Assembly (NCBI RefSeq): GCF_001662305.1
Contig: NZ_BDEP01000007.1
Coordinates: 62,001 to 126,000, forward strand
Length of the DNA: 64,000 bases
Origin: Halomonas caseinilytica
Lineage (GTDB): Bacteria; Pseudomonadota; Gammaproteobacteria; Pseudomonadales; Halomonadaceae
Direction of reading: 5' to 3'
Shown here: piece by piece, positions 1-64,000 of the stretch
Layout: each line of letters starts with the position of its first letter
Numbering within the stretch: position 1 is the stretch's first letter
Program-made: the position numbers and the translations under genes
Notes under the pieces: generated by a model
Told to the model about the DNA's origin: nothing
The model's input: only the letters and a program-made list of their open reading frames with translations
The model's database searches: none

Positions 1-117
1 ACCGAGATAGGCCAGCACCATGCTGACGAAAAACGGCATCAACACCGGTTCTATGCTGATCAGGAACCATAACCCCAGCGCCGCCAGTACGGCCGCTATC
101 CAACCTTGTCTACGCAT
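1..117 (-). CDS. AI-2E family transporter (PerM-like), N-terminal fragment
   Basis: Only the first 39 codons are in the window; the gene continues past base 1. The visible peptide begins MRRQGWIAAVLAALGLW and has one hydrophobic segment followed by PVLMPFFVSMVLAYLG, the typical first two membrane segments of AI-2E/PerM exporters. The ATG is at 117 with a GGGAGAGCAGG purine-rich ribosome site just before it. It is divergent from purM, an arrangement common in gammaproteobacteria. Substrate cannot be inferred from this piece. Confidence 0.7.
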   Translation of the reverse strand, partial: MRRQGWIAAVLAALGLWFLISIEPVLMPFFVSMVLAYLG

Positions 118-275
118 CCTGCTCTCCCTGTGCGATGCCCGGTGTGGCGGTGCGTGCCACGCCTCGTGATGCTACAATCTGCGCCCGATCTTGCCCACCG
201 CGGCGTCCTTGCGCCAATTGACGGCCAAGGCACCGGGACGCGCCTTCGACAGCAATGTTCATAACAGGACAGGCC

Positions 276-1345
<1,070 letters not shown>

Positions 1346-1349
<4 letters not shown>

Positions 1350-2080
1350 GCGAGACCGACTACCCCAGCGACACCCTGCAGGACTTCACCCCCGAGCCCG
1401 CCGAGCCGCGGCGGATCGTGGTGCTGATCTCCGGCAACGGCAGCAATCTCCAGGCACTGATCGAAGCCCAGGAGCACGACCGCCTCGGCGGCGAGATCGC
1501 CGCGGTGATCTCCAACCAGCCCGACGCCTACGGCCTCAAGCGGGCTCGCGATGCTGGCATCGACGCCGTGGCGCTGCCCCATCGGGAATACGAGAGCCGT
1601 GAAGCCTTCGATGGTGCGCTGATCAAGGTTATCGAGCGCCACGAGCCCGACCTTGTGGTCCTGGCCGGCTTCATGCGCATTCTCACCCCTCGCTTCGTCC
1701 AGCGCTTCCTGGGCCGAATGCTCAACATCCACCCCTCGCTGCTGCCAGCCTACCAGGGCCTGCACACCCATGCCCGAGCCCTCGCCGATGGCGTGACCGA
1801 GCATGGCTGCAGCGTGCACTTCGTCACCGAAGAGCTGGACGGCGGCCCGGTGGCACTCCAGGCCGAGGTAAGGGTCGACCGCACGGACTCCGAAGACAGC
1901 CTGAAGGACAAGGTGCAGGCCCGCGAACACCTGATCTTGCCCATCGCCGTGAACTGGTTCCTCGAAGGCCGCCTCAAGCTGGCGGGCGACGCCGTCACCA
2001 TGGACGGCACCCCCCTGCCCGCTACCGGCATGCGCCTTTCCCACGACGATGCCGCCGAGGAGCTGGACGAAGACGACTGA
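1346..2080 (+). CDS. purN: phosphoribosylglycinamide formyltransferase (10-formyl-THF dependent)
   Basis: PurN transfers a formyl group from 10-formyl-THF to GAR in purine synthesis. The protein has 244 residues against about 212 in E. coli. It has roughly 20 extra residues at the N-terminus, rich in acidic residues, and an acidic tail ending AAEELDEDD. Catalytic residues are visible: Asn127 and His129 in [10 protein letters not shown] and Asp165 in EELDGGP, equivalent to E. coli N106/H108/D144. The phosphate loop is [11 protein letters not shown] (28-38). It overlaps purM by four bases and ends before a hairpin at 2087-2120. Confidence 0.95.
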
Positions 2081-2086
2081 ACACTT

Positions 2087-2120
2087 TACCAGCCCCCACT
2101 GACCACATCGGGGGCTGGTA
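2087..2120. terminator. hairpin after purN
   Basis: TACCAGCCCCC (2087-2097) pairs perfectly with GGGGGCTGGTA (2110-2120) around a 12-nt loop. It lies seven bases after the purN stop and ten bases beyond the end of the convergent esterase remnant, so it may end transcription from both sides. There is no T-run on either strand, so termination is likely but not certain. Confidence 0.6.
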
Positions 2121-2130
2121 GCGTCGCCAC

Positions 2131-3094
2131 TTAGAAGGCCAGGCTAACGCCAACCTCGAAATGGGCGGCGATGTCATCCCATGTCTCGGCACCGGCCCCT
2201 AGATGCAGCCTGCCATTCTCGCCTAGCCGCATGCGCCAGCCGGCATCGACGCGCAGGTAGTGATCGCTGTCGCGCTCCATGTCATCGGCACTCCATGCAT
2301 TGCTCGGCAGGCTGGCCAGGCGCACCTCGGCCACTTCGTCAGCGTCGAGGGGGCGATACGCCACGAAAGGCGCGGGGTACCAGGGCGAATCACTGTCCGC
2401 GAATCGATAATCGAATCGCACTTCAGCACTGACCCCATCCCCCTCCGGATCACCCGAGAGCGTGCGCCCCCGCCTCGGCCAGGGCATCCACCGCATCGGC
2501 CAAGGTATGAGCGGCGCTGACGGCTTCCTCCGGCCTTGTCACCTGGCCACTCAGGAAATCATTGCCGCCGCCGTTGATGTAGTAGAGCGCCTCCGGGGCG
2601 GCCATGCCGCCGACAGCGGGGAGATAGCCGTTCTGGGTCCGGTCAAATGGCGTTCCCGCCTGCACAACCGAGCCACCCTCCTGGGTGATCGAGGCCCATA
2701 TCTGGCCGGTGGTATACCCGCCCACCGCATAATTGGTGCCATCCAGCAAGCCGGCCTGCTGCCGGCCGATGGAAGTCGAAGGAATCGCGGAGAGGCCCAG
2801 CTTTTGTGCCAGCAACTGCGTCGCTACTGGCCCATAGGGTGTAGTGTCGTGGTCCGGTCCCAGCCGGTTGGTAAAGCGTTGCGCATTCAGCCCGCCCGAC
2901 TCGCCATCCGGAAACTGCCCCGTGTCGCTCAGGCTGTCGCCGAACACATAGACGCTGGAATAAGCTATCGCCGGAGCCGAGGCCATGAGCCCGGCCACTC
3001 CCATTCCGGCACAGAGGATGGTAGCCATCAGGCGGCGAAGCTCGAAGTATTGAGTTATTCCAGCCGTGGTTCCAGAGGGAAGTCCCTTGATCAT
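2131..3094 (-). pseudogene. GDSL-family autotransporter esterase, internally deleted and frameshifted
   Basis: The 5' part (start ATG 3094, RBS AAAGGA) encodes a signal peptide and the start of an SGNH/GDSL esterase: block I is FGDSLSDTG and a block III-like GGGNDF follows. This frame stops at 2450. From about 2470 to 2131 another frame encodes the end of an outer-membrane beta barrel, from SGDPEGDGVSAEVRF to the terminal FEVGVSLAF with the C-terminal Phe typical of BAM substrates. EstA-type proteins are about 600-650 residues; here about 330 codons remain. The rest of the esterase domain, including the block V Asp-His, and most of the barrel are gone. The join is out of frame near 2455-2475. 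No secreted active enzyme is expected. Confidence 0.85.
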
Positions 3095-3344
3095 TATCGT
3101 ATCCTTTTGTCTTATTGCCCTGTTGCCTTGAAGATCGGTGCGATCCAGCGCCACCGATATCTGAAAAGATTGGCAGCAAAACGTACGATTCAATCAAGTG
3201 TTTGCAACATTTTTTACCAAGAGCTCATTACAATCTCCGGGGAAACCCGGATAACAGACACACGAATGAACGTTGGGCGCCCTGTGGTCACGCAGAAACC
3301 TGATGGAACGCCGCCCGGGGAATGTCGCCACCAAGGAGGTCGGA

Positions 3345-3704
3345 GTGACGTACGACGAATACAATGACGTTTGCCGTTCCCTGCCGGCGACCACCTACGT
3401 CATGCAATGGGGCGGTTCTCATGTCTGGAAGGTCGGAGGCAAGGTATTCGCCATCGGCGGCTGGGAGAAGCTCGATATGCCGGCATTCACTTTCAAGGTC
3501 TCGGAGCTCGACTTCGAGGTGCTGCGCGATCAGCCAGGATTCAGACCCGCTCCCTACCTGGCCTCGCGCGGCCTGAAATGGATACAGCTATACGACGGCC
3601 GCCAATGCCCGAACGACGAATTGAGCCACTATCTCAGCGAATCGCATCATCTAGTGACGATGGGGTTGAGCAAAAGGTACCGGCGGGAGCTCGGCCTCGA
3701 ATAA
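3345..3704 (+). CDS. MmcQ/YjbR family DNA-binding protein
   Basis: A small protein of the MmcQ/YjbR family (CyaY-like fold), 119 residues when started at the GTG at 3345, which follows a strong AAGGAGG (3333-3339). An upstream in-frame ATG at 3273 has no ribosome site. Family features visible are the N-terminal YDEYNDVCRSLPATT, the VWKVGGKVFAIGGW strand pair and the C-terminal LSESHHLVTMGLSKRYR. Members are small, probably DNA-binding proteins linked to mitomycin C immunity in Streptomyces; the cellular role here is unknown. It stands alone between the esterase remnant and convergent dcd. Confidence 0.85.
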   Translation: MTYDEYNDVCRSLPATTYVMQWGGSHVWKVGGKVFAIGGWEKLDMPAFTFKVSELDFEVLRDQPGFRPAPYLASRGLKWIQLYDGRQCPNDELSHYLSESHHLVTMGLSKRYRRELGLE

Positions 3705-3727
3705 CCGCATCGCGAGCCTGCCACGAC

Positions 3728-3780
3728 AAAAGCCGAAGGAACCTGACAAGCAACCTGGCAGGTCGCCCCTCCGCTTCGGC
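3728..3780 (-). terminator. terminator after dcd
   Basis: GCCGAAG (3732-3738) pairs with CTTCGGC (3774-3780), enclosing a second pairing ACCTG (3741-3745) with CAGGT (3759-3763). Read on the minus strand the stem is followed by TTTTGTCG (3731 downward), the arrangement of an intrinsic terminator for dcd. Confidence 0.7.
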
Positions 3781-3790
3781 ACAGGCTCAT

Positions 3791-4357
3791 TCAGGTCCGT
3801 GGCAGCGTCACCCCACGCTGCCCCATGTACTTGCCCCCACGATCCTTGTAGGAAGTGGCGCAGACCTCGTCGGATTCCAGGAACAACATCTGGGCTACCC
3901 CTTCGTTGGCATAGATCTTGGCCGGCAGGTTGGTGGTATTGGAAAACTCCAGGGTCACATGCCCTTCCCATTCCGGCTCGAGCGGCGTCACGTTGACGAT
4001 GATGCCGCAACGCGCATAGGTGGACTTGCCAAGGCAGATGGTCAACACGCTGCGGGGAATGCGGAAGTATTCGACGGTGCGCGCCAGGGCAAAGGAATTG
4101 GGCGGAATCACGCAGACATCGCCCTTGATGTCGACGAAGCTCTTGTCGTCAAACCCCTTGGGGTCAACCACCGCCGAGTGGATGTTGGTGAACACCTTGA
4201 ACTCATCGGAACAGCGGACATCGTAACCGTAGCTGGACGTCCCGTAGGAGATCACCCGCTGGTCGTTCACATAACGTACCTGATCGGCCTCGAAGGGCTC
4301 GATCATGCCCTCCTGCTCGGCCATGCGACGGATCCAGTTGTCGGATTTGATGCTCAT
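3791..4357 (-). CDS. dcd: dCTP deaminase
   Basis: Deaminates dCTP to dUTP, feeding dTMP synthesis. Started at the ATG at 4357 (AGGA eight to eleven bases upstream) it has 188 residues, the standard length for the monofunctional gammaproteobacterial enzyme, and begins [13 protein letters not shown] as in relatives. The catalytic segment GKSTYARCG (111-118) carries the Ser and Arg, and Glu137 in HVTLEFSN is the general acid/base residue. An upstream in-frame ATG would add an implausible 21-residue leader. Faces mmcQ convergently. Confidence 0.95.
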
Positions 4358-4433
4358 GGGGTCGTCCTGGTGGGTCGAAACAAGGCCCGCCATGATAGCG
4401 GGCACGACGCCTGTCGTCACGGTTCAACAAAGC

Positions 4434-5237
4434 TCATTCGCTAAACGAGATCTCCGGTCCCTCGTCTACCGGCCCGCCCAGTTGCTCGGCCACCTGGCGC
4501 GCCATATCACGGAAGGTAGCGGTCACCTCGCCATCGGGCTCGGCCACCACGGTCGGCTCGCCGCCATCGGCCTGCTCGCGAATCGCCAGGGTCAGCGGCA
4601 AGCGTCCCAGCAGGCGGGTATCATATTCCGCCGCGATGCGCTCGCCCCCGCCTTCGCCGAAAATCGGCTCACTGTGGCCACAGTTCGAGCAGACATGCAG
4701 GCTCATGTTCTCCACCACGCCGAAGGTGGGCACATTGACCTTGCGAAACATCTCGATGCCCTTCCGGGCATCCAGCAGCGCGATGTCCTGGGGAGTGGTG
4801 ACGATCACGGCGCCGTCCACCGGCACCTTCTGCGCCAGCGTAAGCTGGATGTCCCCCGTGCCGGGCGGCATGTCGATGAACAGCACATCCAGGTCATCCC
4901 ACACTGTCTGGGTCAGCAACTGCTGGAAGGCACCGGCCACCATCGGGCCACGCCACACCGTCGGTTCGCGAACGTCGATCATGAATGCCATGGACATCGC
5001 CTGCAGGCCATGGGCTTCCAGGGGCTTGAGACGATTCTCGCCGGCCGATTCGGGCCTTGTCCCCTCGGCGACACCCAGCATGCGAGCCTGGCTGGGCCCA
5101 TGGATATCGGCGTCGAGAATGCCGACGCGATACCCTTCGGCCGCCATGGCCAAGGCCAGGTTGGCGGTGACGGTGGACTTGCCGACGCCTCCCTTGCCGG
5201 ACGCCACGGCAACGATATGCTTGACCCCTTCGATCAC
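4434..5237 (-). CDS. apbC: iron-sulfur cluster carrier ATPase, Mrp/ApbC family (short form)
   Basis: A ParA/MinD-type P-loop ATPase that carries Fe-S clusters to apoproteins. The deviant Walker A is GKGGVGKST (14-22), Walker B is LFIDMPPGTGD (119-129), and the cluster-binding CxxC is Cys183/Cys186 in HVCSNCGH. The start chosen is GTG at 5237, six bases after AAGGAG, giving 267 residues. E. coli ApbC (369 residues) has an N-terminal MIP18/DUF59-type domain; here no such domain precedes the ATPase. Gene symbol by homology of the ATPase domain. Confidence 0.88.
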   Translation of the reverse strand: MIEGVKHIVAVASGKGGVGKSTVTANLALAMAAEGYRVGILDADIHGPSQARMLGVAEGTRPESAGENRLKPLEAHGLQAMSMAFMIDVREPTVWRGPMVAGAFQQLLTQTVWDDLDVLFIDMPPGTGDIQLTLAQKVPVDGAVIVTTPQDIALLDARKGIEMFRKVNVPTFGVVENMSLHVCSNCGHSEPIFGEGGGERIAAEYDTRLLGRLPLTLAIREQADGGEPTVVAEPDGEVTATFRDMARQVAEQLGGPVDEGPEISFSE

Positions 5238-5344
5238 GACTCGCTCCTTTTGCACTTTGGGGGGCCGACCGCCTTGCGGCCGGAGTGACCAGTATACCTG
5301 TCCCCGCTCGGCGTCATGCAACGTCGAGCATGCCCATGAACGAC

Positions 5345-5370
5345 AAAGGACGCGCCTTGGCGCGTCCTTT
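5345..5370 (-). terminator. terminator after the coiled-coil protein gene
   Basis: A perfect 12-bp inverted repeat AAAGGACGCGCC / GGCGCGTCCTTT with only TT between the arms (5345-5370). On the minus strand it is followed by GTCGTT directly after the TTT of the stem. It lies 20 bases past the stop at 5390 and in front of apbC. Confidence 0.75.
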
Positions 5371-5389
5371 CATCGGCAACTCGAGACGC

Positions 5390-6376
5390 TCAGGCCTCCT
5401 GAGCCTCCTTCTCCTGGTCGGATGACTCCTGCGCCTTCTCGTCGCCCTCGCCTGACTCGGAGGAAGACGATGCGGCCTTGCCATCCTGAGAGCGGGAGGC
5501 GTCGCCCTCGCTCGACCCGGAAGACGTCGAGGCGTCGTCACCGGCTTCCGGGCGAGCCTTGCCGTCACTGGCGCCATCGTCGGATGCCACCTCGGCATCC
5601 AGGTCAGCCAGGGCATCGCGCCAGCCCGCCAGGTCGCTCTTCAGTTGTGCCAATTGCTGGCTGCGCGCATCGACCTTGGCGTCGAGCCCGGCCAACTCCT
5701 GGCGTCCTTCCTGGAGCTTGGCCTGCAAGGCTTCCAGCTTGCTGCTGGCATCGTCACGCTGAGCCTGCAGTTGCTGGTGCTGCTCGCGCAATGGCTTCAG
5801 GGAAGACTTGAGCTCGTCGCGCTGCTCCTCGAGTTCGGCAACCTCTTTCGCCAGGGTCTCCCGTTGCTGTTCAGCCTTCTTGCGCGCTTGCTCGGCCTCC
5901 TTGCGAGCCGCCTGAGCTTCGTCCCGAGCCTGAGTGGCCTTTTCCGCCTCCTGCTGGGCCTGCTCCAGAGACGCCTGATGCGTTTCGAGCTGCTGCTCGG
6001 CCTTGTCAACCTTGGCTTGCAAGGGCTCGAGGGCAGCATTGGCTTGCTCGAGCTGCGCCTCGGCCTGCTCCACTTCGGAGGTGACGCTCTCCAACTCTGC
6101 CTCGGCGGCCTTGCGCTGCTGTTCGAGCTCAGCGGTACGCGCCTGGAGTTCCTCGACCTCGGTTTGCGCCGCCTCGTACTCAGCCACCTGGCTCTTGAGC
6201 GTCTGGTTCTCGGTCTGCGCCGTCTCAAGGCGTGATTGCAGGGAACGACGCGCCTCGTTGCTGGAGCTGACACTGGATTGAGCGAACAGCGCCCAGATCA
6301 CGGCCACCACGGCCACGATAGCCAGCACCCTGACGCGGTTGTCCTGAAAGAGCTCTCGCATGGAACTGTCTGACAT
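5390..6376 (-). CDS. membrane-anchored coiled-coil protein, unknown function
   Basis: I do not recognise a named family. Started at ATG 6376 (GGGGGAG seven bases upstream) it is 328 residues. A single hydrophobic segment at about 17-32 (VLAIVAVVAVIWALFA) anchors it, with a short basic N-terminus likely cytoplasmic. Residues about 38-265 are one long heptad-rich coiled coil full of Glu, Gln, Ala, Leu and Lys. The last 70 residues are a disordered, strongly acidic Ser/Asp/Glu tail. It looks like a cell-envelope spacer or scaffold. It is followed by its own terminator and is divergent from yihY. Confidence 0.75.
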   Translation of the reverse strand: MSDSSMRELFQDNRVRVLAIVAVVAVIWALFAQSSVSSSNEARRSLQSRLETAQTENQTLKSQVAEYEAAQTEVEELQARTAELEQQRKAAEAELESVTSEVEQAEAQLEQANAALEPLQAKVDKAEQQLETHQASLEQAQQEAEKATQARDEAQAARKEAEQARKKAEQQRETLAKEVAELEEQRDELKSSLKPLREQHQQLQAQRDDASSKLEALQAKLQEGRQELAGLDAKVDARSQQLAQLKSDLAGWRDALADLDAEVASDDGASDGKARPEAGDDASTSSGSSEGDASRSQDGKAASSSSESGEGDEKAQESSDQEKEAQEA

Positions 6377-6615
6377 CGGCTTTCTCCCCCGACATGGGTC
6401 GATGTGGATGGTATAGGCCCCTTCCCGGGCCATACGCGATGGGTCGATTCAGCATACACCCTGGGGCGCCACCTTGCGCCCCCTCGTCCACACCGGGGCA
6501 CAATCCTTCACAAGCGAACCTCATGGGGCAGACGTTCGCCATCCCGGCATGCGGCGATTGACGTGAATCGCGTCGAACAGCGTATCATGCCGGAAGATCC
6601 TCGACCGGCTTGCCC

Positions 6616-7545
6616 ATGTCTGATTCTCCGGTGCCATCCTCCCGACGCCGCCTGCCACTTCTCGCCAGTCGCGTGGCACACTTCGCCTGGCGGGTATTGA
6701 CCACCTTCCTGCGCAATCGCGGCATCCTGCTGGCGGGCGGCGTCGGCTACAACGTCCTGCTGTCGATCGTGCCGTTGTTTGCCCTGCTAGTCGTGCTGCT
6801 GGCCGGCGTGGTGGACGAACAGCAACTGATGGGCGTGCTGGCCATCCAGGTGCGCCACCTCACTCCCGCCTATGCCGAGGTGGTACTCGATGCGGTGCGC
6901 TCGCTGCTCGACTCGCGTGATGCCATCGGCATTCTCGGCATCCCGGTGCTGCTGGTCTTCAGTTCTTTCGCCTTCCGCATGCTGGAGGATGCCCTGGCGA
7001 TCATCTTCCATGCCCCGGATACCCACGCCGGTCGCTCGGTGTGGGTCTCGGTGCTGATGCCCTATGCCTTCATGCTGGTGCTCGGCGCCAGCCTGCTGAG
7101 CCTGACGCTCATGGTCAGCCTGGCCAATACCGTCAATGCGGTCTGGATGGCCTTGCTCGGGCGTGAACTGCCGTTGTCGGGACTCTCCGGCCCGATGCTC
7201 AACCTGACCAGCTTCGTCGGCGTCTTCCTGCTGTTCAGCGCCATCTACAAGGTCATGCCGGTCGTACGGATCGCCCTGCACCGCGCCCTGGTCGGCGGCT
7301 TCGTCGCCGCCCTGCTCTGGGAAGGCGCGCGCCTGCTGCTGGTCCTCTATTTCACCAACCTCTCCTTCGTCAACGCCGTCTATGGCTCCCTAGCGACGCT
7401 GATCGTGATCCTGCTGATCCTGGAGGTCGGCGCCATCATCCTGCTGCTCGGCGCCCAGGTCATCGCCGAGCTGGAACGCAACACCCGCCTGGGCCTGGCC
7501 TGGCACATCGACTCCCGCCACCAGGCCGTCACCCACGTCGACTGA
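6616..7545 (+). CDS. YihY/BrkB family inner-membrane protein
   Basis: A polytopic membrane protein of the YihY (formerly RNase BN) family, 309 residues from ATG 6616; a TTG at 6610 is an alternative. Family marks include the N-terminal FLRNRGILLAGGVGYNVLLSIVPLFALL, the central FSSFAFRMLEDALAIIF, and LLWEGARLLLVLYFTNLSFVNAVYGSLATLIVILLILEVGAIILLLGAQV near the C-terminus (shown in parts only by these landmarks). About six membrane segments are visible. Biochemical role is not established for the family. Convergent with the phospholipase D-like gene, only 18 bases apart. Confidence 0.85.
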   Translation: MSDSPVPSSRRRLPLLASRVAHFAWRVLTTFLRNRGILLAGGVGYNVLLSIVPLFALLVVLLAGVVDEQQLMGVLAIQVRHLTPAYAEVVLDAVRSLLDSRDAIGILGIPVLLVFSSFAFRMLEDALAIIFHAPDTHAGRSVWVSVLMPYAFMLVLGASLLSLTLMVSLANTVNAVWMALLGRELPLSGLSGPMLNLTSFVGVFLLFSAIYKVMPVVRIALHRALVGGFVAALLWEGARLLLVLYFTNLSFVNAVYGSLATLIVILLILEVGAIILLLGAQVIAELERNTRLGLAWHIDSRHQAVTHVD

Positions 7546-7563
7546 CGCCCCGACCTTCCGGCA

Positions 7564-9036
7564 TCAGAAGGTGGACAGCCCACTGGCCTCCATCAGTCGA
7601 TATCGCCACCAGGCCATGGCGCCCACGTCATCGGCCTCGACGTATTCGCGGCTGGTGGTTCGCTGCGGCGTCGAATGCCAGCGTCGCTCGACGTAGTCGA
7701 TGGCCGCGGCCAGCACCGGCTCGCTCGACACGCCCGTCAAACGTACGCTGGTCTCCAGATTGAGATTATCGAGATTGCGCCGCGTGTAGTTGGCCGACCC
7801 CAAGATCATCGAGGCTTCACCGCCCGCAGCGGGTCGATGCAGCAGCAGCTTGGTGTGGCATTGCTCGCCTCGGGTAACGCACCAGCGCACCTCGATGCCG
7901 GCCGCCTCGAGCTCCTCGGCCACCGGTCGATTGGGAATGCCACCCTTTTCGATGCCGAAGGCCTCGCGATTGGCATCGAGCAGCACCCGCACCTCCACGC
8001 CGCGACGCCGGGCCTCGACCAGCGCTTCAATCAAGGGCCGATGCGACAGATAGAAGACCGCGACATCGAGCCGATCGCCGGATGCCGCCCCACGCACCAT
8101 CTGCAGCAAAGCGTCACGGATCGCCCCTTCGGTCAGTATCTTCAAGCTCGTGCCCGAAGGCTCGGTGGATGACGGCGGCGGTAGAGGCCCCGGCAGCTCC
8201 ACCCCGGCCCAGGCCGCGACCGGGCGTTCCGAGGCCAGCAGGTCGAGCGCTGCCGGCCCCTCGAAGCGCAGCGCCAGGTTATCGTGCAGGCTGCTCGCAT
8301 CATGGGGATTGGCAGAGGTCACCAGTCCGGCCCAGCCATCCCCCTGGTCCACCACCAGGGTCTTGCGGTGATTGGCGCGGAAGTTGAGCATCGCCAGATA
8401 ACTGCGCAGGGTCACGTGTCCTCGCCCCAGGGCATTGGGCAGCCAGCCGCCCTCGGGATCGTTGCCCAGCCGGTCGAGTCCCAGGTGCCAGATACCGGAC
8501 CAAAGCGGATTGGAGGCTCGCAGTCGGTCCAGATCGGTCTCCACGACCTTGATGCCAGCCTCGCGTAGCCGCTCCAGGTGAGCCAGCGCCAAGCCACCGT
8601 ACAGCGTGTTCAGCGGATCGGTGATGACCACCACATCGAGGTCGGGATGACGGGAGCGCTGTGCGATCAATGCTTGAGTCAAGCGGGACGAGAGCGGCAC
8701 GAAATCGGCGTCTCCCGACGCGGAGCCCGCGAAGTCGTTGAACAGGAACATGTCCATCACGACCAGGCGTCGCGCCTGGGCGATCATCGCCAGGGCCTCG
8801 TCGAAGATCGCCTGGTCGAGATGCCGCCGGCCCGAGGCGTCGTACCAGGTCTCGTCGACGAGCAGCCGCGCCCCGGTGACGGGGCGTTCGGGATAGGCCT
8901 TTCCGATGCCTTCCGGCAGCGGCTTGTATCGCTGCCAGGCGGCCATGGCCCCCCACAGCACCAACGCGATGGCCAAGGCTCCCCACAACCACATGATCCT
9001 GCCGCCTCCCCGGCGGGTACTCGCGAGTCTTGGCAT
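7564..9036 (-). CDS. phospholipase D-like domain protein, membrane anchored
   Basis: A two-domain PLD-superfamily protein with one HKD motif per half: HRK at 223-225 with downstream SAN (241-243), and HTK at 394-396 followed by GSANYTRRN (413-421). These supply the paired catalytic His/Lys. A membrane segment at about 16-33 anchors it, placing the enzyme on the periplasmic face. The start at 9036 has AGGGAG seven bases upstream and gives 490 residues; an internal ATG at 8994 is also possible. It could be a cardiolipin synthase-like or other phosphatidyl-transferase; the substrate cannot be read from sequence. Confidence 0.82.
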   Translation of the reverse strand: MPRLASTRRGGGRIMWLWGALAIALVLWGAMAAWQRYKPLPEGIGKAYPERPVTGARLLVDETWYDASGRRHLDQAIFDEALAMIAQARRLVVMDMFLFNDFAGSASGDADFVPLSSRLTQALIAQRSRHPDLDVVVITDPLNTLYGGLALAHLERLREAGIKVVETDLDRLRASNPLWSGIWHLGLDRLGNDPEGGWLPNALGRGHVTLRSYLAMLNFRANHRKTLVVDQGDGWAGLVTSANPHDASSLHDNLALRFEGPAALDLLASERPVAAWAGVELPGPLPPPSSTEPSGTSLKILTEGAIRDALLQMVRGAASGDRLDVAVFYLSHRPLIEALVEARRRGVEVRVLLDANREAFGIEKGGIPNRPVAEELEAAGIEVRWCVTRGEQCHTKLLLHRPAAGGEASMILGSANYTRRNLDNLNLETSVRLTGVSSEPVLAAAIDYVERRWHSTPQRTTSREYVEADDVGAMAWWRYRLMEASGLSTF

Positions 9037-9133
9037 GCCGGCGCTCCCTGCTGATGACGGCCAGTCCTCTGACCCCCTGCCAAGCAGCATACCGGCTTGC
9101 CGTCCGCCGTGCAGGTTCCGTTACCTGCCAGAA

Positions 9134-9724
9134 TCAGGACAGGGCGAAGAAGGCGCCAATCGCCGCGATCACGGCACCGACAACGCGCAAGGGGCGACTC
9201 TGCCGAGCCTGCAGCCAACCGCCGGCCAAGCGCGCGGCCAGGGTGATGGCCAGGGTTGCCAGACTGAAGCCCGCCAGATAAGTGACCAGCGAGGCGCCAT
9301 GCGGCATCTCGGTGCCATGGGCATAGCCGTGAAAGAGCATGAAGCCCACCACCAACAGGCCGCCGACGAGGCTCGGCAGTCTTGCCAGGGTCGCGACCAG
9401 AATACCTGCCAGCAGAACAGACAGGGCAATGGCACTTTCCACGCCTGGCAGGCTGATGCCGGCAACGGCCAGTCCGGCACCGATGATCATGCCCCCCACC
9501 GCCAGCAAGGGAATAGCCAAACGCGGCCGGAGCGGCTGGCCGAGACTCCACAGGCCGATGGCCACCATCGCCAGCAAGTGATCAGGGCCCAGCAGCGGAT
9601 GTGTCAGGCCAGCCATGAAACCGCCGTGCTCGGCGCCGTGTCCGGGATGTGCCATGGCCAGGCCGGACGCCAGCAACAGGCCGGGAACGGTCAGCCAGAC
9701 ACGAAAATGAGGCAGAAGGGGCAT
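9134..9724 (-). CDS. HupE/UreJ family nickel permease
   Basis: A 196-residue membrane protein with a signal-like N-terminus ending LAMA (about residue 25), followed by HPGHGAEHGGFMAGL and the HupE/UreJ hallmark HPLLGPDHLLAM (42-53), which contains the metal-binding His/Asp-His. About six membrane segments follow. Start ATG 9724 has AAGGAG seven to twelve bases upstream. It is the last gene of the urease operon, 47 bases after ureG, so the likely job is Ni2+ supply for urease maturation. Confidence 0.9.
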   Translation of the reverse strand: MPLLPHFRVWLTVPGLLLASGLAMAHPGHGAEHGGFMAGLTHPLLGPDHLLAMVAIGLWSLGQPLRPRLAIPLLAVGGMIIGAGLAVAGISLPGVESAIALSVLLAGILVATLARLPSLVGGLLVVGFMLFHGYAHGTEMPHGASLVTYLAGFSLATLAITLAARLAGGWLQARQSRPLRVVGAVIAAIGAFFALS

Positions 9725-9771
9725 GGGGATCTCCTTATCGTGATCGAAGGTCTGGAGGTGAAAAGGGTCAG

Positions 9772-10404
9772 TCATCCGCGACGGCACCTGCCAAGCCGGT
9801 CGGGCAGCATGCCGCGCTCGAGGAGAAAATCGACGATGGTATCCAGTCCTATGCCATCGTGCAGGTTGGTGAACACGAAGGGCCGCTCGCCACGCATCAT
9901 GGTGGCATCGCGCTCCATCACGTCGAGCGAGGCGTGAACCTGCTCGGCGATGTCGATCTTGTTGATGATCAGCAGGTCCGACTTGGTAATGCCTGGCCCT
10001 CCCTTGCGCGGGATCTTGTCGCCGGCCGAGACATCGATGACATACAGCGTCAGATCGGATAGCTCCGGGCTGAAGGTCGCCGACAGGTTGTCGCCACCGG
10101 ATTCGACCAGCACCAGTTCGAGCCCTGGGTGGCGTGCCTGAAGATCGTCGATGGCAGCGAGATTCATCGAGGCATCCTCGCGGATCGCGGTGTGCGGACA
10201 ACCGCCGGTCTCGACCCCGAGAATCCGGTCGGCAGGCAGCGCCTGATGATGTGTCAGGAAGTCGGCATCCTCACGGGTATAGATATCGTTGGTCACCACC
10301 GCGAGGTCGTAGTGATCGCGCAATGCCAGGCACAACTGCTTGAGCAACGCCGTCTTGCCGGAGCCCACCGGACCACCGACGCCTACACGCAGGCAATGTT
10401 TCAT
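9772..10404 (-). CDS. ureG: urease accessory GTPase UreG
   Basis: UreG is the GTPase that delivers nickel to apo-urease with UreF, UreD and UreE. Visible motifs are the P-loop GPVGSGKT (11-18), the conserved Cys-Pro-His metal site in [15 protein letters not shown] (Cys69, His71), ESGGDNLSA, and the guanine-specificity motif INKIDIA. Length 210 fits the family. It is separated from ureF by 250 bases that hold two hairpins, an unusually wide gap inside a urease operon. Confidence 0.95.
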
Positions 10405-10513
10405 CTCATTTTCTCCTTGGCCGTCAGGGCGGCTCTGTCAGGTTTGCGGTACAGCCAGGCCGCTGCCGAATCCACCTCGCGTGGCCGCTGGTGACTCGGT
10501 CGAGGCGACGCGG

Positions 10514-10569
10514 TCGATCTTCAGGGAGGAAGATCGAGGAAAGCCGGCACAGGGCGGTGCCGTCTTTCC
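10514..10569. repeat. two consecutive hairpins in the ureF-ureG gap
   Basis: The 250-base gap 10405-10654 holds no gene. First hairpin: TCGATCTTC (10514-10522) pairs with GAAGATCGA (10529-10537) around AGGGAG. Immediately after, GGAAAG-C-CGGCAC (10538-10550) pairs with GTGCCG-T-CTTTCC (10557-10569) with one mismatch and a 6-nt loop. Neither is followed by a T-run, so they look like RNA-processing/stability structures or a remnant repeat rather than a terminator. Confidence 0.6.
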
Positions 10570-10654
10570 GACCACAGGAGACCGACCGAGGCGCCAGGGT
10601 TTCGGACGCGGGGCGTGGTGCGCGCAGTGCGCAGGCCTGGCCGGCTTCCATCTG

Positions 10655-11344
10655 TCAACTTCGAAACAACCGCGAATACTGGGTCTCGTGCAGGGCGCTG
10701 GCGAGCGCCAGGCCGGGCAGTGCCGGCCCGAGCTCATCGTCGGGCAGCGTCAACGCCGTCTCGACCGCTCGGGTCAGGGCGGGCCGCATGCGCTCGATGA
10801 TACGCTGCGCCGCCGTCTGGCCCAGCGGCAATGCCTTGCAGGCCACGGCCAGTTGGTTCTCGAGCCAGGCCCAGGCAAAGCCCAGCAGTGCCGACCGCTC
10901 ATCGATGTCGCGCCGCCAGGCAGCCAGGCCGAACATCACCACATAGCCTGGTGACTCGGGAGGCCGCGGCGCTGACGGCAAGAGCGCCAGGTTGTCCAGA
11001 AGGCGTACCAGCGCAGCACCCAGGCGTTCCTCCTCCTCGAGCAATTCACGGGTCTCGCGGTTGGCCAGGAGCCAGTCGTTCCAGTACGTCAGCGCCGCCG
11101 AATCGCCTGCCGCCCAGGCTCGCATGGCACGGGCCAGCACCGGCAGATCGCAATGCATCAGCCCATCGTCGAGCACGCCATGCACCCAGGTCTCGAGGCT
11201 CTTTTCGTCGCCCACCCAGCCAAGCTCGAAGGCGCTCTCCAGCCCCTGCGACCAGGCGAAGGCCCCGATCGGCAACGCCGGGCTGACCAGTTGCAGCAGC
11301 CCCACCAGCGCCAACGGATCAGGGTGGCCGGATTCAATGGGCAT
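10655..11344 (-). CDS. ureF: urease accessory protein UreF
   Basis: UreF forms the UreDFG complex that gates GTP-dependent nickel insertion. The product from ATG 11344 has 229 residues, the usual length, and shows the family segments LLQLVSPALPIGAFAWSQGLE near the N-terminus (in part) and ALHETQYSRLFRS at the C-terminus. The start overlaps the end of ureE by 11 bases, consistent with translational coupling; an in-frame ATG at 11356 is an alternative. Confidence 0.93.
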   Translation of the reverse strand: MPIESGHPDPLALVGLLQLVSPALPIGAFAWSQGLESAFELGWVGDEKSLETWVHGVLDDGLMHCDLPVLARAMRAWAAGDSAALTYWNDWLLANRETRELLEEEERLGAALVRLLDNLALLPSAPRPPESPGYVVMFGLAAWRRDIDERSALLGFAWAWLENQLAVACKALPLGQTAAQRIIERMRPALTRAVETALTLPDDELGPALPGLALASALHETQYSRLFRS

Positions 11345-11807
11345 GATCGTGGCCATGATGATGGCGGCCACCGTCGTAGGCGCCAGGCTCGGGATCGAAT
11401 GGCGCCTCGTGATACTCGAGTCTGGCGCCGAGCCGTTCGGCCAGGGCCTCCAGCACATGGTCCGGCGGGAAGCGCACGAAACCGCCGCGTTCGCCCTCTC
11501 CCAGCGCCAGTTGCACATGGCGGTTGCCCAGATGGTAGGCGAGCCTGGCCTGCGGCAATCCGGCATCGACCCATGCCGTGACTACCGACTCGTCGGCCGC
11601 CCTCACCCGGATCACCTCGCCGCTTCCGGCACGCAGGCCGTCGCCGTCGCGCAGTACCGGGCCGCGCTCCAGGAACAGGCCGAGCTCGCGTCCCGCATCG
11701 CTCATCGCCTTGAGCCGGCCCAGCACACGACGCTCATAGGGCAACGTCAGGGTATCGGTGGCGCGGTCTGCCGCGATGGGTCCCAGGCGTTCGATCAGTG
11801 TCAGCAT
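11334..11807 (-). CDS. ureE: urease metallochaperone UreE
   Basis: UreE is the nickel-binding chaperone of urease. The start at ATG 11807 (AAGGAA nine bases upstream) gives MLTLIERLG as in relatives and 157 residues; an upstream in-frame ATG at 11846 is less likely. The C-terminus is His-rich (GGRHHHGHDHAH), the classic surface nickel-binding tail, and the conserved interface His is in YHLGNRHVQL. Confidence 0.93.
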   Translation of the reverse strand: MLTLIERLGPIAADRATDTLTLPYERRVLGRLKAMSDAGRELGLFLERGPVLRDGDGLRAGSGEVIRVRAADESVVTAWVDAGLPQARLAYHLGNRHVQLALGEGERGGFVRFPPDHVLEALAERLGARLEYHEAPFDPEPGAYDGGRHHHGHDHAH

Positions 11808-11865
11808 CGTCGTCGTTTCCTTGCCTCCGGGCTTTCTGCCAAGCATGGCGCTATCTCCACAGGGT

Positions 11866-13569
11866 TCAGAACAGGTGATAACGCTGCGCCAGCGGCAGCT
11901 CGCTGGCCGGCTCGCAGGTCAGCAGCTCGCCGTCACAACGCACCTCATAGGTCTGGGGATCGACCTTCAGGTCGGGGCAGGCGTCGTTGAGCTTCATGTC
12001 AGCCTTGCGCACGCCGCGCACGTGGCGACAGGCGGAAAGCTCGCTGGCCAGCCCCAGCCTTTCCTTGATCCCGGCGTCCAGGGCCGCCTGACTGACGAAC
12101 GACAGGCGCGTGCGGCTCGCTGCCCGCCCCAGCGCACCGAACATCGGTCGGTAATGCACCGGCTGAGGCGTGGGAATGGACCCATTGGGGTCGCCCATGG
12201 GGGCCAGAGCGATCATGCCTCCCTTGAGAACCAGCGCTGGCTTGACGCCGAAGAAGGCAGGGTCCCACAGCACCAGGTCGGCCAGCTTGCCGACCTCTAC
12301 CGAGCCCACCTCGTGGGCAATGCCATGCGTCAATGCCGGATTGATGGTGGTCTTGGCGATATAGCGGCGAGCGCGAAAGTTGTCGGCACCGCGCTTGGCA
12401 TCCTCTGACAGCAGGCCACGCTGAACCTTCATCTTGTGCGCGGTCTGCCAGGTCCGGCAGATCACCTCGCCGACCCGTCCCATGGCCTGGGCATCCGAGG
12501 CGATCATGGAAATCACGCCCATATCCTGAAGGATATCCTCGGCGGCGATGGTCTCGCGCCGGATGCGCGAGTCGGCGAAGGCCACGTCCTCGGGGATCGA
12601 CGGATCCAAGTGATGGCACACCATCAGCATGTCCAAGTGCTCGTCGATGGTGTTCACCGTGTAGGGCCGGGTCGGGTTGGTGGAAGACGGCAGGACATGG
12701 TCGAGGGCGCAGGCGGTGAGGATATCCGGTGCGTGCCCGCCCCCAGCGCCTTCGGTGTGGTAGGTGTGGATACCGCGCCCCCGGAAGGCGGCGAGTGTAT
12801 CCTCGACGAAGCCCGATTCGTTCAGGGTATCGGTATGGATGGCGATCTGGACGTCGAAGCGCTCGGCCACGCTCAGGCAGTTGTCGATGGATGCCGGTGT
12901 GGTGCCCCAGTCCTCGTGCAGCTTGAGCCCCATGGCGCCCGCCTCGATCTGGGCGTCGAGCGACTCGGGCAGACTGGCATTGCCCTTGCCGAGCAGGCCG
13001 ATGTTCATCGGTAACTCATCCACGGCCTGGAGCATCCGGCCGATGTGCCAGGCGCCTGGGGTGCAGGTCGTGGCATTGGAGCCAGTAGCCGGTCCCGTGC
13101 CACCTCCCAGCATGGTGGTCACACCGCTGGACAGCGCCTCCTCCACTTGCTGTGGGCAGATGAAGTGCACGTGTGAATCGATGTGACCGGCGGTGAGGAT
13201 CTTGCCCTCGCCGGCGATGATCTCGGTACCGGGACCAATGACGATCTGCACATCGGGTTGGGTATCGGGATTGCCGGCCTTGCCGATGGCGGCGATGCGT
13301 CCGCCCTTGAGTCCCACATCGGCCTTGACGATGCCCCACCAATCGAGGATCAGCGCATTGGTGATCACGGTATCCATCACCGCATCGTCATGGCGCTGGC
13401 TCTGGCCCATGCCATCGCGAATCACCTTGCCACCGCCGAACTTCACCTCGTCTCCATAGTGGGTGGCATCGCTTTCCACCTCGATCCACAGCTCGGTATC
13501 ACCGAGTCGTACCCGATCCCCCGTCGTCGGTCCGTACATATCGGCATAGGCTTGCCGGCTTATCTTCAT
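11866..13569 (-). CDS. ureC: urease alpha subunit
   Basis: The catalytic subunit hydrolyses urea to ammonia and carbamate at a di-nickel centre. All ligands are present with a shift of one from Klebsiella numbering: His133 and His135 (DSHVH), carbamylated Lys216 (GLKLHEDWG), His245 ([10 protein letters not shown]), His271, Asp359 (ASDAQAMGR); the flap Cys318 and His319 sit in MVCHHL. Length 567 is standard. ATGA overlap with ureB shows coupling. Confidence 0.97.
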
Positions 13570-13919
13570 GATGACGCTCCCTTGCCGTCGGTCCCGGCAG
13601 TCGCGGGCGTGCTGGAAAGCGGCCCCATCACCTCACCGCGGAAGCCGAAGACATGCCGGCTCCCCGCATAGGGAATCAGCGTGACGTCGCGGCTCTGCCC
13701 GGGCTCGAAGCGAATCGCCGTACCGGCGGCCACGTCCAGGCGATAGCCTCGTGCCCGATCACGCTCGAACACCAGGGCCGGATTGACCTCGGCAAAGTGA
13801 TAATGGGAGCCGACCTGGATAGGCCGATCGCCGGTATTGGCAACCTCGATGGTGATCCGCGGTCGTCCTTCACAAAGCGCAATCTCGCCATCCTGGAGCT
13901 GGTATTCACCGGGAATCAT
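13566..13919 (-). CDS. ureB: urease beta subunit
   Basis: Structural subunit of the urease trimer. The start at ATG 13919 gives [19 protein letters not shown], the conserved N-terminus, and 117 residues; upstream in-frame ATGs add a leader not seen in the family. Conserved [13 protein letters not shown] and the [19 protein letters not shown] stretch are present. The stop overlaps the ureC start by four bases. Confidence 0.95.
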
Positions 13920-14008
13920 AGAGCTCGTCCCTCTTCGATGTGTGGCTGTCATCAACGGCTGAAACGGAACGCACGAAGCCAACGCCGCATGGCCGAGTGC
14001 CGCCAGGC

Positions 14009-14311
14009 TCAGACGATGGGATCGTGGATGGTGACCAGCTTGGTCCCGTCCGGAAAGGTGGCCTCCACCTGCACCTGATCGATCATCTCGGCTACCCCTT
14101 CCATGACATCGTCGCGTCCGAGGACCTCTCGTCCTTCACTCATCAGCTCGGCCACGCTGCGGCCGTCACGGGCTCCTTCCATGATCCAGCAGCTGATCAA
14201 TGCCATGGCCTCGGGGTAATTCAACCGGAGGCCGCGATCACGCCGCCGCTCCGCCAGCAGTCCCGCCGTGAACAGCAGCAGCTTGTCCTTGTCGCGAGGG
14301 GTCAGTTCCAT
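14009..14311 (-). CDS. ureA: urease gamma subunit
   Basis: The smallest urease subunit, 100 residues, full length from [19 protein letters not shown] to the C-terminal [15 protein letters not shown]. It is followed 89 bases later by ureB. It is separated from ureD by 160 bases containing a heptad repeat array. Confidence 0.97.
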
Positions 14312-14366
14312 AGCAGTAGCTCCCGAACCATGTCGTTGATCTTCTGTGTCCTAGATGTTGCAACCA

Positions 14367-14468
14367 AGCTGGAAGAGCGGCGCTCCGCGCCTGGAAGCGG
14401 GAAGCAGGAAGAAACCCCATTGCCTGGATACCGGAGACTTCCAGCTTCTGACTTCAAGCTTCCAGCTC
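14367..14468. repeat. inverted heptad repeat (GGAAG core, 7-bp phase)
   Basis: Plus strand 14392-14412 holds three 7-mers: TGGAAGC, GGGAAGC, AGGAAGA. Minus strand 14465-14438 holds four related 7-mers: TGGAAGC, TTGAAGT, CAGAAGC, TGGAAGT. The two arrays face each other across about 25 bases and can pair imperfectly, with a further TGGAAGA at about 14369. The element fills the gap between ureD and ureA. A same-phase purine array occurs at 28649-28677. Confidence 0.6.
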
Positions 14469-14471
14469 CCA

Positions 14472-15362
14472 TCATGTCTTCCAGATCCGTGGCACCTGCG
14501 CCTCGCGCCCCGCCAGTCGTGGCCGCAACACCGTCCAGGCCGCTTCGCACAACGACCAGGCCTCGTTGCGCGCATCGCCCAGATAACGCAACAGCAGAAC
14601 CTCGTTGCGGGCCGTGACGGCCCAGCGTCGCGAACTCGGCAATGCATCACGCAAGGCCGCGATGGCGTCTTGTGGGTCGTCGAGCCCCACTGCCCAGAGC
14701 GAGGCCTGGACCGTGGCGCCACCCTGCCCCCAATGACCAAGAAAGCGCGGATGATCAGGGTCCAGGGGTTGTCGCTCCCGCCATAGCGGACGCCCCTCCC
14801 GTGTCATGTGAAAGCGTTGTTCCAGGTATCCGGTCGCAAACGGCAAATGACTCGCCGGCCGTCCCAAGGCCAGCACCTCCCAGCCCAGACAACGGGCCTG
14901 GCTGCCGAGCTCGATGGTCGTCGTCTGCCTGCCCCGCGAGCCATCGAAGGCAATGGTCTCCTGGGGCAGCCACTCCAGCAGGGCGTTGTCCGCCACCCGC
15001 AATCGAGCGTTCTGCTCCCAGGCCACGGCGTGGCTGTCCGTTCGGTAGAGCTTGTTGGCGGCCGGCGTGGTCAACAGCGCCTGGGCACCGGCTGCCACCT
15101 CGACCTCGATGTTCAGCGCATCGCCACTGACCACCCCGCCGGGCGGATGCAACAGATAGACATGGCAAGTCCCCGTACGCCCTTCCGGATAAAAGGATCG
15201 CTGGACGCGCAATGGGCCCCGATGATGCGCCCGCACCAGGCGGGTACGGCCATCCGCATGAGCATCGAAGCCCAGTTCCAGCGAGGCCGCCCAACGGCGA
15301 TGACCATCGAAACGGTGACCGGACTCGGTGGTCGACGGAATGGCGCGCGGAATGGCCGTCAT
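14472..15362 (-). CDS. ureD: urease accessory protein UreD
   Basis: UreD (UreH) is the scaffold that binds apo-urease and recruits UreF-UreG. The 296-residue product has the family segments YPEGRTGTCHVYLLHPPGG (part), VSGDALNIEV, TTPAANKLYRT and WLPQETIAFDGS. It is the first gene of the urease operon, with a sigma-54 type promoter ending about 50 bases before the ATG. Confidence 0.95.
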   Translation of the reverse strand: MTAIPRAIPSTTESGHRFDGHRRWAASLELGFDAHADGRTRLVRAHHRGPLRVQRSFYPEGRTGTCHVYLLHPPGGVVSGDALNIEVEVAAGAQALLTTPAANKLYRTDSHAVAWEQNARLRVADNALLEWLPQETIAFDGSRGRQTTTIELGSQARCLGWEVLALGRPASHLPFATGYLEQRFHMTREGRPLWRERQPLDPDHPRFLGHWGQGGATVQASLWAVGLDDPQDAIAALRDALPSSRRWAVTARNEVLLLRYLGDARNEAWSLCEAAWTVLRPRLAGREAQVPRIWKT

Positions 15363-15408
15363 TGACGAGGGTCCTTATGCATCCGGTGGCAATCATTGCC
15401 TCATACTG

Positions 15409-15425
15409 AGCAAGCCGCGTACCAA
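15409..15425 (-). promoter_or_regulatory. sigma-54 type -24/-12 promoter before ureD
   Basis: Minus-strand sequence TTGGTACGCGGCTTGCT. It keeps the invariant GG (15423-15422) and GC (15411-15410) separated by exactly ten bases, and differs from the consensus TTGGCACG-N4-TTGC at one -24 position. Predicted transcription start is near 15398, about 35 bases before ureD. Confidence 0.75.
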
Positions 15426-15530
15426 TCTGGTGAAGTGACGAAAAAACCATTTTCAATCATTGAGTTACCTTGTACACAGAAAGGTATCCAGCTACCGGCA
15501 TGCACCACAGCAACCGGTGAACAGCCCGCT

Positions 15531-15553
15531 TTGCGCACCATACGAGTGCGCAA
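15531..15553. promoter_or_regulatory. NtrC-type enhancer site upstream of ureD
   Basis: TTGCGCAC-N7-GTGCGCAA, a perfect 8+8 palindrome that contains the NtrC half-site pair GCAC-N7-GTGC. It is centred about 145 bp upstream of the predicted ureD start, the usual distance for NtrC activator sites of sigma-54 promoters. Confidence 0.7.
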
Positions 15554-15583
15554 TAGCCCCAATTGCACCGACACAGAGCATAA

Positions 15584-15613
15584 CGCCCGCTGCGGTCGAC
15601 ACCGTGGCGGGCG
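15584..15613 (-). terminator. hairpin after urtE
   Basis: CGCCCGC (15584-15590) pairs with GCGGGCG (15607-15613) across 16 bases; on the minus strand it is followed by TTATGCT. It lies 17 bases after the urtE stop and upstream of the ureD control region, so it probably separates the urt and ure transcripts. Confidence 0.55.
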
Positions 15614-15629
15614 CTCGTGGCGCCAGAAC

Positions 15630-16328
15630 CTAGACAGTCAAATGCTCCTTGATCAGCGCATCGGAGAGCTCGCCGATGTCGCCTCCGGCCACCGACCGAC
15701 CGCGGTCCAGGATGGCAAAACGATCGGCGTACCGGCGCGCAAAAGGCAGTTTCTGCTCCACCAGCAGCACGGTCAGGCCGTCCTCGGCGATCAGCCGGCG
15801 GATCACCTCGCCGATCTGGGTGACGATATTGGGCTGGATGCCCTCTCCCGGCTCGTCGAGGATCAACAGACGCGGCTCCAGCACCAGGGCGCGCCCGATG
15901 GCCAGTTGCTGCTGCTGGCCGCCGGAGAGGTCGCCACCGCGGCGATGACGCATTTCGGCCAGCACCGGGAAAAGCTCATGAATGCGCTCGGGAATCGACT
16001 TGCGACCGTCGCCACGCGCGGCCAGGCCGGTACGCAGATTTTCCTCGACCGTGAGCAGCGGAAATATCTGTCGGCCCTGGGGCACATAGCCGATGCCCAG
16101 TCGCGAGCGCTCCTCCACGCGCTTGCGGGTCAATTCCACGTCGTCGGCATAGCGGATACTGCCGGAGGCCGTGGCCACCTCGCCCATGACCGCCTTCATC
16201 AGCGTGGTCTTGCCAACCCCGTTGCGTCCCATCACGCAGGTGCACTGCCCCGCCGGCACCTCAAGGTCGAGATCCCAGAGCGTGTGGCTCTCGCCGTAGA
16301 ACTGGTTGAGCGTGTCGATGCTCAGCAT
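15630..16328 (-). CDS. urtE: urea ABC transporter ATPase UrtE
   Basis: LivF-type ATPase of the high-affinity urea importer. Walker A GRNGVGKTT (34-42), Q-loop VPQGRQIFP, signature LSGGQQQQLAIGRAL (134-148) and Walker B LLILDEP (154-160) are intact in 232 residues. The GEGIQPNI segment after Walker B is typical of UrtE. Its ATG overlaps the urtD stop by one base (TGATG). Confidence 0.95.
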   Translation of the reverse strand: MLSIDTLNQFYGESHTLWDLDLEVPAGQCTCVMGRNGVGKTTLMKAVMGEVATASGSIRYADDVELTRKRVEERSRLGIGYVPQGRQIFPLLTVEENLRTGLAARGDGRKSIPERIHELFPVLAEMRHRRGGDLSGGQQQQLAIGRALVLEPRLLILDEPGEGIQPNIVTQIGEVIRRLIAEDGLTVLLVEQKLPFARRYADRFAILDRGRSVAGGDIGELSDALIKEHLTV

Positions 16329-17167
16329 CAGTCGACCTCCTCCTCGGTTCCCAGGTACACCTCGACCACCTTGGGATCGCTGGCGACCCGGTCCATGCTG
16401 CCCTCGGCCAGCACGCTACCCTGGTGCAGTACCGTCACGGTGCGCGCGATGGAACGCACGAAGCCCATGTCATGTTCGACGACCACCACCGACTGCCTGC
16501 CCTTGCCGGCCAGGCCGGTGAGCAGCTCGGCGGTGCGCTCCATCTCCTGCTCGGTCATGCCGGCCACCGGCTCGTCCACCAGCAGCAGGCGCGGCCGTTG
16601 CATCAGCAGCATGCCGATCTCCAGCCACTGCTTCTGGCCGTGGGACAGGATGCCCGACGGCGCATGACGCAACTCGATGAGGCCAATGGTCGCCAGCACC
16701 TCCTCGATGCGGTCGCGCACCTCGCCGGTCAAACGCGCGGTCAGCGTGGGCAGAATGCGCTTGTCGGCGGCCATGGCCAGCTCCAGGTTCTCGAAGACCG
16801 TCAATGCCTCGAACACCGTGGGTTTCTGGAACTTGCGGCCGATACCGAGGCTGGCGATCTCCGGTTCGTTCATGGTCAGCAGGTCGTGACGGCTGCCGAA
16901 CCACGCCGAGCCGGTATCGGGTCGGGTCTTGCCGGTGATGATGTCCATCATGGTGGTCTTGCCGGCCCCGTTGGGACCGATGATGCAACGCAGCTCGCCG
17001 TCGTCGATGGTCAGGTTGAGGGCATCGATGGCCTTGAAGCCGTCGAAGCTGACACTGACGTCTTCCAGATAAAGGATGGGACCGTGGCGCACGTCCACCG
17101 GCGACGCCGCCGGCGCCAGGAAGTCGAAGACGCGATCGCGATCGGCCAGGGATTGCAGGAAACTCAT
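16328..17167 (-). CDS. urtD: urea ABC transporter ATPase UrtD
   Basis: LivG-type ATPase partner of UrtE, 279 residues from ATG 17167. Walker A GPNGAGKTT (64-72), signature LSHGQKQWLEIG and Walker B LLLVDEPVAGMT are seen. The GRKFQKPTVFE segment is a family feature. An N-terminal extension of about 30 residues precedes the ATPase fold. It overlaps urtC by four bases (ATGA) and abuts urtE. Confidence 0.95.
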   Translation of the reverse strand: MSFLQSLADRDRVFDFLAPAASPVDVRHGPILYLEDVSVSFDGFKAIDALNLTIDDGELRCIIGPNGAGKTTMMDIITGKTRPDTGSAWFGSRHDLLTMNEPEIASLGIGRKFQKPTVFEALTVFENLELAMAADKRILPTLTARLTGEVRDRIEEVLATIGLIELRHAPSGILSHGQKQWLEIGMLLMQRPRLLLVDEPVAGMTEQEMERTAELLTGLAGKGRQSVVVVEHDMGFVRSIARTVTVLHQGSVLAEGSMDRVASDPKVVEVYLGTEEEVD

Positions 17168-18288
17168 GTGGCAGCCTCCCCTGCGGTCGGTTGTGATGTT
17201 GCGGCGCGACGCCGGAGACGCAGGCACAGCAAACCGGCGATGCCCTTGGGCAGGAAGACGGTGACCAGCACGAACATGCCACCCAGGGCGAACAGCCAGG
17301 CATCGGGCATCACCCCGGTGAATACCGTCTTGGCATAGTTGACCAGCAGCGCGCCGATCACCGCCCCGTAGAGGGTGGCGCGGCCGCCGAGCGCTACCCA
17401 CAGCACCACTTCGATGGAGAAGATCGGCGAGAACTCGCTGGGATTGATGATGCCCACCTGGGGCACGTAGAGAGCGCCGGCCAGCCCGGCAAGCATCGCC
17501 GAGACCACGAAGACGAACAGTTGGAAACGCTCGACCCGATAGCCCAGAAAGCGGGCTCGCGCCTCGGCGTCGCGGCAGGCCACGCTGACCCGGCCCAGCT
17601 TGCTGGCGACGATCGCCCGGCACAGCACATAGCCCAGTGCCAGAGCGATGCCGGTGGCGAGGAACAGTCCCAGCCGGGTGGCGTCGCTTCTCAGGTCGAA
17701 GCCCAGCAGCTCGCGGAAATCGGTGAGGCCGTTGTTGCCACCGAAGCCCATCTCGTTGCGGAAGAAGGCCAGCATCAGGGCGAAGGTCATGGCCTGGGTG
17801 ATGATCGACAGATACACCCCGGTGACACGCGAGCGAAATGCCAGAAAACCGAACACCAGCGCCAAAAGGCCCGGCGCCAGCAACACCATCAAGAAGGCGA
17901 ACCACGGCATGTCGAAGCCTAGCCAGTACCAGGGCAGGCTGTCCCAGTCCAGGAACACCATGAAATCCGGCAGCACAGGGTCTCCGTAGGTACCCCGATC
18001 ACCGATCTGTCGCATCAGGTACATGCCCATGGCATAGCCGCCCAGGGCGAAGAAGGCGCCATGGCCGAGGCTGAGAATGCCCAGATAGCCCCACACCAGA
18101 TCGACGGCCACCGCCAGCAGTGCATAGCTGAGGTACTTGCCGAGCAGCGTCACCGCATAGGTGGAGACATGCAGAGGATGGCCCACCGGCACGGCCAGGT
18201 TGAGCAATGTCACCAACGCCAGGGCGGCCAGCAGGATGCCCAGGAACAGCCGGGTGGCGCGCTCACGAAAAGGTCTCGTCAACCACAT
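17164..18288 (-). CDS. urtC: urea ABC transporter permease UrtC
   Basis: LivM-type permease, 374 residues with about nine to ten membrane segments. Family landmarks are DLVWGYLGILSLGHGAFFALGGYAMGMYLM (in part), FRSRVTGVYLSIITQAMT and GFGGNNGLTDF. The C-terminal tail is short and basic. It follows urtB by six bases and is coupled to urtD. Confidence 0.95.
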   Translation of the reverse strand: MWLTRPFRERATRLFLGILLAALALVTLLNLAVPVGHPLHVSTYAVTLLGKYLSYALLAVAVDLVWGYLGILSLGHGAFFALGGYAMGMYLMRQIGDRGTYGDPVLPDFMVFLDWDSLPWYWLGFDMPWFAFLMVLLAPGLLALVFGFLAFRSRVTGVYLSIITQAMTFALMLAFFRNEMGFGGNNGLTDFRELLGFDLRSDATRLGLFLATGIALALGYVLCRAIVASKLGRVSVACRDAEARARFLGYRVERFQLFVFVVSAMLAGLAGALYVPQVGIINPSEFSPIFSIEVVLWVALGGRATLYGAVIGALLVNYAKTVFTGVMPDAWLFALGGMFVLVTVFLPKGIAGLLCLRLRRRAATSQPTAGEAAT

Positions 18289-18294
18289 GGCGAA

Positions 18295-19896
18295 TCAGCC
18301 CTCCGCTGCCCGGCCCTTCTGCGGAAAGAGTCCGCGGGGGCGCTTCTGGATGAACAGGATGATGAACACGAGCACCACGATCTTGGCCAGCACCGCACCA
18401 GCCCAGGGCTCGAGGACCTGGTTGATGACGCCCAGCGACAGGCCGGCCACCAGGGTTCCCCAGAGATTCCCCACACCGCCGAACACCACCACCATGAAGG
18501 AGTCGATGATGTAGTTCTGGCCAAGGTTGGGGCCAACGTTGGTGAGCTGCGAGAGCGCCACCCCGGCCAGTCCCGCCACCCCGGAGCCCAGGGCGAAGGT
18601 CAGGATGTCCACTCGAGTGGCGCGGATGCCCATGGCGCGTGCCATGCTGCGGTTCTGGGTCACCGCCCGCACCTCCAGGCCCAGGCGGGTACGTCGCATC
18701 ACCAGCATCAGGACGGCGAACACCACCAGAGCGAAGCCCAGCACATAGAGGCGATTGAGAGTCAGCGAAAGACCCTCGTTGAGCATCAGCGAGCCGCTCA
18801 TCCACTCCGGCGTGACCACGGTACGGTTCTGCGGCGAGATCACCGTGCGCACCAGTTGTTGCAGGATCAGGCTGACACCAAAGGTGGCCAGCAGGGTCTC
18901 CAGCGGTCGTCCCTTGAGGAACTGGATGACACCTCGCTCGATGACCACTCCCGCCAGTGCCGCCACCAGAAAGCCAGCGGGAATCGACAGCAACAGCGCC
19001 AAGCCGGGCTGGCCGGGCAACAGTTGCTGCATGGCCCAGGTGGTGTAGGCACCGAGCATTATCAGCTCGCCATGGGCCATGTTGATCACCCCCATGACAC
19101 CGAAGGTGATCGCCAGGCCGATGGCCGCCAGCACCAGAACCGAGCCCAGAGAGAGGCCAAAGTAGAGCGTCTCCAGGCCCCGGTTGAGCGCCATCTTCTG
19201 CTCGATATCGGCCATGGCCGAGGTCGCGGCAGCGGCAAGCTCGGCATCCTCGCTGCGGCTGGCGGCATTCAGCGCCGAGCGTACCTGGGCATTGAGGCTG
19301 CCGCTCAAGGTCTCCACCGCTTCGACCTCGCCCGCTTCCAGGCGCTGAATGGACAGGGCCTGCTCGAGCAGGCGACGCACCTCGGCGTCCTCTTCACCGT
19401 CGATGACCGCCCGGATTGGCTCGACCAGGCCGGCATCGACAGCGCCAAGCAGCGCTCTGGCCGCCTCGCGACGCTCGGCGACCTCATCGGCATGCAGGTC
19501 GAGCACCGCCAACGCGCCCTGCAACTGGCCGCGCAGGGCATTGTTGATGCCGATGCGGTCAAGATCGCGGCGCGACATCTCGCCGGCGTCCTCGAAGCTC
19601 AGCGCATCGACCACCGGCCAGTTGCGGCCGCGATTCTCGACGACCACGACGAAACGGCCGGTGTTCTTGTGGCGCTGCAGCTGGCCGCCGAGCAGCGCCT
19701 CGAGCCAGCGGCGACTGCGCGCGTCGCCGCTTTCGATGATGGCCTCGATCGCCTCGCCCTTCTCGGCGTAGGAGGCGGTAGCGAGGGGATCCAGCAAAGC
19801 CTGGCCGGGATCGTCCTGCGCCTGAACAGCCAGCGGCAGGCCGCACAGCAGGCACAGGCACAGCAGGCCTGACAGGAAGCGTGGGAGCATCCTCAT
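18295..19896 (-). CDS. urtB: urea ABC transporter permease UrtB
   Basis: LivH-type permease with a long non-permease N-terminus, as is usual for UrtB. Start ATG 19896 has AGGA seven bases upstream; a second ATG lies at 19890. A signal peptide (FLSGLLCLCLLCGLPLAVQA) precedes about 200 polar residues predicted to be periplasmic. The permease domain then starts near residue 245, with LAITFGVMGVINMAHGELIMLGAY as its landmark (in part). Total 533 residues. The gap to urtA (253 bases) contains a structured repeat. Confidence 0.94.
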   Translation of the reverse strand: MRMLPRFLSGLLCLCLLCGLPLAVQAQDDPGQALLDPLATASYAEKGEAIEAIIESGDARSRRWLEALLGGQLQRHKNTGRFVVVVENRGRNWPVVDALSFEDAGEMSRRDLDRIGINNALRGQLQGALAVLDLHADEVAERREAARALLGAVDAGLVEPIRAVIDGEEDAEVRRLLEQALSIQRLEAGEVEAVETLSGSLNAQVRSALNAASRSEDAELAAAATSAMADIEQKMALNRGLETLYFGLSLGSVLVLAAIGLAITFGVMGVINMAHGELIMLGAYTTWAMQQLLPGQPGLALLLSIPAGFLVAALAGVVIERGVIQFLKGRPLETLLATFGVSLILQQLVRTVISPQNRTVVTPEWMSGSLMLNEGLSLTLNRLYVLGFALVVFAVLMLVMRRTRLGLEVRAVTQNRSMARAMGIRATRVDILTFALGSGVAGLAGVALSQLTNVGPNLGQNYIIDSFMVVVFGGVGNLWGTLVAGLSLGVINQVLEPWAGAVLAKIVVLVFIILFIQKRPRGLFPQKGRAAEG

Positions 19897-19989
19897 GGGC
19901 GTGTCCTGTATGAAGCAGGGAGATGACATGATCCATCGGACCGGCGTTCGCCAAGGCAATCGCTGTTGCCCGCAGCAAGGGGCGCCAGG

Positions 19990-20074
19990 GACAAGCCGAA
20001 GAGGAGGTCCGACGTCATGGATGACGTCGGTAGCGCCCAGGGATGGGTTCACAGCGCCTCCTCGCAGGCTTGTC
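19990..20074 (+). repeat. structured dispersed repeat, copy 1
   Basis: An 85-nt element in the urtA-urtB gap. GACAAGCC (19990-19997) pairs with GGCTTGTC (20067-20074). GAGGAGG (20001-20007) pairs with CCTCCTC (20057-20063). Inside is a hairpin CCGACGTCA (20009-20017) / TGACGTCGG (20022-20030), then CCCA/TGGG flanking a short loop. Copy 2 on the minus strand at 59797-59879 has the same layout and about 85 percent identity over the core by eye. Two pairs change in a compensatory way. Confidence 0.8.
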
Positions 20075-20149
20075 GACGGAACAGCCCCGAGCTACCGCGT
20101 TCTTCGATAGTCCAGGGTGTAGCCGGCCCTGTGGCAGTGACGAGGCTGA

Positions 20150-21472
20150 TTACTCCTGGGATGCCTCTTCCTCGGCCTGGCTGCCGCCGCAGCTACCGCG
20201 CACCACGTTGTAGTTGCCGCATTCCATGGGCTTGCGCCAGTCGCTGATCAGGTCCCTGGAGCCATCCAGATAGTCGGACCAGGCGTCGCCGGCCACGGTG
20301 GAAGGCGTCTTCCAGACGACGGAGAACTGGCCATTGTCCTGGATCTCGCCGATCAGCACCGGCTTGGTGATGTGGTGGTTGGGCATCATCGTCGCGTAGC
20401 CGCCCGAGAGGTTGGGCACCGAGACACCGACGATGGCCTCCTTGACCGCGTCCACCTCGGTGGTGCCTGCCTTGCGCACCGCCTCGGTCCACATGTTGAA
20501 GCCAATGTAGTGCGCTTCCATGGGATCGTTGGTCACCGCCATCTCGTCGCCGGTGTGCTCTATCCAGGCGTCGATGAAGTCGTAGTTGGCCTCGGTATCG
20601 ACGCTCATGAAGTAGTTCCAGGCGGCCAGATGGCCGACCAGCGGGCCGGTGTCGATGCCGGTGAGCTCCTGCTCGCCCACCGAGAAGGCGACGACCGGGA
20701 TGTCGGCGGCATCAATGCCCTGATTGCCAAGCTCGCGGTAGAATGGCACGTTGGCATCGCCGTTGATGGTGGAAACCACCGCGGTCTTTCTGCCCTCACT
20801 GCCGAAGGCCTTGATCTCGGAGACGATGTTCTGCCAGTCCGAGTGTCCGAAGGGCGTGTAGTTGACCATGATGTCCTCGTCGGATACGCCGAATTCGTTC
20901 TTCAGATAGGCCTCGAGGATCTTGTTGGTGGTACGCGGATAGACGTAGTCGGTGCCGGCCAGCACCCAGCGCTCGACGCCGACCTGATCATGCAGGTAAT
21001 TGACAGCAGGAATCGCCTGCTGGTTGGGCGCCGCCCCCGTGTAGAAAACGTTCTCGGAAGATTCCTCGCCCTCGTACTGCACCGGATAGAAGAGCAGGCC
21101 GTTGAGCTCCTCGACTACCGGTAGCACCGACTTGCGCGACACCGACGTCCAATTGCCGAAGATGACGTCAACCTTCTCCTGAGCGAGCAGTTCGCGGGCC
21201 TTCTCGGCAAACAGCGGCCAGTCGGAGGCGGGATCGACCACTACCGCTTCCAGTTCACGGCCCAGCAGGCCACCTTCCGCATTCTGCTGCTCGATCAGCA
21301 TCTCCACGGTGTCCTTGAGCACCGTTTCGCTGATCGCCATGGTGCCGGACAGGGAATGCAGGATGCCCACCTTGATGGGATCTTCCTCCGCCAGGGCAGG
21401 TGTGGCGACGGCCAGGTTCAATAATGGAGCGGCCAGCCAGTGAGGTCGCATGGCGGGACGACGTGAGGTCAT
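20150..21472 (-). CDS. urtA: urea ABC transporter substrate-binding protein UrtA
   Basis: Periplasmic urea-binding protein, 440 residues. The start at ATG 21472 follows AAGGAG by six bases. A signal peptide ends near ATPALA (about residue 28), then EEDPIKVGILHSLSGTMAISE. Family segments FGNWTSVSRKSVLPVVEE and LFYPVQYEGEESSENVFYTGA are present. The C-terminus carries a Cys pair (MECGNYNVVRGSCGG) seen in relatives, and an acidic tail. It is the first gene of the urt operon, behind a sigma-54 type promoter. Confidence 0.96.
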   Translation of the reverse strand: MTSRRPAMRPHWLAAPLLNLAVATPALAEEDPIKVGILHSLSGTMAISETVLKDTVEMLIEQQNAEGGLLGRELEAVVVDPASDWPLFAEKARELLAQEKVDVIFGNWTSVSRKSVLPVVEELNGLLFYPVQYEGEESSENVFYTGAAPNQQAIPAVNYLHDQVGVERWVLAGTDYVYPRTTNKILEAYLKNEFGVSDEDIMVNYTPFGHSDWQNIVSEIKAFGSEGRKTAVVSTINGDANVPFYRELGNQGIDAADIPVVAFSVGEQELTGIDTGPLVGHLAAWNYFMSVDTEANYDFIDAWIEHTGDEMAVTNDPMEAHYIGFNMWTEAVRKAGTTEVDAVKEAIVGVSVPNLSGGYATMMPNHHITKPVLIGEIQDNGQFSVVWKTPSTVAGDAWSDYLDGSRDLISDWRKPMECGNYNVVRGSCGGSQAEEEASQE

Positions 21473-21562
21473 GGTGATCTCCTTGCGATCCGGATCATTG
21501 TTATCGGAAGTCAGTGATCGACAGTCAGGGCATGCGCCGAGCGCACCCTGCCCGCAATCCTT

Positions 21563-21578
21563 TGCAAGGGTCGCGCCA
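21563..21578 (-). promoter_or_regulatory. sigma-54 type -24/-12 promoter before urtA
   Basis: Minus-strand TGGCGCGACCCTTGCA matches TGGCRCG-N4-TTGCW fully, with GG (21577-21576) and GC (21565-21564) ten bases apart. Predicted start is near 21552. Confidence 0.8.
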
Positions 21579-21716
21579 GAATCACCTTTCATGTGATTAT
21601 TGCTTTGATGTCAGGCCAATAGCGCGTCTCGCCACCTATCGCATCTTCTCGATGTGCTGCCTTGGTGCAGTCAACGAGCGGCCATTGCCTCGAATCAGTG
21701 CCCACATCGTCCGCTC

Positions 21717-21732
21717 TGCACCGCTACCGTGC
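21717..21732. promoter_or_regulatory. NtrC-like site upstream of urtA
   Basis: TGCAC-CGCTACC-GTGC, the GCAC-N7-GTGC arrangement of NtrC sites, centred about 170 bp upstream of the predicted urtA start. Partner half-sites (TGCACC on the minus strand) occur near 21655-21670. Confidence 0.55.
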
Positions 21733-21744
21733 GACCCATAACAA

Positions 21745-21779
21745 GACGGGGGGCACTGGCCATGCCAGTGCCCCCCGTC
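21745..21779 (-). terminator. terminator after tctA
   Basis: A perfect 16-bp stem (GACGGGGGGCACTGGC and its complement) with a 3-nt loop, 25 bases past the tctA stop. On the minus strand it is followed by TTGTTATG, a weak T-rich tail. Confidence 0.8.
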
Positions 21780-21803
21780 AGGGAATCGCCGGTACTGAAA
21801 GGT

Positions 21804-23330
21804 TCAGTCGCCTTCGGGACCTCCCGTCCCGGTAGCGACCTTCATCCGCCGACGCAGGATGGGCCCGACGATATAGGGCAGGATCAACCCCAGGCCGGCA
21901 AACACCCACAGGCCAATGGCCAGACCACTGTTCCAGAGCACGGTCCAGTCACCGTCGGAGATGTCCATGGCATGCCGCAGGTTCTTCTCCATCTCCGGCC
22001 CCAGCAACAAGCCAAGGATGACCGGCACCAGCGGGATCTCCAGCTTGCGCAGCACATAACCGGCAACGCCGAAGGCCACCATGAAGTAGAGGTCGAAGGT
22101 GGTATTGCTGATCGAGTAGATGCCGACAAAGGCGATCATGGTCACGATCGGCAACAGATACATCGGCGGTACCGACAGCAGCTTGACGAAAATCCCCACC
22201 AGCGGAATGTTGAGCACCAGCAGCAGGAAGTTGCCAATCAGCAACGCGGCGATGACGCCCCAGACGATGTCGGCGTTCTGGGTGAACATCAGCGGTCCGG
22301 GGGTGATGTTCAGCGAGATCAGCAGCGCCAGCAGCACGGCGGTGGTGCCGCTGCCCGGTACACCGAGGGTTAGCATGGGCACCAGGGCACCGCTGGAGGC
22401 ACCGTTGTTACCCGCCTCGGGGCCTGCGACGCCACGCGGGTCACCCTCGCCGAAATACCCCTTCTTGCCGACGACTTTCTTTTCCAGCGTATAGCCGATG
22501 AAACTGCCCAGCGAGGCGCCCGCCCCCGGCAGCACGCCGGCGATGAAGCCCAGGATGCCACCCCGGATGCTCGACGGCATGATCTCGCGAATGTCCTTCC
22601 AGGAAAGCGTCAGCTTGTTGACGGCCATCTTCTCCTTGCCGCCACCGGCCTTGTCCTCGATGAAGAACAACAACTCGGAGATGGCGAACAGCCCGACGAT
22701 GGCGATGATGAAATCCACCCCTTCGTAGAGTTCCAGCACGCCGAAGGTGTAACGCTGCACCCCGGTGGTATCGATGCCCACGGTGGCAATCATCAGGCCG
22801 ATGCAGGCCGCCACCACCGTCTTCATCGGGTTCTTGCCGGTAATGCCGCCCAGGGTCGCGAAGGCCAGCAGGAAGAGCGCGAAGTACTCGGCCGGGCCGA
22901 AGGTCAGGGCGAAATCGGCCAGCAAGGGAGCCAGCAGAATCAGGCCGATGGTGGCAATCAGGCTGCCCATGAAGGAGGCCACGGCAGAAATCGCCAGGGC
23001 TTCGGCGGCCTTGCCCTTCTTGGCCATCGGGTAGCCATCCAGGCAGGTCATCATTGCCGGTTCGTCACCGGGTATATTGAGCAGGATCGACGAGATGCGC
23101 CCACCATACATGGCACCCGCGTAGACCGCGGTGAGCATGATCATCGCGGTCTCAGGCTGCAGCCCCAGCGTGAAGGCCAGCGGAATCAGAATCGCCACGC
23201 CGTTGGCCGGCCCGAGGCCCGGCAGAGCGCCGATCAGGGTGCCGAGAAAGGCCCCCAGCAAGGCGAACATCAGGTTGTGCGGTGCCAGCGCGACCGCAAA
23301 ACCGTCCATCAGATAACCCAGAGTTTCCAT
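21804..23330 (-). CDS. tctA: tripartite tricarboxylate transporter large permease TctA
   Basis: The 12-segment permease of a TTT-family carboxylate importer, 508 residues from ATG 23330 (GGAGG seven bases upstream). Family motifs GTLIGALPGLGPANGVAILIP near the N-terminus (in part), NIPGDEPAMMTCLDGYPMA and the mirrored LTLGVPGSGTTAVLLA are present. The start overlaps the tctB stop by one base. Substrate is not determinable from sequence. Confidence 0.94.
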   Translation of the reverse strand: METLGYLMDGFAVALAPHNLMFALLGAFLGTLIGALPGLGPANGVAILIPLAFTLGLQPETAMIMLTAVYAGAMYGGRISSILLNIPGDEPAMMTCLDGYPMAKKGKAAEALAISAVASFMGSLIATIGLILLAPLLADFALTFGPAEYFALFLLAFATLGGITGKNPMKTVVAACIGLMIATVGIDTTGVQRYTFGVLELYEGVDFIIAIVGLFAISELLFFIEDKAGGGKEKMAVNKLTLSWKDIREIMPSSIRGGILGFIAGVLPGAGASLGSFIGYTLEKKVVGKKGYFGEGDPRGVAGPEAGNNGASSGALVPMLTLGVPGSGTTAVLLALLISLNITPGPLMFTQNADIVWGVIAALLIGNFLLLVLNIPLVGIFVKLLSVPPMYLLPIVTMIAFVGIYSISNTTFDLYFMVAFGVAGYVLRKLEIPLVPVILGLLLGPEMEKNLRHAMDISDGDWTVLWNSGLAIGLWVFAGLGLILPYIVGPILRRRMKVATGTGGPEGD

Positions 23331-23782
23331 CAGCCAACCTCCAGGAACGACAGCAGACCCAGCGGCAGCGCAAGGCCAAGGGCATAGTTGAATACCAGGA
23401 ACACCACCACGCCGGCCACGGCGCCGGTCACATAGGCCTTGGGCAGGGTCGCACCCATCCGCCAGCACAGCGTGCCGACTGCCAAGGTAGTGCTGATGAT
23501 GAAGCCCAATGGCTGCAGCAGGGCCGTGTAGAGCAACAGCACCACCACGGCAATGACCAGCTCGACGCCGGTACGGCTCCAGGGCCAGGCGTTGTCCGGG
23601 TCGGGCCGCACGATCAGGTAAAGGCTCGACACCGTCAGCACTGCCGCCAGCAGATAGGGAAAGGTCTCGGGACCGACAGCCTCGCTGCCGCCAAACGGTT
23701 CGGGAAACTGGGTCGCGCCCCAGCCGTACGCGACGGCCAGGACGATCATCAGAATACCGAAGATACGGTCATTGAAGGTCAT
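23330..23782 (-). CDS. tctB: tripartite tricarboxylate transporter small permease TctB
   Basis: A 150-residue, four-segment membrane protein of the TctB family, sandwiched between tctC and tctA as usual. ATG 23782 overlaps the tctC stop (TGATG); a GTG three bases earlier (23785) is an alternative. Segment pattern and the GPETFPYLLAAVLTVSSLYL stretch (in part) match TctB. Confidence 0.9.
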   Translation of the reverse strand: MTFNDRIFGILMIVLAVAYGWGATQFPEPFGGSEAVGPETFPYLLAAVLTVSSLYLIVRPDPDNAWPWSRTGVELVIAVVVLLLYTALLQPLGFIISTTLAVGTLCWRMGATLPKAYVTGAVAGVVVFLVFNYALGLALPLGLLSFLEVG

Positions 23783-24768
23783 CACTTGATCAACCCGATG
23801 TCCTTGGAGAGTGTCTCAATGTCATCGATCTGGTTCTTGACGAACGTCTCGAATTCACCGGCGCTCATGTGGAACGGCATCAGGCCGTTCTGCTTCATGA
23901 CGCTTTTCCACTCCTCGCTCTGGTAGATGGTGTCCATGGCATCGGTCCAGTACTCCTTGGCGTCGTCGGAGATATCGGCCGGCATGTAGAAGCCACGCCA
24001 GTTGGGACCGACGGCATCGATGCCCTGCTCCTTGGCGGTGGGGATGTCGCTGAACTCACCGGGCAGGCGTTCCTCGGAGAGCACCGCCAGCACCCGCAGG
24101 TCGCCCGACTCCATGAACCCCTGAGCCTCGGTGATGTCACCGGTGAAGGCATCGACGTGGCCGCCGACCACCTGGGTCATGGCCTCGCCGCCATTGTTGT
24201 AGGAGAGATAGGGAACTCGCGGCAGGTTCTCCACACCGGCGGCCTGAGCGGCAATCAGCACCTTGAGATGATCCCAGCCTCCCTTGGCGCTACCACCGGC
24301 GAACTTGACGCTGCGCGGGTCCTCCTTGAGCGCATCCATCAGTTCCGGCAGGTCGTCGTACTCGGAATCGTCGGACACGGCGATGATGCCGTAATCGGCC
24401 CCCAGAGCACCGATCCAGTTGACCATGTCGGCGTTCATGCCCGGGAATTGCCCTTGGGCCAGGCGCGTTGTCGTCGCCGTGGAAGCGGCCACCAGCAACT
24501 GGTCATCGCCGGCGCGCTTGCTGACGGTGTGCGCATAGGCCACGCCACCGCCGGCACCGGCCATGTTGATGGTCTGCACACTGGCCGGCACCAAGTCCAG
24601 ATCTTCCATGACCTTGCCGACACTGCGGCAGGTGAAGTCCCAGCCGCCACCCGGGTCGGCGGGCGCCAGGCATTCCATCTTGCCCTCCGGCTCGAAGGCC
24701 ATGGCAGAACTCGCGCCGGCCGTTAAGGCGACGACGGCGACAAAAGTGAGCGGCGTCTTGATGGACAT
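23782..24768 (-). CDS. tctC: tripartite tricarboxylate transporter substrate-binding protein TctC
   Basis: Periplasmic binding protein of 328 residues with a signal peptide ending SSAMA at about residue 24. Bug/TctC family landmarks are APADPGGGWDFTCR, NMAGAGGGVAYAHTV and the PNWRGFYMPADISDDA region near the C-terminus. First gene of tctCBA, divergent from the IclR-TctDE cassette, which probably controls it. Confidence 0.92.
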   Translation of the reverse strand: MSIKTPLTFVAVVALTAGASSAMAFEPEGKMECLAPADPGGGWDFTCRSVGKVMEDLDLVPASVQTINMAGAGGGVAYAHTVSKRAGDDQLLVAASTATTTRLAQGQFPGMNADMVNWIGALGADYGIIAVSDDSEYDDLPELMDALKEDPRSVKFAGGSAKGGWDHLKVLIAAQAAGVENLPRVPYLSYNNGGEAMTQVVGGHVDAFTGDITEAQGFMESGDLRVLAVLSEERLPGEFSDIPTAKEQGIDAVGPNWRGFYMPADISDDAKEYWTDAMDTIYQSEEWKSVMKQNGLMPFHMSAGEFETFVKNQIDDIETLSKDIGLIK

Positions 24769-24826
24769 TGTTGTTGTCCCCTGAGGTCAATGAAATGGAG
24801 ATCGCTTGAAGGACGCTGACGGCTAG

Positions 24827-24842
24827 CTTACAATTCTGTAAG
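24827..24842. promoter_or_regulatory. palindrome in the tctC / iclR-like divergent region
   Basis: CTTACA-ATTC-TGTAAG, a perfect 6+6 inverted repeat 59 bases upstream of tctC. A second small repeat GAAC-AAC-GTTC follows at 24846-24856. Either could be the operator for the IclR-like protein or the TctD-like response regulator. Confidence 0.5.
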
Positions 24843-24953
24843 GCAGAACAACGTTCCTTAGGATAGAAAGCTAGGCGTGACGCTCCGGCGGGTCAACGTC
24901 CTCCGAGGCAAATTGCGACCAAAGTTTAACCCCGTGAGACATAGAGGCATGGC

Positions 24954-25553
24954 ATGGCACAGGATCGCGTTGAAGCCGTCGAACGCGCCTTGACGGTACT
25001 CGAGGCCTTCGACTCACCCCAGGAGCACTTCACCCTCGCCGACCTGGCCCAGGCCACCGGTTTCTACAAGAGCACTCTGCTGCGCCTGCTCGGTTCGCTG
25101 GAACGCCACGATTATGTCCAGCGTGGCGCCGACGGACGCTGGCGCCTGGGCAGCAGCCCGTCGCGCCTGGCACGTCGGCATGCTCCTTCGCGCCAACTGG
25201 CCACGTGCATTCAGCCCCTGCTCGATCGACTGACGGCCGAAACCGGCGAAACCGCCGCCCTGCTGGAGGTCCAGCCAGGCATCGCCGAATGCCGGCTGGT
25301 CGCTCTGCCCGCTGCCGATCTGCGCCATGACCTCAGACCAGGACAACGCTGGGAAATCGCCACCCCCGAAGATCCCCGCCCATCGCTGCCGGGCGGCACC
25401 ATGGAATGTCATCTGCTGGAAGGCGATCCGCATGCCCCCTCGCTGTGGCTGACGCTTTCCGGGCCGGCGAGCCGACTCAGCCCGCAACGAGCGCGCCATG
25501 CGCTCGACAGCGCCGTGGCGCGGCTCCACAAGAGCAAGGAGGCGACACCATGA
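24954..25553 (+). CDS. short IclR-like transcriptional regulator
   Basis: Residues 1-65 form the IclR winged helix: VEAVERALTVLEAFDSPQEHFTLADLAQATGF then KSTLLRLLGSLERHDYVQRG (both in part), ending RWRLG. The remaining 130 residues only partly resemble the IclR effector domain (for example LLDRLTAETGETAALLEV). At 199 residues it is about 50-60 shorter than normal IclR proteins. Its stop overlaps the response regulator start (ATGA). It is divergent from tctC. Function as a DNA-binding regulator is likely; ligand binding is doubtful. Confidence 0.75.
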   Translation: MAQDRVEAVERALTVLEAFDSPQEHFTLADLAQATGFYKSTLLRLLGSLERHDYVQRGADGRWRLGSSPSRLARRHAPSRQLATCIQPLLDRLTAETGETAALLEVQPGIAECRLVALPAADLRHDLRPGQRWEIATPEDPRPSLPGGTMECHLLEGDPHAPSLWLTLSGPASRLSPQRARHALDSAVARLHKSKEATP

Positions 25554-26212
25554 CGGTACTGCTGGTGGAAGACGATCGCCTGCTGGCCGAAACCCTGGTG
25601 GATACCCTGCAACTCGAGGGGCATCAGGTTCGCCACCTGGCCGACGGCAGCGAAGCACGCAACCACCTGGACACACCGGATCATGGCCATGCCCTGATTC
25701 TGCTGGATCTCAATCTGCCCGGCTGCAGCGGTCTGGATGTGCTGGAAGTCCTGCGTCGACACGACCCCGACACCCCCGTACTGATCCTCACCGCACGTGG
25801 CGCCGTGGAGGATCGGGTACGCGGCCTGGATCTCGGTGCCGACGATTACCTCGCCAAGCCCTTCGCGCTGGACGAACTCGAGGCCAGGATTCGCGCCCTG
25901 CTGCGCCGCCGCGAACGTCACCAGGTGCTCCAGGTGGGCCCGCTGAGCTTCGATGGCCTGGCACAACGCTTCAGCCTCTCCGACACACCCCTTGCCTTAC
26001 CACCACGTGAACAGCGCCTGCTGGCCTGCCTGATGCGTCATGCCGGCGAGCCAGTGGACAAGGCACGGCTGGCCGAGGAAGCCTTCCAGGGCGAGCCCAT
26101 GGGCGACAATGCCATCGAGGTCTATGTCCACCGCCTGCGCAAGCGGCTGCACAATGACGGCATCGCTCTGCGCACGGTACGCGGCATCGGCTACCTGCTG
26201 GAGGCAACGTGA
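25550..26212 (+). CDS. OmpR-family response regulator, TctD-like
   Basis: A 220-residue response regulator. The receiver domain has the acidic pair (VEDD), phosphoacceptor Asp53 in LLDLNLPG and Lys103 in YLAKPF. A winged-helix output domain follows, with VYVHRLRKRLHNDG and TVRGIGYLL. GTGA overlap with the kinase gene and ATGA with the IclR-like gene. By position it should regulate tctCBA, as TctD does for citrate uptake. Confidence 0.9.
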   Translation: MTVLLVEDDRLLAETLVDTLQLEGHQVRHLADGSEARNHLDTPDHGHALILLDLNLPGCSGLDVLEVLRRHDPDTPVLILTARGAVEDRVRGLDLGADDYLAKPFALDELEARIRALLRRRERHQVLQVGPLSFDGLAQRFSLSDTPLALPPREQRLLACLMRHAGEPVDKARLAEEAFQGEPMGDNAIEVYVHRLRKRLHNDGIALRTVRGIGYLLEAT

Positions 26213-27582
26213 TCACCCGGGATAGCCTCTATCGCCGGCTGCTGACGTGGCTGCTGCTGCCACTGCTGGCACTGGGCGGACTGATGCTGTTCCAGGCCTG
26301 GCTCGATGCCCGTCAGACGGCCGATCGCGCCTTCGATCGACTGCTCGAGGCCTCGACCCTGGCGATCGCCGAGCAGGTCCAGTGGCAGGATGAACGCTTG
26401 TGGCTCGACCTGCCGCCCGTCGCACTCGAGATGCTGGCGACCGACGCCGAGGAGCGAGTCTTCTACGCCATCTATGACGACCGGGGGCGCTTCGTTACCG
26501 GCAACGCCGAATTGCCGGGCATGGCCGATGCCGCTACCGGCGCCGATGACGAGCTCCACTATCGTGACATCCAATGGCGCGGCATGGCCCTGCGCGAAGG
26601 TATTCGTCGCACGCGCCTCGAGGACTGGCGCCAGCGTGAACGCTTCGAGGTGCGGGTCGCACATACCCAGGAAGGACGCGAGCGCCTGGCCCACCAACTA
26701 CTGCGCGGCAATCTGGCCTACATTCTCGGCATGGCCCTGCTGGCCGCCGCTATCCTGGTGATCGCCATCCGTACCGCCCTCGCTCCGCTCACCCGCTTGC
26801 GCCGCGCCATCCGCGCCAGGGATCCGCGCACTCTGGCCCCCCTGGAACTGCCCCTGCCCCGGGAACTGGCCGAACTGCGCGAGACGATCAATGAATTGCT
26901 GGCACGCATGCGCCGCGTACGCGCCAATCAGGAGCGCTTCATCGGCGATGCCTCGCATCAGTTGCGCACGCCCCTGGCCGGCCTCTCGGCCCGCGCAGAG
27001 CTGGCACTGCGCCAGGACGATCCGGCCCAGTGGCATCAAGCCCTGGTCGCCATGCAGGAGACCAGCGCCCGCACCTCCCGGCTGGCCATTCAACTCCTGT
27101 CGCTGACCCGGCTCGACAACCCCGAATATCGCCCCGAACTCGCGCCTGTCGCCCTCGATGAGCTGGCCCGACGAACCGTCAAGCAGCACTGGAGCGCCTG
27201 TCATCGCGACGGCGTCGATCTCGGCGTGGAAGCGCCAACGGCGACGGTCCAGGTACAAGGGCTGGACTGGCAACTCGAGGAGGCCTTGGGCAACCTGATC
27301 GACAACGGTCGACGCTATGGCGCCCGCCGCATCACCGTCAGGGTCACCGATGCCCCACCAGTGCTCGAGGTCGAGGACGATGGCCCCGGCATCCCCGCAA
27401 CCAAGCGACTGCTCATGCTGCGCCCCTTCCATCGCGGCAGTGACGACCCGGATGGCTCCGGGCTGGGGCTGGCCATCGTCGACGGCATCGCCCGGACCCA
27501 TGGTGCACGTCTGTCCCTTGAAGACGGCCACGACGCCCAGGGGCTGAGGGTCATTCTGAGGTTTCCCGGAGATCCCCGATGA
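26209..27582 (+). CDS. sensor histidine kinase, TctE-like
   Basis: A 457-residue membrane kinase with segments at about 12-30 and 168-188. Between them lies a periplasmic 2CSK-type sensor region. His250 in FIGDASHQLRTPLAG is the phosphorylation site; N box NLIDNGRRYG, G1 DDGPGIP and G2 GSGLGLAIVDG are intact. GTG start with GGAGG four bases before. Its stop overlaps the start of the periplasmic protein gene (ATGA). Confidence 0.92.
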   Translation: MITRDSLYRRLLTWLLLPLLALGGLMLFQAWLDARQTADRAFDRLLEASTLAIAEQVQWQDERLWLDLPPVALEMLATDAEERVFYAIYDDRGRFVTGNAELPGMADAATGADDELHYRDIQWRGMALREGIRRTRLEDWRQRERFEVRVAHTQEGRERLAHQLLRGNLAYILGMALLAAAILVIAIRTALAPLTRLRRAIRARDPRTLAPLELPLPRELAELRETINELLARMRRVRANQERFIGDASHQLRTPLAGLSARAELALRQDDPAQWHQALVAMQETSARTSRLAIQLLSLTRLDNPEYRPELAPVALDELARRTVKQHWSACHRDGVDLGVEAPTATVQVQGLDWQLEEALGNLIDNGRRYGARRITVRVTDAPPVLEVEDDGPGIPATKRLLMLRPFHRGSDDPDGSGLGLAIVDGIARTHGARLSLEDGHDAQGLRVILRFPGDPR

Positions 27583-28637
27583 AGCATCTCGTTGCGCTGT
27601 TCGTCCTGCTGTTTCCACTCAACGTCATCGCCGAGGTGGTGCATTACCCGGCCGACACCGAGCGGCCGGCACAGCTGGTCGTGCACGGAGCCCTGGACGT
27701 GTCACATATCCGGCCATTGCTGGAGGACTTCCATCGCCGCCATCCGCACATCGATCTGACCTATCGCAACCTGGATACCCTGCCCCTGTACCGACGCTTC
27801 CTGGCATCACCCGACAAGGCCGATATCCTCATCTCCTCGGCCATGCCCTGGCAGTACCGGCTCGCCAACGATGGTCATGCCCGGCCGCTGGACACGCCCG
27901 GCGCGCAGGATTGGCCTGCTTGGGCACGTTGGCGTCACGAGCTATTCGCCTTCACCTTCGAGCCCATCGTCATGGTGGTGCGCCGCGAGCTGGTGGAACG
28001 CTACGGTCGGCCGGACAGCCACACCGAGCTGCTGGCGACCCTGCGCGATCACCGCGACGAGCTGAGCGGTCGCGTCGTGACCTACGACCCGCAGCGCAGC
28101 GGTGCCGGCTACACCTACGCGATCGAGGAATCACGACTCTCGCCACGCTATTGGGATTTGGTCACGGCACTGGGCGATGTCGACACCTCACTGGTCGACA
28201 CCACCGGCGAGATGCTGGAGGGCCTTTCCGAGGGGCGCTACTGGATCGGCTACAACCTGCTCGGCAGTTACGCTCGCCGTGTCGTCAATGCCGACCCCGA
28301 CCTCGAGATGGTCGTCCCGGACGACTATACCCTGGTGATCCAGCGCCTGGCCTTCATGGCAGATCAGGCGCCGCACCCAAGCAGCGCGGCGCATTTTCTC
28401 GACTATCTGATCAGCGAGGCCGGGCAAGGCGTGATCGCCGAGCAGACCTCCCTCGGAGCCGTGCATCCGGCATTGAGCGGTCCTGGCACGGCCGATGCCT
28501 GGCGTGCCGAGCACGGCAACGCCTTGCGCCCGCTCACGCTGAGTCCCGGACTGCTGGCGACCCTCGACGATCTCAAACGCCAGGCGCTGCTGACACGCTG
28601 GCGTCGCGAATTCGGCCGTGAGGATGCCTCACGCTGA
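27579..28637 (+). CDS. periplasmic solute-binding protein coupled to the TctDE-like system
   Basis: A 352-residue exported protein: signal peptide MKHLVALFVLLFPLNVIAE, then an iron/polyamine-type ABC binding fold (LVVHGALDVSHIRPLLEDFHRRHP, in part; VTYDPQRSGAGYTYAI; YLISEAGQGVIAEQTSLGAVHP in part). No ABC permease or ATPase is nearby. It is translationally coupled to the kinase, so it may present ligand to the kinase rather than transport it. That role is inference. Confidence 0.8.
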   Translation: MKHLVALFVLLFPLNVIAEVVHYPADTERPAQLVVHGALDVSHIRPLLEDFHRRHPHIDLTYRNLDTLPLYRRFLASPDKADILISSAMPWQYRLANDGHARPLDTPGAQDWPAWARWRHELFAFTFEPIVMVVRRELVERYGRPDSHTELLATLRDHRDELSGRVVTYDPQRSGAGYTYAIEESRLSPRYWDLVTALGDVDTSLVDTTGEMLEGLSEGRYWIGYNLLGSYARRVVNADPDLEMVVPDDYTLVIQRLAFMADQAPHPSSAAHFLDYLISEAGQGVIAEQTSLGAVHPALSGPGTADAWRAEHGNALRPLTLSPGLLATLDDLKRQALLTRWRREFGREDASR

Positions 28638-28648
28638 GAGGTCGTTTC

Positions 28649-28677
28649 GAAGGAAGAAGGAAGAAGGAAGAAGAAGC
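28649..28677 (+). repeat. purine heptad tandem repeat
   Basis: GAAGGAA repeated three times (28649-28669), followed by GAAGAAGC. It has the same 7-bp phase and GGAAG core as the array at 14392-14465. It lies 12 bases after the stop of the periplasmic protein gene. Confidence 0.7.
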
Positions 28678-28759
28678 AGGCTTCGCCGGATCACCCGACA
28701 GCGTCAAGCACTGTCGAGGACCTCGGCGAGCCCAGGTACCTTTCCGACAAATACAAGGC

Positions 28760-29176
28760 TCAGCGCACGTAGCTGAGCTCCACCGGCGCCACACCGCGCC
28801 CCAGCATGCCCAGTTCCCGGGCGGCACTCTTGGAAAGATCAATGACGCGCCCATCGACATAGGGCCCCCGGTCATTGATCATGACCTCGACCTGGCGACC
28901 ATTGTCGCGGCGAGTCACCAGCACCTTGGTGCCGAACGGCAAGGACTTGTGGGCCGCCGTCAACGCCCGCTGATCGAACGGCACACCGCTGGCGGTGGTG
29001 CGCCCCTGAAAACGGTCGCTGTAATAGGATGCCACCCCTTTCTGGATCGGTGTCATTCCTGATTCGCTGGCCACGCCATCACTCGCGCAACCGCTCAACA
29101 GAAAAAGCGCCACGGCAAGCACGCCATGTCGCAGGAAATGGCGCTTAGCGCCACTCGTCTTGTTGGAAAACCCCAT
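28760..29176 (-). CDS. RlpA-like double-psi beta-barrel lipoprotein
   Basis: A 138-residue lipoprotein: lipobox LLSGC with Cys30, then a compact DPBB domain with GVASYYSDRFQGRTTASG, FGTKVLVTRRDNGR and INDRGPYVDGRVIDLSKSAARELGM. RlpA enzymes cleave denuded septal glycan; the catalytic His and Asp positions appear in AAHKSLPFGT and NDRGPY. No C-terminal SPOR domain is present, so septal targeting as in full RlpA is not expected. Confidence 0.85.
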   Translation of the reverse strand: MGFSNKTSGAKRHFLRHGVLAVALFLLSGCASDGVASESGMTPIQKGVASYYSDRFQGRTTASGVPFDQRALTAAHKSLPFGTKVLVTRRDNGRQVEVMINDRGPYVDGRVIDLSKSAARELGMLGRGVAPVELSYVR

Positions 29177-29225
29177 GCGTCACCTCACGACAGCTTGTAC
29201 ACCCATACCAGCCTCCTCACGGTAA

Positions 29226-30095
29226 TCAGGTGCCTCGAGACGTGTCAGACGGCGTCGGGTGCTTTCCCTGCAACCAGCCAGCGGCCCCGGCTCGTGCGTT
29301 ATCGAACCAATCCAGCGCGCCGTGCAACGTCACCACATCGCCGACGATGATCAGTGTCGGCGGTCGAATCTTATCCGCATCGTCCGCCGAAGGCAAATCG
29401 GCCAGGGTTCCCACGTGGACCCTCTGGCGTCGCGTGGTTCCCTGCTCGATCAGCGCCAGTGGGGTATCGGGCGCCAGACCATGGGCCTGCAGGCGCTCTC
29501 CGATGATCTCGAGACTCCCGAGCCCCATGTAGAACACCAGGGTCTGCCCCGGTCGAGCCAGCGTCGGCCAATCCAGTTCGCACCCTCCATCGCGCAGATG
29601 GCCGGTGATGAAACGCACCGACTGCGCATGGTCGCGGTGGGTCAGGGGAATGCCGGCATAGGCAGCACACCCCGAGGCGGCGGTGATGCCGGGCACGACC
29701 TCGACCATGATACCCGCGCCGACCAGGGCTTCGAGCTCTTCGCCTCCCCGGCCGAAGATGAAGGGGTCCCCGCCCTTGAGCCGCACGACCCGCTGACCGG
29801 CACGCGCCCAGTCTACCAACGCCTGGTTGATGCCCTCCTGAGGCACGCTGTGCCTGGAACGCTCCTTGCCGACGTAAAGTCGTCGGGCATCCGGATTGGC
29901 CAGCGCCAGAATCTCCTCGCTCACCAGGCGATCATGCAGGATCACCTCCGCCGACTGCAGGCGACGCCAGGCCTTGATGGTCAACAGTTCCGGATCTCCC
30001 GGCCCGGCGCCCACCAGACTGACTCGCCCCGGCATCGATACGGAAGACGACGGCGGCAAGGCATCGCTCGACGAGGTTCGGGAGGCGGCACTCAT
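29226..30095 (-). CDS. cobA: uroporphyrinogen-III C-methyltransferase
   Basis: SUMT methylates uroporphyrinogen III twice with SAM to give precorrin-2 for siroheme or cobalamin. The 289-residue protein has the [14 protein letters not shown] loop, [26 protein letters not shown] and [10 protein letters not shown] motifs. There is no CysG oxidase/ferrochelatase domain. A Ser-rich N-terminus of about 20 residues and a C-terminal tail extend the core. No nitrate or cobalamin genes are adjacent to tell which pathway it serves. Confidence 0.9.
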
Positions 30096-30208
30096 ATTCC
30101 AATATTCCTGACCGGATAAATTTTATATGCAATAAAGTAATAAAATTGTCGAAAAATTACCACTAACGACTCAGCGCAAGCATATAACCAACCAAGGGGG
30201 TGAAATGA

Positions 30209-30235
30209 CATCGCCCCCGCGAAGCGGGGGCGATG
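30209..30235 (-). terminator. terminator after the NSS transporter gene
   Basis: CATCGCCCCCGC / GCGGGGGCGATG, a perfect 12-bp stem with a 3-nt loop, 24 bases past the stop at 30260. On the minus strand it is followed by TCATTTC. Confidence 0.75.
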
Positions 30236-30259
30236 TTCAAGGATCGGCTGCTATGGCCG

Positions 30260-31720
30260 TCAGGGGCAGAAGGCGCGCTTCAATCCCGGACGGGTCAGTT
30301 CGCCAATCAGGGTGATGATCGCCAGCACCAGCGCCAGCCAAGGCCACTGGGCGGCGAAATCGATATCGAGCCAACCCAGGGCATCGACGAAGATCAGCAG
30401 GATACCGAGCGGACTCACGTAACGCACCATGAACAACCAAAGACCATGGATCAGCGGCGACAGGCCGAGCTCCTCGCGAAGCGTCTCGCTCTTGAGCACG
30501 AAGCCGGCGAGCAGTGCCATGCCCAGTCCACCCAAGGGCATCATCAGACGCGAGGTCAGGAAGTCCAGCCAGTCGAAGAAGTGCTTGCCGAGCAGGGTCC
30601 ACTCGGCGCCGACATTGAACGACAGCATCGCCAGCGTGCTGATCACCCAGAGGACAATGCCGGTCCCCCAGGAGGCCGCACGACGGCTGAGTCCCTTGTT
30701 ATCGGTCAACCAGGACACCGTGGCCTCGACCATGGAGATCGACGAGGTCAGCGCCGCCATGGACAACATCACGAAGAACAGGATGCCGAACAGGGTGCCC
30801 AGAGGCATGGCCTGGAACGCCAGGGGCAGGCTCATGAAGATCAGCCCTGGGCCACTGCCCGGTTCCATGCCGTTGGCAAAGATCACCGGGAAGATCGCCA
30901 GGCCCGCCATCAACGCCACCAGCGTATCGGCCACCGCTACGGTCAGGGTGGTACGACCGATGGAGGCCTCGCGCGGCAGGTAGCTGCCGTAGGTGAGGAT
31001 GGCGCCCGAAGCCAGCGAGAGGGTGAAGAAAGCGTGCCCCATGGCTGCCAGCATGCCCTCGCTCGAAAGGCTCGAGGCATTGAAGGCGAACAGGAAGCGC
31101 AACGCGTCGCCGAAGCCGCCCGAGAAGGCGCCATAGCCGATCATGATGAGCAGCATGATGACCATGCCGGGCATCATCCAGCTGACACTTTTCTCGATAC
31201 CGGACTGCACCCCCTTGCCGACGATCACCATGGTGGCCACCGCCACTACCGTGCTCCAGGCACCGAGGCTCCAGGGATTGGCATTGTTGGCGGAAAAGAT
31301 GGCGGCCATGTCGTCGACACTGGAGCCCGCCAGGCCGCCGCTGAGCATCTTCCATAAATAGGCGAATGACCATCCTGCCACGACCACGTAGAAGCACAGG
31401 ATCATGAAACCGCACAGCATGGCCATCCAGCCAAGCAACGACCAGGCCGATGAACGGCCCGATTCGCTGGCCATCCGGCGAATGGCGTCGATGGGGCTAC
31501 CACGACCGCGTCGCCCGAGGGCGATCTCGGTCATCATCACCGGAACCCCGACCGACAGGATGCAGACTAGGTAAACGAGCACGAAGGCCGCTCCTCCGTA
31601 CTCACCGGTCATGTAAGGGAATTTCCATACGTTGCCCAGGCCGACCGCAGAGCCGGTAGCCGCCAGGACGAAGCCCCAGCGGCCGAGCCACTGGATACGG
31701 GGTCGTTCAGTCTTTGTCAT
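30260..31720 (-). CDS. sodium-dependent neurotransmitter/SNF family transporter
   Basis: A 486-residue, roughly 12-segment LeuT-fold symporter. The family signature GSAVGLGNVWKFPYMTGEYGG in segment 1 (in part) has the unwound region used for substrate and Na+ binding. Hydrophilic charged ends and a short C-terminus are normal. It lies next to hppD, which suggests an aromatic amino acid as substrate, but no PhhR box is seen upstream. Confidence 0.88.
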   Translation of the reverse strand: MTKTERPRIQWLGRWGFVLAATGSAVGLGNVWKFPYMTGEYGGAAFVLVYLVCILSVGVPVMMTEIALGRRGRGSPIDAIRRMASESGRSSAWSLLGWMAMLCGFMILCFYVVVAGWSFAYLWKMLSGGLAGSSVDDMAAIFSANNANPWSLGAWSTVVAVATMVIVGKGVQSGIEKSVSWMMPGMVIMLLIMIGYGAFSGGFGDALRFLFAFNASSLSSEGMLAAMGHAFFTLSLASGAILTYGSYLPREASIGRTTLTVAVADTLVALMAGLAIFPVIFANGMEPGSGPGLIFMSLPLAFQAMPLGTLFGILFFVMLSMAALTSSISMVEATVSWLTDNKGLSRRAASWGTGIVLWVISTLAMLSFNVGAEWTLLGKHFFDWLDFLTSRLMMPLGGLGMALLAGFVLKSETLREELGLSPLIHGLWLFMVRYVSPLGILLIFVDALGWLDIDFAAQWPWLALVLAIITLIGELTRPGLKRAFCP

Positions 31721-31871
31721 GTTACACCAGGAATCACGGAACTCTTGTTTTACCCGTCACTGTTAGGTCGCCTACCACGCGACATGGCAGATTGCAGCGA
31801 CGATATTGTGACGGATTTTGTCGTGATTGGGCAGAGAGGCGGTAGATTGTTCTCGTCAGGCGCCTCGTGCC

Positions 31872-31898
31872 CGCCCCCGCCAGGAGGTGGCGGGGGCG
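31872..31898 (-). terminator. hairpin after hppD
   Basis: CGCCCCCGCC (31872-31881) pairs with GGCGGGGGCG (31889-31898) around 7 nt, just past the hppD stop. No T-run follows on the minus strand, so the strength as a terminator is uncertain. Confidence 0.55.
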
Positions 31899-31909
31899 AA
31901 CGTCACGGC

Positions 31910-33010
31910 TCAGTCGTCCTTGAGCACGCCACGACGAATCTGGTCTTCCTCGATGGATTCGAACAAGGCCTTGAAGTTACCTTCGCCGAACCCATCGTTG
32001 CCCTTGCGCTGGATGATCTCGAAGAAGATCGGTCCGATCACGGTCTCGGTAAATATCTGCAGCAACACGCCCTGCTCGGGACCGCCATCCACCAGCAGAT
32101 TCAGCTCACGCAGTTCCTCGAGGTTCTCCTCATGGTTGGGCACCCTGGCATCGACCTTTTCGTAGTAGGTGTCCGGGGTGGTCATGAAGGTGATGCCATT
32201 GGCCTTGAGCGCGCGCACCGTGGCATAGATGTCATCGGTGGCCATGGCCAGGTGCTGAATGCCCTCGCCATTGTACTCGCGCAGGAATTCGGCGATCTGG
32301 GAGGTATCGTCGGCGGACTCGTTGATCGGAATGTGCATCTTGCCGCAGGGCGCCGTCATCGCCCGGGAGTGCAGGCCGGTCTTCTTGCCTTCGATATCGA
32401 AGTAGCGGATCTCGCGAAAGTTGGCCAGGCGTGTATAGAAGTCGGCCCAGACATTCATCTGGCCTCGATCGACATTGTGGGTCAGGTGATCCAGGACCTG
32501 CAGGCCGGCGCTGTTGTCCTGCGGGCTCGTTCCCGGAATCGGCTCGAAATCGATGTCATAGATAGTGCGCCCCTCGCCGTCCACCTTGTGGTCGACGAAG
32601 TACAGCAGGGAGCCACCGATCCCCTCGACGGCGGGAATGCCCACCTCGCCAGGGCCAACCGGCGTTTCCACAGCCTTGGCGCCAGCCTCGACAGCGTGCT
32701 CGAAGGCCAGCTTGGCATCGGCGACACGCCAGGCCATGGCGCAGGCCGAAGGACCATGCTTGGCCGCGAATGCAGCGGCATGACTACCGGGCTCGGCGTT
32801 CAGCACGAAATTGATGTTCTCCTGCTGGAACAGGCTCACCGCCTTGGAGCGATGACGACGGGTTTCGGTGAAGCCAAGGGTCAGGAACAGGGCGCGCAGG
32901 GCCTCGATACCTTCCTCGGTGGGAGCGGTATACTCGACGAATTCGAAGCCATCGGTACCGATGGGATTGGTTTCGCTGATGGTCCGGGGCGTCTTGGCGG
33001 GAGCGTTCAT
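31910..33010 (-). CDS. hppD: 4-hydroxyphenylpyruvate dioxygenase
   Basis: Converts 4-hydroxyphenylpyruvate to homogentisate in tyrosine degradation. The 366-residue enzyme has the Fe(II) ligands His175 (LDHLTH), His253 (GIQHLA) and Glu331 (FFEIIQRKG). The usual downstream homogentisate genes are not in the window. Two TyrR/PhhR-type boxes lie upstream at 33164-33232, tying it to the phhR-phhA locus 4 kb away. Confidence 0.96.
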   Translation of the reverse strand: MNAPAKTPRTISETNPIGTDGFEFVEYTAPTEEGIEALRALFLTLGFTETRRHRSKAVSLFQQENINFVLNAEPGSHAAAFAAKHGPSACAMAWRVADAKLAFEHAVEAGAKAVETPVGPGEVGIPAVEGIGGSLLYFVDHKVDGEGRTIYDIDFEPIPGTSPQDNSAGLQVLDHLTHNVDRGQMNVWADFYTRLANFREIRYFDIEGKKTGLHSRAMTAPCGKMHIPINESADDTSQIAEFLREYNGEGIQHLAMATDDIYATVRALKANGITFMTTPDTYYEKVDARVPNHEENLEELRELNLLVDGGPEQGVLLQIFTETVIGPIFFEIIQRKGNDGFGEGNFKALFESIEEDQIRRGVLKDD

Positions 33011-33163
33011 GCATCCTCCGATGTCGGTTGTGGTTGTATCGGTCGCTGCTGTCTACCGGGCACTCGGCCCTGAGATGCCTCCAGCCTAGTGCTCCCCTCG
33101 TGACCCCGGAATGCCCGAATCACCGGCATCGATCGGTATCGACCGGCATCGACCGCTCCCTGG

Positions 33164-33181
33164 TGTAAAGACTGCGTGACA
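33164..33181. promoter_or_regulatory. TyrR/PhhR-type box upstream of hppD (distal to none, proximal copy)
   Basis: TGTAAA-GACTGC-GTGACA matches the TyrR-family consensus TGTAAA-N6-TTTACA at ten of twelve defined positions. It is centred about 160 bp upstream of the hppD start. Confidence 0.6.
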
Positions 33182-33214
33182 GCACCGTCTCCGCCCCGCT
33201 CAGCCCTCCCTCCG

Positions 33215-33232
33215 TGTAACGATATCCTTACA
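33215..33232. promoter_or_regulatory. TyrR/PhhR-type box upstream of hppD (distal copy)
   Basis: TGTAAC-GATATC-CTTACA keeps both TGTAA and TTACA arms of the TyrR-family box. It lies 51 bp from the proximal copy, about five helical turns. Confidence 0.7.
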
Positions 33233-33265
33233 CTGCGTCACATCAGGCTGACACCAATGACGCCA

Positions 33266-33574
33266 TCATGCCTTGTCGCCGAGTCGCTCGACCACACTCG
33301 AGACCTTGTCGTCCATGTGCTGCACACGATCCGTTCGCGTGCTAATCTTCATCGTCGTGGTGATGCGCGGCGCCCCCATGTCATGGACGACCTCATGGCA
33401 ACGCTTGACCGCGGCCATCACGTCGTCCCAAGGGCCCTCGACATTGGTGCCGTAAGCGTGCATGCGATGCTCGAGCCCCGCCTCGCGGATGACATCCTGG
33501 CAGGCCGCAACATGGGCGGACACCGAAACGCCGACCCCGATGGGCACCACACAGATATCGATGATCACATTCAT
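33266..33574 (-). CDS. MTH1187 family thiamine-binding protein
   Basis: A 102-residue protein starting at ATG 33574 (AAGGAG five bases upstream). The N-terminus MNVIIDICVVPIGVGVSVS, the EHRMHAYGTNVEGPWDDVM segment and the TTTMKISTRTDR strand are those of the YkoF/MTH1187 (DUF77) fold, whose members bind thiamine or related molecules. There is no thiamine pathway gene nearby. Divergent from cfa. Confidence 0.85.
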   Translation of the reverse strand: MNVIIDICVVPIGVGVSVSAHVAACQDVIREAGLEHRMHAYGTNVEGPWDDVMAAVKRCHEVVHDMGAPRITTTMKISTRTDRVQHMDDKVSSVVERLGDKA

Positions 33575-33745
33575 CCGTACTCCTTCATGCAGAATGTCAA
33601 AAGGGTTGATTACCAAGAACAATTGGGCCTGGTCTACGCTCAGTATTTATAACAGGAGTCCTGAAGGACCCGCACCTGATCCAACATGCCACATCCCGGC
33701 CCGCTACACTCTCCCATTCGCGTCTGAAGGACCAGGAGGACTTCC

Positions 33746-34897
33746 ATGACCAGCGAACCGCACCTTGGCCCCGTCGCCCTGCCCGACTCCCGGGCTCGCC
33801 ACACCGTCGAGAAGCTGCTGGACGGCTCCGGCGTCACCCTGAACGGTAGTTCACCCCAGGACATTCAGGTCTACCACCCCGATTTCTTCTCGCGCGTCCT
33901 CCGCCAGGGCACCCTGGGCCTGGGAGAGGCATACATGGATGGCTGGTGGGAGTGCGAGCGCATCGACGAGATGGCACACCTGATGCTGCGCCACGGGCTG
34001 GGCGAGCATGCCAAGTCACGCTCGGAACGCTGGAAGTATCGCCTGCTGTCGGGCGTCATGAACCTGCAGAGCCGTGCCAGAGCCTATATCGTCGGCGAGG
34101 CGCACTATGACCTCGGCAACGACCTCTTCCAGCGCATGCTCGATGAAACCATGTGCTATTCCTGCGGCTACTGGAAAGACGCGAAAAACCTGCACGAGGC
34201 CCAGGTCGCCAAGCTCGACCTCGCCTGCCGCAAGCTGGACCTGCACCCCGGCATGCGCGTGCTGGACATCGGCTGCGGCTGGGGCAGCTTCGCCGAGCAC
34301 GCTGCACGCCATTACGGCGTCGAAGTCACCGGCATCACCATCTCCCGCGAGCAGGCCGAACTGGCCCGGCAGCGTTGCCAGGGACTACCGGTCGAGATCC
34401 TCCTCGAGGACTACCGCGACCTGGAAGGGTCCTTCGACCGCATCGTTTCCATCGGCATGTTCGAACACGTCGGCCACCGCAACTACGCCACTTACTTCGA
34501 TACGGTGCAACGCCTGCTGGCGAAAGATGGTCTCTTCGTTCTTCACACCATCGGCTCCAACAAGTCGGATATCAGCGCCGACCCCTGGATCAACCGCTAC
34601 ATCTTTCCCAACGGCGTCCTGCCGTCGATCAAGCACATCGCCGACGCCAGCGAGGGCAAGCTGTTGATGGAGGACTGGCAGAACTTCGGCGCCGACTACG
34701 ACCGTACCCTGATGGCCTGGCTGGCCAACTTCGATGCCCACTGGCACGAGATCGCCGATCGCTACAACGAGCGGACCCGTCGAATGTTCCGCTATTACCT
34801 CTCGGTCTGTGCCGGCGCCTTCCGCGCTCGGGACCTGCAGCTCTGGCAAGTCGTCTATTCGCATCGTCGGGACGGTCGCTACGACGCGCCTCGCTGA
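33746..34897 (+). CDS. cfa: cyclopropane-fatty-acyl-phospholipid synthase
   Basis: Transfers a methylene from SAM across cis double bonds of membrane phospholipid acyl chains. The 383-residue enzyme has the SAM motif VLDIGCGWGSF, the catalytic MFEHVGHRNY segment and a conserved PNGVLPS loop. Upstream YIVGEAHYDLGNDLFQRMLDETMCYSCGYW (in part) is the family hallmark. RBS AGGAGG precedes ATG 33746. Often stress or stationary-phase regulated in relatives. Confidence 0.95.
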   Translation: MTSEPHLGPVALPDSRARHTVEKLLDGSGVTLNGSSPQDIQVYHPDFFSRVLRQGTLGLGEAYMDGWWECERIDEMAHLMLRHGLGEHAKSRSERWKYRLLSGVMNLQSRARAYIVGEAHYDLGNDLFQRMLDETMCYSCGYWKDAKNLHEAQVAKLDLACRKLDLHPGMRVLDIGCGWGSFAEHAARHYGVEVTGITISREQAELARQRCQGLPVEILLEDYRDLEGSFDRIVSIGMFEHVGHRNYATYFDTVQRLLAKDGLFVLHTIGSNKSDISADPWINRYIFPNGVLPSIKHIADASEGKLLMEDWQNFGADYDRTLMAWLANFDAHWHEIADRYNERTRRMFRYYLSVCAGAFRARDLQLWQVVYSHRRDGRYDAPR

Positions 34898-34919
34898 TCC
34901 CACCGTCTCATAACGACGG

Positions 34920-35531
34920 TCACAGGCGACGCCGCTGCCATAAACGGGTCGCCAGGTGGACGGGGAGATACAGCAGTAGTGGCCAGGCCAGCATCAGACC
35001 GATCAAGTAGACGACAGGGTCGAGCAGGCCTTGCGGCGTCCCGAACGGGCCATGCACCCAGTTGACGTTGCGCCAGGGCTCAGTCAGCAGGAAGGCGGCC
35101 GGTACCGCCACCCAGGTCAATGCGGTCTGCCAGACCAACGCCCTGGGAGCATACCCCAGGCGGGCGACGCCGGCACCGGCGACCAGCGGCAGAATCAAGT
35201 GGTAGAGCGACAGCAACCTTACTCCCAGGGGCGTATTGGCGTCGAACATGTATTCGGTGCCACCGATGGGATGCCATCCGGACACCCAGGCAACGCCTGC
35301 ATCCAGTGCCCAGAGGCTGCCCACCAGGGCAGTGGCCAGCCACTGCATCGAGATGATCAGGCGACTCTCCGCCCAAAGGCCTATCAGCAGCAGGAAATTG
35401 GCCAGGTTGCACAGCCACAGATAATTCTGAATGCCGACCTTGAGGGCCACGGCCGGTGCCCAGAACAGGATCCATAGCGTGAACGCCACCTTCAACCACA
35501 AGGGCAGACGCCCGGAAAAACCGGCCTTCAT
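34920..35531 (-). CDS. polytopic membrane protein of unknown function
   Basis: I do not recognise the family. 203 residues from ATG 35531 (GGAGG upstream), with about six hydrophobic segments and a basic C-terminus. Short polar motifs between segments include WLCNLANF, GWHPIGGTEYMF and NVNWVHGPFGTPQ. The start overlaps the phhR stop by four bases, so it is co-translated with phhR, although the gene content gives no link to aromatic metabolism. It ends convergently 22 bases from cfa. Confidence 0.7.
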   Translation of the reverse strand: MKAGFSGRLPLWLKVAFTLWILFWAPAVALKVGIQNYLWLCNLANFLLLIGLWAESRLIISMQWLATALVGSLWALDAGVAWVSGWHPIGGTEYMFDANTPLGVRLLSLYHLILPLVAGAGVARLGYAPRALVWQTALTWVAVPAAFLLTEPWRNVNWVHGPFGTPQGLLDPVVYLIGLMLAWPLLLYLPVHLATRLWQRRRL

Positions 35532-37093
35532 GCCTCCTCTCCTCCACCGATGCCGTGTCGCTTGAGCTTGTTGGCAATGGTGGTGTGCGAGACGCCGAGG
35601 CGTTTCGCCAGTTGGCGGCTCGATGGATTCTGCGGATAGAGCGTAGCCAGCACCCGGCGCTCGACCTCGCCGAGGATATCGGCCAGCGAACCATCCAGAT
35701 CGATGCCGGACAGGCCCGGAGCCTGGCCGACGTCGGGAAGACGCAACTGACCGGGCTCGATGGTCCCGCCCTCGCACAGCGAGACAGCCTGGAAAAGCAC
35801 ATTCTCCAGCTGACGCACATTGCCTGGCCAATGATAGGCACAGAGCCTGGCCACGGCGGCCGGCGACAGGGTCGGCAACGGGCAGCCGATCTGTCGCGCA
35901 GCACGATCGACGAAGTGTCCGGCCAACGCCTCGATGCCATCCAGGCAATCGCGCAGCGGCGGCACCGTCAGGGTGAGCACGTTGAGGCGATGATAGAGAT
36001 CCTGACGAAACCGTCCCGCACTGCAGAGGCTGGGAAGATCCTGCTGGGTGGCGCAGATCACTCGCACATCCAGGTAGGTCTCCTCGTCGCTGCCGACCCG
36101 CCGGAAACCGCCATCCTGCAGGAAGCGTAGCAGCTTGACCTGCATGCGCGGGCTGGTCTCGCCCACCTCGTCAAGAAAGATGGTACCGCCGGCGGTCAGC
36201 TCCAGCAGGCCGAGCTTGCCCTCTGGGCGAGCCCCCTCGAAGGCCCCCGGTGCATAGCCGAACAGTTCGGTCTCGGCCATGGATTCCGGCAAGCCGGCAC
36301 AGTTCAGCGCCATGAAGGGGGCTTGCCCCCGCGCACTGGCCAGATGGCAGGCCCGCGCCAGCAGTTCCTTGCCGGTGCCCGTCTCGCCCTGGATCAACAG
36401 CGGCGCATCCAGCGGTGCCATGCGCCGCGCCTCGCGGATCAAGGCTTCGAGCCGGGGGCTCGACTGGAACAGCGATTCGAACCCCCGCAGTTCCTGGCGC
36501 TGCACCTGATAGATGCGCTCGCCGATGCGATCAGCGCGATGCAGGGTCACCACGGCGCCGGCCAGCGAGGCCACGTCTTCCAGGTTCTCGCGATGCAGCG
36601 GCGCGATGTCGGCAAGATAGGTGGCCTCGTGCAAGCGGATACGCAGCCCGTTGACCCGGGCATTGTTGCGCCGAATCAGCGCCGGCAGGTCCAGATCGGG
36701 CAGATATCGGTCCAACGACAGCCCCGGCACTTCATCGACACGCACGCCGAGCAGCTGGCCGGCCGCGCGATTGGCGGCCACCAGATGGCCTTCCATATCG
36801 ATGGACATCACGGGATCGGAAAGCGACGACAGCAGCGCGTCGAGCTCGAGATGGCGACGCTCGCTGGGCATCAGGCTGACGCGGCGCACCCCGAACACCC
36901 CTGGCACCTGCTCCAGTTCGGGTCTCAAGGTGGCCAGTTGGGCATTGAGCAGGTTGGGCACATGCAGGTAGATGGCATTGCCGTGCTCTCCGCCGACCTC
37001 ACCATGGGCGACGTTGAGCCCATAATCAGCAAAGTGGGCAACGATATCGCGCAGGATACCGATCCGGTTCTGGCAATGAAATCTCAAGCGCAT
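35528..37093 (-). CDS. phhR: TyrR/PhhR family aromatic amino acid regulator
   Basis: A 521-residue regulator with an ACT domain (1-70), PAS domain (about 80-190), AAA+ domain (about 205-430) and C-terminal HTH (SSRQLAKRLGVSHTTIANKLKRHG, in part). Walker A is GETGTGKE (236-243) and Walker B TIFLDE. The loop that is GAFTGA in sigma-54 activators reads GAFEGA (283-288), so it probably acts on sigma-70 promoters like TyrR. Divergent from phhA with two boxes between them. Confidence 0.93.
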   Translation of the reverse strand: MRLRFHCQNRIGILRDIVAHFADYGLNVAHGEVGGEHGNAIYLHVPNLLNAQLATLRPELEQVPGVFGVRRVSLMPSERRHLELDALLSSLSDPVMSIDMEGHLVAANRAAGQLLGVRVDEVPGLSLDRYLPDLDLPALIRRNNARVNGLRIRLHEATYLADIAPLHRENLEDVASLAGAVVTLHRADRIGERIYQVQRQELRGFESLFQSSPRLEALIREARRMAPLDAPLLIQGETGTGKELLARACHLASARGQAPFMALNCAGLPESMAETELFGYAPGAFEGARPEGKLGLLELTAGGTIFLDEVGETSPRMQVKLLRFLQDGGFRRVGSDEETYLDVRVICATQQDLPSLCSAGRFRQDLYHRLNVLTLTVPPLRDCLDGIEALAGHFVDRAARQIGCPLPTLSPAAVARLCAYHWPGNVRQLENVLFQAVSLCEGGTIEPGQLRLPDVGQAPGLSGIDLDGSLADILGEVERRVLATLYPQNPSSRQLAKRLGVSHTTIANKLKRHGIGGGEEA

Positions 37094-37156
37094 GGAGGTC
37101 TCTTCGATCGGAAAACGGGCGACGCGACATTACGTGTCAGGTCGACGTGACTCGAG

Positions 37157-37174
37157 TGTCAAGATAACGTGACA
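37157..37174. promoter_or_regulatory. TyrR/PhhR-type box between phhR and phhA, phhR-proximal
   Basis: TGTCAA-GATAAC-GTGACA, a TGTCA/TGACA palindrome in the spacing of TyrR boxes, 64 bases upstream of phhR. Weaker match than the other copy. Confidence 0.5.
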
Positions 37175-37239
37175 CCTGCCCTGCCACAACGCGCCTCATC
37201 CCGCTTCACCTCGCCAGAGTGGCCGTGGGTGCCAACAAC

Positions 37240-37257
37240 TGTAACGTTTCCCTTACG
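37240..37257. promoter_or_regulatory. TyrR/PhhR-type box upstream of phhA
   Basis: TGTAAC-GTTTCC-CTTACG. It keeps the TGTAA arm and four of five bases of the TTACA arm, and shares TGTAAC-N6-CTTAC with the distal hppD box. About 130 bp upstream of phhA. Confidence 0.65.
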
Positions 37258-37378
37258 CTTCCGCTCTCGACGAACCACCCGTCGATGCGGCATGGCCCTG
37301 CCATCCCCGCACCGCAGCGCCTAGGCTCAAGGATATCCCTCAGGCACATAACAACCTCAATCCACCGCGGGAGATCCC

Positions 37379-38194
37379 ATGAAGGCACGAGACGACCAGA
37401 TCACCAGCAAGACCGGCTATCGGGTCCACATGCCGGATGACGACGGGCACATTGCCTGGTCGGCGCGCGAGAATGCCACCTGGCAGACTCTCATGGAGCG
37501 ACAGCTCGCGCTGATCGAAGGACGCGTATGCCAGGAATATCTGGATGGCCTCGAACGTCTGGCGCTTCCGCTCGACCATGTGCCCCAGCTCGCTGATGTC
37601 GATCACGTTCTCAAGGCCGCCACCGGCTGGGAAACCGCCCAGGTACCGGCCCTGATCCCCTTCGACACCTTCTTCGAACTGCTGGCCGCCCGACGCTTCC
37701 CGGTCGCGACCTTCATCCGCGCCCCGGAAGAAATGGACTACCTCCAAGAACCGGACATCTTCCACGAGATCTTCGGCCACTGCCCGATGCTCACCAACCC
37801 GGCCTTCGCCGAATTCACCGCCACCTATGGCCGGCTGGGCCTGGAGGCGGCACCGAAGGAGCGGGTCTATCTGGCACGACTGTACTGGATGACCGTGGAA
37901 TTCGGCCTGGTCGATACCGCCGCAGGACGGCGCATCTACGGCGGCGGCATCATCTCCTCGCCCAAGGAGACCCTGCATGCGCTGTCCGACACGCCGGTTC
38001 ATGCTCCCTTCGACCCCATGGATGCCCTGCGCACTCCCTATCGCATCGATATTCTCCAGCCGCTCTACTATGTACTGGACAGCCTGGAAACCCTGCATGA
38101 ACTATCGGAACGCGACATCATGGGCATGGTCCACGACGCCATGGCGCAGGGGCTCTTCGAGCCGCGCTTTCCGCCCAAGTCACTTTCCGCCTGA
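37379..38194 (+). CDS. phhA: phenylalanine 4-monooxygenase
   Basis: Hydroxylates phenylalanine to tyrosine with tetrahydropterin and non-heme iron. The 271-residue monodomain enzyme has the 2-His-1-Glu triad His129 and His134 (FHEIFGHCP) and Glu174 (YWMTVEFGL). It heads the phhA-phhB-aminotransferase operon; the pterin recycling enzyme follows 105 bases later. Confidence 0.96.
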   Translation: MKARDDQITSKTGYRVHMPDDDGHIAWSARENATWQTLMERQLALIEGRVCQEYLDGLERLALPLDHVPQLADVDHVLKAATGWETAQVPALIPFDTFFELLAARRFPVATFIRAPEEMDYLQEPDIFHEIFGHCPMLTNPAFAEFTATYGRLGLEAAPKERVYLARLYWMTVEFGLVDTAAGRRIYGGGIISSPKETLHALSDTPVHAPFDPMDALRTPYRIDILQPLYYVLDSLETLHELSERDIMGMVHDAMAQGLFEPRFPPKSLSA

Positions 38195-38299
38195 CCCCAC
38201 AGTCACCGAAGCCGTCGGTGCCGGAACGCGCCAGTGCCCTTGAGTCCACGCCCTGGCATCCCCAGACATTCCAGGAAGACCCAACGACGAGGAGTCATC

Positions 38300-38638
38300 A
38301 TGAGCGAGCTTTCCGAACAGCAGTGCGAGGCGTGCAGTTGGGACGCCCCTCACGTCACCGAGAGCGAAATCGAGCAATACCGTCGCGACATCCCCGAGTG
38401 GCAGATCGTCGAGCGCGATGGCATCATGCAACTGGAGCGGATCTTCAAGTTCCGCAACTTTCGTCAGGCCCTGGCGTTTACCAACGAGGTTGGCGAAATC
38501 GCCGAGCAGGCGGGGCATCACCCGGCGCTGCTGACCGAATGGGGCAAGGTCACCGTGACCTGGTGGTCCCACGAGATGAAGGGCCTGCACAAGAACGATT
38601 TCATTCTTGCCGCCAGAACCGACGAGGTAGCGAAGTAA
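38300..38638 (+). CDS. phhB: pterin-4a-carbinolamine dehydratase
   Basis: Recycles the 4a-hydroxy-pterin made by PhhA. 112 residues from ATG 38300 with GAGGAG-like purines upstream; an earlier in-frame ATG (38234) adds a leader not seen in the family. The active-site segment [25 protein letters not shown] (in part) with paired His is present. The stop TAA abuts the next ATG (38639). Confidence 0.95.
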
Positions 38639-39826
38639 ATGTTCGAGCAAATTGAGCGGGTCCCCGGGGATGCCATCCTCGGGCTCATCGAGGCCTTCAA
38701 GAAGGACACCAATCCCCAGAAGGTCGATCTCGGCGTCGGCGTCTATCGTGACGCTCAGGGCAACACCCCGGTGATGCGCGCGGTCAAGGATGCCGAGGCC
38801 CTGCTGCTCAAGAACGAGTCCACCAAGACCTACATCGGTTCCCACGGCGATCCACGCTACGGCCAGGCTGTACTGCCCCTGGTGCTCGGTGAAGGCTCGC
38901 CGGTGCTCGAGGCCGGTCGCGCCAGCGCCACCCAATCGCCCGGCGGTACCGGCGCCCTGCGCCTGGCGGCGGACTTCATCGCCACCCAGTTGCCCGGCAA
39001 GGACATCTGGGTCAGCGACCCGACCTGGCCGAACCACCTCGGCATCTTCCCGGCTGCGGGCCTCACCCTGAAGAAGTATCCCTACGTGGATGCCGAGAAC
39101 CGGCTCGACTTCGACGGCATGCTCGCCGCCCTCAAGGAGATTCCCGAAGGTGACGTGGTGCTGCTTCACGCCTGCTGCCACAACCCGACCGGCTTCGATC
39201 TCTCCCGCGAACAGTGGGGACAGGTCCTGGAAGTGGTCAAGCAGCGCAATCTGCTGCCGCTGGTCGACTTCGCCTACCAGGGCTTCGGCGAAGGTCTCGA
39301 CGAGGATGCCTATGGCCCGCGCCTGCTGGCCGAGAACCTCGATGAGGTGATCATCACCAGCTCCTGCTCGAAGAACTTCGGCATCTACTGCGAGCGGACC
39401 GGCTGCCTGATCATGGTCGCCAAGGACAATGAGCAGATGGAAAACGTGCGCTCGCAGGTCGCCATCGTGGCCCGCGAGAACTATTCCAACCCGCCGGCCC
39501 ACGGCGGCGCCATCGTCGCCGAGATTCTTCATTCGGCCGAGCTCGCCGCCATCTGGCGCGAGGAACTCACCGAAATGCGCGACCGCATCAATACCCTGCG
39601 TCGCGACTTCGTCGAGGCCTTGAAGCCCTATGGCCTGGATCAGAAGTATGCCTGTGTCGCCGAGCAGCGCGGCATGTTCTCCTATACCGGCCTGACGCCG
39701 GAACAGGTGGATCGCCTGCGCGATGAGTTCGGCATCTACATGGTGCGTTCCGGCCGTGCCAACGTCGCCGGCTTCTCCCAGGAGAACCTGCCCTATCTCG
39801 CCAAGGCGATCGCCGCCGTCAACTGA
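38639..39826 (+). CDS. aromatic amino acid aminotransferase (PhhC/TyrB type)
   Basis: PLP enzyme of the class I aspartate/aromatic aminotransferase group, 395 residues. Lys245 in SSCSKNFGIYCERTG binds PLP; HNPTGFDLS and VDFAYQGFG coordinate the cofactor, and the Arg in VRSGRANVAG binds the substrate carboxylate. In this operon it should convert tyrosine to 4-hydroxyphenylpyruvate for HppD. It begins directly after the phhB stop. Confidence 0.92.
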   Translation: MFEQIERVPGDAILGLIEAFKKDTNPQKVDLGVGVYRDAQGNTPVMRAVKDAEALLLKNESTKTYIGSHGDPRYGQAVLPLVLGEGSPVLEAGRASATQSPGGTGALRLAADFIATQLPGKDIWVSDPTWPNHLGIFPAAGLTLKKYPYVDAENRLDFDGMLAALKEIPEGDVVLLHACCHNPTGFDLSREQWGQVLEVVKQRNLLPLVDFAYQGFGEGLDEDAYGPRLLAENLDEVIITSSCSKNFGIYCERTGCLIMVAKDNEQMENVRSQVAIVARENYSNPPAHGGAIVAEILHSAELAAIWREELTEMRDRINTLRRDFVEALKPYGLDQKYACVAEQRGMFSYTGLTPEQVDRLRDEFGIYMVRSGRANVAGFSQENLPYLAKAIAAVN

Positions 39827-39881
39827 GTTCGCCGAGGCCTCCCCAGGCCTCTGCCCGGCAGCATGGCCGGGCAGGCAACCG

Positions 39882-39915
39882 AAAGGCCCCGCCGGCATGT
39901 CCGACGGGGCCTTTT
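39882..39915 (+). terminator. terminator after the phh operon
   Basis: AAAGGCCCCG (39882-39891) pairs with CGGGGCCTTT (39905-39914), followed by a T that makes TTTT. A clear intrinsic terminator; the A-rich left arm would also serve the convergent dadA transcript. Confidence 0.85.
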
Positions 39916-39936
39916 CGATGCCGGCTCATGACACCT

Positions 39937-41196
39937 TCATGCCGCGTAGCGCGATACGTCCAGGCCTGCGGGATCGATGGCGGTATCACGCCCGTCGATC
40001 AGGTCGGCCAGCAACTGGGCACTGCCGCAGCTCATGGTCCAACCCAGGGTACCGTGGCCGGTGTTCAGCCACAGGTTGTCATGTCGGGTTGCGCCGATGA
40101 TCGGCGTGGAATCCGGCGTCATCGGACGAAGACCGGCCCAGAACTCCGCCCTGGCCACATCCCCCCCTTCTGGGAAGACATCGCGCACCACCATGCCGAT
40201 GGTCGCACGACGCTTCTCCAGCAGGCTCAGGTCATAGGACGCCAGCTCCGCGGTGCCGCCGACGCGAATGCGGTCATCGAAGCGAGAAATCGCCACCTTG
40301 AAGGTCTCGTCCATCACCGTGGATTGCGGCGCGCCGCCGTCATCGACGACGGGCACGGTCAGGCTGTAGCCCTTGACGGGATAGATCGGCAGGCGAATAT
40401 CGAGGTCCTTGACGAGAAAGGGCGAATAGCTGCCCAGACAGACCACATAGGCATCAGCGGTCCATTCGCCGGCGCTGGTCACCACACTTTCAATGCCGCT
40501 TCCGCCACGCTTGAGGCGCTGGACCTCGACATTGAAGCGGAAATCCACGCCGAGTTGCTCGCGGCAATAGTCGGCCAACCGATTGGTAAATAGGTGGCAA
40601 TCCCCGGTCTGATCATCGGGCAGGTGCAGGCCGCCGACGAACTTCCCGGGCACCCGGGCCAACGCGGGTTCCACCGCCTTGATCGCTTCGGCATCGAGCA
40701 GATCGTGGCGCACGCCGCACTGGGCGAGCACCTGCATGTCCTTGGCCACTGCCTCGACCTGGCTCTCGTGGCGGAACAGTTGCAGCAGGCCCCGCTGACG
40801 ATCCTCGTAGCGGATGCCCGTCTCCGCACGCAGGGCATCGATGCAGGCCCGGCTATGTTCGGCGATACGCACCATGCGCTCCTTGTTCACCGCATAGCGT
40901 TCGGCATTGCAGTTGCCGAACATCTGCAGCATGAAGCGCGCCATGGTCGGGTCCATTCTTGGCTGGATCTTGAGCGGCGCGTGTTCCTGGAACATCCACT
41001 TCACGGCCTTCTGCGGGATGCCAGGCGCCGCCCAGGGAGAGGAAAAACCGAAGGATACCTGGCCGGCATTGCCATAACTGGTCTCCATGGCCGGCGACGG
41101 TTGACGGTCCACCACCGTTACCTCATGGCCCTGGCGTGCCAGATAATAAGCGCTGGTGACGCCCACGACGCCACTTCCCAGAATCAATACCTTCAT
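39937..41196 (-). CDS. dadA: D-amino acid dehydrogenase small subunit
   Basis: FAD enzyme that oxidises D-amino acids, feeding electrons to the respiratory chain. The 419-residue protein has the N-terminal Rossmann motif [25 protein letters not shown] (in part), [12 protein letters not shown] and the C-terminal [21 protein letters not shown] (in part) of DadA. No alanine racemase gene follows, unlike E. coli dadAX. The upstream region is strongly AT-rich. Confidence 0.93.
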
Positions 41197-41279
41197 GCTT
41201 TCCCCTCTTGTGCTTGTGGTCGCTGCCAGCAGGCCATCGGCACCCGCCCGGCGCCTCGGGAAAGCAGTATAAGGACGAT

Positions 41280-41388
41280 AAGATAGATGTTTATTCTGTT
41301 TTATGGATAATAATCAGATATAAAATTCAAATTATATTTCCAAATATTTTTAAAATCCTATAGAAAACAACAAAAACAGAACAAAACA
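41280..41388. other. AT-rich block upstream of dadA
   Basis: About 110 bases of mostly A and T inside a roughly 63-65 percent GC window, with runs such as AAATATTTTTAAAAT. No gene is visible. It lies between the end of the MATE gene and dadA. Possible roles are a promoter UP-element, or a site for Lrp or H-NS-like proteins; no specific motif could be proven. Confidence 0.55.
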
Positions 41389-42741
41389 CTATGATGATAC
41401 CGCCGCCATGCGACGTGGACTGGAAAGCACACGACGCAACAGTCCCCAGGCTGCCAGACCGGCCAGCAGATTCCCCAGGGCCGCGCCGGCCGCCAGCCCC
41501 GTCAGACCAGCCAGCCAGGTCCCAATCCACAGGCAAGGCAGATAGAAAACGAACAACCGCGCCGCGGACATCAACATGGCGCGCAGAGGCCAACCCAAGG
41601 CATTGCCGGCGGACACCACCAGCATGCAGACCCCCAGGGCCGCATAGCTCGGCAGCATGAAGCGTACCAGCATTGCCAGGTCTCCACGCACCTCGGGATT
41701 GCCCGACAACGCCTGCGCCACCCAGGGCGCGGCCACCGCCAGGATCAGCCCCAGTGCCAATTGCCAGACCACGACAACCCGCAGCGCCAGTCGCAGCAGA
41801 CGATGTATCTGCGCCCAGTCCCCAGCGCCATAGCAGCGCCCCAGCCAGGGTGGCAGCGACATCGTCATGGCCAGCACCACCATCAAGGATACCGTTTCCA
41901 GGCGATTGGCCAGGCCCCAGGCTGCGACTTGGGCCTCTCCCAGGCTCGCTACCGCCGAAATGGCAAGCATCGCCGCCAGGGGAGGCATCAACTGGCTGAT
42001 CATCGCGGGGCCGGCAATGCCCGCAAAGGGACGAAGCGAGAGACGCCATTCGTCCACGAGCCCTTGCCACGACAACCAGTCGAGGCCCGCCAGTCGCCAG
42101 CCCAGTATCATCAGTCCCAGGGCGAAGGCCAGCACCGTGGCAATGGCAGCACCGGGCAGCCCCAGGCCGGGCCAGGGGCCGGCACCGAAGATCAACAGGG
42201 GATCGAGCGCCAGGTTGACCAGGCTGGTCACGACCATCAACACGCCCGGCAGACGCGTGTTGCCATGGGCCCGGAACAGGCTGTAACCGAAATACAGGCA
42301 GGCCCCCAGCCAGGCGGACAGCAACTGGGGGGTCCAATAGGAGCGAATCAATCCCAGCGATTCGGGCGCTGCCCCCAGACGCAGGAAGATAGGCGCCTGT
42401 AGCCACCACAGCAACAGCACCAGCAGTGCGATCACGCCGGTACCGCTCAGCAGTACCAGACTGCCCAGGCGTTTTGCCCGGGCCTGCTCGCCCGCGCCCA
42501 GGGCTCGCGATATCAAGGCGGCAATGGCGATGCCCATTCCCACTTGAACGCCGATGATCAGAAAGCTCAGCGGAAAGGTGAAGGACTGCGCCGCCAGCGG
42601 TGCCGTTCCCAGCCGCGCAATGAAGGCACTGTCGACCAGTTGAAAGCCGAGCAGAGACAACACGCCAATGGCCATCGGCCAGGTCTGGCGCCACAGCGTC
42701 ACGCCCAGCGACGGCGCAGGGGTCGTATCGGTATGACTCAC
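41389..42741 (-). CDS. MATE family efflux transporter
   Basis: A 450-residue, 12-segment MatE-family exporter, probably Na+ or H+ driven. GTG start at 42741 follows GGAG by five bases; an ATG at 42774 lacks a ribosome site. Two related halves are visible (QTWPMAIGVLSLLGFQLVDSAFIARLG and a mirrored SLRPFAGIAGPAMISQL, in part). Substrates cannot be inferred. Confidence 0.88.
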   Translation of the reverse strand: MSHTDTTPAPSLGVTLWRQTWPMAIGVLSLLGFQLVDSAFIARLGTAPLAAQSFTFPLSFLIIGVQVGMGIAIAALISRALGAGEQARAKRLGSLVLLSGTGVIALLVLLLWWLQAPIFLRLGAAPESLGLIRSYWTPQLLSAWLGACLYFGYSLFRAHGNTRLPGVLMVVTSLVNLALDPLLIFGAGPWPGLGLPGAAIATVLAFALGLMILGWRLAGLDWLSWQGLVDEWRLSLRPFAGIAGPAMISQLMPPLAAMLAISAVASLGEAQVAAWGLANRLETVSLMVVLAMTMSLPPWLGRCYGAGDWAQIHRLLRLALRVVVVWQLALGLILAVAAPWVAQALSGNPEVRGDLAMLVRFMLPSYAALGVCMLVVSAGNALGWPLRAMLMSAARLFVFYLPCLWIGTWLAGLTGLAAGAALGNLLAGLAAWGLLRRVLSSPRRMAAVSS

Positions 42742-42804
42742 GATGACTCCGGATAGTGCACGATAAGCCCCCATTCTACGCCATCTCGCAGACCAGCGCG
42801 GGGC

Positions 42805-44634
42805 TTACCTCGACCACCCCGCCGTACCGCCCAGCAATACCTGGATATCGGGCGCCGGCATGGGGCGATAGAAGAAATATCCCTGGGCCAGATCGCAGCG
42901 CATCTCGCGTATCAGGGAGAGCTGCTCCGCACTCTCGACGCCTTCGGCCACGACCTCAAGCCCCAGGCGATGGCCGATGAAGATGGCGGCTTCCATGATG
43001 GCGCGGTCCTCGGGCTGCTTGGGCGCATCGCGCATGAAGGCGCGATCGACCTTGAGGGCCGTGACGGGAAAGTGCTTGAGATAGCTCAGCGAAGAATAGC
43101 CGGTCCCGAAATCGTCAATGGCAATGCGCACCCCGCGATGATACAGGCGCCTCAGGTCTTCCAGCACCAGGGGAGCGGCTTCGATGAGCACATTCTCGGT
43201 CAACTCGATTCCGATATCCTGCGGCGTCAGGCCATATCGTTCCAGGCATGCCTCGAAGCGCGCCAAGGTGTCGGGCCGCAGCATCTGGCGCCCCGAGAGG
43301 TTGATATCGACTCGCGAGGTCGAAAACCCTGCTCTGCGCCATGCGGCCTGTTGTCGACACACTTCCTCCATCACCCAATCGCCGAGCCGATGGATCAACC
43401 CCGACCGCTCGGCCAGCGAGATGAACTCTCCCGGCGGGACAAAGGAGGAAGAATCGCGTGGCTGCCAGCGCAGCAAGGCTTCGAGATTCTCGATACGACC
43501 GCTGACCACGGAAACCTGGGGCTGGTAATGCAGGCTCAGTTCCCGATGCTCGATGGCCAGCTCAAGCTGTTCGACCATCCGCTGCTCGCGGACCAGCTCA
43601 TCATGGTGATGCTGCTGGAAGAATTGCAGCCCGCCCGGTCCATCCAGCTTGGCGCGATTCTTGGCGACGTCGGCATTGCGGATCAACTCCCGGGCACTCA
43701 GGCCATTATCGGGAAACAGACTGACTCCCATCGCTGCGGTGATCCGACGCTCCCCCTCCTCCATCACGAAGGGTCGGCGCAGCGTCTGCTGCACCTTGCC
43801 GACCAGGCGGCTGATATCCTCTTGCTGATCCACCCCGGGAAAGGCCATCACGAACTCATCACTTGCCGCACGGGACATCAGATCGGCCAATCGCTGTTCC
43901 TGTCCCAGCCGCCGGGCCAGCTCGACCAGCAGACGATCGCCCTGTTCATAGCCCATGGCATCATTGATCTCGGAGAAACGGTCGACATCGAGATAGATCA
44001 CCGTCAGGCCGGCTTGTCGCTGAAGGCAGTTTTCCAGCACCTCTTCCAGCTCGGTTTCGAAAGCATGCCGATTGGGCAGATGGGTCAAGGCATCGAAATG
44101 CGTGACGAAGGCCAGGTCGCGACGTGCGCGCTTCTGATCGGACAGATCGACATCGATACAGAACATCAGCGGAGACTCGGTATGCTCACCAAGCATCACA
44201 TGGTGGGAGAACACTGGTACCCGTTCCCCGCTATGATGCCTGAGTTCGAGCTCTTCGGCCGGAATCTCCTTCCCTTCCTGGATCCAGGCACGATGCGCCT
44301 CGATCATGTCCTCGCGCATCTCGTCGGGAATGATCAGGTCCTCGAGTCGCCTGCCGCTTGCCTCTTCGGCCGTGTAGCCATAAAGCGTCGTGCTGGCCTC
44401 GTTCCAGTAGATGACGCGACGATCCCGGTCATAACCCTGCACCGCAACCTTGGGGAGACTCTCGAGCAGCGCCCGGAAGCGCTGTTCGCTCTCCTGGTAC
44501 TGACGCCTGACCCGCTCCACGTCGTCCGTCGGCGTCGGGCAAGTATAGTTCGGTGGCTTCCCACGACGTCTCACTCCGATGCGACGCAACCACTGTCGTA
44601 GACGCGAAGCGCGACCGACCATGTCCACCCTCAT
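42805..44634 (-). CDS. PAS-GGDEF-EAL cyclic-di-GMP protein with degenerate GGDEF
   Basis: 609 residues: basic N-terminus, PAS domain (about 50-165), GGDEF-like domain (170-330) and EAL domain (345-600). The GGDEF motif reads AASDEF (256-261), so diguanylate cyclase activity is unlikely. The EAL domain is well kept: ENLEALLRW, NLSGRQM, ELTENVL, DDFGTGYSSL, and VVAEGVE. It is likely a c-di-GMP phosphodiesterase whose GGDEF part binds GTP or is regulatory. An ATG at 44622 is an alternative start. A strong palindrome lies 25 bases upstream. Confidence 0.88.
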   Translation of the reverse strand: MRVDMVGRASRLRQWLRRIGVRRRGKPPNYTCPTPTDDVERVRRQYQESEQRFRALLESLPKVAVQGYDRDRRVIYWNEASTTLYGYTAEEASGRRLEDLIIPDEMREDMIEAHRAWIQEGKEIPAEELELRHHSGERVPVFSHHVMLGEHTESPLMFCIDVDLSDQKRARRDLAFVTHFDALTHLPNRHAFETELEEVLENCLQRQAGLTVIYLDVDRFSEINDAMGYEQGDRLLVELARRLGQEQRLADLMSRAASDEFVMAFPGVDQQEDISRLVGKVQQTLRRPFVMEEGERRITAAMGVSLFPDNGLSARELIRNADVAKNRAKLDGPGGLQFFQQHHHDELVREQRMVEQLELAIEHRELSLHYQPQVSVVSGRIENLEALLRWQPRDSSSFVPPGEFISLAERSGLIHRLGDWVMEEVCRQQAAWRRAGFSTSRVDINLSGRQMLRPDTLARFEACLERYGLTPQDIGIELTENVLIEAAPLVLEDLRRLYHRGVRIAIDDFGTGYSSLSYLKHFPVTALKVDRAFMRDAPKQPEDRAIMEAAIFIGHRLGLEVVAEGVESAEQLSLIREMRCDLAQGYFFYRPMPAPDIQVLLGGTAGWSR

Positions 44635-44658
44635 TGTTGTAGGAAGTAGCCGACAAGG

Positions 44659-44676
44659 GTATGAGATTTCTCATAC
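44659..44676. promoter_or_regulatory. palindromic operator candidate upstream of the EAL gene
   Basis: GTATGAGA-TT-TCTCATAC, a perfect 8+8 palindrome 25 bases before the EAL gene ATG and 225 bases before the divergent dioxygenase gene. The form is typical of a dimeric HTH repressor site; no candidate regulator is adjacent. Confidence 0.6.
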
Positions 44677-44901
44677 GTCATCCATGACCAAGCATGATGA
44701 AAACTGTCATTGATGCCGCACGAGTTCAAGCGCCACGAATACGATCGTTCCGCTCCTGACGGCATGCCTCATTGATTTCGGTGCCATCCCATGGCTTCGA
44801 GACTTTGACATTGAGTTACATCTCTCCTCCTTTCCTTACTGTTGCCCGGTGTTCTCCGGCAACGATCCGAAAAGTCACACTCTCAGGAAAGGAGTCATTC
44901 C

Positions 44902-45696
44902 ATGAAACTCGACACACTCAAGTATGGATTTGATAGCACCACCATGCCGTCGGACTCCCTCGGCGACTACTGGTCGCCCGAGGTCACGGCGCAACTGGCG
45001 GAGCAGGACTGGGCGATGACCAGCCTGCGGGACCGCCTCGATCTGCCCGCCTGGCAATCCTTCACGGCGGATCTGCCGAGAGACCCTTACGTCAATCAAC
45101 GCTGGAAGCGCATGTCGTGGCTGGCCCTGGACGGGAATGGTGAGGTTCAGGACATGGGGCACTGCCCCATGGCACAGGGAGGCGCCTTCAATGATGCCGA
45201 AAGCATGGCCGACCGGCTGCGCTACTATGCCCCCTTGACGGAGACCTTCCTGCAGCGCCCCGATGTCAAGGCCTTCGTGCGCGCCTGGGCGCGGCTCTGG
45301 AATCTTCAGGCCAACGAGCCGATCCTGATGCAGATCACGGGCGTCAGGGGCAAGGGGCAGGTCGACCCTCTCCAGGGCCAGGGCATCCATGCCGACGGAT
45401 GCCAGGCCTTGAGCATCATGGTGGTCAGCCGCCACAACGTGACCGGTGCCGACAATCACCTCTATGCCGACAAGGCCGGTACCCGGCCGGTGGCCGACGC
45501 GACACTCGATCCGGGCGACATTCTGCACCTGCGTGACGACCGGCTCTACCACAGCGTGGATGCCATCACGCAGCAGAATGCCGAGGAGCCCTTCGAGCGC
45601 TTCATCATCATCATCAACAGCCGGTTCGTGGATCCTTTCCAGAACCGGGTCCTGCGGCGTCATTTCCCGGACGCCGTGCTCAATGAAGCCTCATAA
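44902..45696 (+). CDS. 2-oxoglutarate/Fe(II) dioxygenase family protein (2OG-Fe_Oxy_2 type)
   Basis: 264 residues from ATG 44902 (AAAGGAG seven bases upstream). The Fe(II) triad is visible as His163-x-Asp165 in GIHADGCQ and His217 in LYHSVDAI, with Arg233 (FERFIIIIN) placed to bind 2-oxoglutarate. These match the family that includes the Bacillus L-isoleucine 4-hydroxylase, so a free amino acid hydroxylase is plausible. Its substrate is unknown and it is a single-gene unit with its own terminator. Confidence 0.82.
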   Translation: MKLDTLKYGFDSTTMPSDSLGDYWSPEVTAQLAEQDWAMTSLRDRLDLPAWQSFTADLPRDPYVNQRWKRMSWLALDGNGEVQDMGHCPMAQGGAFNDAESMADRLRYYAPLTETFLQRPDVKAFVRAWARLWNLQANEPILMQITGVRGKGQVDPLQGQGIHADGCQALSIMVVSRHNVTGADNHLYADKAGTRPVADATLDPGDILHLRDDRLYHSVDAITQQNAEEPFERFIIIINSRFVDPFQNRVLRRHFPDAVLNEAS

Positions 45697-45729
45697 GCTC
45701 GTGTTCCGGAGGCGGTGACTGCCGCCTGA

Positions 45730-45770
45730 AACGCGACACCCCCGGCCTGTGCCGGGGGTGTCGCGTTCTT
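45730..45770 (+). terminator. terminator after the dioxygenase gene
   Basis: A 17-bp perfect stem (45730-45746 with 45751-45767) around CTGT, ending in GTTCTT. It lies between two convergent genes and can serve both. Confidence 0.85.
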
Positions 45771-45824
45771 CATCGCTGTCTTGATCGCCTTGCAGCGTCC
45801 TGCACCGGCATCATTCGAGCAACG

Positions 45825-46412
45825 TCACTGGCGAATTCCCTCGAAGGTCACATAAAGCTCGAGCTCATGCATCGGCTCGGGGAAGCTCGACATGTCGATG
45901 CCGTAATCGGCAAGCGTCAGGGTAGTAGTGCCCTCGAAACCGGCACGATAGTTGCCCCAGGGATCTTCGCCCTCGCCGAGCAGCGTGACCGGCATCTCGA
46001 TCTCGTTGGTTTCCCCATGCAGTGTCAGGTCGCCGGTCAGCACACCCTCGTTCTCGCCGGTGGGCTCGAAGCCGGTGGAGGTGAAGGTGGCCGTGGGGTA
46101 CTCCCCAGCGTCGAGGAAGTCCTCGCTCTTGATGTGCTTGTCACGCTCGGCGTGATTGGTGGTCAAGCTGGTCACGTCCACCTCGACGTTCGCCGAGGAA
46201 GCATCGGGATTCTCGGGATCATAGCTGAAGCCCCCTGAGAACTCCTCGAAGGAACCGAGGATGTAGGAAAAGCCCAGATGGCTGATCTTGAATTGCACGA
46301 AGGCATGCTGGCCCTCGGTATCGATGGTGTAGTCGGCAGCTTGAGCTTGGGCGAAAGGCACCAGCGTGGCGGTGGCCAGGGCGGCGCTCAGCACAGTCTT
46401 CTTGAACATCAT
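45825..46412 (-). CDS. YceI family periplasmic protein
   Basis: 195 residues: signal peptide MMFKKTVLSAALATATLVPFAQAQA, then the YceI lipocalin-like barrel (DTEGQHAFVQFKISHLGFSYILGSF, in part; DVTSLTTNHAERDKHIKSEDFLDA in part; LTLHGETNEIEMPVTL). Members bind long-chain isoprenoid or lipid molecules. AAGGAG precedes ATG 46412. It follows a cytochrome b561 gene by 46 bases, the frequent yceJ-yceI pair. Confidence 0.92.
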   Translation of the reverse strand: MMFKKTVLSAALATATLVPFAQAQAADYTIDTEGQHAFVQFKISHLGFSYILGSFEEFSGGFSYDPENPDASSANVEVDVTSLTTNHAERDKHIKSEDFLDAGEYPTATFTSTGFEPTGENEGVLTGDLTLHGETNEIEMPVTLLGEGEDPWGNYRAGFEGTTTLTLADYGIDMSSFPEPMHELELYVTFEGIRQ

Positions 46413-46458
46413 GTCCTCTCCTTGTGGTTGGATGATGCAATGCGTCCACCACCCTCGG

Positions 46459-47013
46459 TCAGTGGCGGCGCGTGTAGCGCGGCAGCAACATGCGCACGAG
46501 AACATCGTGACGATCGATCAGATGATGCTTGAAGGCTGCCAGGGCATGGCCAGCCGCCAGCACGATCAACGCCCAGGCCGCATACCAGTGGATCGTCCCC
46601 GCCAGCGTCGCCTGATCGGGCAACCCGCTGACCAGTGCCGGCACCCGGAACCAGCCGAAGACATCGATCCCGTCGCCCTCGGCGGTGGAGATCAGATAAC
46701 CACTCACCAGCACGAGCAGCATGAGGCAATAGAGCAGAATGTGCCCGACATGGGCGGCGAAACGCTCCAGCCGATGTCCCCGAGCAACCGGCGTGGGCTG
46801 CAGCAGGCGCCAGACCAGCCGGCCCAGGGTCGCGAACAGCAGCAGCATGCCCACGCTGCGGTGCCACCAGGGCGCCAGGTTATACCAGCTATCGTAATAG
46901 CCCAGCCCGGTCATCCACCAGCCCAGCACGAAGAGGCCGACGATGACCAGCGCGCTGAGCCAGTGCAACAGGATACTGACGAGCCCCCAACCAAAACGCG
47001 TGTTACCCCACAT
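46459..47013 (-). CDS. cytochrome b561 family protein (YceJ-like)
   Basis: A 184-residue, four-helix di-heme membrane protein. Candidate heme ligands are His17 (LHWLSA), His51 (WWHRSVG), His91 (GHILLY) and His156 (AGHALAAF). It precedes yceI on the same strand as the usual yceJI pair; probably moves electrons at the inner membrane. Confidence 0.9.
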   Translation of the reverse strand: MWGNTRFGWGLVSILLHWLSALVIVGLFVLGWWMTGLGYYDSWYNLAPWWHRSVGMLLLFATLGRLVWRLLQPTPVARGHRLERFAAHVGHILLYCLMLLVLVSGYLISTAEGDGIDVFGWFRVPALVSGLPDQATLAGTIHWYAAWALIVLAAGHALAAFKHHLIDRHDVLVRMLLPRYTRRH

Positions 47014-47096
47014 GCGCGATCTTCCCGAAACGTCATGACATGGGCGTCACTATACGTTGAGCCGATCATCCGGTCCGCTGAAAATAGCCGAACGCT

Positions 47097-48323
47097 TCAT
47101 TCGGAAAAACCATTCGACGTGCAGGCACCTGCCAAGGCATCCAGACCACGCGCCAGGTCAACACGAATGTCCTCGAGGTCCTCGAGGCCGACAGCCACGC
47201 GGATCAATCCCTCGCTGATGCCGGCCGATGCCTTCTGTGCTTCCGACAGGCGTCCATGGGTCGTGGTGCCGGGATGGGTGATGGTGCTCTTGGCATCGCC
47301 GAGGTTGCCGGTGATCGACAACAATCGGGTGGCATCGATCACCGACCAGGCGCCTTCGCGCCCGCCTCGTACCTCGAAACCGAGCACGGCACCGAACGCC
47401 CCTTGCTGACGCGCCGCCAGCTCATGCTGCGCATGGGAAGTCAACCCACTGTAATGGACCCGCTCCACCGCCGGATGCGCCTCCAGCCATTCGGCCAGCG
47501 CCTGGGCATTGGCGCAATGCGCCCGCATGCGCAAGCTGAGCGTCTCGAGTCCCTTGGTGAAGATCCAGGCGTTGAAGGGGCTGAGACACGGACCACAGGT
47601 ACGCACCACGCCGAAGACCTCCTCGAGGAGCTTGTCGGGGCCGACGACGGCACCGCCGACCGCCCTGCCCTGTCCATCGAGATACTTGGTCGCGGAGTGA
47701 ATCACCAGATCCGCGCCCAGTGCCAACGGACGCTGCAGTGCCGGCGTCAGAAAGCAGTTGTCGATGGCGAGCCAGGCGTCATGCCGGTGGGCAATCTCGG
47801 CCAAGGCGCCGATATCGACCACTTCGGACAGCGGGTTGGAAGGCGTCTCAGCGAACAGCAGTTTGGTCGCCGGCGTCAGCGCCGCTTCCCAGTCTTCGAG
47901 ATTCGACAGCTCGACATACCGGGTCGTGATGCCCAGCTTGCCCAGATACTTGTCGAACAGGCTGACCGTGGAGCCGAACAGGGAACGGGAGGCGACGATC
48001 TCGTCGCCGGCGGACAGCAGCGCCAGCGCCGTGGAGAGAATCGCCGACATGCCCGAAGCCGTGGCCACGCAGCGCTCTCCGCCCTCCAGCGCGGCCAGGC
48101 GACGCTCGAAAGTATGCACCGTGGGATTGGTGAAGCGGGAGTAGATATTGCCCGGCTCCTCGCCACCGAACTTGCGTGCCGCCTCCGCCGCACTGCCGTA
48201 GACGAAGCTGGACGTCGGAAAGATGGGCTCGCTGTGTTCCTGCTCGGCAGTCCGCCGGTGACCGGCACGCACTGCCAGGGTGGACAGCCCCCAGTCCTCG
48301 CCGACCTGGTCGTCATCGTGCAT
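47097..48323 (-). CDS. metZ: O-succinylhomoserine sulfhydrylase
   Basis: PLP enzyme making homocysteine directly from O-succinylhomoserine and sulfide. The 408-residue protein carries Lys213 in HSATKYLDGQGR, the cofactor-binding SGMSAI and the substrate loop YSRFTNPT. It lies nine bases after purF, the same order as in Pseudomonas. Confidence 0.93.
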   Translation of the reverse strand: MHDDDQVGEDWGLSTLAVRAGHRRTAEQEHSEPIFPTSSFVYGSAAEAARKFGGEEPGNIYSRFTNPTVHTFERRLAALEGGERCVATASGMSAILSTALALLSAGDEIVASRSLFGSTVSLFDKYLGKLGITTRYVELSNLEDWEAALTPATKLLFAETPSNPLSEVVDIGALAEIAHRHDAWLAIDNCFLTPALQRPLALGADLVIHSATKYLDGQGRAVGGAVVGPDKLLEEVFGVVRTCGPCLSPFNAWIFTKGLETLSLRMRAHCANAQALAEWLEAHPAVERVHYSGLTSHAQHELAARQQGAFGAVLGFEVRGGREGAWSVIDATRLLSITGNLGDAKSTITHPGTTTHGRLSEAQKASAGISEGLIRVAVGLEDLEDIRVDLARGLDALAGACTSNGFSE

Positions 48324-48332
48324 GGCACCCCC

Positions 48333-49850
48333 TCAGTCGATGTCGTCTTCCTGATTATGCATGCCGACCAGCGCATGGTCGCCGGCACTCGACAGCTTGG
48401 CTTCGTCGTTGCGCATCGCCTCCAGCTCGGCCAGGTAGGCTTCGTCGATGTCGCCGGTGATGTAGCGCCCATCGAACACCGAACAGTCGAATTCGTCCAG
48501 AGCCGGGTTCACTTCGCGACACGCTGCCTTCAGGTCATCCAGATCCTGATAGACCATCCGGTCCGCGCCGATCAGCTCACCGACCTCGACTTCGCTACGG
48601 CCATGGGCGATCAATTCGCTGGCCGCCGGCATGTCGATGCCATAGACATTGGGATAGCGAACCGGCGGCGCCGCCGAGGCGAAATAGACCTTGCGGGCAC
48701 CGGCCTCCCGGGCCATCTGGATGATCTGGCGACAGGTCGTGCCCCGTACAATGGAATCATCCACCAGCAGCACGTTCTTGCCCTTGAACTCGATATCGAT
48801 GGCATTGAGCTTCTGACGCACCGACTTCTTGCGCTGGGTCTGCCCCGGCATGATGAAGGTTCGGCCGATGTAGCGATTCTTCATGAAGCCTTCGCGGAAG
48901 GTCACGCCAAGGTGCTGGGCCAGTTCCAGGGCCGAGGTCCGCGACGTATCGGGAATCGGGATGACCACGTCGATGTCGTGATCCGGCCATTCGCTCTTGA
49001 TGCGATCCCCCAGCTTGCGCCCCATCTGCATGCGCGTGCCATAGACGTAAGCCCCATCGAGCAGGGTGTCGGGGCGCGCCAGGTAGACATGCTCGAAGAT
49101 GCACGGCGCCAGGCGCGGGTGATCCGCGCAGCTCTGGGTATGGATGTTGCCGTCCATGTCGACGAACATCGCCTCGCCGGGCGCCAGATCGCGATGCAGT
49201 TCGAAGCCGCCGACATCCAGCGCCACCGACTCGGAAGCGATCATCACTTCCTGGCCTTCCCCCTCGTCGCGCGTTCCGAAGACCACCGGACGAATACCGT
49301 TGGGATCCCGGAAGGCCACCATGCCGACGCCATTGATGATCGACACGGCCGCATAGCCGCCACGACACCGGCGATGCACGCGTCGCACGGCATCGAAGAT
49401 GTCGCCCGGGGCCAGGTGAAGCCCCTGCTTGCCCAGCTCATGGGCGAAGACATTGAGCAGCACCTCGGAATCGGAACTGGTATTGATGTGACGCAGGTCG
49501 GAGGAGAACAGCTCCTGCTTTAGCTGGTCGGAATTCGTCAGGTTGCCATTGTGGGCCAGGGTGATGCCGAAGGGAGAGTTGACATAGAACGGCTGGGACT
49601 CCGCCTCGCTGGAGGAGCCGGCGGTGGGATAACGCACATGGCCGATCCCCAGGTTCCCCTTGAGACGCGCCATGTGACGGGTATGGAAGACATCCCGGAC
49701 CAGACCGTTGCTCTTGCGCAGCAGGAAGCGACCCTCATTCCAGGTCATCATGCCGGCGGCATCCTGGCCGCGGTGCTGCAGCACCGTCAGGGCATCATAG
49801 ATCCCCTGGTTCACCGCCTGCTTGGCCATCAGGCCCACGATCCCGCACAT
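48333..49850 (-). CDS. purF: amidophosphoribosyltransferase
   Basis: First committed enzyme of purine synthesis: glutamine plus PRPP to phosphoribosylamine. Cys2 after removal of Met is the glutaminase nucleophile (MCGIVGLM). GHVRYPTAG and NGNLTN bind glutamine, and [13 protein letters not shown] is the PRPP loop. 505 residues, standard length. Confidence 0.97.
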
Positions 49851-49909
49851 TACTGCTTACCTCGCTTGCCGTAAGGAAGGGATGGCAACGCACCATCCCG
49901 ATATTCACA

Positions 49910-50497
49910 CTATTCTGGATCCGGCTCCGCGCTTCCCTGCACCTGCCGCGATGTCGTTGGCTCGTCCGGCGTGGACAACGCCTCCAGGGACGATGCCGAA
50001 GCGGGCAGACGGTCTTCCCAGGCCAGTAGCTGGCCTACCGACCAATCCCGCAGTCGCTCCAGCTCGGGTCGTAGCTCAGCCTGCTGCCAGGCCTGCAACT
50101 GTGACAACGGCGTCAGGCCGATCAGGATGGTCGCCAGCACCAGCACCGCCGCTCCCTTGGCCAAGCCGAAGGCGGCACCGGCGAGACGATTGAACAGGCC
50201 CATGCCGACCCACTCCACCGCCGCATGCATCAGGCGAATGATCAGTCCGCAGGCCAGAATGACCACGAAGACCACCAGCACGAACGCCAGCACCAGGCGG
50301 CCATCAGGGCTTTCGATCATGCCCGAGAACACATCGGCCACCGGTGCGGACAGCCAACGCGCCGCCAGCAGAGCGACGATCCATGAGGCAAGCCCCAGAG
50401 CCTCGCGGATCAGCCCTCTGAACAACCCCGTCAGAGTGGTCACGGCCAGCACGCCAATGCACAGCCAGTCGAGCCAGGTCAGCGCCATCCCGTTCAC
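49910..50497 (-). CDS. cvpA: CvpA family membrane protein
   Basis: 195 residues with four membrane segments (LTWLDWLCIGVLAVTTLTG start, GLASWIVALLAARW, LVLAFVLVVFVVILACGL, AAVLVLATILIGL) and a hydrophilic acidic C-terminal tail. GTG start overlaps the dedD stop (GTGA); ATG 50488 is an alternative. Conserved position upstream of purF; linked to colicin V production and envelope function in E. coli. Confidence 0.92.
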   Translation of the reverse strand: MNGMALTWLDWLCIGVLAVTTLTGLFRGLIREALGLASWIVALLAARWLSAPVADVFSGMIESPDGRLVLAFVLVVFVVILACGLIIRLMHAAVEWVGMGLFNRLAGAAFGLAKGAAVLVLATILIGLTPLSQLQAWQQAELRPELERLRDWSVGQLLAWEDRLPASASSLEALSTPDEPTTSRQVQGSAEPDPE

Positions 50498-51177
50498 TCG
50501 GTCCTCACCAGCAGGCCTTGCAGATTGAGCCCGGCCTTGAGCTTGCCCATCACGTTTTCGGCCACTTCCGAACTGGCATAGGGGCCGACGTAAACCGTGG
50601 TCAGGTCATTGTCGCGCGCACGGTGATAGGCGGGATAGCCCTGTTCTTCCAGGCGTGCCTGCAGGCGCTCGGCATTGCCGGACTGCCCGAAGCTGCCAAC
50701 CTGAATCGCCCAGTCACCGCCCGGCGTCGCCTCCGCCTGGCGCTCATCGGCGGCTCGAGCGAGCTCGGCGATGGGATCCTCTTGCTGGCCGGCCGCCGCA
50801 CGCTCGTCGTCGGCAGCGGCTTCATCGTCGCTTGTCGTCTGGCGGTTCGATGCCACCTCATCAGCGTCCGCCGCCTCGGTCTCCTCGCTCGCCACCGGCG
50901 CCTGACTCGCGGTGTCGCCGTCAGTCACCACGCGTTCCACGGGCGCCTGATCCACCTCGGTCGCGGTCTCCGCGGAGGCGCTTTCGTCGAGGCTCTCCGG
51001 CGGCGCCGGCTCCTCGAGGTCGCGACGCTCGACCTCGATCGGTTGCTCGATGGTCAGCACGGGTTCGGGACGGTCCTCGCGCGGTGCCGGATCGTCGAAC
51101 AGCAGGGGGACGAAGATCACCGCCAGGGCAATGAGAATCAAGGCACCACTGATCCGCTCGCGCATACCGTATTTCAT
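50494..51177 (-). CDS. dedD: SPOR-domain cell division protein, DedD-like
   Basis: 227 residues: an N-terminal membrane anchor (ALILIALAVIFVPLLF), a long disordered acidic linker rich in Glu, Asp and Ala (about 30-150), and a C-terminal SPOR domain (WAIQVGSFGQSGNAERLQARL in part, TVYVGPY) that binds denuded septal glycan. ATGA overlap with folC upstream and GTGA with cvpA downstream. Confidence 0.9.
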   Translation of the reverse strand: MKYGMRERISGALILIALAVIFVPLLFDDPAPREDRPEPVLTIEQPIEVERRDLEEPAPPESLDESASAETATEVDQAPVERVVTDGDTASQAPVASEETEAADADEVASNRQTTSDDEAAADDERAAAGQQEDPIAELARAADERQAEATPGGDWAIQVGSFGQSGNAERLQARLEEQGYPAYHRARDNDLTTVYVGPYASSEVAENVMGKLKAGLNLQGLLVRTE

Positions 51178-52481
51178 GTCATTCCCTCGCTCGGCCTGTC
51201 ATCCGTTTCAGTCTGCGCCCGTGCCGCCCAGGCCGCCAGCACGCCTCCAACGGTGAAGAAGGAGCCACAGACCAGCACACGATCCTGCGGCGCGAGATGC
51301 GCCTCCAGCCAGGCCGCCCCCTGGGCCGGCGAGACGTCGCAGTGCACGACCTCCTGGTCAAGCGCCTCGAGACGTATCGCCAGCTCGTCGGCACTGCGTG
51401 CCCGCTCCCCCTCCAGGGTCACCGGCACCCAGGCATCGATCGACGGCGCCAGCGCTTCGATCACCCCATCAGCATCCTTGTCGCCCAGCATGCCGAGCAG
51501 CGCGAAGGTTCGTCCCGCAACGGGGCGCTCGGCGAGTCGGCCGGCCACATAAGCCGCCGCTTGAGGATTATGCCCCACATCCAGGCACCAGGCTCCGCGC
51601 CACTGCATCCGACCAGGCAGCACGACGCTTCCCAGGGCCTGCCGGCTGGCAGTCTCGTCAAGCTCGACACCAGCCAGCTGCAAGGCCATCAGGGCGGTGG
51701 CGGCATTATCCAGCGGCAGTCCCGGATCGGGCAGCCCCCGCAGCGCTTGTCCGATGTCGCACCACCAGCGCCACGACGCCGCCTCCCGCTCGACCCCGTA
51801 GGCCGTGCCCAGGGCATGCACCGATGCCGACAACGCCTCGGCGGTAGAGCGCACACTGGCCGGCAGATCGGAAGAGCCCAGCACGGCGGGCCGCCCGGCA
51901 CGCATGATGCCTGCCTTCTCACGGCCGATGCCTTCGAGATCGTCACCAAGAAAAGCCGCGTGGTCACGGGCGATGGTGGTCACCACCGCCACATCGGCAT
52001 CGAGAACATTGACCGCATCGAGGCGTCCGCCTAGCCCTACCTCGAGGATCGCCACCTCCGGGGAGAAAGCGCGGATGGCGTGCAGCGCTCCCAGCGTGCC
52101 GACTTCGAAGTAGGTCAGGCTGATCGGCTCGCCATCGAGGCGTGCGGCTTCCACCGCCTCGAAGCCGGCGATCAGGGTCGCATCATCGGCTTCGTGGCCG
52201 TCCAGGCACAATCGCTCGTTGTAGCGCAGTAGATGAGGAGAGGTATAGGTGGCCGCGGACAGGCCATGGTGTCGGGCCAGCGCATCGAGCATGGCCACGG
52301 TGGAGCCCTTGCCATTGGTGCCGGCCACGGTGATCACGCGTCCGGCCACCGGGCCGTCGAGCAACCCCATGCGACGAGCGACCTCGGCCACCCGCTCGAG
52401 GCCGAGGTCGATACCCACCGGATGAGCTGCCTCCAGTCGACTCAGCCAGGCATCGAGCGGGGAAGGAGAAGCGTCTCGCAT
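51174..52481 (-). CDS. folC: dihydrofolate synthase / folylpolyglutamate synthase
   Basis: Mur-ligase-fold enzyme that joins dihydropteroate with glutamate and extends the tail. 435 residues from ATG 52481. ATP loop is TVAGTNGKGSTVAML; substrate segments YTSPHLLRYNERLCLDG and VTTIARDHAAFLGD are present (the last usually reads GxDHxxxLG). Ten bases after accD. Confidence 0.94.
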   Translation of the reverse strand: MRDASPSPLDAWLSRLEAAHPVGIDLGLERVAEVARRMGLLDGPVAGRVITVAGTNGKGSTVAMLDALARHHGLSAATYTSPHLLRYNERLCLDGHEADDATLIAGFEAVEAARLDGEPISLTYFEVGTLGALHAIRAFSPEVAILEVGLGGRLDAVNVLDADVAVVTTIARDHAAFLGDDLEGIGREKAGIMRAGRPAVLGSSDLPASVRSTAEALSASVHALGTAYGVEREAASWRWWCDIGQALRGLPDPGLPLDNAATALMALQLAGVELDETASRQALGSVVLPGRMQWRGAWCLDVGHNPQAAAYVAGRLAERPVAGRTFALLGMLGDKDADGVIEALAPSIDAWVPVTLEGERARSADELAIRLEALDQEVVHCDVSPAQGAAWLEAHLAPQDRVLVCGSFFTVGGVLAAWAARAQTETDDRPSEGMT

Positions 52482-52491
52482 GTCTGCGAAC

Positions 52492-53523
52492 TCAACGATT
52501 GTCGTCGCGGCGTGGCGGCTCGTCGGCTTCCTCGCTATCCGTCCCGGCTCGCTCGTCGCTCGGCGCCTCGGGTTCGGTCGTCGCCGGCTCCTCAGGCGAT
52601 GGCTCGGCTTGCTGCGCCGCATCGACGAGATCCGGCTCGCCGGACCCGGTCACCGCTGGCCCGTTGGCCGGTTGATGGGTCAGCTTGCGCAAGACGCCGC
52701 CAAGCCGCTCGCGGATCTCCTGGCGATGGACGATCATGTCCACGGCACCATGCTCGAGCAGAAACTCGCTGCGCTGGAAGCCCTCGGGCAACTGCTCGCG
52801 AACCGTCTGCTCGATGACCCGGGGGCCGGCAAAGCCGATCAGCGCATTGGGTTCGGCGACATTGAGATCGCCGAGCATGGCCAATGACGCCGATACGCCG
52901 CCGAACACCGGATCGGTCAGCACCGAAATGTAAGGCACGCCGGCCTGCTTGAGTTTCTCCAGGGCAGCAGAGGTCTTGGCCATCTGCATCAGCGAGAACA
53001 GCGCCTCCTGCATGCGCGCCCCGCCCGAAGCGGAGAAGCACACCAGCGGAATGCCTTCATCCAGGGCCTGGGTTGCGGCACGCACGAACTTCTCGCCCAC
53101 CACGGCCCCCATCGAGCCACCCATGAAGGTGAACTCGAAGGCCACGGCCACCACCGGCAGCCCTTCCAGGGTCCCCCGCATGGCCACCAGGCCATCTTTC
53201 TCGCCGGTGGCCTTCTGGGCCGCACTGAGGCGATCCTTGTACTTCTTGGAGTCACGGAACTTGAGACGGTCGACGGGTTCGAGGTCGGCGGCGATTTCCT
53301 CGCGCCCCTCCTTGTCGAGGAACCAGTCCAGCCGCTTGCGTGCCGTCAGTCGCAGATGATGATCACACTTGGGGCAGACGTTGTGGTGCTTTTCGAGTTC
53401 CGGCAGATAAAGCACCGACTCGCACTTCGGGCACTTTCGCCACAGGCCGTCGGGGACGCTCGTACGCCGCTCCTTGCGCTGAATGCGCCCCACCGAGGGC
53501 ACGATCTTGTCTAGCCAGCTCAT
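52492..53523 (-). CDS. accD: acetyl-CoA carboxylase carboxyltransferase beta subunit
   Basis: Half of the carboxyltransferase that makes malonyl-CoA. The zinc ribbon Cys31/Cys34/Cys50/Cys53 (CPKCE...CPKCD) and the carboxyltransferase core with [19 protein letters not shown] and [10 protein letters not shown] are intact. From about residue 285 there is a 55-residue disordered, highly acidic tail (ending PPRRDDNR) absent from E. coli AccD, typical of halophile adaptations. Confidence 0.95.
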
Positions 53524-53550
53524 GTCAGAATCGCTTCCCTTTGTGCTGTC

Positions 53551-53569
53551 GCCCCCGCATGGCGGGGGC
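53551..53569 (-). terminator. hairpin between trpA and accD
   Basis: GCCCCCGC (53551-53558) pairs with GCGGGGGC (53562-53569) across ATG. It lies downstream of trpA on the minus strand and before accD; no T-run follows. The same GCCCCCGC/GCGGGGGC core is used at 30209-30235 and 31872-31898. Confidence 0.55.
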
Positions 53570-53601
53570 CAAGTCGAATCAGTTGGCAGGCCAGGCTGCC
53601 G

Positions 53602-54405
53602 CTAGGCGTCCAGTGCCTGGCGCATCTCACCCAGGACCGCCTCCAGGGCGGCGGGAATCGCCTCGGGTCGTTCGGCGTTTTCGGCGATGCGGCTGACCAG
53701 GGCACTGCCGACGATCACCCCGTCGGCCACACGTCCGACGGCGGCGGCCGAAGCCCCGTCACGAATGCCGAAGCCCACACACAGGGGCAGGTCGGTCATC
53801 TCGCGAAGCGGCGCCAGGTGGGCCGCGATGTCATCGGCATCGGCAGCGGCCCCGCCGGTCACGCCCTTGAGCGAAACATAGTAGAGATACCCTTCGCCAT
53901 GGGCGCATATTGTAGCGGCCCGGGCGCGGGAAGTGGTAGGGGCCACCAGAAAGATCGAGGACAGGCCCCGCGACTCGAGCACCGGCCCCAGCAGATCCGC
54001 CTCTTCCGGCGGCATGTCGACGAGCAGCACGCCATCGACACCGGCCTCGCTGGCCTGGTCGGCGAACGCCTCGAAGCCGAACCGCTCCACGGGATTGAGA
54101 TAGCCCATCAGCACCACCGGCGTCTCGGCGTCGTCACGGCGAAATTCCCTGACCATCTCGAACAGGTGCCCCAGGCGCACGCCATGGCGCAAGGCGCGCT
54201 CGCAGGCCTTCTGGATCACCGGGCCATCGGCCATCGGGTCGGAAAACGGCACCCCCAACTCGATGATATCGGCACCGGCACGCACCAGGGCATGCATGAA
54301 GTCCACCGTATGCGCCGGCGCGGGGTCACCCGCGGTGATGTAGGGAATCAGCGCGCGGCGGCCCTGTGCCTTGAGATCGGCAAAACGTTGATCGATACGG
54401 TTCAT
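53602..54405 (-). CDS. trpA: tryptophan synthase alpha chain
   Basis: Cleaves indole-3-glycerol phosphate to indole. 267 residues with [11 protein letters not shown], catalytic Glu in [28 protein letters not shown] (catalytic Asp) and CVGFGIRDG phosphate loop. Nine bases after trpB. Confidence 0.97.
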
Positions 54406-54414
54406 CAGACTGCC

Positions 54415-55629
<1,215 letters not shown>

Positions 55630-55682
55630 GAAAGACACCTCACAGGATCGGTGTAGGGTTGTAGGTGAAGCGCGAAAGGCGA

Positions 55683-56327
55683 TCAGGCGTCGGCGCGTCG
55701 CACCGCGTCCAGAAAGGCCGTCATGGCATCGACGTCCTTGCATCCGGGCGCAGTCTCGATACCGCCGGAAACATCCACCGCGAAGGGCGCCACCGTCGCG
55801 ATGGCCTCGGCCACATTGGCCGGCGTGAGGCCTCCGGCGAGGATAACAGGTTTTGCCAGGGTTGCGGGGATTCGCGACCAATCGAAGGTCTCGCCGGTTC
55901 CACCGGGCATCCCGGGACGATAGGCGTCCAGCAGCAAGGCCCTGGCACCGGCATGGTCCCGGGCGGCGGTCTCCAGATCCAGGCCATCTCGCATGCGCAG
56001 CGCCTTGATCCAGGGCCGACCGAAGGATGCGCAACACGCCGATGACTCGTCACCATGGAACTGCAGAAGATCGAGATGCTCGGCCGCCCTTTCCACCAAG
56101 GCAGTGTCGGGATCGACGAACAACCCCACCCGGGTGACGAAGGCCGGCACCCGGGCGGCAAGCGACGCCAGCCGCTCGAGATCGATGGCTCGCCGGCTGC
56201 CGGGCCAGAGCACGAATCCCAGGGCATCGGCTCCCAGGGCCACGGCAGCATCCACATCCTCGGCCCGAGTCAGCCCACAGAATTTCACACGGGTCCGCCG
56301 CTTGGGCGTGGCATGATCAAGCATCAT
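55683..56327 (-). CDS. trpF: phosphoribosylanthranilate isomerase
   Basis: Amadori rearrangement step of tryptophan synthesis. About 214 residues; start ATG 56327 or 56324, four to seven bases after GAGGAG. Catalytic Cys in [11 protein letters not shown] and Asp in LLLDAYRPG are visible, with [10 protein letters not shown] and DVSGGIE for phosphate binding. It overlaps the end of truA by 11 bases. Confidence 0.95.
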
Positions 56328-57252
56328 CGCTCTCCTCGGCATGTTCTGCCTCCGCCACGGGGCGGCCTCGCCGGAATTCGATCATGGGGCAGTCCGGCAA
56401 GGGGCGCTCGCCGGACCACTCCCCCAGGAAAGCCAGCAGATTCGGCCCGAGGGGCTCCCGGGGCAGCGCCCAGCCGGGATCATAGAGAGAGTCGACGAAA
56501 TGCAGGCCACAGGCCGGCGCCGTCACGTCACCCCGGGTCCGATCCCTGAGCGCCAGCAGCCGAGCCAGATAGTCGGTGCCCTGTTCGCCCCGCCCCACGG
56601 TCACCAGGGCGCCGACGATGTTACGGATCATGTGGTGAAGAAAGGCATTGCCCTGTACGTCCACCACCACCAGGGGGCCGTGACGATGAACCTCGATGAA
56701 ATGCAGATGCCGCCAGGGCGTCTTCGACTGGCAGCCGGCCGCGCGAAAGCTCGAAAAGTCGTGCTCGCCCACCAGGACCTGGGCCGCCTCGTGCATCGCC
56801 TCGGCGTCCAGCGGGTCGCGGCACCAGGTCACATTGGCCCGCTCCAGAACGGGGCGACTGGGCTGGTTGAGCAGCACATAGCGGTAACGCCGCGCCAGCG
56901 CCTTGAAGCGGGCATGGAAGTCATCCCCCACCGGCTTGATCCAGCGTACGGCAATATCACGCGGCAAGTTGGCATTGGTGCCGAACACCCAGGCTTTCTG
57001 GGAGCGAGCAGCCGGCGGATCGAAATGCACGATCTGGCGGGTCGCGTGGACGCCGGAGTCGGTACGTCCGCTGGCATGTACCCGCACCGCGGCACCGGCC
57101 ACCCGCGACAGCGCCGCCTCGAGCGAAGCCTGCACCGAGGCGGCGTGCTTGAGACGCTGCCAGCCACAATACTGGCTGCCGTCATACTCCACGGCCATGG
57201 CCAGGCGGCCGGTCAAGGGATGGTGCTCGTCGAGGCGTTGAAAGAGACTCAT
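56317..57252 (-). CDS. truA: tRNA pseudouridine(38-40) synthase
   Basis: Makes pseudouridine at positions 38-40 of tRNA anticodon arms. Catalytic Asp65 is in SGRTDSGVHA. Also seen: YDGSQYCGWQR and GNAFLHHMIRNIVGALV. 311 residues, about 40 longer than E. coli, with an acidic C-terminal tail ([10 protein letters not shown]). It follows asd directly, without the fimV-type gene often found between them. Confidence 0.95.
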   Translation of the reverse strand: MSLFQRLDEHHPLTGRLAMAVEYDGSQYCGWQRLKHAASVQASLEAALSRVAGAAVRVHASGRTDSGVHATRQIVHFDPPAARSQKAWVFGTNANLPRDIAVRWIKPVGDDFHARFKALARRYRYVLLNQPSRPVLERANVTWCRDPLDAEAMHEAAQVLVGEHDFSSFRAAGCQSKTPWRHLHFIEVHRHGPLVVVDVQGNAFLHHMIRNIVGALVTVGRGEQGTDYLARLLALRDRTRGDVTAPACGLHFVDSLYDPGWALPREPLGPNLLAFLGEWSGERPLPDCPMIEFRRGRPVAEAEHAEESDDA

Positions 57253-57369
57253 GGCGCTGTCGGGTCGGTGGTTGGCAAAATCCGCCGGCAGTGTGCCGAC
57301 AGTGGCATGGACGATGCCGGGGCATTATCCCCGCCGAGCGGGAGGAACGCCACCCACGCCGGGGAATGG

Positions 57370-57411
57370 GCAACAAAAACACACAAGGGCGCCCCTTCCG
57401 GGACGCCCCTT
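57370..57411 (-). terminator. terminator after asd
   Basis: AAGGGCG-C-CCC (57385-57395) pairs with GGG-A-CGCCC-C-TT (57400-57411) with one mismatch and one bulge. On the minus strand the stem is followed by GTGTGTTTTTGTTG, a real T-rich tail. A CGTCATTGCGAGG 13-mer, a sequence common at the ends of dispersed bacterial repeats, lies just upstream on the minus strand (57430-57418). Confidence 0.75.
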
Positions 57412-57462
57412 CCGTGGCCTCGCAATGACGATGTCCGCCTTCGGGCGCCACCGTCCAGGACC

Positions 57463-58575
57463 TTACTGTTCGCGCAGGATCTTGAGCATCCGCTTGAGCG
57501 GCTCCGCCGCCCCCCACAGCAACTGGTCGCCGACGCTGAAGGCGGAAAGGTATTCACCGCCCATGGCCAGCTTGCGCAGGCGCCCCACCGGCACGGTCAG
57601 GGTGCCGGTAGCAGCGGCCGGTGTCAGGCCGTCGTTGGTGGCATCCTTGTCGTTGGGAATCAGCTTGACCCAGTCGTTGTGGGTCGCGATGCGCTCCTCG
57701 ATCTCGTCGAGCGGCACATCCTGCTTGAGCTTGATGGTAAAGGCCTGGCTGTGGGAGCGCATGGCACCGATGCGTACGCAGAGCCCATCGATGGGCACCG
57801 GATTGTCCTGCCGACCGAGAATCTTGTTGGTCTCCACCGAGCCCTTCCACTCTTCGCGACTCTGGCCGTTGTCGAGCTTGGAGTCGATCCAGGGCAGCAG
57901 GCTACCGGCCAGCGGCGCACCGAAGTTGTCGACCGGGAAGTCGCCGCCGCGCATGGCCGCGGTGACCTTGCGGTCGATGTCGAGGATGGCGCTGCCGGGG
58001 TCGGCCAGCTCCGTGGAAACGCTGTCGCGCAGCGCTCCCATCTGGTTGAGCAGCTCGCGCATGTGCTTGGCGCCGGAGCCGGAAGCCGCCTGATAGGTCA
58101 TGGAGGTCATCCACTCGACCATATCGGCCTCGAACAGGCCACCCAGGCCCATCATCATCAGGCTGACGGTGCAGTTGCCGCCGACGAAGGTCCTGGCCCC
58201 ACGGGCCAGTTGCTCGTCGATGACCTTGCGGTTGACCGGGTCCAGCACGATGGTGGCCTCGTCGGCCATGCGCAAGGTGCTGGCGGCATCGATCCAGTAG
58301 CCTTTCCAGCCGCCGCCGCGCAGATCATCAAAGACCTTCTTGGTGTAGTCGCCGCCCTGGCAGGTGACGATCACGTCAAGGACCTTCAGCGCTTCCAGGT
58401 CGAAGGCATCCTTCAGCGGAGGCACGTCCACGCCGACGTCGGGGCCAGGCTGACCGACCTGGGAGGTGGTGAAGAAGACCGGCTCGATGCCATTGAAGTC
58501 TCCATCTTCCACCATGCGTTGCATGAGCACGGAGCCCACCATGCCACGCCATCCGACAAAACCGACTTTCAACAT
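57463..58575 (-). CDS. asd: aspartate-semialdehyde dehydrogenase
   Basis: Reduces aspartyl phosphate to the semialdehyde for Lys, Thr, Met and cell-wall synthesis. 370 residues from ATG 58575 (GGAGG six bases upstream). N-terminal [14 protein letters not shown] binds NADP and Cys135 in GGNCTVSL is catalytic. [11 protein letters not shown] is conserved. Confidence 0.96.
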
Positions 58576-58678
58576 GTGAAGTCCTCCAGAAAAAGTGAAC
58601 CTGTTAGTATACAGCAAGCTGCGCCGAGCATCGACGCGGCATCCGGACAGCCTCTGGGCTCATGTCCGGTCGACGTTC

Positions 58679-59758
58679 CTACGGCGTCTCGAAGGCTGCC
58701 AGCACGGCATCGCCCATCTCGGCGGTCGACACCGCGCGCTCGCCTTCGGCGGCGATATCGGCGGTTCTAAGGCCATCATCCAGCACCTTGCCGACAGCGG
58801 CTTCGATACGCTCGGCCAGCGCCGGCTCGCCCAGCGAATAGCGCAACATCATGGCCACGGAGAGAATGGTCGCCAGGGGGTTCGCCAGTCCCTGGCCGGC
58901 GATGTCCGGCGCGCTGCCGTGGCAGGGCTCGTACATGCCCTGCCCGCTCTCGTTGAGTGACGCCGAGGGCAGCATGCCGATCGACCCTGTCAGCATGGCC
59001 GCGGCATCGGAGAGGATGTCGCCGAACATGTTGCCGGTGACCACCACGTCGAACTGCTTGGGCGCGCGGACCAGTTGCATGGCAGCATTGTCGACGTACA
59101 TGTGCGACAACTCGACGTCCGGATATTCCGGCGCCAGGCGCTCCATGACCTCGCGCCACAGCATGGTCACCTCGAGCACGTTGGCCTTGTCGACCGAACA
59201 CAGTTTCTTGCCGCGTTTCCGGGCCATCTCGAAGGCCATGCGACCGATGCGCTCGATCTCGGCTTCGGCGTAGACATAGGTGTTGTAGCCCACCCGCTGG
59301 CCGTTGCGCTCCTCGATGCCGCGCGGCTGACCGAAGTAGATGCCACCGGTCAGCTCGCGCACGATCATGATGTCGAGGCCGGCGACCAGCTCGGGCTTGA
59401 GACTCGAGGCCCCGGCCAGCTGCGGATAGAGCAGCGCCGGTCGCAGGTTGCCGAACAGGCCGAGCTCCTTGCGCAGGCCCAGCAGGCCCTTCTCGGGACG
59501 CTTGCTGATGTCCTCGAGCTTGTCCCACTTGGGACCGCCCACGGCCCCGAGCAGCACGGCATCGGCGGCCTTGGCCCTAGTCAGAGTGCCTTCCGGCAGC
59601 GGCGAGCCCTCGAGATCATAAGCGGCACCGCCAACCGGCGCCTCTTCCACCTCGACATCCAATCCCTGCGCCTGGCAGGCGGCCAGCACCCGGCTGGCCT
59701 GGGCGGTGATCTCCGGGCCAATGCCATCGCCCGGGAGAACCAGAATCTTGCGTGTCAT
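58679..59758 (-). CDS. leuB: 3-isopropylmalate dehydrogenase
   Basis: Oxidative decarboxylation in leucine synthesis. 359 residues from ATG 59758 (AAGGAA upstream). [29 protein letters not shown] and [15 protein letters not shown] (metal/substrate) and [15 protein letters not shown] (cofactor) are intact. The gap to leuD (204 bases) contains copy 2 of the structured repeat. Confidence 0.97.
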
Positions 59759-59796
59759 CGTGTTTTCCTTGTTGAGTGGGCGGAGCTGATTCGGCG

Positions 59797-59879
59797 GCAG
59801 GCCGTCGAGGAGGCGCTGTAAACCCATCCGTGGGCGCTACCGACGCCATCCCTGGCGTCGGACCTCCTCTCCGGCCTGC
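59797..59879 (-). repeat. structured dispersed repeat, copy 2
   Basis: Minus-strand element in the leuD-leuB gap. On the plus strand GCAGGCCG (59797-59804) pairs with CGGCCTGC (59872-59879). Inside is the hairpin CCGACGCCA / TGGCGTCGG (59840-59861). It matches copy 1 in layout and length; see 19990-20074. Confidence 0.8.
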
Positions 59880-59962
59880 TCCCGACGCTCCGCTGCCATA
59901 TGCGTTGAGAAGCCGACCCTGATCGGCACCGGCCGTTAAGGCGGAGCGCCTCTCTTGCCGAT

Positions 59963-60607
59963 TCAGGCTTCCCGAAACAGCCAGGGGCGCTCCGCCCTGT
60001 GCCGTTTTTCGAACGCATGGATGGCGTCTTCGTCCTGCAGGGTGATGCCGATGTCGTCGAGTCCTTCGAGCAGGCAGTGCTTGCGAAAGGCATCCACTTC
60101 AAACTCGAGCACCTCTCCCGACGGTGTAATGACGCGCTGCTGCTCCAGATCCACGTCGAGGCGATAGCCCTCGTTCGCCGCCACTTCCTCGAACAACCGG
60201 TCGACCTCGGCCTCGGAAAGCTTGATCAGCAGGATGCCGTTCTTGAAGGCGTTGTTGTAGAAGATGTCGGCGAAACTCGGGGCAATCACCACCCGGAAGC
60301 CATAATCGGCCAACGCCCAGGGCGCATGCTCGCGGGAGCTGCCGCAACCGAAGTTCTGGCGCGCCAGCAGGATGCTCGCCCCCTGGTAACGAGGCTGATT
60401 GAGCACGAAGTCCGGGTTGAGCGGACGCCCCGAGACGTCCTGGCCGGGCTGACCTTCGTCGAGGTAGCGCAGCTCATCGAACAGGTTGACGCCAAAGCCG
60501 CTGCGCTTGATCGACTTCAGGAACTGCTTGGGAATGATCAGGTCGGTGTCGACGTTGGCGCGATCCAGCGGCGCAACAAGGCCGTCGAGACGTTCGAATT
60601 TCTGCAT
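59963..60607 (-). CDS. leuD: 3-isopropylmalate dehydratase small subunit
   Basis: Small subunit of the LeuCD isomerase, 214 residues. Family motifs [32 protein letters not shown] (in part) and [15 protein letters not shown] are present. Four bases after the leuC stop region, so co-translated. Confidence 0.97.
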
Positions 60608-60610
60608 GGC

Positions 60611-62050
60611 TCAAGCCTCCTGAGCTTCGGCATCGAAGTGGCGAACATCTACGAAGTGACCAGCGATGGCAGCCGCGGCGGCCATCGCCGGGCTCACCAG
60701 ATGGGTCCGGCCGCCATAGCCCTGGCGCCCCTCGAAGTTGCGATTCGAGGTCGAGGCGCAATGCTCGCCGGCACCCAACTTGTCGGCATTCATGGCCAAG
60801 CACATGGAACAGCCTGGCTCGCGCCACTCGAAGCCGGCATCGATGAAGATCCGGTCGAGTCCCTCCTCCTCGGCCTGGCGCTTCACCACCCCGGAGCCGG
60901 GCACCACCATGGCCAGGGCAATCGAGTCGGCGACCTTGTGGCCCTTGGCAACCTTGGCCGCCGCGCGCAGGTCCTCGATGCGCGAATTGGTGCAGGAGCC
61001 GATGAAGACCTTGTCGAGCCGGATATCAGTGATCTTCTGCTTCGGCGCCAGCCCCATGTATTCCAGCGCCCGCGTGATGCCGGTGCGCGTCGTGTCGTCC
61101 TCGGCATCGGCCGGATCGGGCACCTCGCCGCCGATACCGGTGACCATCTCCGGGCTGGTGCCCCAGGAGACCTGAGGCTCGATCTCGGCGGCATCCAGGG
61201 TCACCACCTTGTCGAACTCGGCGTCGGCATCGGACACCAGGTTCCGCCAATCGGCCACCGCCGCCTCCCACTGTTCGCCCCGGGGGGCGTAGTGGCGATC
61301 GCGGAGGTAATCGATGGTCGTGTCGTCCACGGCGATGAGTCCGACTCGCGCACCGGCTTCGATGGCCATGTTGCAGACCGTCATCCGGCCCTCCATGGAG
61401 AGCCCACGAATGGCACTACCGGCAAACTCGATGGCGTAACCCGTACCTCCGGCGGTGCCGATACGGCCGATGATGGCCAGGACCACGTCCTTGGCGGTAA
61501 CGCCCTCGCCAAGCTCGCCTTCCACTCGCACCTGCATGTTCTTCATCTTCTGGGCCAGCAGGCACTGGGTAGCCAGCACGTGCTCCACCTCGGAGGTGCC
61601 GATGCCATGAGAAAGCGCCGCAAAGGCGCCGTGGGTCGCCGTGTGGGAGTCCCCGCAGACGACGGTCATGCCGGGCAGGGTCGCCCCCTGTTCCGGGCCC
61701 ACCACATGGACGATGCCCTGGCGCGGGTCATTGATGCGGAATTCCTCGATGCCGAAGGATTCGCAGTTGTCGTCCAGAGTCTGCACCTGGATCAGCGACA
61801 CCGGATCCTTGATCCCGGCGTTGCCCTCGGCACGTTCCAGCAAGGTGGTCGGCACGTTGTGATCCGGGGTCGCCAGGTTGGCATCCAGCCGCCAGGGCCG
61901 GCGTCCTGCCAGTCGCAGCCCCTCGAAGGCCTGGGGCGAAGTCACTTCGTGCAGCAGATGCCGGTCGATGTAGATCAGCGCGGTACCATCGTCGCGCTCC
62001 TTCACCAGATGCTGCGACCACAGCTTGTCATAGAGTGTCTGGCCTGGCAT
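60611..62050 (-). CDS. leuC: 3-isopropylmalate dehydratase large subunit
   Basis: Aconitase-family [4Fe-4S] enzyme, 479 residues. Cluster cysteines are in [12 protein letters not shown] and [21 protein letters not shown] and [17 protein letters not shown]-like segment ([16 protein letters not shown]) are conserved. First gene of leuCDB, divergent from a LysR regulator. Confidence 0.97.
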
Positions 62051-62171
62051 GTCATCCTCCCGGGCAGGGCCTGTCTGGGCGTCACGGTCGGCAATTCGCT
62101 TGCCGTTATATCGTTGATTCGAGTGTCACGCGGCGCGCACATAAAAGCAATTCATGTTATTTATTTATTGG

Positions 62172-62186
62172 ATTCCTTTCTGGAAT
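62172..62186. promoter_or_regulatory. LysR-type binding site candidate between leuC and the LysR gene
   Basis: ATTCC-N5-GGAAT, containing T-N11-A as in LysR boxes, 21 bases upstream of the LysR start in an AT-rich divergent region (62051-62206). Confidence 0.45.
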
Positions 62187-62206
62187 GCAATTAAAGGAGA
62201 GACGGC

Positions 62207-63103
62207 GTGGACACGCAAAGCCTGCAGGCCTTCCTGGCCGTGGCCGACAGCGGCAGCTTCTCCCGGGCCGCCGAGCAGTTGCACCTGACTCAGCCGGCAG
62301 TCAGCAAGCGCATTGCCGTGCTCGAGGGGCAGATCGACGCCAGGCTCTTCGATCGCATCGGCCGGCGCGTTGCGCTGACCGAAGCCGGTCGACTGCTGCT
62401 GCCCCGAGCCCGGCGCATCCTGGTGATGGTCGACGACAGTCGCCGAGCGCTCGGCAACCTCAGAGGCGACGTCGCTGGTCGCCTGACTCTGGCGACCAGT
62501 CATCACCTCGGGCTGCATCGCTTGCCATCGTTGCTCGAGCGCTATACCCGTTGTCATCCCGAAGTGCGTCTGGACCTGCATTTCCTGGACTCCGAGCAGG
62601 CCTACCAAGGCGTGCTCGACGGAGAACTCGAGATCGCCGCGGCGACCCTGGCACCACATCCCGATGCCCAGCTGGAAACCGTGCCGGTCTGGATCGACCG
62701 CCTCTGCTTCGTCTGCGCCGAGGATCATCCGCTGGCCCGGCGCCGCCATCTGGCCCTGCATGAACTGTGCGATCACGATGCCGTGCTGCCCGGCCCACTG
62801 ACCTTTACCCGCACCCTGATCGAATCGCGCTTCGCGGCCGCCGGCCTGGACCTGCCGGTGGCGATTTCCACCAATTACCTAGAGACCCTCAAGATGATGG
62901 CCAGCATCGGCCTGGGCTGGAGCCTGCTGCCCGAAAGCATGGTGGTCGGCGAGTTGCACGAACTCGACGTGGACCACCCCCCCATCCATCGCCCCCTGGG
63001 ATATCTGGTCCACCGTAGTCGCACGCTTTCCAACGCTGCCCGAGCGATGCTCGACATGTTCGATGCCGCTCGCACCCCCGAAGCGCTCGCCTGGCGAGAA
63101 TGA
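62207..63103 (+). CDS. LysR family transcriptional regulator
   Basis: 298 residues from GTG 62207 (AAAGGAG seven bases before). N-terminal HTH (SFSRAAEQLHLTQPAVSKRIAVLE, in part, about 17-40) and a periplasmic-binding-like effector domain. Divergent from leuC by 156 bases, the same layout as in Pseudomonas, so it probably controls leuCDB. Ligand unknown. Confidence 0.88.
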   Translation: MDTQSLQAFLAVADSGSFSRAAEQLHLTQPAVSKRIAVLEGQIDARLFDRIGRRVALTEAGRLLLPRARRILVMVDDSRRALGNLRGDVAGRLTLATSHHLGLHRLPSLLERYTRCHPEVRLDLHFLDSEQAYQGVLDGELEIAAATLAPHPDAQLETVPVWIDRLCFVCAEDHPLARRRHLALHELCDHDAVLPGPLTFTRTLIESRFAAAGLDLPVAISTNYLETLKMMASIGLGWSLLPESMVVGELHELDVDHPPIHRPLGYLVHRSRTLSNAARAMLDMFDAARTPEALAWRE

Positions 63104-63183
63104 GCGATGCGATAGCCATGCGCTGACTTGTGACCGTCGGCGTGCTTGCTTAGGATGCTATGAATTTCCCCAGAACCTCCCAC

Positions 63184-64000
63184 ATGCAGCCTGAGCGAGA
63201 CAACGCCCCCAACGAGGCCACCCGGCGCCGGCGCGCCCTGGCCGGACTGACGATACTGGCCGGCCTGGTCATCCAGATCACCCAGTTCAGCGGCGCCTCA
63301 CCCTTCAGCCCGCACCTGGTCGGTTATGCCTTCTGGCTGAGCACCGCCCTGCTGTGGCGCGATATCCCGTCCCGGAATCGTCGGCAGGCGGGCTGGCTGG
63401 CCGCCATCGGGCTCGGTCTGTTGCTGACGGCACGCTTCGGTTTCGGTGCAGGTATCGATTGGTGGGCGGTGCTCGACGGCAACACTTATGTCGTGGCCAT
63501 GCTGGTGGGGGTGAGTTTCATCGGCCTGATCGGCAACCTGCGCGGCCAATCACGACCGCCCGGCGGCCGTGCCGTGACAGGCCGCCGAGGGCTCGCCGGT
63601 ACATGGCTCGGTGTGCACCTGCTCGGAACGATCCTTAACCTGTCGACGGTGTTCATGATCGGCGACCGACTGGAACGCCGTGCGCCGCTTACCACCCCAC
63701 AACTGCTGGGCCTCAATCGCGGGTTGTCCAGCGCAGCCTTCTGGTCGCCCTTCTTCGCCTCCATGGGGGTCGTGATGACCCTCGCCCCGGCGATGGACTA
63801 CGCCACCCTTCTCGCTCATGGTCTGCCGCTGGCATTGTGCTCGGGGTTGCTGACGCTGATTGAGCTGCCCCGCCGCTTCGACCTGACCGAAACCGCCGGT
63901 TTCTCGATGTCACCGCGCAGCCTGCTGATGCCGGTGGCCATGGCCGGCCTGGTGATGCTCTTCCACTACGTGCTGACCCCCGAGCTGTCGATCGTTGGCA
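63184..64000 (+). CDS. polytopic membrane protein, truncated by window end
   Basis: An open frame of 272 codons from ATG 63184 continues past the window. About eight hydrophobic segments are visible, with polar connections such as GLNRGLSSAAFWSPFFASM. This layout suggests a secondary transporter of the ion-transporter type, but I do not recognise a family. No strong ribosome site precedes the ATG. Confidence 0.65.
   Translation, partial: MQPERDNAPNEATRRRRALAGLTILAGLVIQITQFSGASPFSPHLVGYAFWLSTALLWRDIPSRNRRQAGWLAAIGLGLLLTARFGFGAGIDWWAVLDGNTYVVAMLVGVSFIGLIGNLRGQSRPPGGRAVTGRRGLAGTWLGVHLLGTILNLSTVFMIGDRLERRAPLTTPQLLGLNRGLSSAAFWSPFFASMGVVMTLAPAMDYATLLAHGLPLALCSGLLTLIELPRRFDLTETAGFSMSPRSLLMPVAMAGLVMLFHYVLTPELSIVG

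Follow-up and report, generated by a model that had tools for sequence, protein, structure and literature searches.

Related hairpin repeats and RNAs

At malE-malF, a classical intercistronic REP follows a binding-protein gene, and its hairpin protects the upstream message. CsrB and RsmZ are single genes whose RNAs carry many GGA motifs in hairpin loops (about 18 in CsrB). In Rfam, clan CL00106 holds CsrB together with the orphan family TwoAYGGAY (RF01731), whose connection with CsrA was reportedly proposed by Gardner and Eldai. According to that proposal, made in 2014 from motif matches, TwoAYGGAY binds CsrA (PMC4333381). The YPAL/RU-2 repeats of Yersinia are intergenic palindromes present in tens of copies (PMC2759123, PMC2229807), which are described as mobile, with target duplications, as inserting at sites of dyad symmetry and as having a possible influence on upstream transcripts (PMC2229807). 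The Yersinia sRNA Ysr224 (RF02770) is given as temperature responsive in a review.

The stretch analyzed here, called the window, comprises 64,000 nucleotides of Halomonas caseinilytica (contig NZ_BDEP01000007.1) and holds two copies of a dispersed hairpin of about 110 bases, in which a long stem ends in a three-way junction that bears two hairpins. The element shares with YPAL the intergenic position, the palindromic form and the presence in tens of copies, and it matches the YPAL/RU-2 core of two GGA hairpins followed by TTTACGGCG; the alignable part consists of hairpin 1 CAAGGATG, hairpin 2 CATGGATG and then TTTACGGCGTC. In local alignments with YPAL, five of six elements outscored every one of 300 shuffles, among them copy 2 (41; best shuffle, 24), a distant-family copy (52; best shuffle, 23) and, narrowly, copy 1 (25; best shuffle, 24). 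The sixth element, L084, did not (20; best shuffle, 25), nor did any reverse-strand comparison. However, YPAL is 167 to 168 bp long and has target duplications of 3 to 26 bp, whereas the element has 111 nt and a different outer stem; an extended form of about 175 nt comes near the size of YPAL, but through an insert in hairpin 1.

With TwoAYGGAY, the element has in common the two GGA-loop hairpins on a long external stem. One distant-family copy, L082, passes the TwoAYGGAY gathering score (43.5 against 43); the home-genome copies tested stay below the threshold of 43 (L009, 25.1 bits, E = 8.1), neither window copy gives a match at E up to 10, and none of 18 named non-Halomonas loci passes the threshold. 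The loops of the element read ANGGAW, not AYGGAY, with loop 2 mostly AGGGAW. The whole Ysr224 model matches copy 2 (28.5 bits, E = 6.8e-5 in a search of 191 nt), but on the opposite strand and far under the gathering score of 70, and copy 1 reaches merely 13.6 bits. Different from CsrB and RsmZ, with which it shares GGA motifs in hairpin loops, the element is dispersed and has two such loops, or three when extended. Dispersed intergenic palindromes are also found in the REP/BIME and ERIC sequences, and non-Halomonas copies of the element often form back-to-back doublets; REP units, however, measure 20 to 40 bp against 111 nt, the element has no tie to RAYT genes in the genus, and ERIC is likened here by description rather than by sequence comparison.

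On these comparisons, the element looks like a Halomonas-type version of the known, poorly understood YPAL and TwoAYGGAY elements, and a single core fold and loop motif link this abundant Halomonas repeat to YPAL and to the orphan Rfam family. A literature search, thin on subscription journals, returned no paper joining YPAL with CsrA. The earlier reading of the window, made from the sequence alone, made no mention of two CsrA-type loops or of a relation to YPAL or TwoAYGGAY.

Extent and fold of the window copies

Copies 1 and 2 form a gap-free alignment of 111 nt, in which the stretches 19979-20089 and 59781-59891 are 82% complementary (Table 1). The sequence-only reading had described an 85-nt element and a minus-strand counterpart aligning over their full length; its positions and alignment are correct, but the unit is longer, the 85 nt being the inner part. 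Both compensatory changes that it had quoted, one in the inner pair and one in the outer stem, are present in the sequence.

Table 1. Parts of the two copies and adjacent genes, in window coordinates
Feature	Positions	Strand	Basis or remark
Copy 1, whole 111-nt element, urtA-urtB gap	19979-20089	+	GGA strand antisense to urt operon
Copy 1, outer stem, 5' arm, pairs with 20067-20074	19990-19997	+	Helix 2, covariation alignment
Copy 1, inner stem GAGGAGGT, 5' arm, pairs with 20056-20063	20001-20008	+	Helix 3, covariation alignment
Copy 1, hairpin 1; loop CATGGATG at 20016-20023, CsrA-type CANGGANG	20009-20030	+	Folding, motif scan, covariation
Copy 1, hairpin 2; loop CAGGGATG at 20038-20045, GGA 22 nt from hairpin-1 GGA	20036-20047	+	
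Copy 1, conserved unpaired TTCACAGC from hairpin 2 to closing stem	20048-20055	+	Column conservation
Copy 1, inner stem, 3' arm	20056-20063	+	Covariation alignment
Copy 1, outer stem, 3' arm	20067-20074	+	Covariation alignment
Copy 2, whole element, leuD-leuB gap	59781-59891	-	GGA strand sense; 22 nt before leuB start used
Copy 2, hairpin-1 loop CAGGGATG	59847-59854	-	
Copy 2, hairpin-2 loop CACGGATG	59825-59832	-	
urtA, urea ABC transporter substrate-binding protein	20150-21592	-	NCBIfam; stop 60 nt from copy 1; putative start
urtB, urea ABC transporter permease	18295-19896	-	NCBIfam; start taken at 19896
leuD, upstream of copy 2	59963-60607	-	NCBIfam
leuB, downstream of copy 2	58679-59758	-	NCBIfam; start taken at ATG 59758

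Folding z-scores were -5.5 for copy 1 and -6.5 for copy 2, and none of 200 shuffles folded equally well. The 24-nt core pattern, with up to three mismatches, occurs twice in the window against 0.00 occurrences expected from shuffles, and a covariance model built from 18 home copies found, with filters off, the two copies only (127.0 and 123.5 bits), the best window match outside them scoring 13.3 bits. A chance origin is ruled out by the folding z-scores, the core-pattern shuffles and the covariation shuffles given below.

No sigma-70-like promoter was found around either window copy. An intrinsic terminator was discarded for copy 1, near which no T-tailed terminator was found, and for the copies in named genomes, which have no T-run after the 3' arm and no clear A-run before the 5' arm. 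As a separate observation, no stop codon interrupts the leuB frame as far upstream as the ATG at 59827 (minus strand), which lies inside hairpin 2 of copy 2, and in 8 of 40 sense Halomonadaceae copies the downstream frame is open to the ATG of the hairpin-2 GGATG (offset -46 or -47); this ATG may serve as an alternative start, for example of leuB, or the open frame may be due to chance.

Copy number, covariation and taxonomic spread

Combining BLAST with the covariance model, we located about 28 element places in the home genome, namely, 26 model matches at E up to 0.02 and two extended copies found by BLAST only; two more model matches represent the opposite strand of copies already counted. 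Nineteen home copies score at least 70 bits, and several of the rest are partial or degenerate. In the alignment of 18 home copies, 92.6% of the cells are paired and 21 of the 34 pairs show double changes, compared with 79.7% and 12.9 pairs in shuffles, and pairing falls to 34 to 47% when the partners are slid. On four of the five covariation measures, none of 500 shuffles reached these values; on the fifth, further pair types, 39 of 500 did. Across 98 distinct Halomonadaceae copies, in an alignment that was fitted to the covariance model and is hence biased toward its fold, 96.6% of the cells are paired, 29 of the 34 pairs show double changes and no shuffle of 500 reaches any of the five measures. 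The claim of the sequence-only reading that the fold is kept beyond the sequence is strongly supported by the covariation in both sets. Moreover, the covariance-model search that it had proposed for this genome and related Halomonas found neither a restriction to two copies nor broken stems, but many copies whose stems are preserved by paired changes.

The element was present in 34 of 37 genomes of the same genus, the home genome included, with per-genome counts that are lower bounds, and, beyond its own family, in 5 of 21 genomes of the order. A scan of named bacterial genomes for the core pattern gave at least 119 stretches, and those listed fall in Halomonas and relatives, Stenotrophomonas, Xanthomonas, Shewanella, Marinobacter, Microbulbifer, Rheinheimera, Methylotuvimicrobium and others. 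With the model built from home copies only, 117 matches at E up to 0.01 were obtained in 90 loci outside Halomonas and relatives, a status judged from record titles; 82 of these matches have E below 1e-6, and one is the opposite strand of another. Such matches support common descent but are not independent proof of it, since the 90 loci had been selected by the core pattern. Genomes chosen without the core pattern, and therefore free of that selection bias, also match, with E values down to 5.7e-10.

The non-Halomonas copies set the same capped core on long stems, with a median of 29 pairs between the aligned arms and 88% Watson-Crick identity; 6 of the 121 named copies have no arm in an alignment that penalizes all mismatches equally. 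The outer-stem sequence is mostly copy specific (82 of 109 stems are non-redundant at the threshold used), while the copies seen in genome G051 share one stem.

Doublets within 400 nt outside Halomonas are mostly arranged back to back, with their 5' ends facing. The 116 matches in named loci (including L164, L176, L217 and L248) yielded 19 doublets of the minus-plus type, 3 of the plus-minus type and 3 on the same strand; the 105 matches in five distant genomes yielded 11, 0 and 1, respectively, all in three genomes (G041, G039 and G046). No doublet within 400 nt was found in the eight Halomonadaceae loci holding two copies.

Mismatches in the stems and the putative functional strand

A stem that is kept at the RNA level is expected to tolerate G-U, but not A-C, mismatches on the functional strand, whereas in a stem kept at the DNA level both should be equally frequent. 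In the outer stems of the 121 named copies, with all mismatches penalized alike, we counted 110 G-U against 48 A-C (P = 9e-7) on the GGA strand, and 11 against 5 in the ten pairs nearest the core. The 82 non-redundant stems, in which kinship is only partly corrected for, have 96 G-U against 45 A-C (P = 2e-5), 45 copies being richer in G-U and 11 in A-C. The Halomonadaceae stems show 51 G-U against 25 A-C, with one fixed U-G pair left out; the 18 home copies taken alone have no bias (12 against 13). The flanks of the GGA strand have no excess of T over A or of G over C downstream, and little upstream, and since flank composition shows no such skew, a simple C-to-T bias is not an obvious cause of the G-U excess. 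The tolerance of G-U above A-C on the GGA strand suggests a functional RNA, against which it must be set that Ysr224 matches the opposite strand.

Loop motifs and CsrA

Both loops keep the CsrA/RsmA-type motif CANGGANG, described as the Rsm motif (PMC6849547), while the stems vary in compensating pairs. Hairpin 1 lay outside the search pattern, and its GGA was thus not preselected; nevertheless, of 118 copies examined, 117 folded and 100 of these have GGA at its apex, 83 of them as ANGGA, compared with 3 of 117 on the opposite strand. In the 98 Halomonadaceae copies, both loops read ANGGA, with A, G, G and A fixed at 96 to 100% and N variable, most commonly T in loop 1 (51%) and G in loop 2 (80%). 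A conserved unpaired stretch, TTYACRGC, is also among the features of the element. The motif CANGGATG is not enriched across the window (15 found against 17 expected).

Counted from start to start, 89 of 99 copies have their two GGAs 22 nt apart (19 nt lie between), and in 101 of 111 named copies the distance is 22 to 24 nt. This spacing falls inside the range reported for the bridging of two sites by CsrA, namely, 10 to 63 nt with an optimum above 18 nt (PMC7652899). The GGA hexaloops of the element agree both with CANGGANG and with the SELEX consensus RUACARGGAUGU, which is described as occurring mostly in hexaloops (PMC7652899). Very stable stems are rare among the SELEX ligands of CsrA, and hairpin 1 of the element has 8 to 9 pairs. 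The home genome has one csrA gene, which encodes L4 and R44.

Gene context and the urt and leu loci

Gene context was counted for 72 of the 99 Halomonadaceae matches, a set without the orthologous urt and leu copies and without several copies that were extended or had low scores, with an ORF caller that had been trained on urtA, urtB, leuD and leuB and that places both window copies correctly. The 70 usable copies comprise 40 in tandem sense, 24 in tandem antisense, 3 convergent and 3 divergent positions; the element lies at a median of 34 nt past the upstream stop, and 39 of the 64 tandem copies are within 0 to 40 nt of it. In the set from named genomes, where a poorer ORF caller makes the numbers rough, 56 usable copies are divided into 19 sense, 19 antisense, 14 convergent and 4 divergent, and the context in other genera may differ from that in Halomonadaceae. 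In 31 copies from two distant genomes, the GGA strand points with its 3' end toward an ORF, but this orientation rule fails in the wider sample and in Halomonas and was dropped.

In the best 30 of 61 genomes, the urtA-urtB gap holds the element in 7 cases, antisense in the home genome and sense in the other six; the remaining 23 gaps have no intact core, and in one of them the core is deleted between preserved arms. As its other option, the sequence-only reading had named a structured RNA that may affect urtA-urtB expression. Copy 1 is inverted, and therefore its stretch of the urt mRNA does not contain the GGA loops, which is the main point against a role of CsrA at the urtA-urtB locus itself. 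As an arrangement, the urtA-urtB case resembles the intercistronic REP of malE-malF. The leuD-leuB gap, again in the best 30 of 61 genomes, has the element in 26 cases (18 sense and 8 antisense), and the other four gaps (L306, L307, L310 and L311) contain different repeats, for example, tandem GGCTTAC or GGGCTAC units.

Probable traces of mobility

The presence or absence of copies among relatives, together with one apparent insertion into a hairpin loop, supports past mobility, the direction of gain or loss being read from the majority state. In particular, the extended home copies C30:43017 and C4:205441 are absent in all relatives that could be aligned, five at each locus out of 12 genomes searched. 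Of the relatives aligned at C4:209016, three have no copy, and in G017 the copy has undergone a small deletion. At C30:39666, the hairpin-1 loop of one relative is the exact site of an additional branched insert, with a CATGGATG hairpin of its own; another relative has the outer arms only, another a plain copy and two lack the whole stretch. In the urtA-urtB gap of G033, the element interrupts a plain hairpin like that seen 3' of urtA in G006, as though it had inserted into the loop; a second locus also fits hairpin-loop insertion in a suggestive way, making two cases in all. The direct repeats at the window copies are imperfect, with no clear target duplication, and the empty sites found in relatives show no clean one. 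The sequence-only reading had offered a non-autonomous mobile element of REP or MITE type: presence and absence between relatives bears this out in the YPAL/MITE sense, and the distribution of Y1 proteins, considered below, speaks against the REP/RAYT sense.

BLAST with copy 1 matched 1 of 72,556 plasmid records (a 1.83-Mb replicon, at four places) and none of 50,697 phage records, and the exact core pattern gave two stretches in viral contigs. Plasmid and phage records are thus almost devoid of the Halomonas form, and phage or plasmid cargo was rejected, with the proviso that diverged copies could escape such searches.

The extended form of about 175 nt (L021, L012, L022, L025/L026, L263 and L324) is abundant in relatives; a branched insert in hairpin 1 brings in an additional GGA hairpin, which is mostly CATGGATG-like. 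At L265 and L326, the core is deleted and the outer arms are preserved, a possible scar of hairpin-mediated deletion.

Proposed role and alternative explanations

It is possible to hypothesize, with slightly better than even confidence, that the Halomonas element belongs with YPAL/RU-2 in one dispersed hairpin family of many Gammaproteobacteria, resembling TwoAYGGAY, which spread in the past and acts in mRNA as a barrier or processing site and as a docking place for CsrA. Its copies would formerly have spread by a mechanism favoring sites of dyad symmetry, such as terminator hairpins. An element in sense orientation would be carried within the operon mRNA, where the long stem could form an intercistronic barrier or a processing site, the two loops may hold one CsrA dimer, and CsrA could tune the stability or the translation of the neighboring cistrons; copy 1, antisense to urt, would add a hairpin alone to the urt mRNA. 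What the data show is the family with its fold, loops, loop spacing, gene position and variation between relatives; transcription within operon mRNA, the route of spread, CsrA binding and effects on urt and leu expression are what we infer. Against the operon reading stand the antisense orientation of copy 1 to its operon and that of 24 of the 64 tandem-gene copies.

A purely selfish element of the MITE or YPAL kind, recognized by a transposase as folded single-stranded DNA and devoid of RNA function and of any role for CsrA, is a possible, if unlikely, account: it draws on the presence and absence between relatives, the two orientations at orthologous loci, the insert nested in the hairpin-1 loop and the described mobility of YPAL with target duplications (PMC2229807), while the one-strand bias for G-U over A-C, the fit of the loops to CANGGANG down to the variable N, the scarcity of plasmid and phage matches and the lack of a clear target duplication at the window copies argue against it. 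Mobilization as a REP element by a RAYT (Y1) transposase seems highly improbable, even with a palindromic, intergenic and multicopy unit, a GTAG that Halomonas copies have at the base of hairpin 2, and Y1 matches in all five distant-family genomes that bear the element. The home genome has no Y1_Tnp, and 16 of the 34 element-bearing genomes of the genus have no Y1 match at E up to 0.001 (some are drafts, in which a single absence is not proof), including genomes with up to 45 listed copies, while one element-free genome does have a Y1 match; besides, the unit measures 111 nt, not 20 to 40 nt, and GTAG is usually replaced by GAG or AAG outside Halomonas. Since, within the genus, the occurrence of Y1 transposases does not follow that of the element, RAYT was discarded as the driving force.

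That the hairpin acts solely as a barrier at mRNA 3' ends or as a partial terminator, in the way of the malE-malF REP and irrespective of its sequence and orientation, is an explanation that we doubt. A plain GC-rich hairpin does occupy element-free urtA-urtB gaps (G006, G061 and G069), other repeats replace the element in 4 of 30 leuD-leuB gaps, copies lie shortly after stop codons and both orientations occur at one locus; but such a hairpin leaves the loop sequences, their spacing and the unpaired TTYACRGC unexplained, and no T-run follows the stem, nor does a T-tailed terminator lie around copy 1. We think it quite improbable that the compensating changes reflect palindrome correction by template switching during replication rather than selection. 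The prevalence of double changes with few intermediates, and the long and mostly locus-specific stems of other genera, would suit such a process, which, however, predicts equal numbers of G-U and A-C, in disagreement with the larger samples, and is unable to fix loop sequences.

Should the reading as an mRNA hairpin that docks CsrA be true, a dispersed repeat would constitute a widespread route for bringing operons under CsrA. Halomonas offers tens of natural copies, and orthologous loci at which the element is inverted, deleted or absent amount to ready-made mutants. A broader conjecture, which we rate as rather unlikely, would unite YPAL, TwoAYGGAY, Ysr224 and the Halomonas repeat in one gammaproteobacteria-wide class of mobile CsrA-docking RNAs, which would insert into hairpin loops between cistrons or in terminators, thereby gain locus-specific long stems, put tens of operons per genome under CsrA and jointly buffer free CsrA.

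Other observations

A Xanthomonas locus (L171:3650-3860, minus strand) gave a weak match to the Yersinia sRNA Ysr141 (31.9 bits, where the threshold is 196), and it may be that Ysr141, like Ysr224, represents repeat elements filed as sRNAs. Within the window, positions 13137 to 13422 (plus strand) match the Rfam family 5_ureB_sRNA (RF02514) above its threshold, at 103.7 bits; the match possibly lies within or opposite a urease gene rather than marking a separate sRNA.
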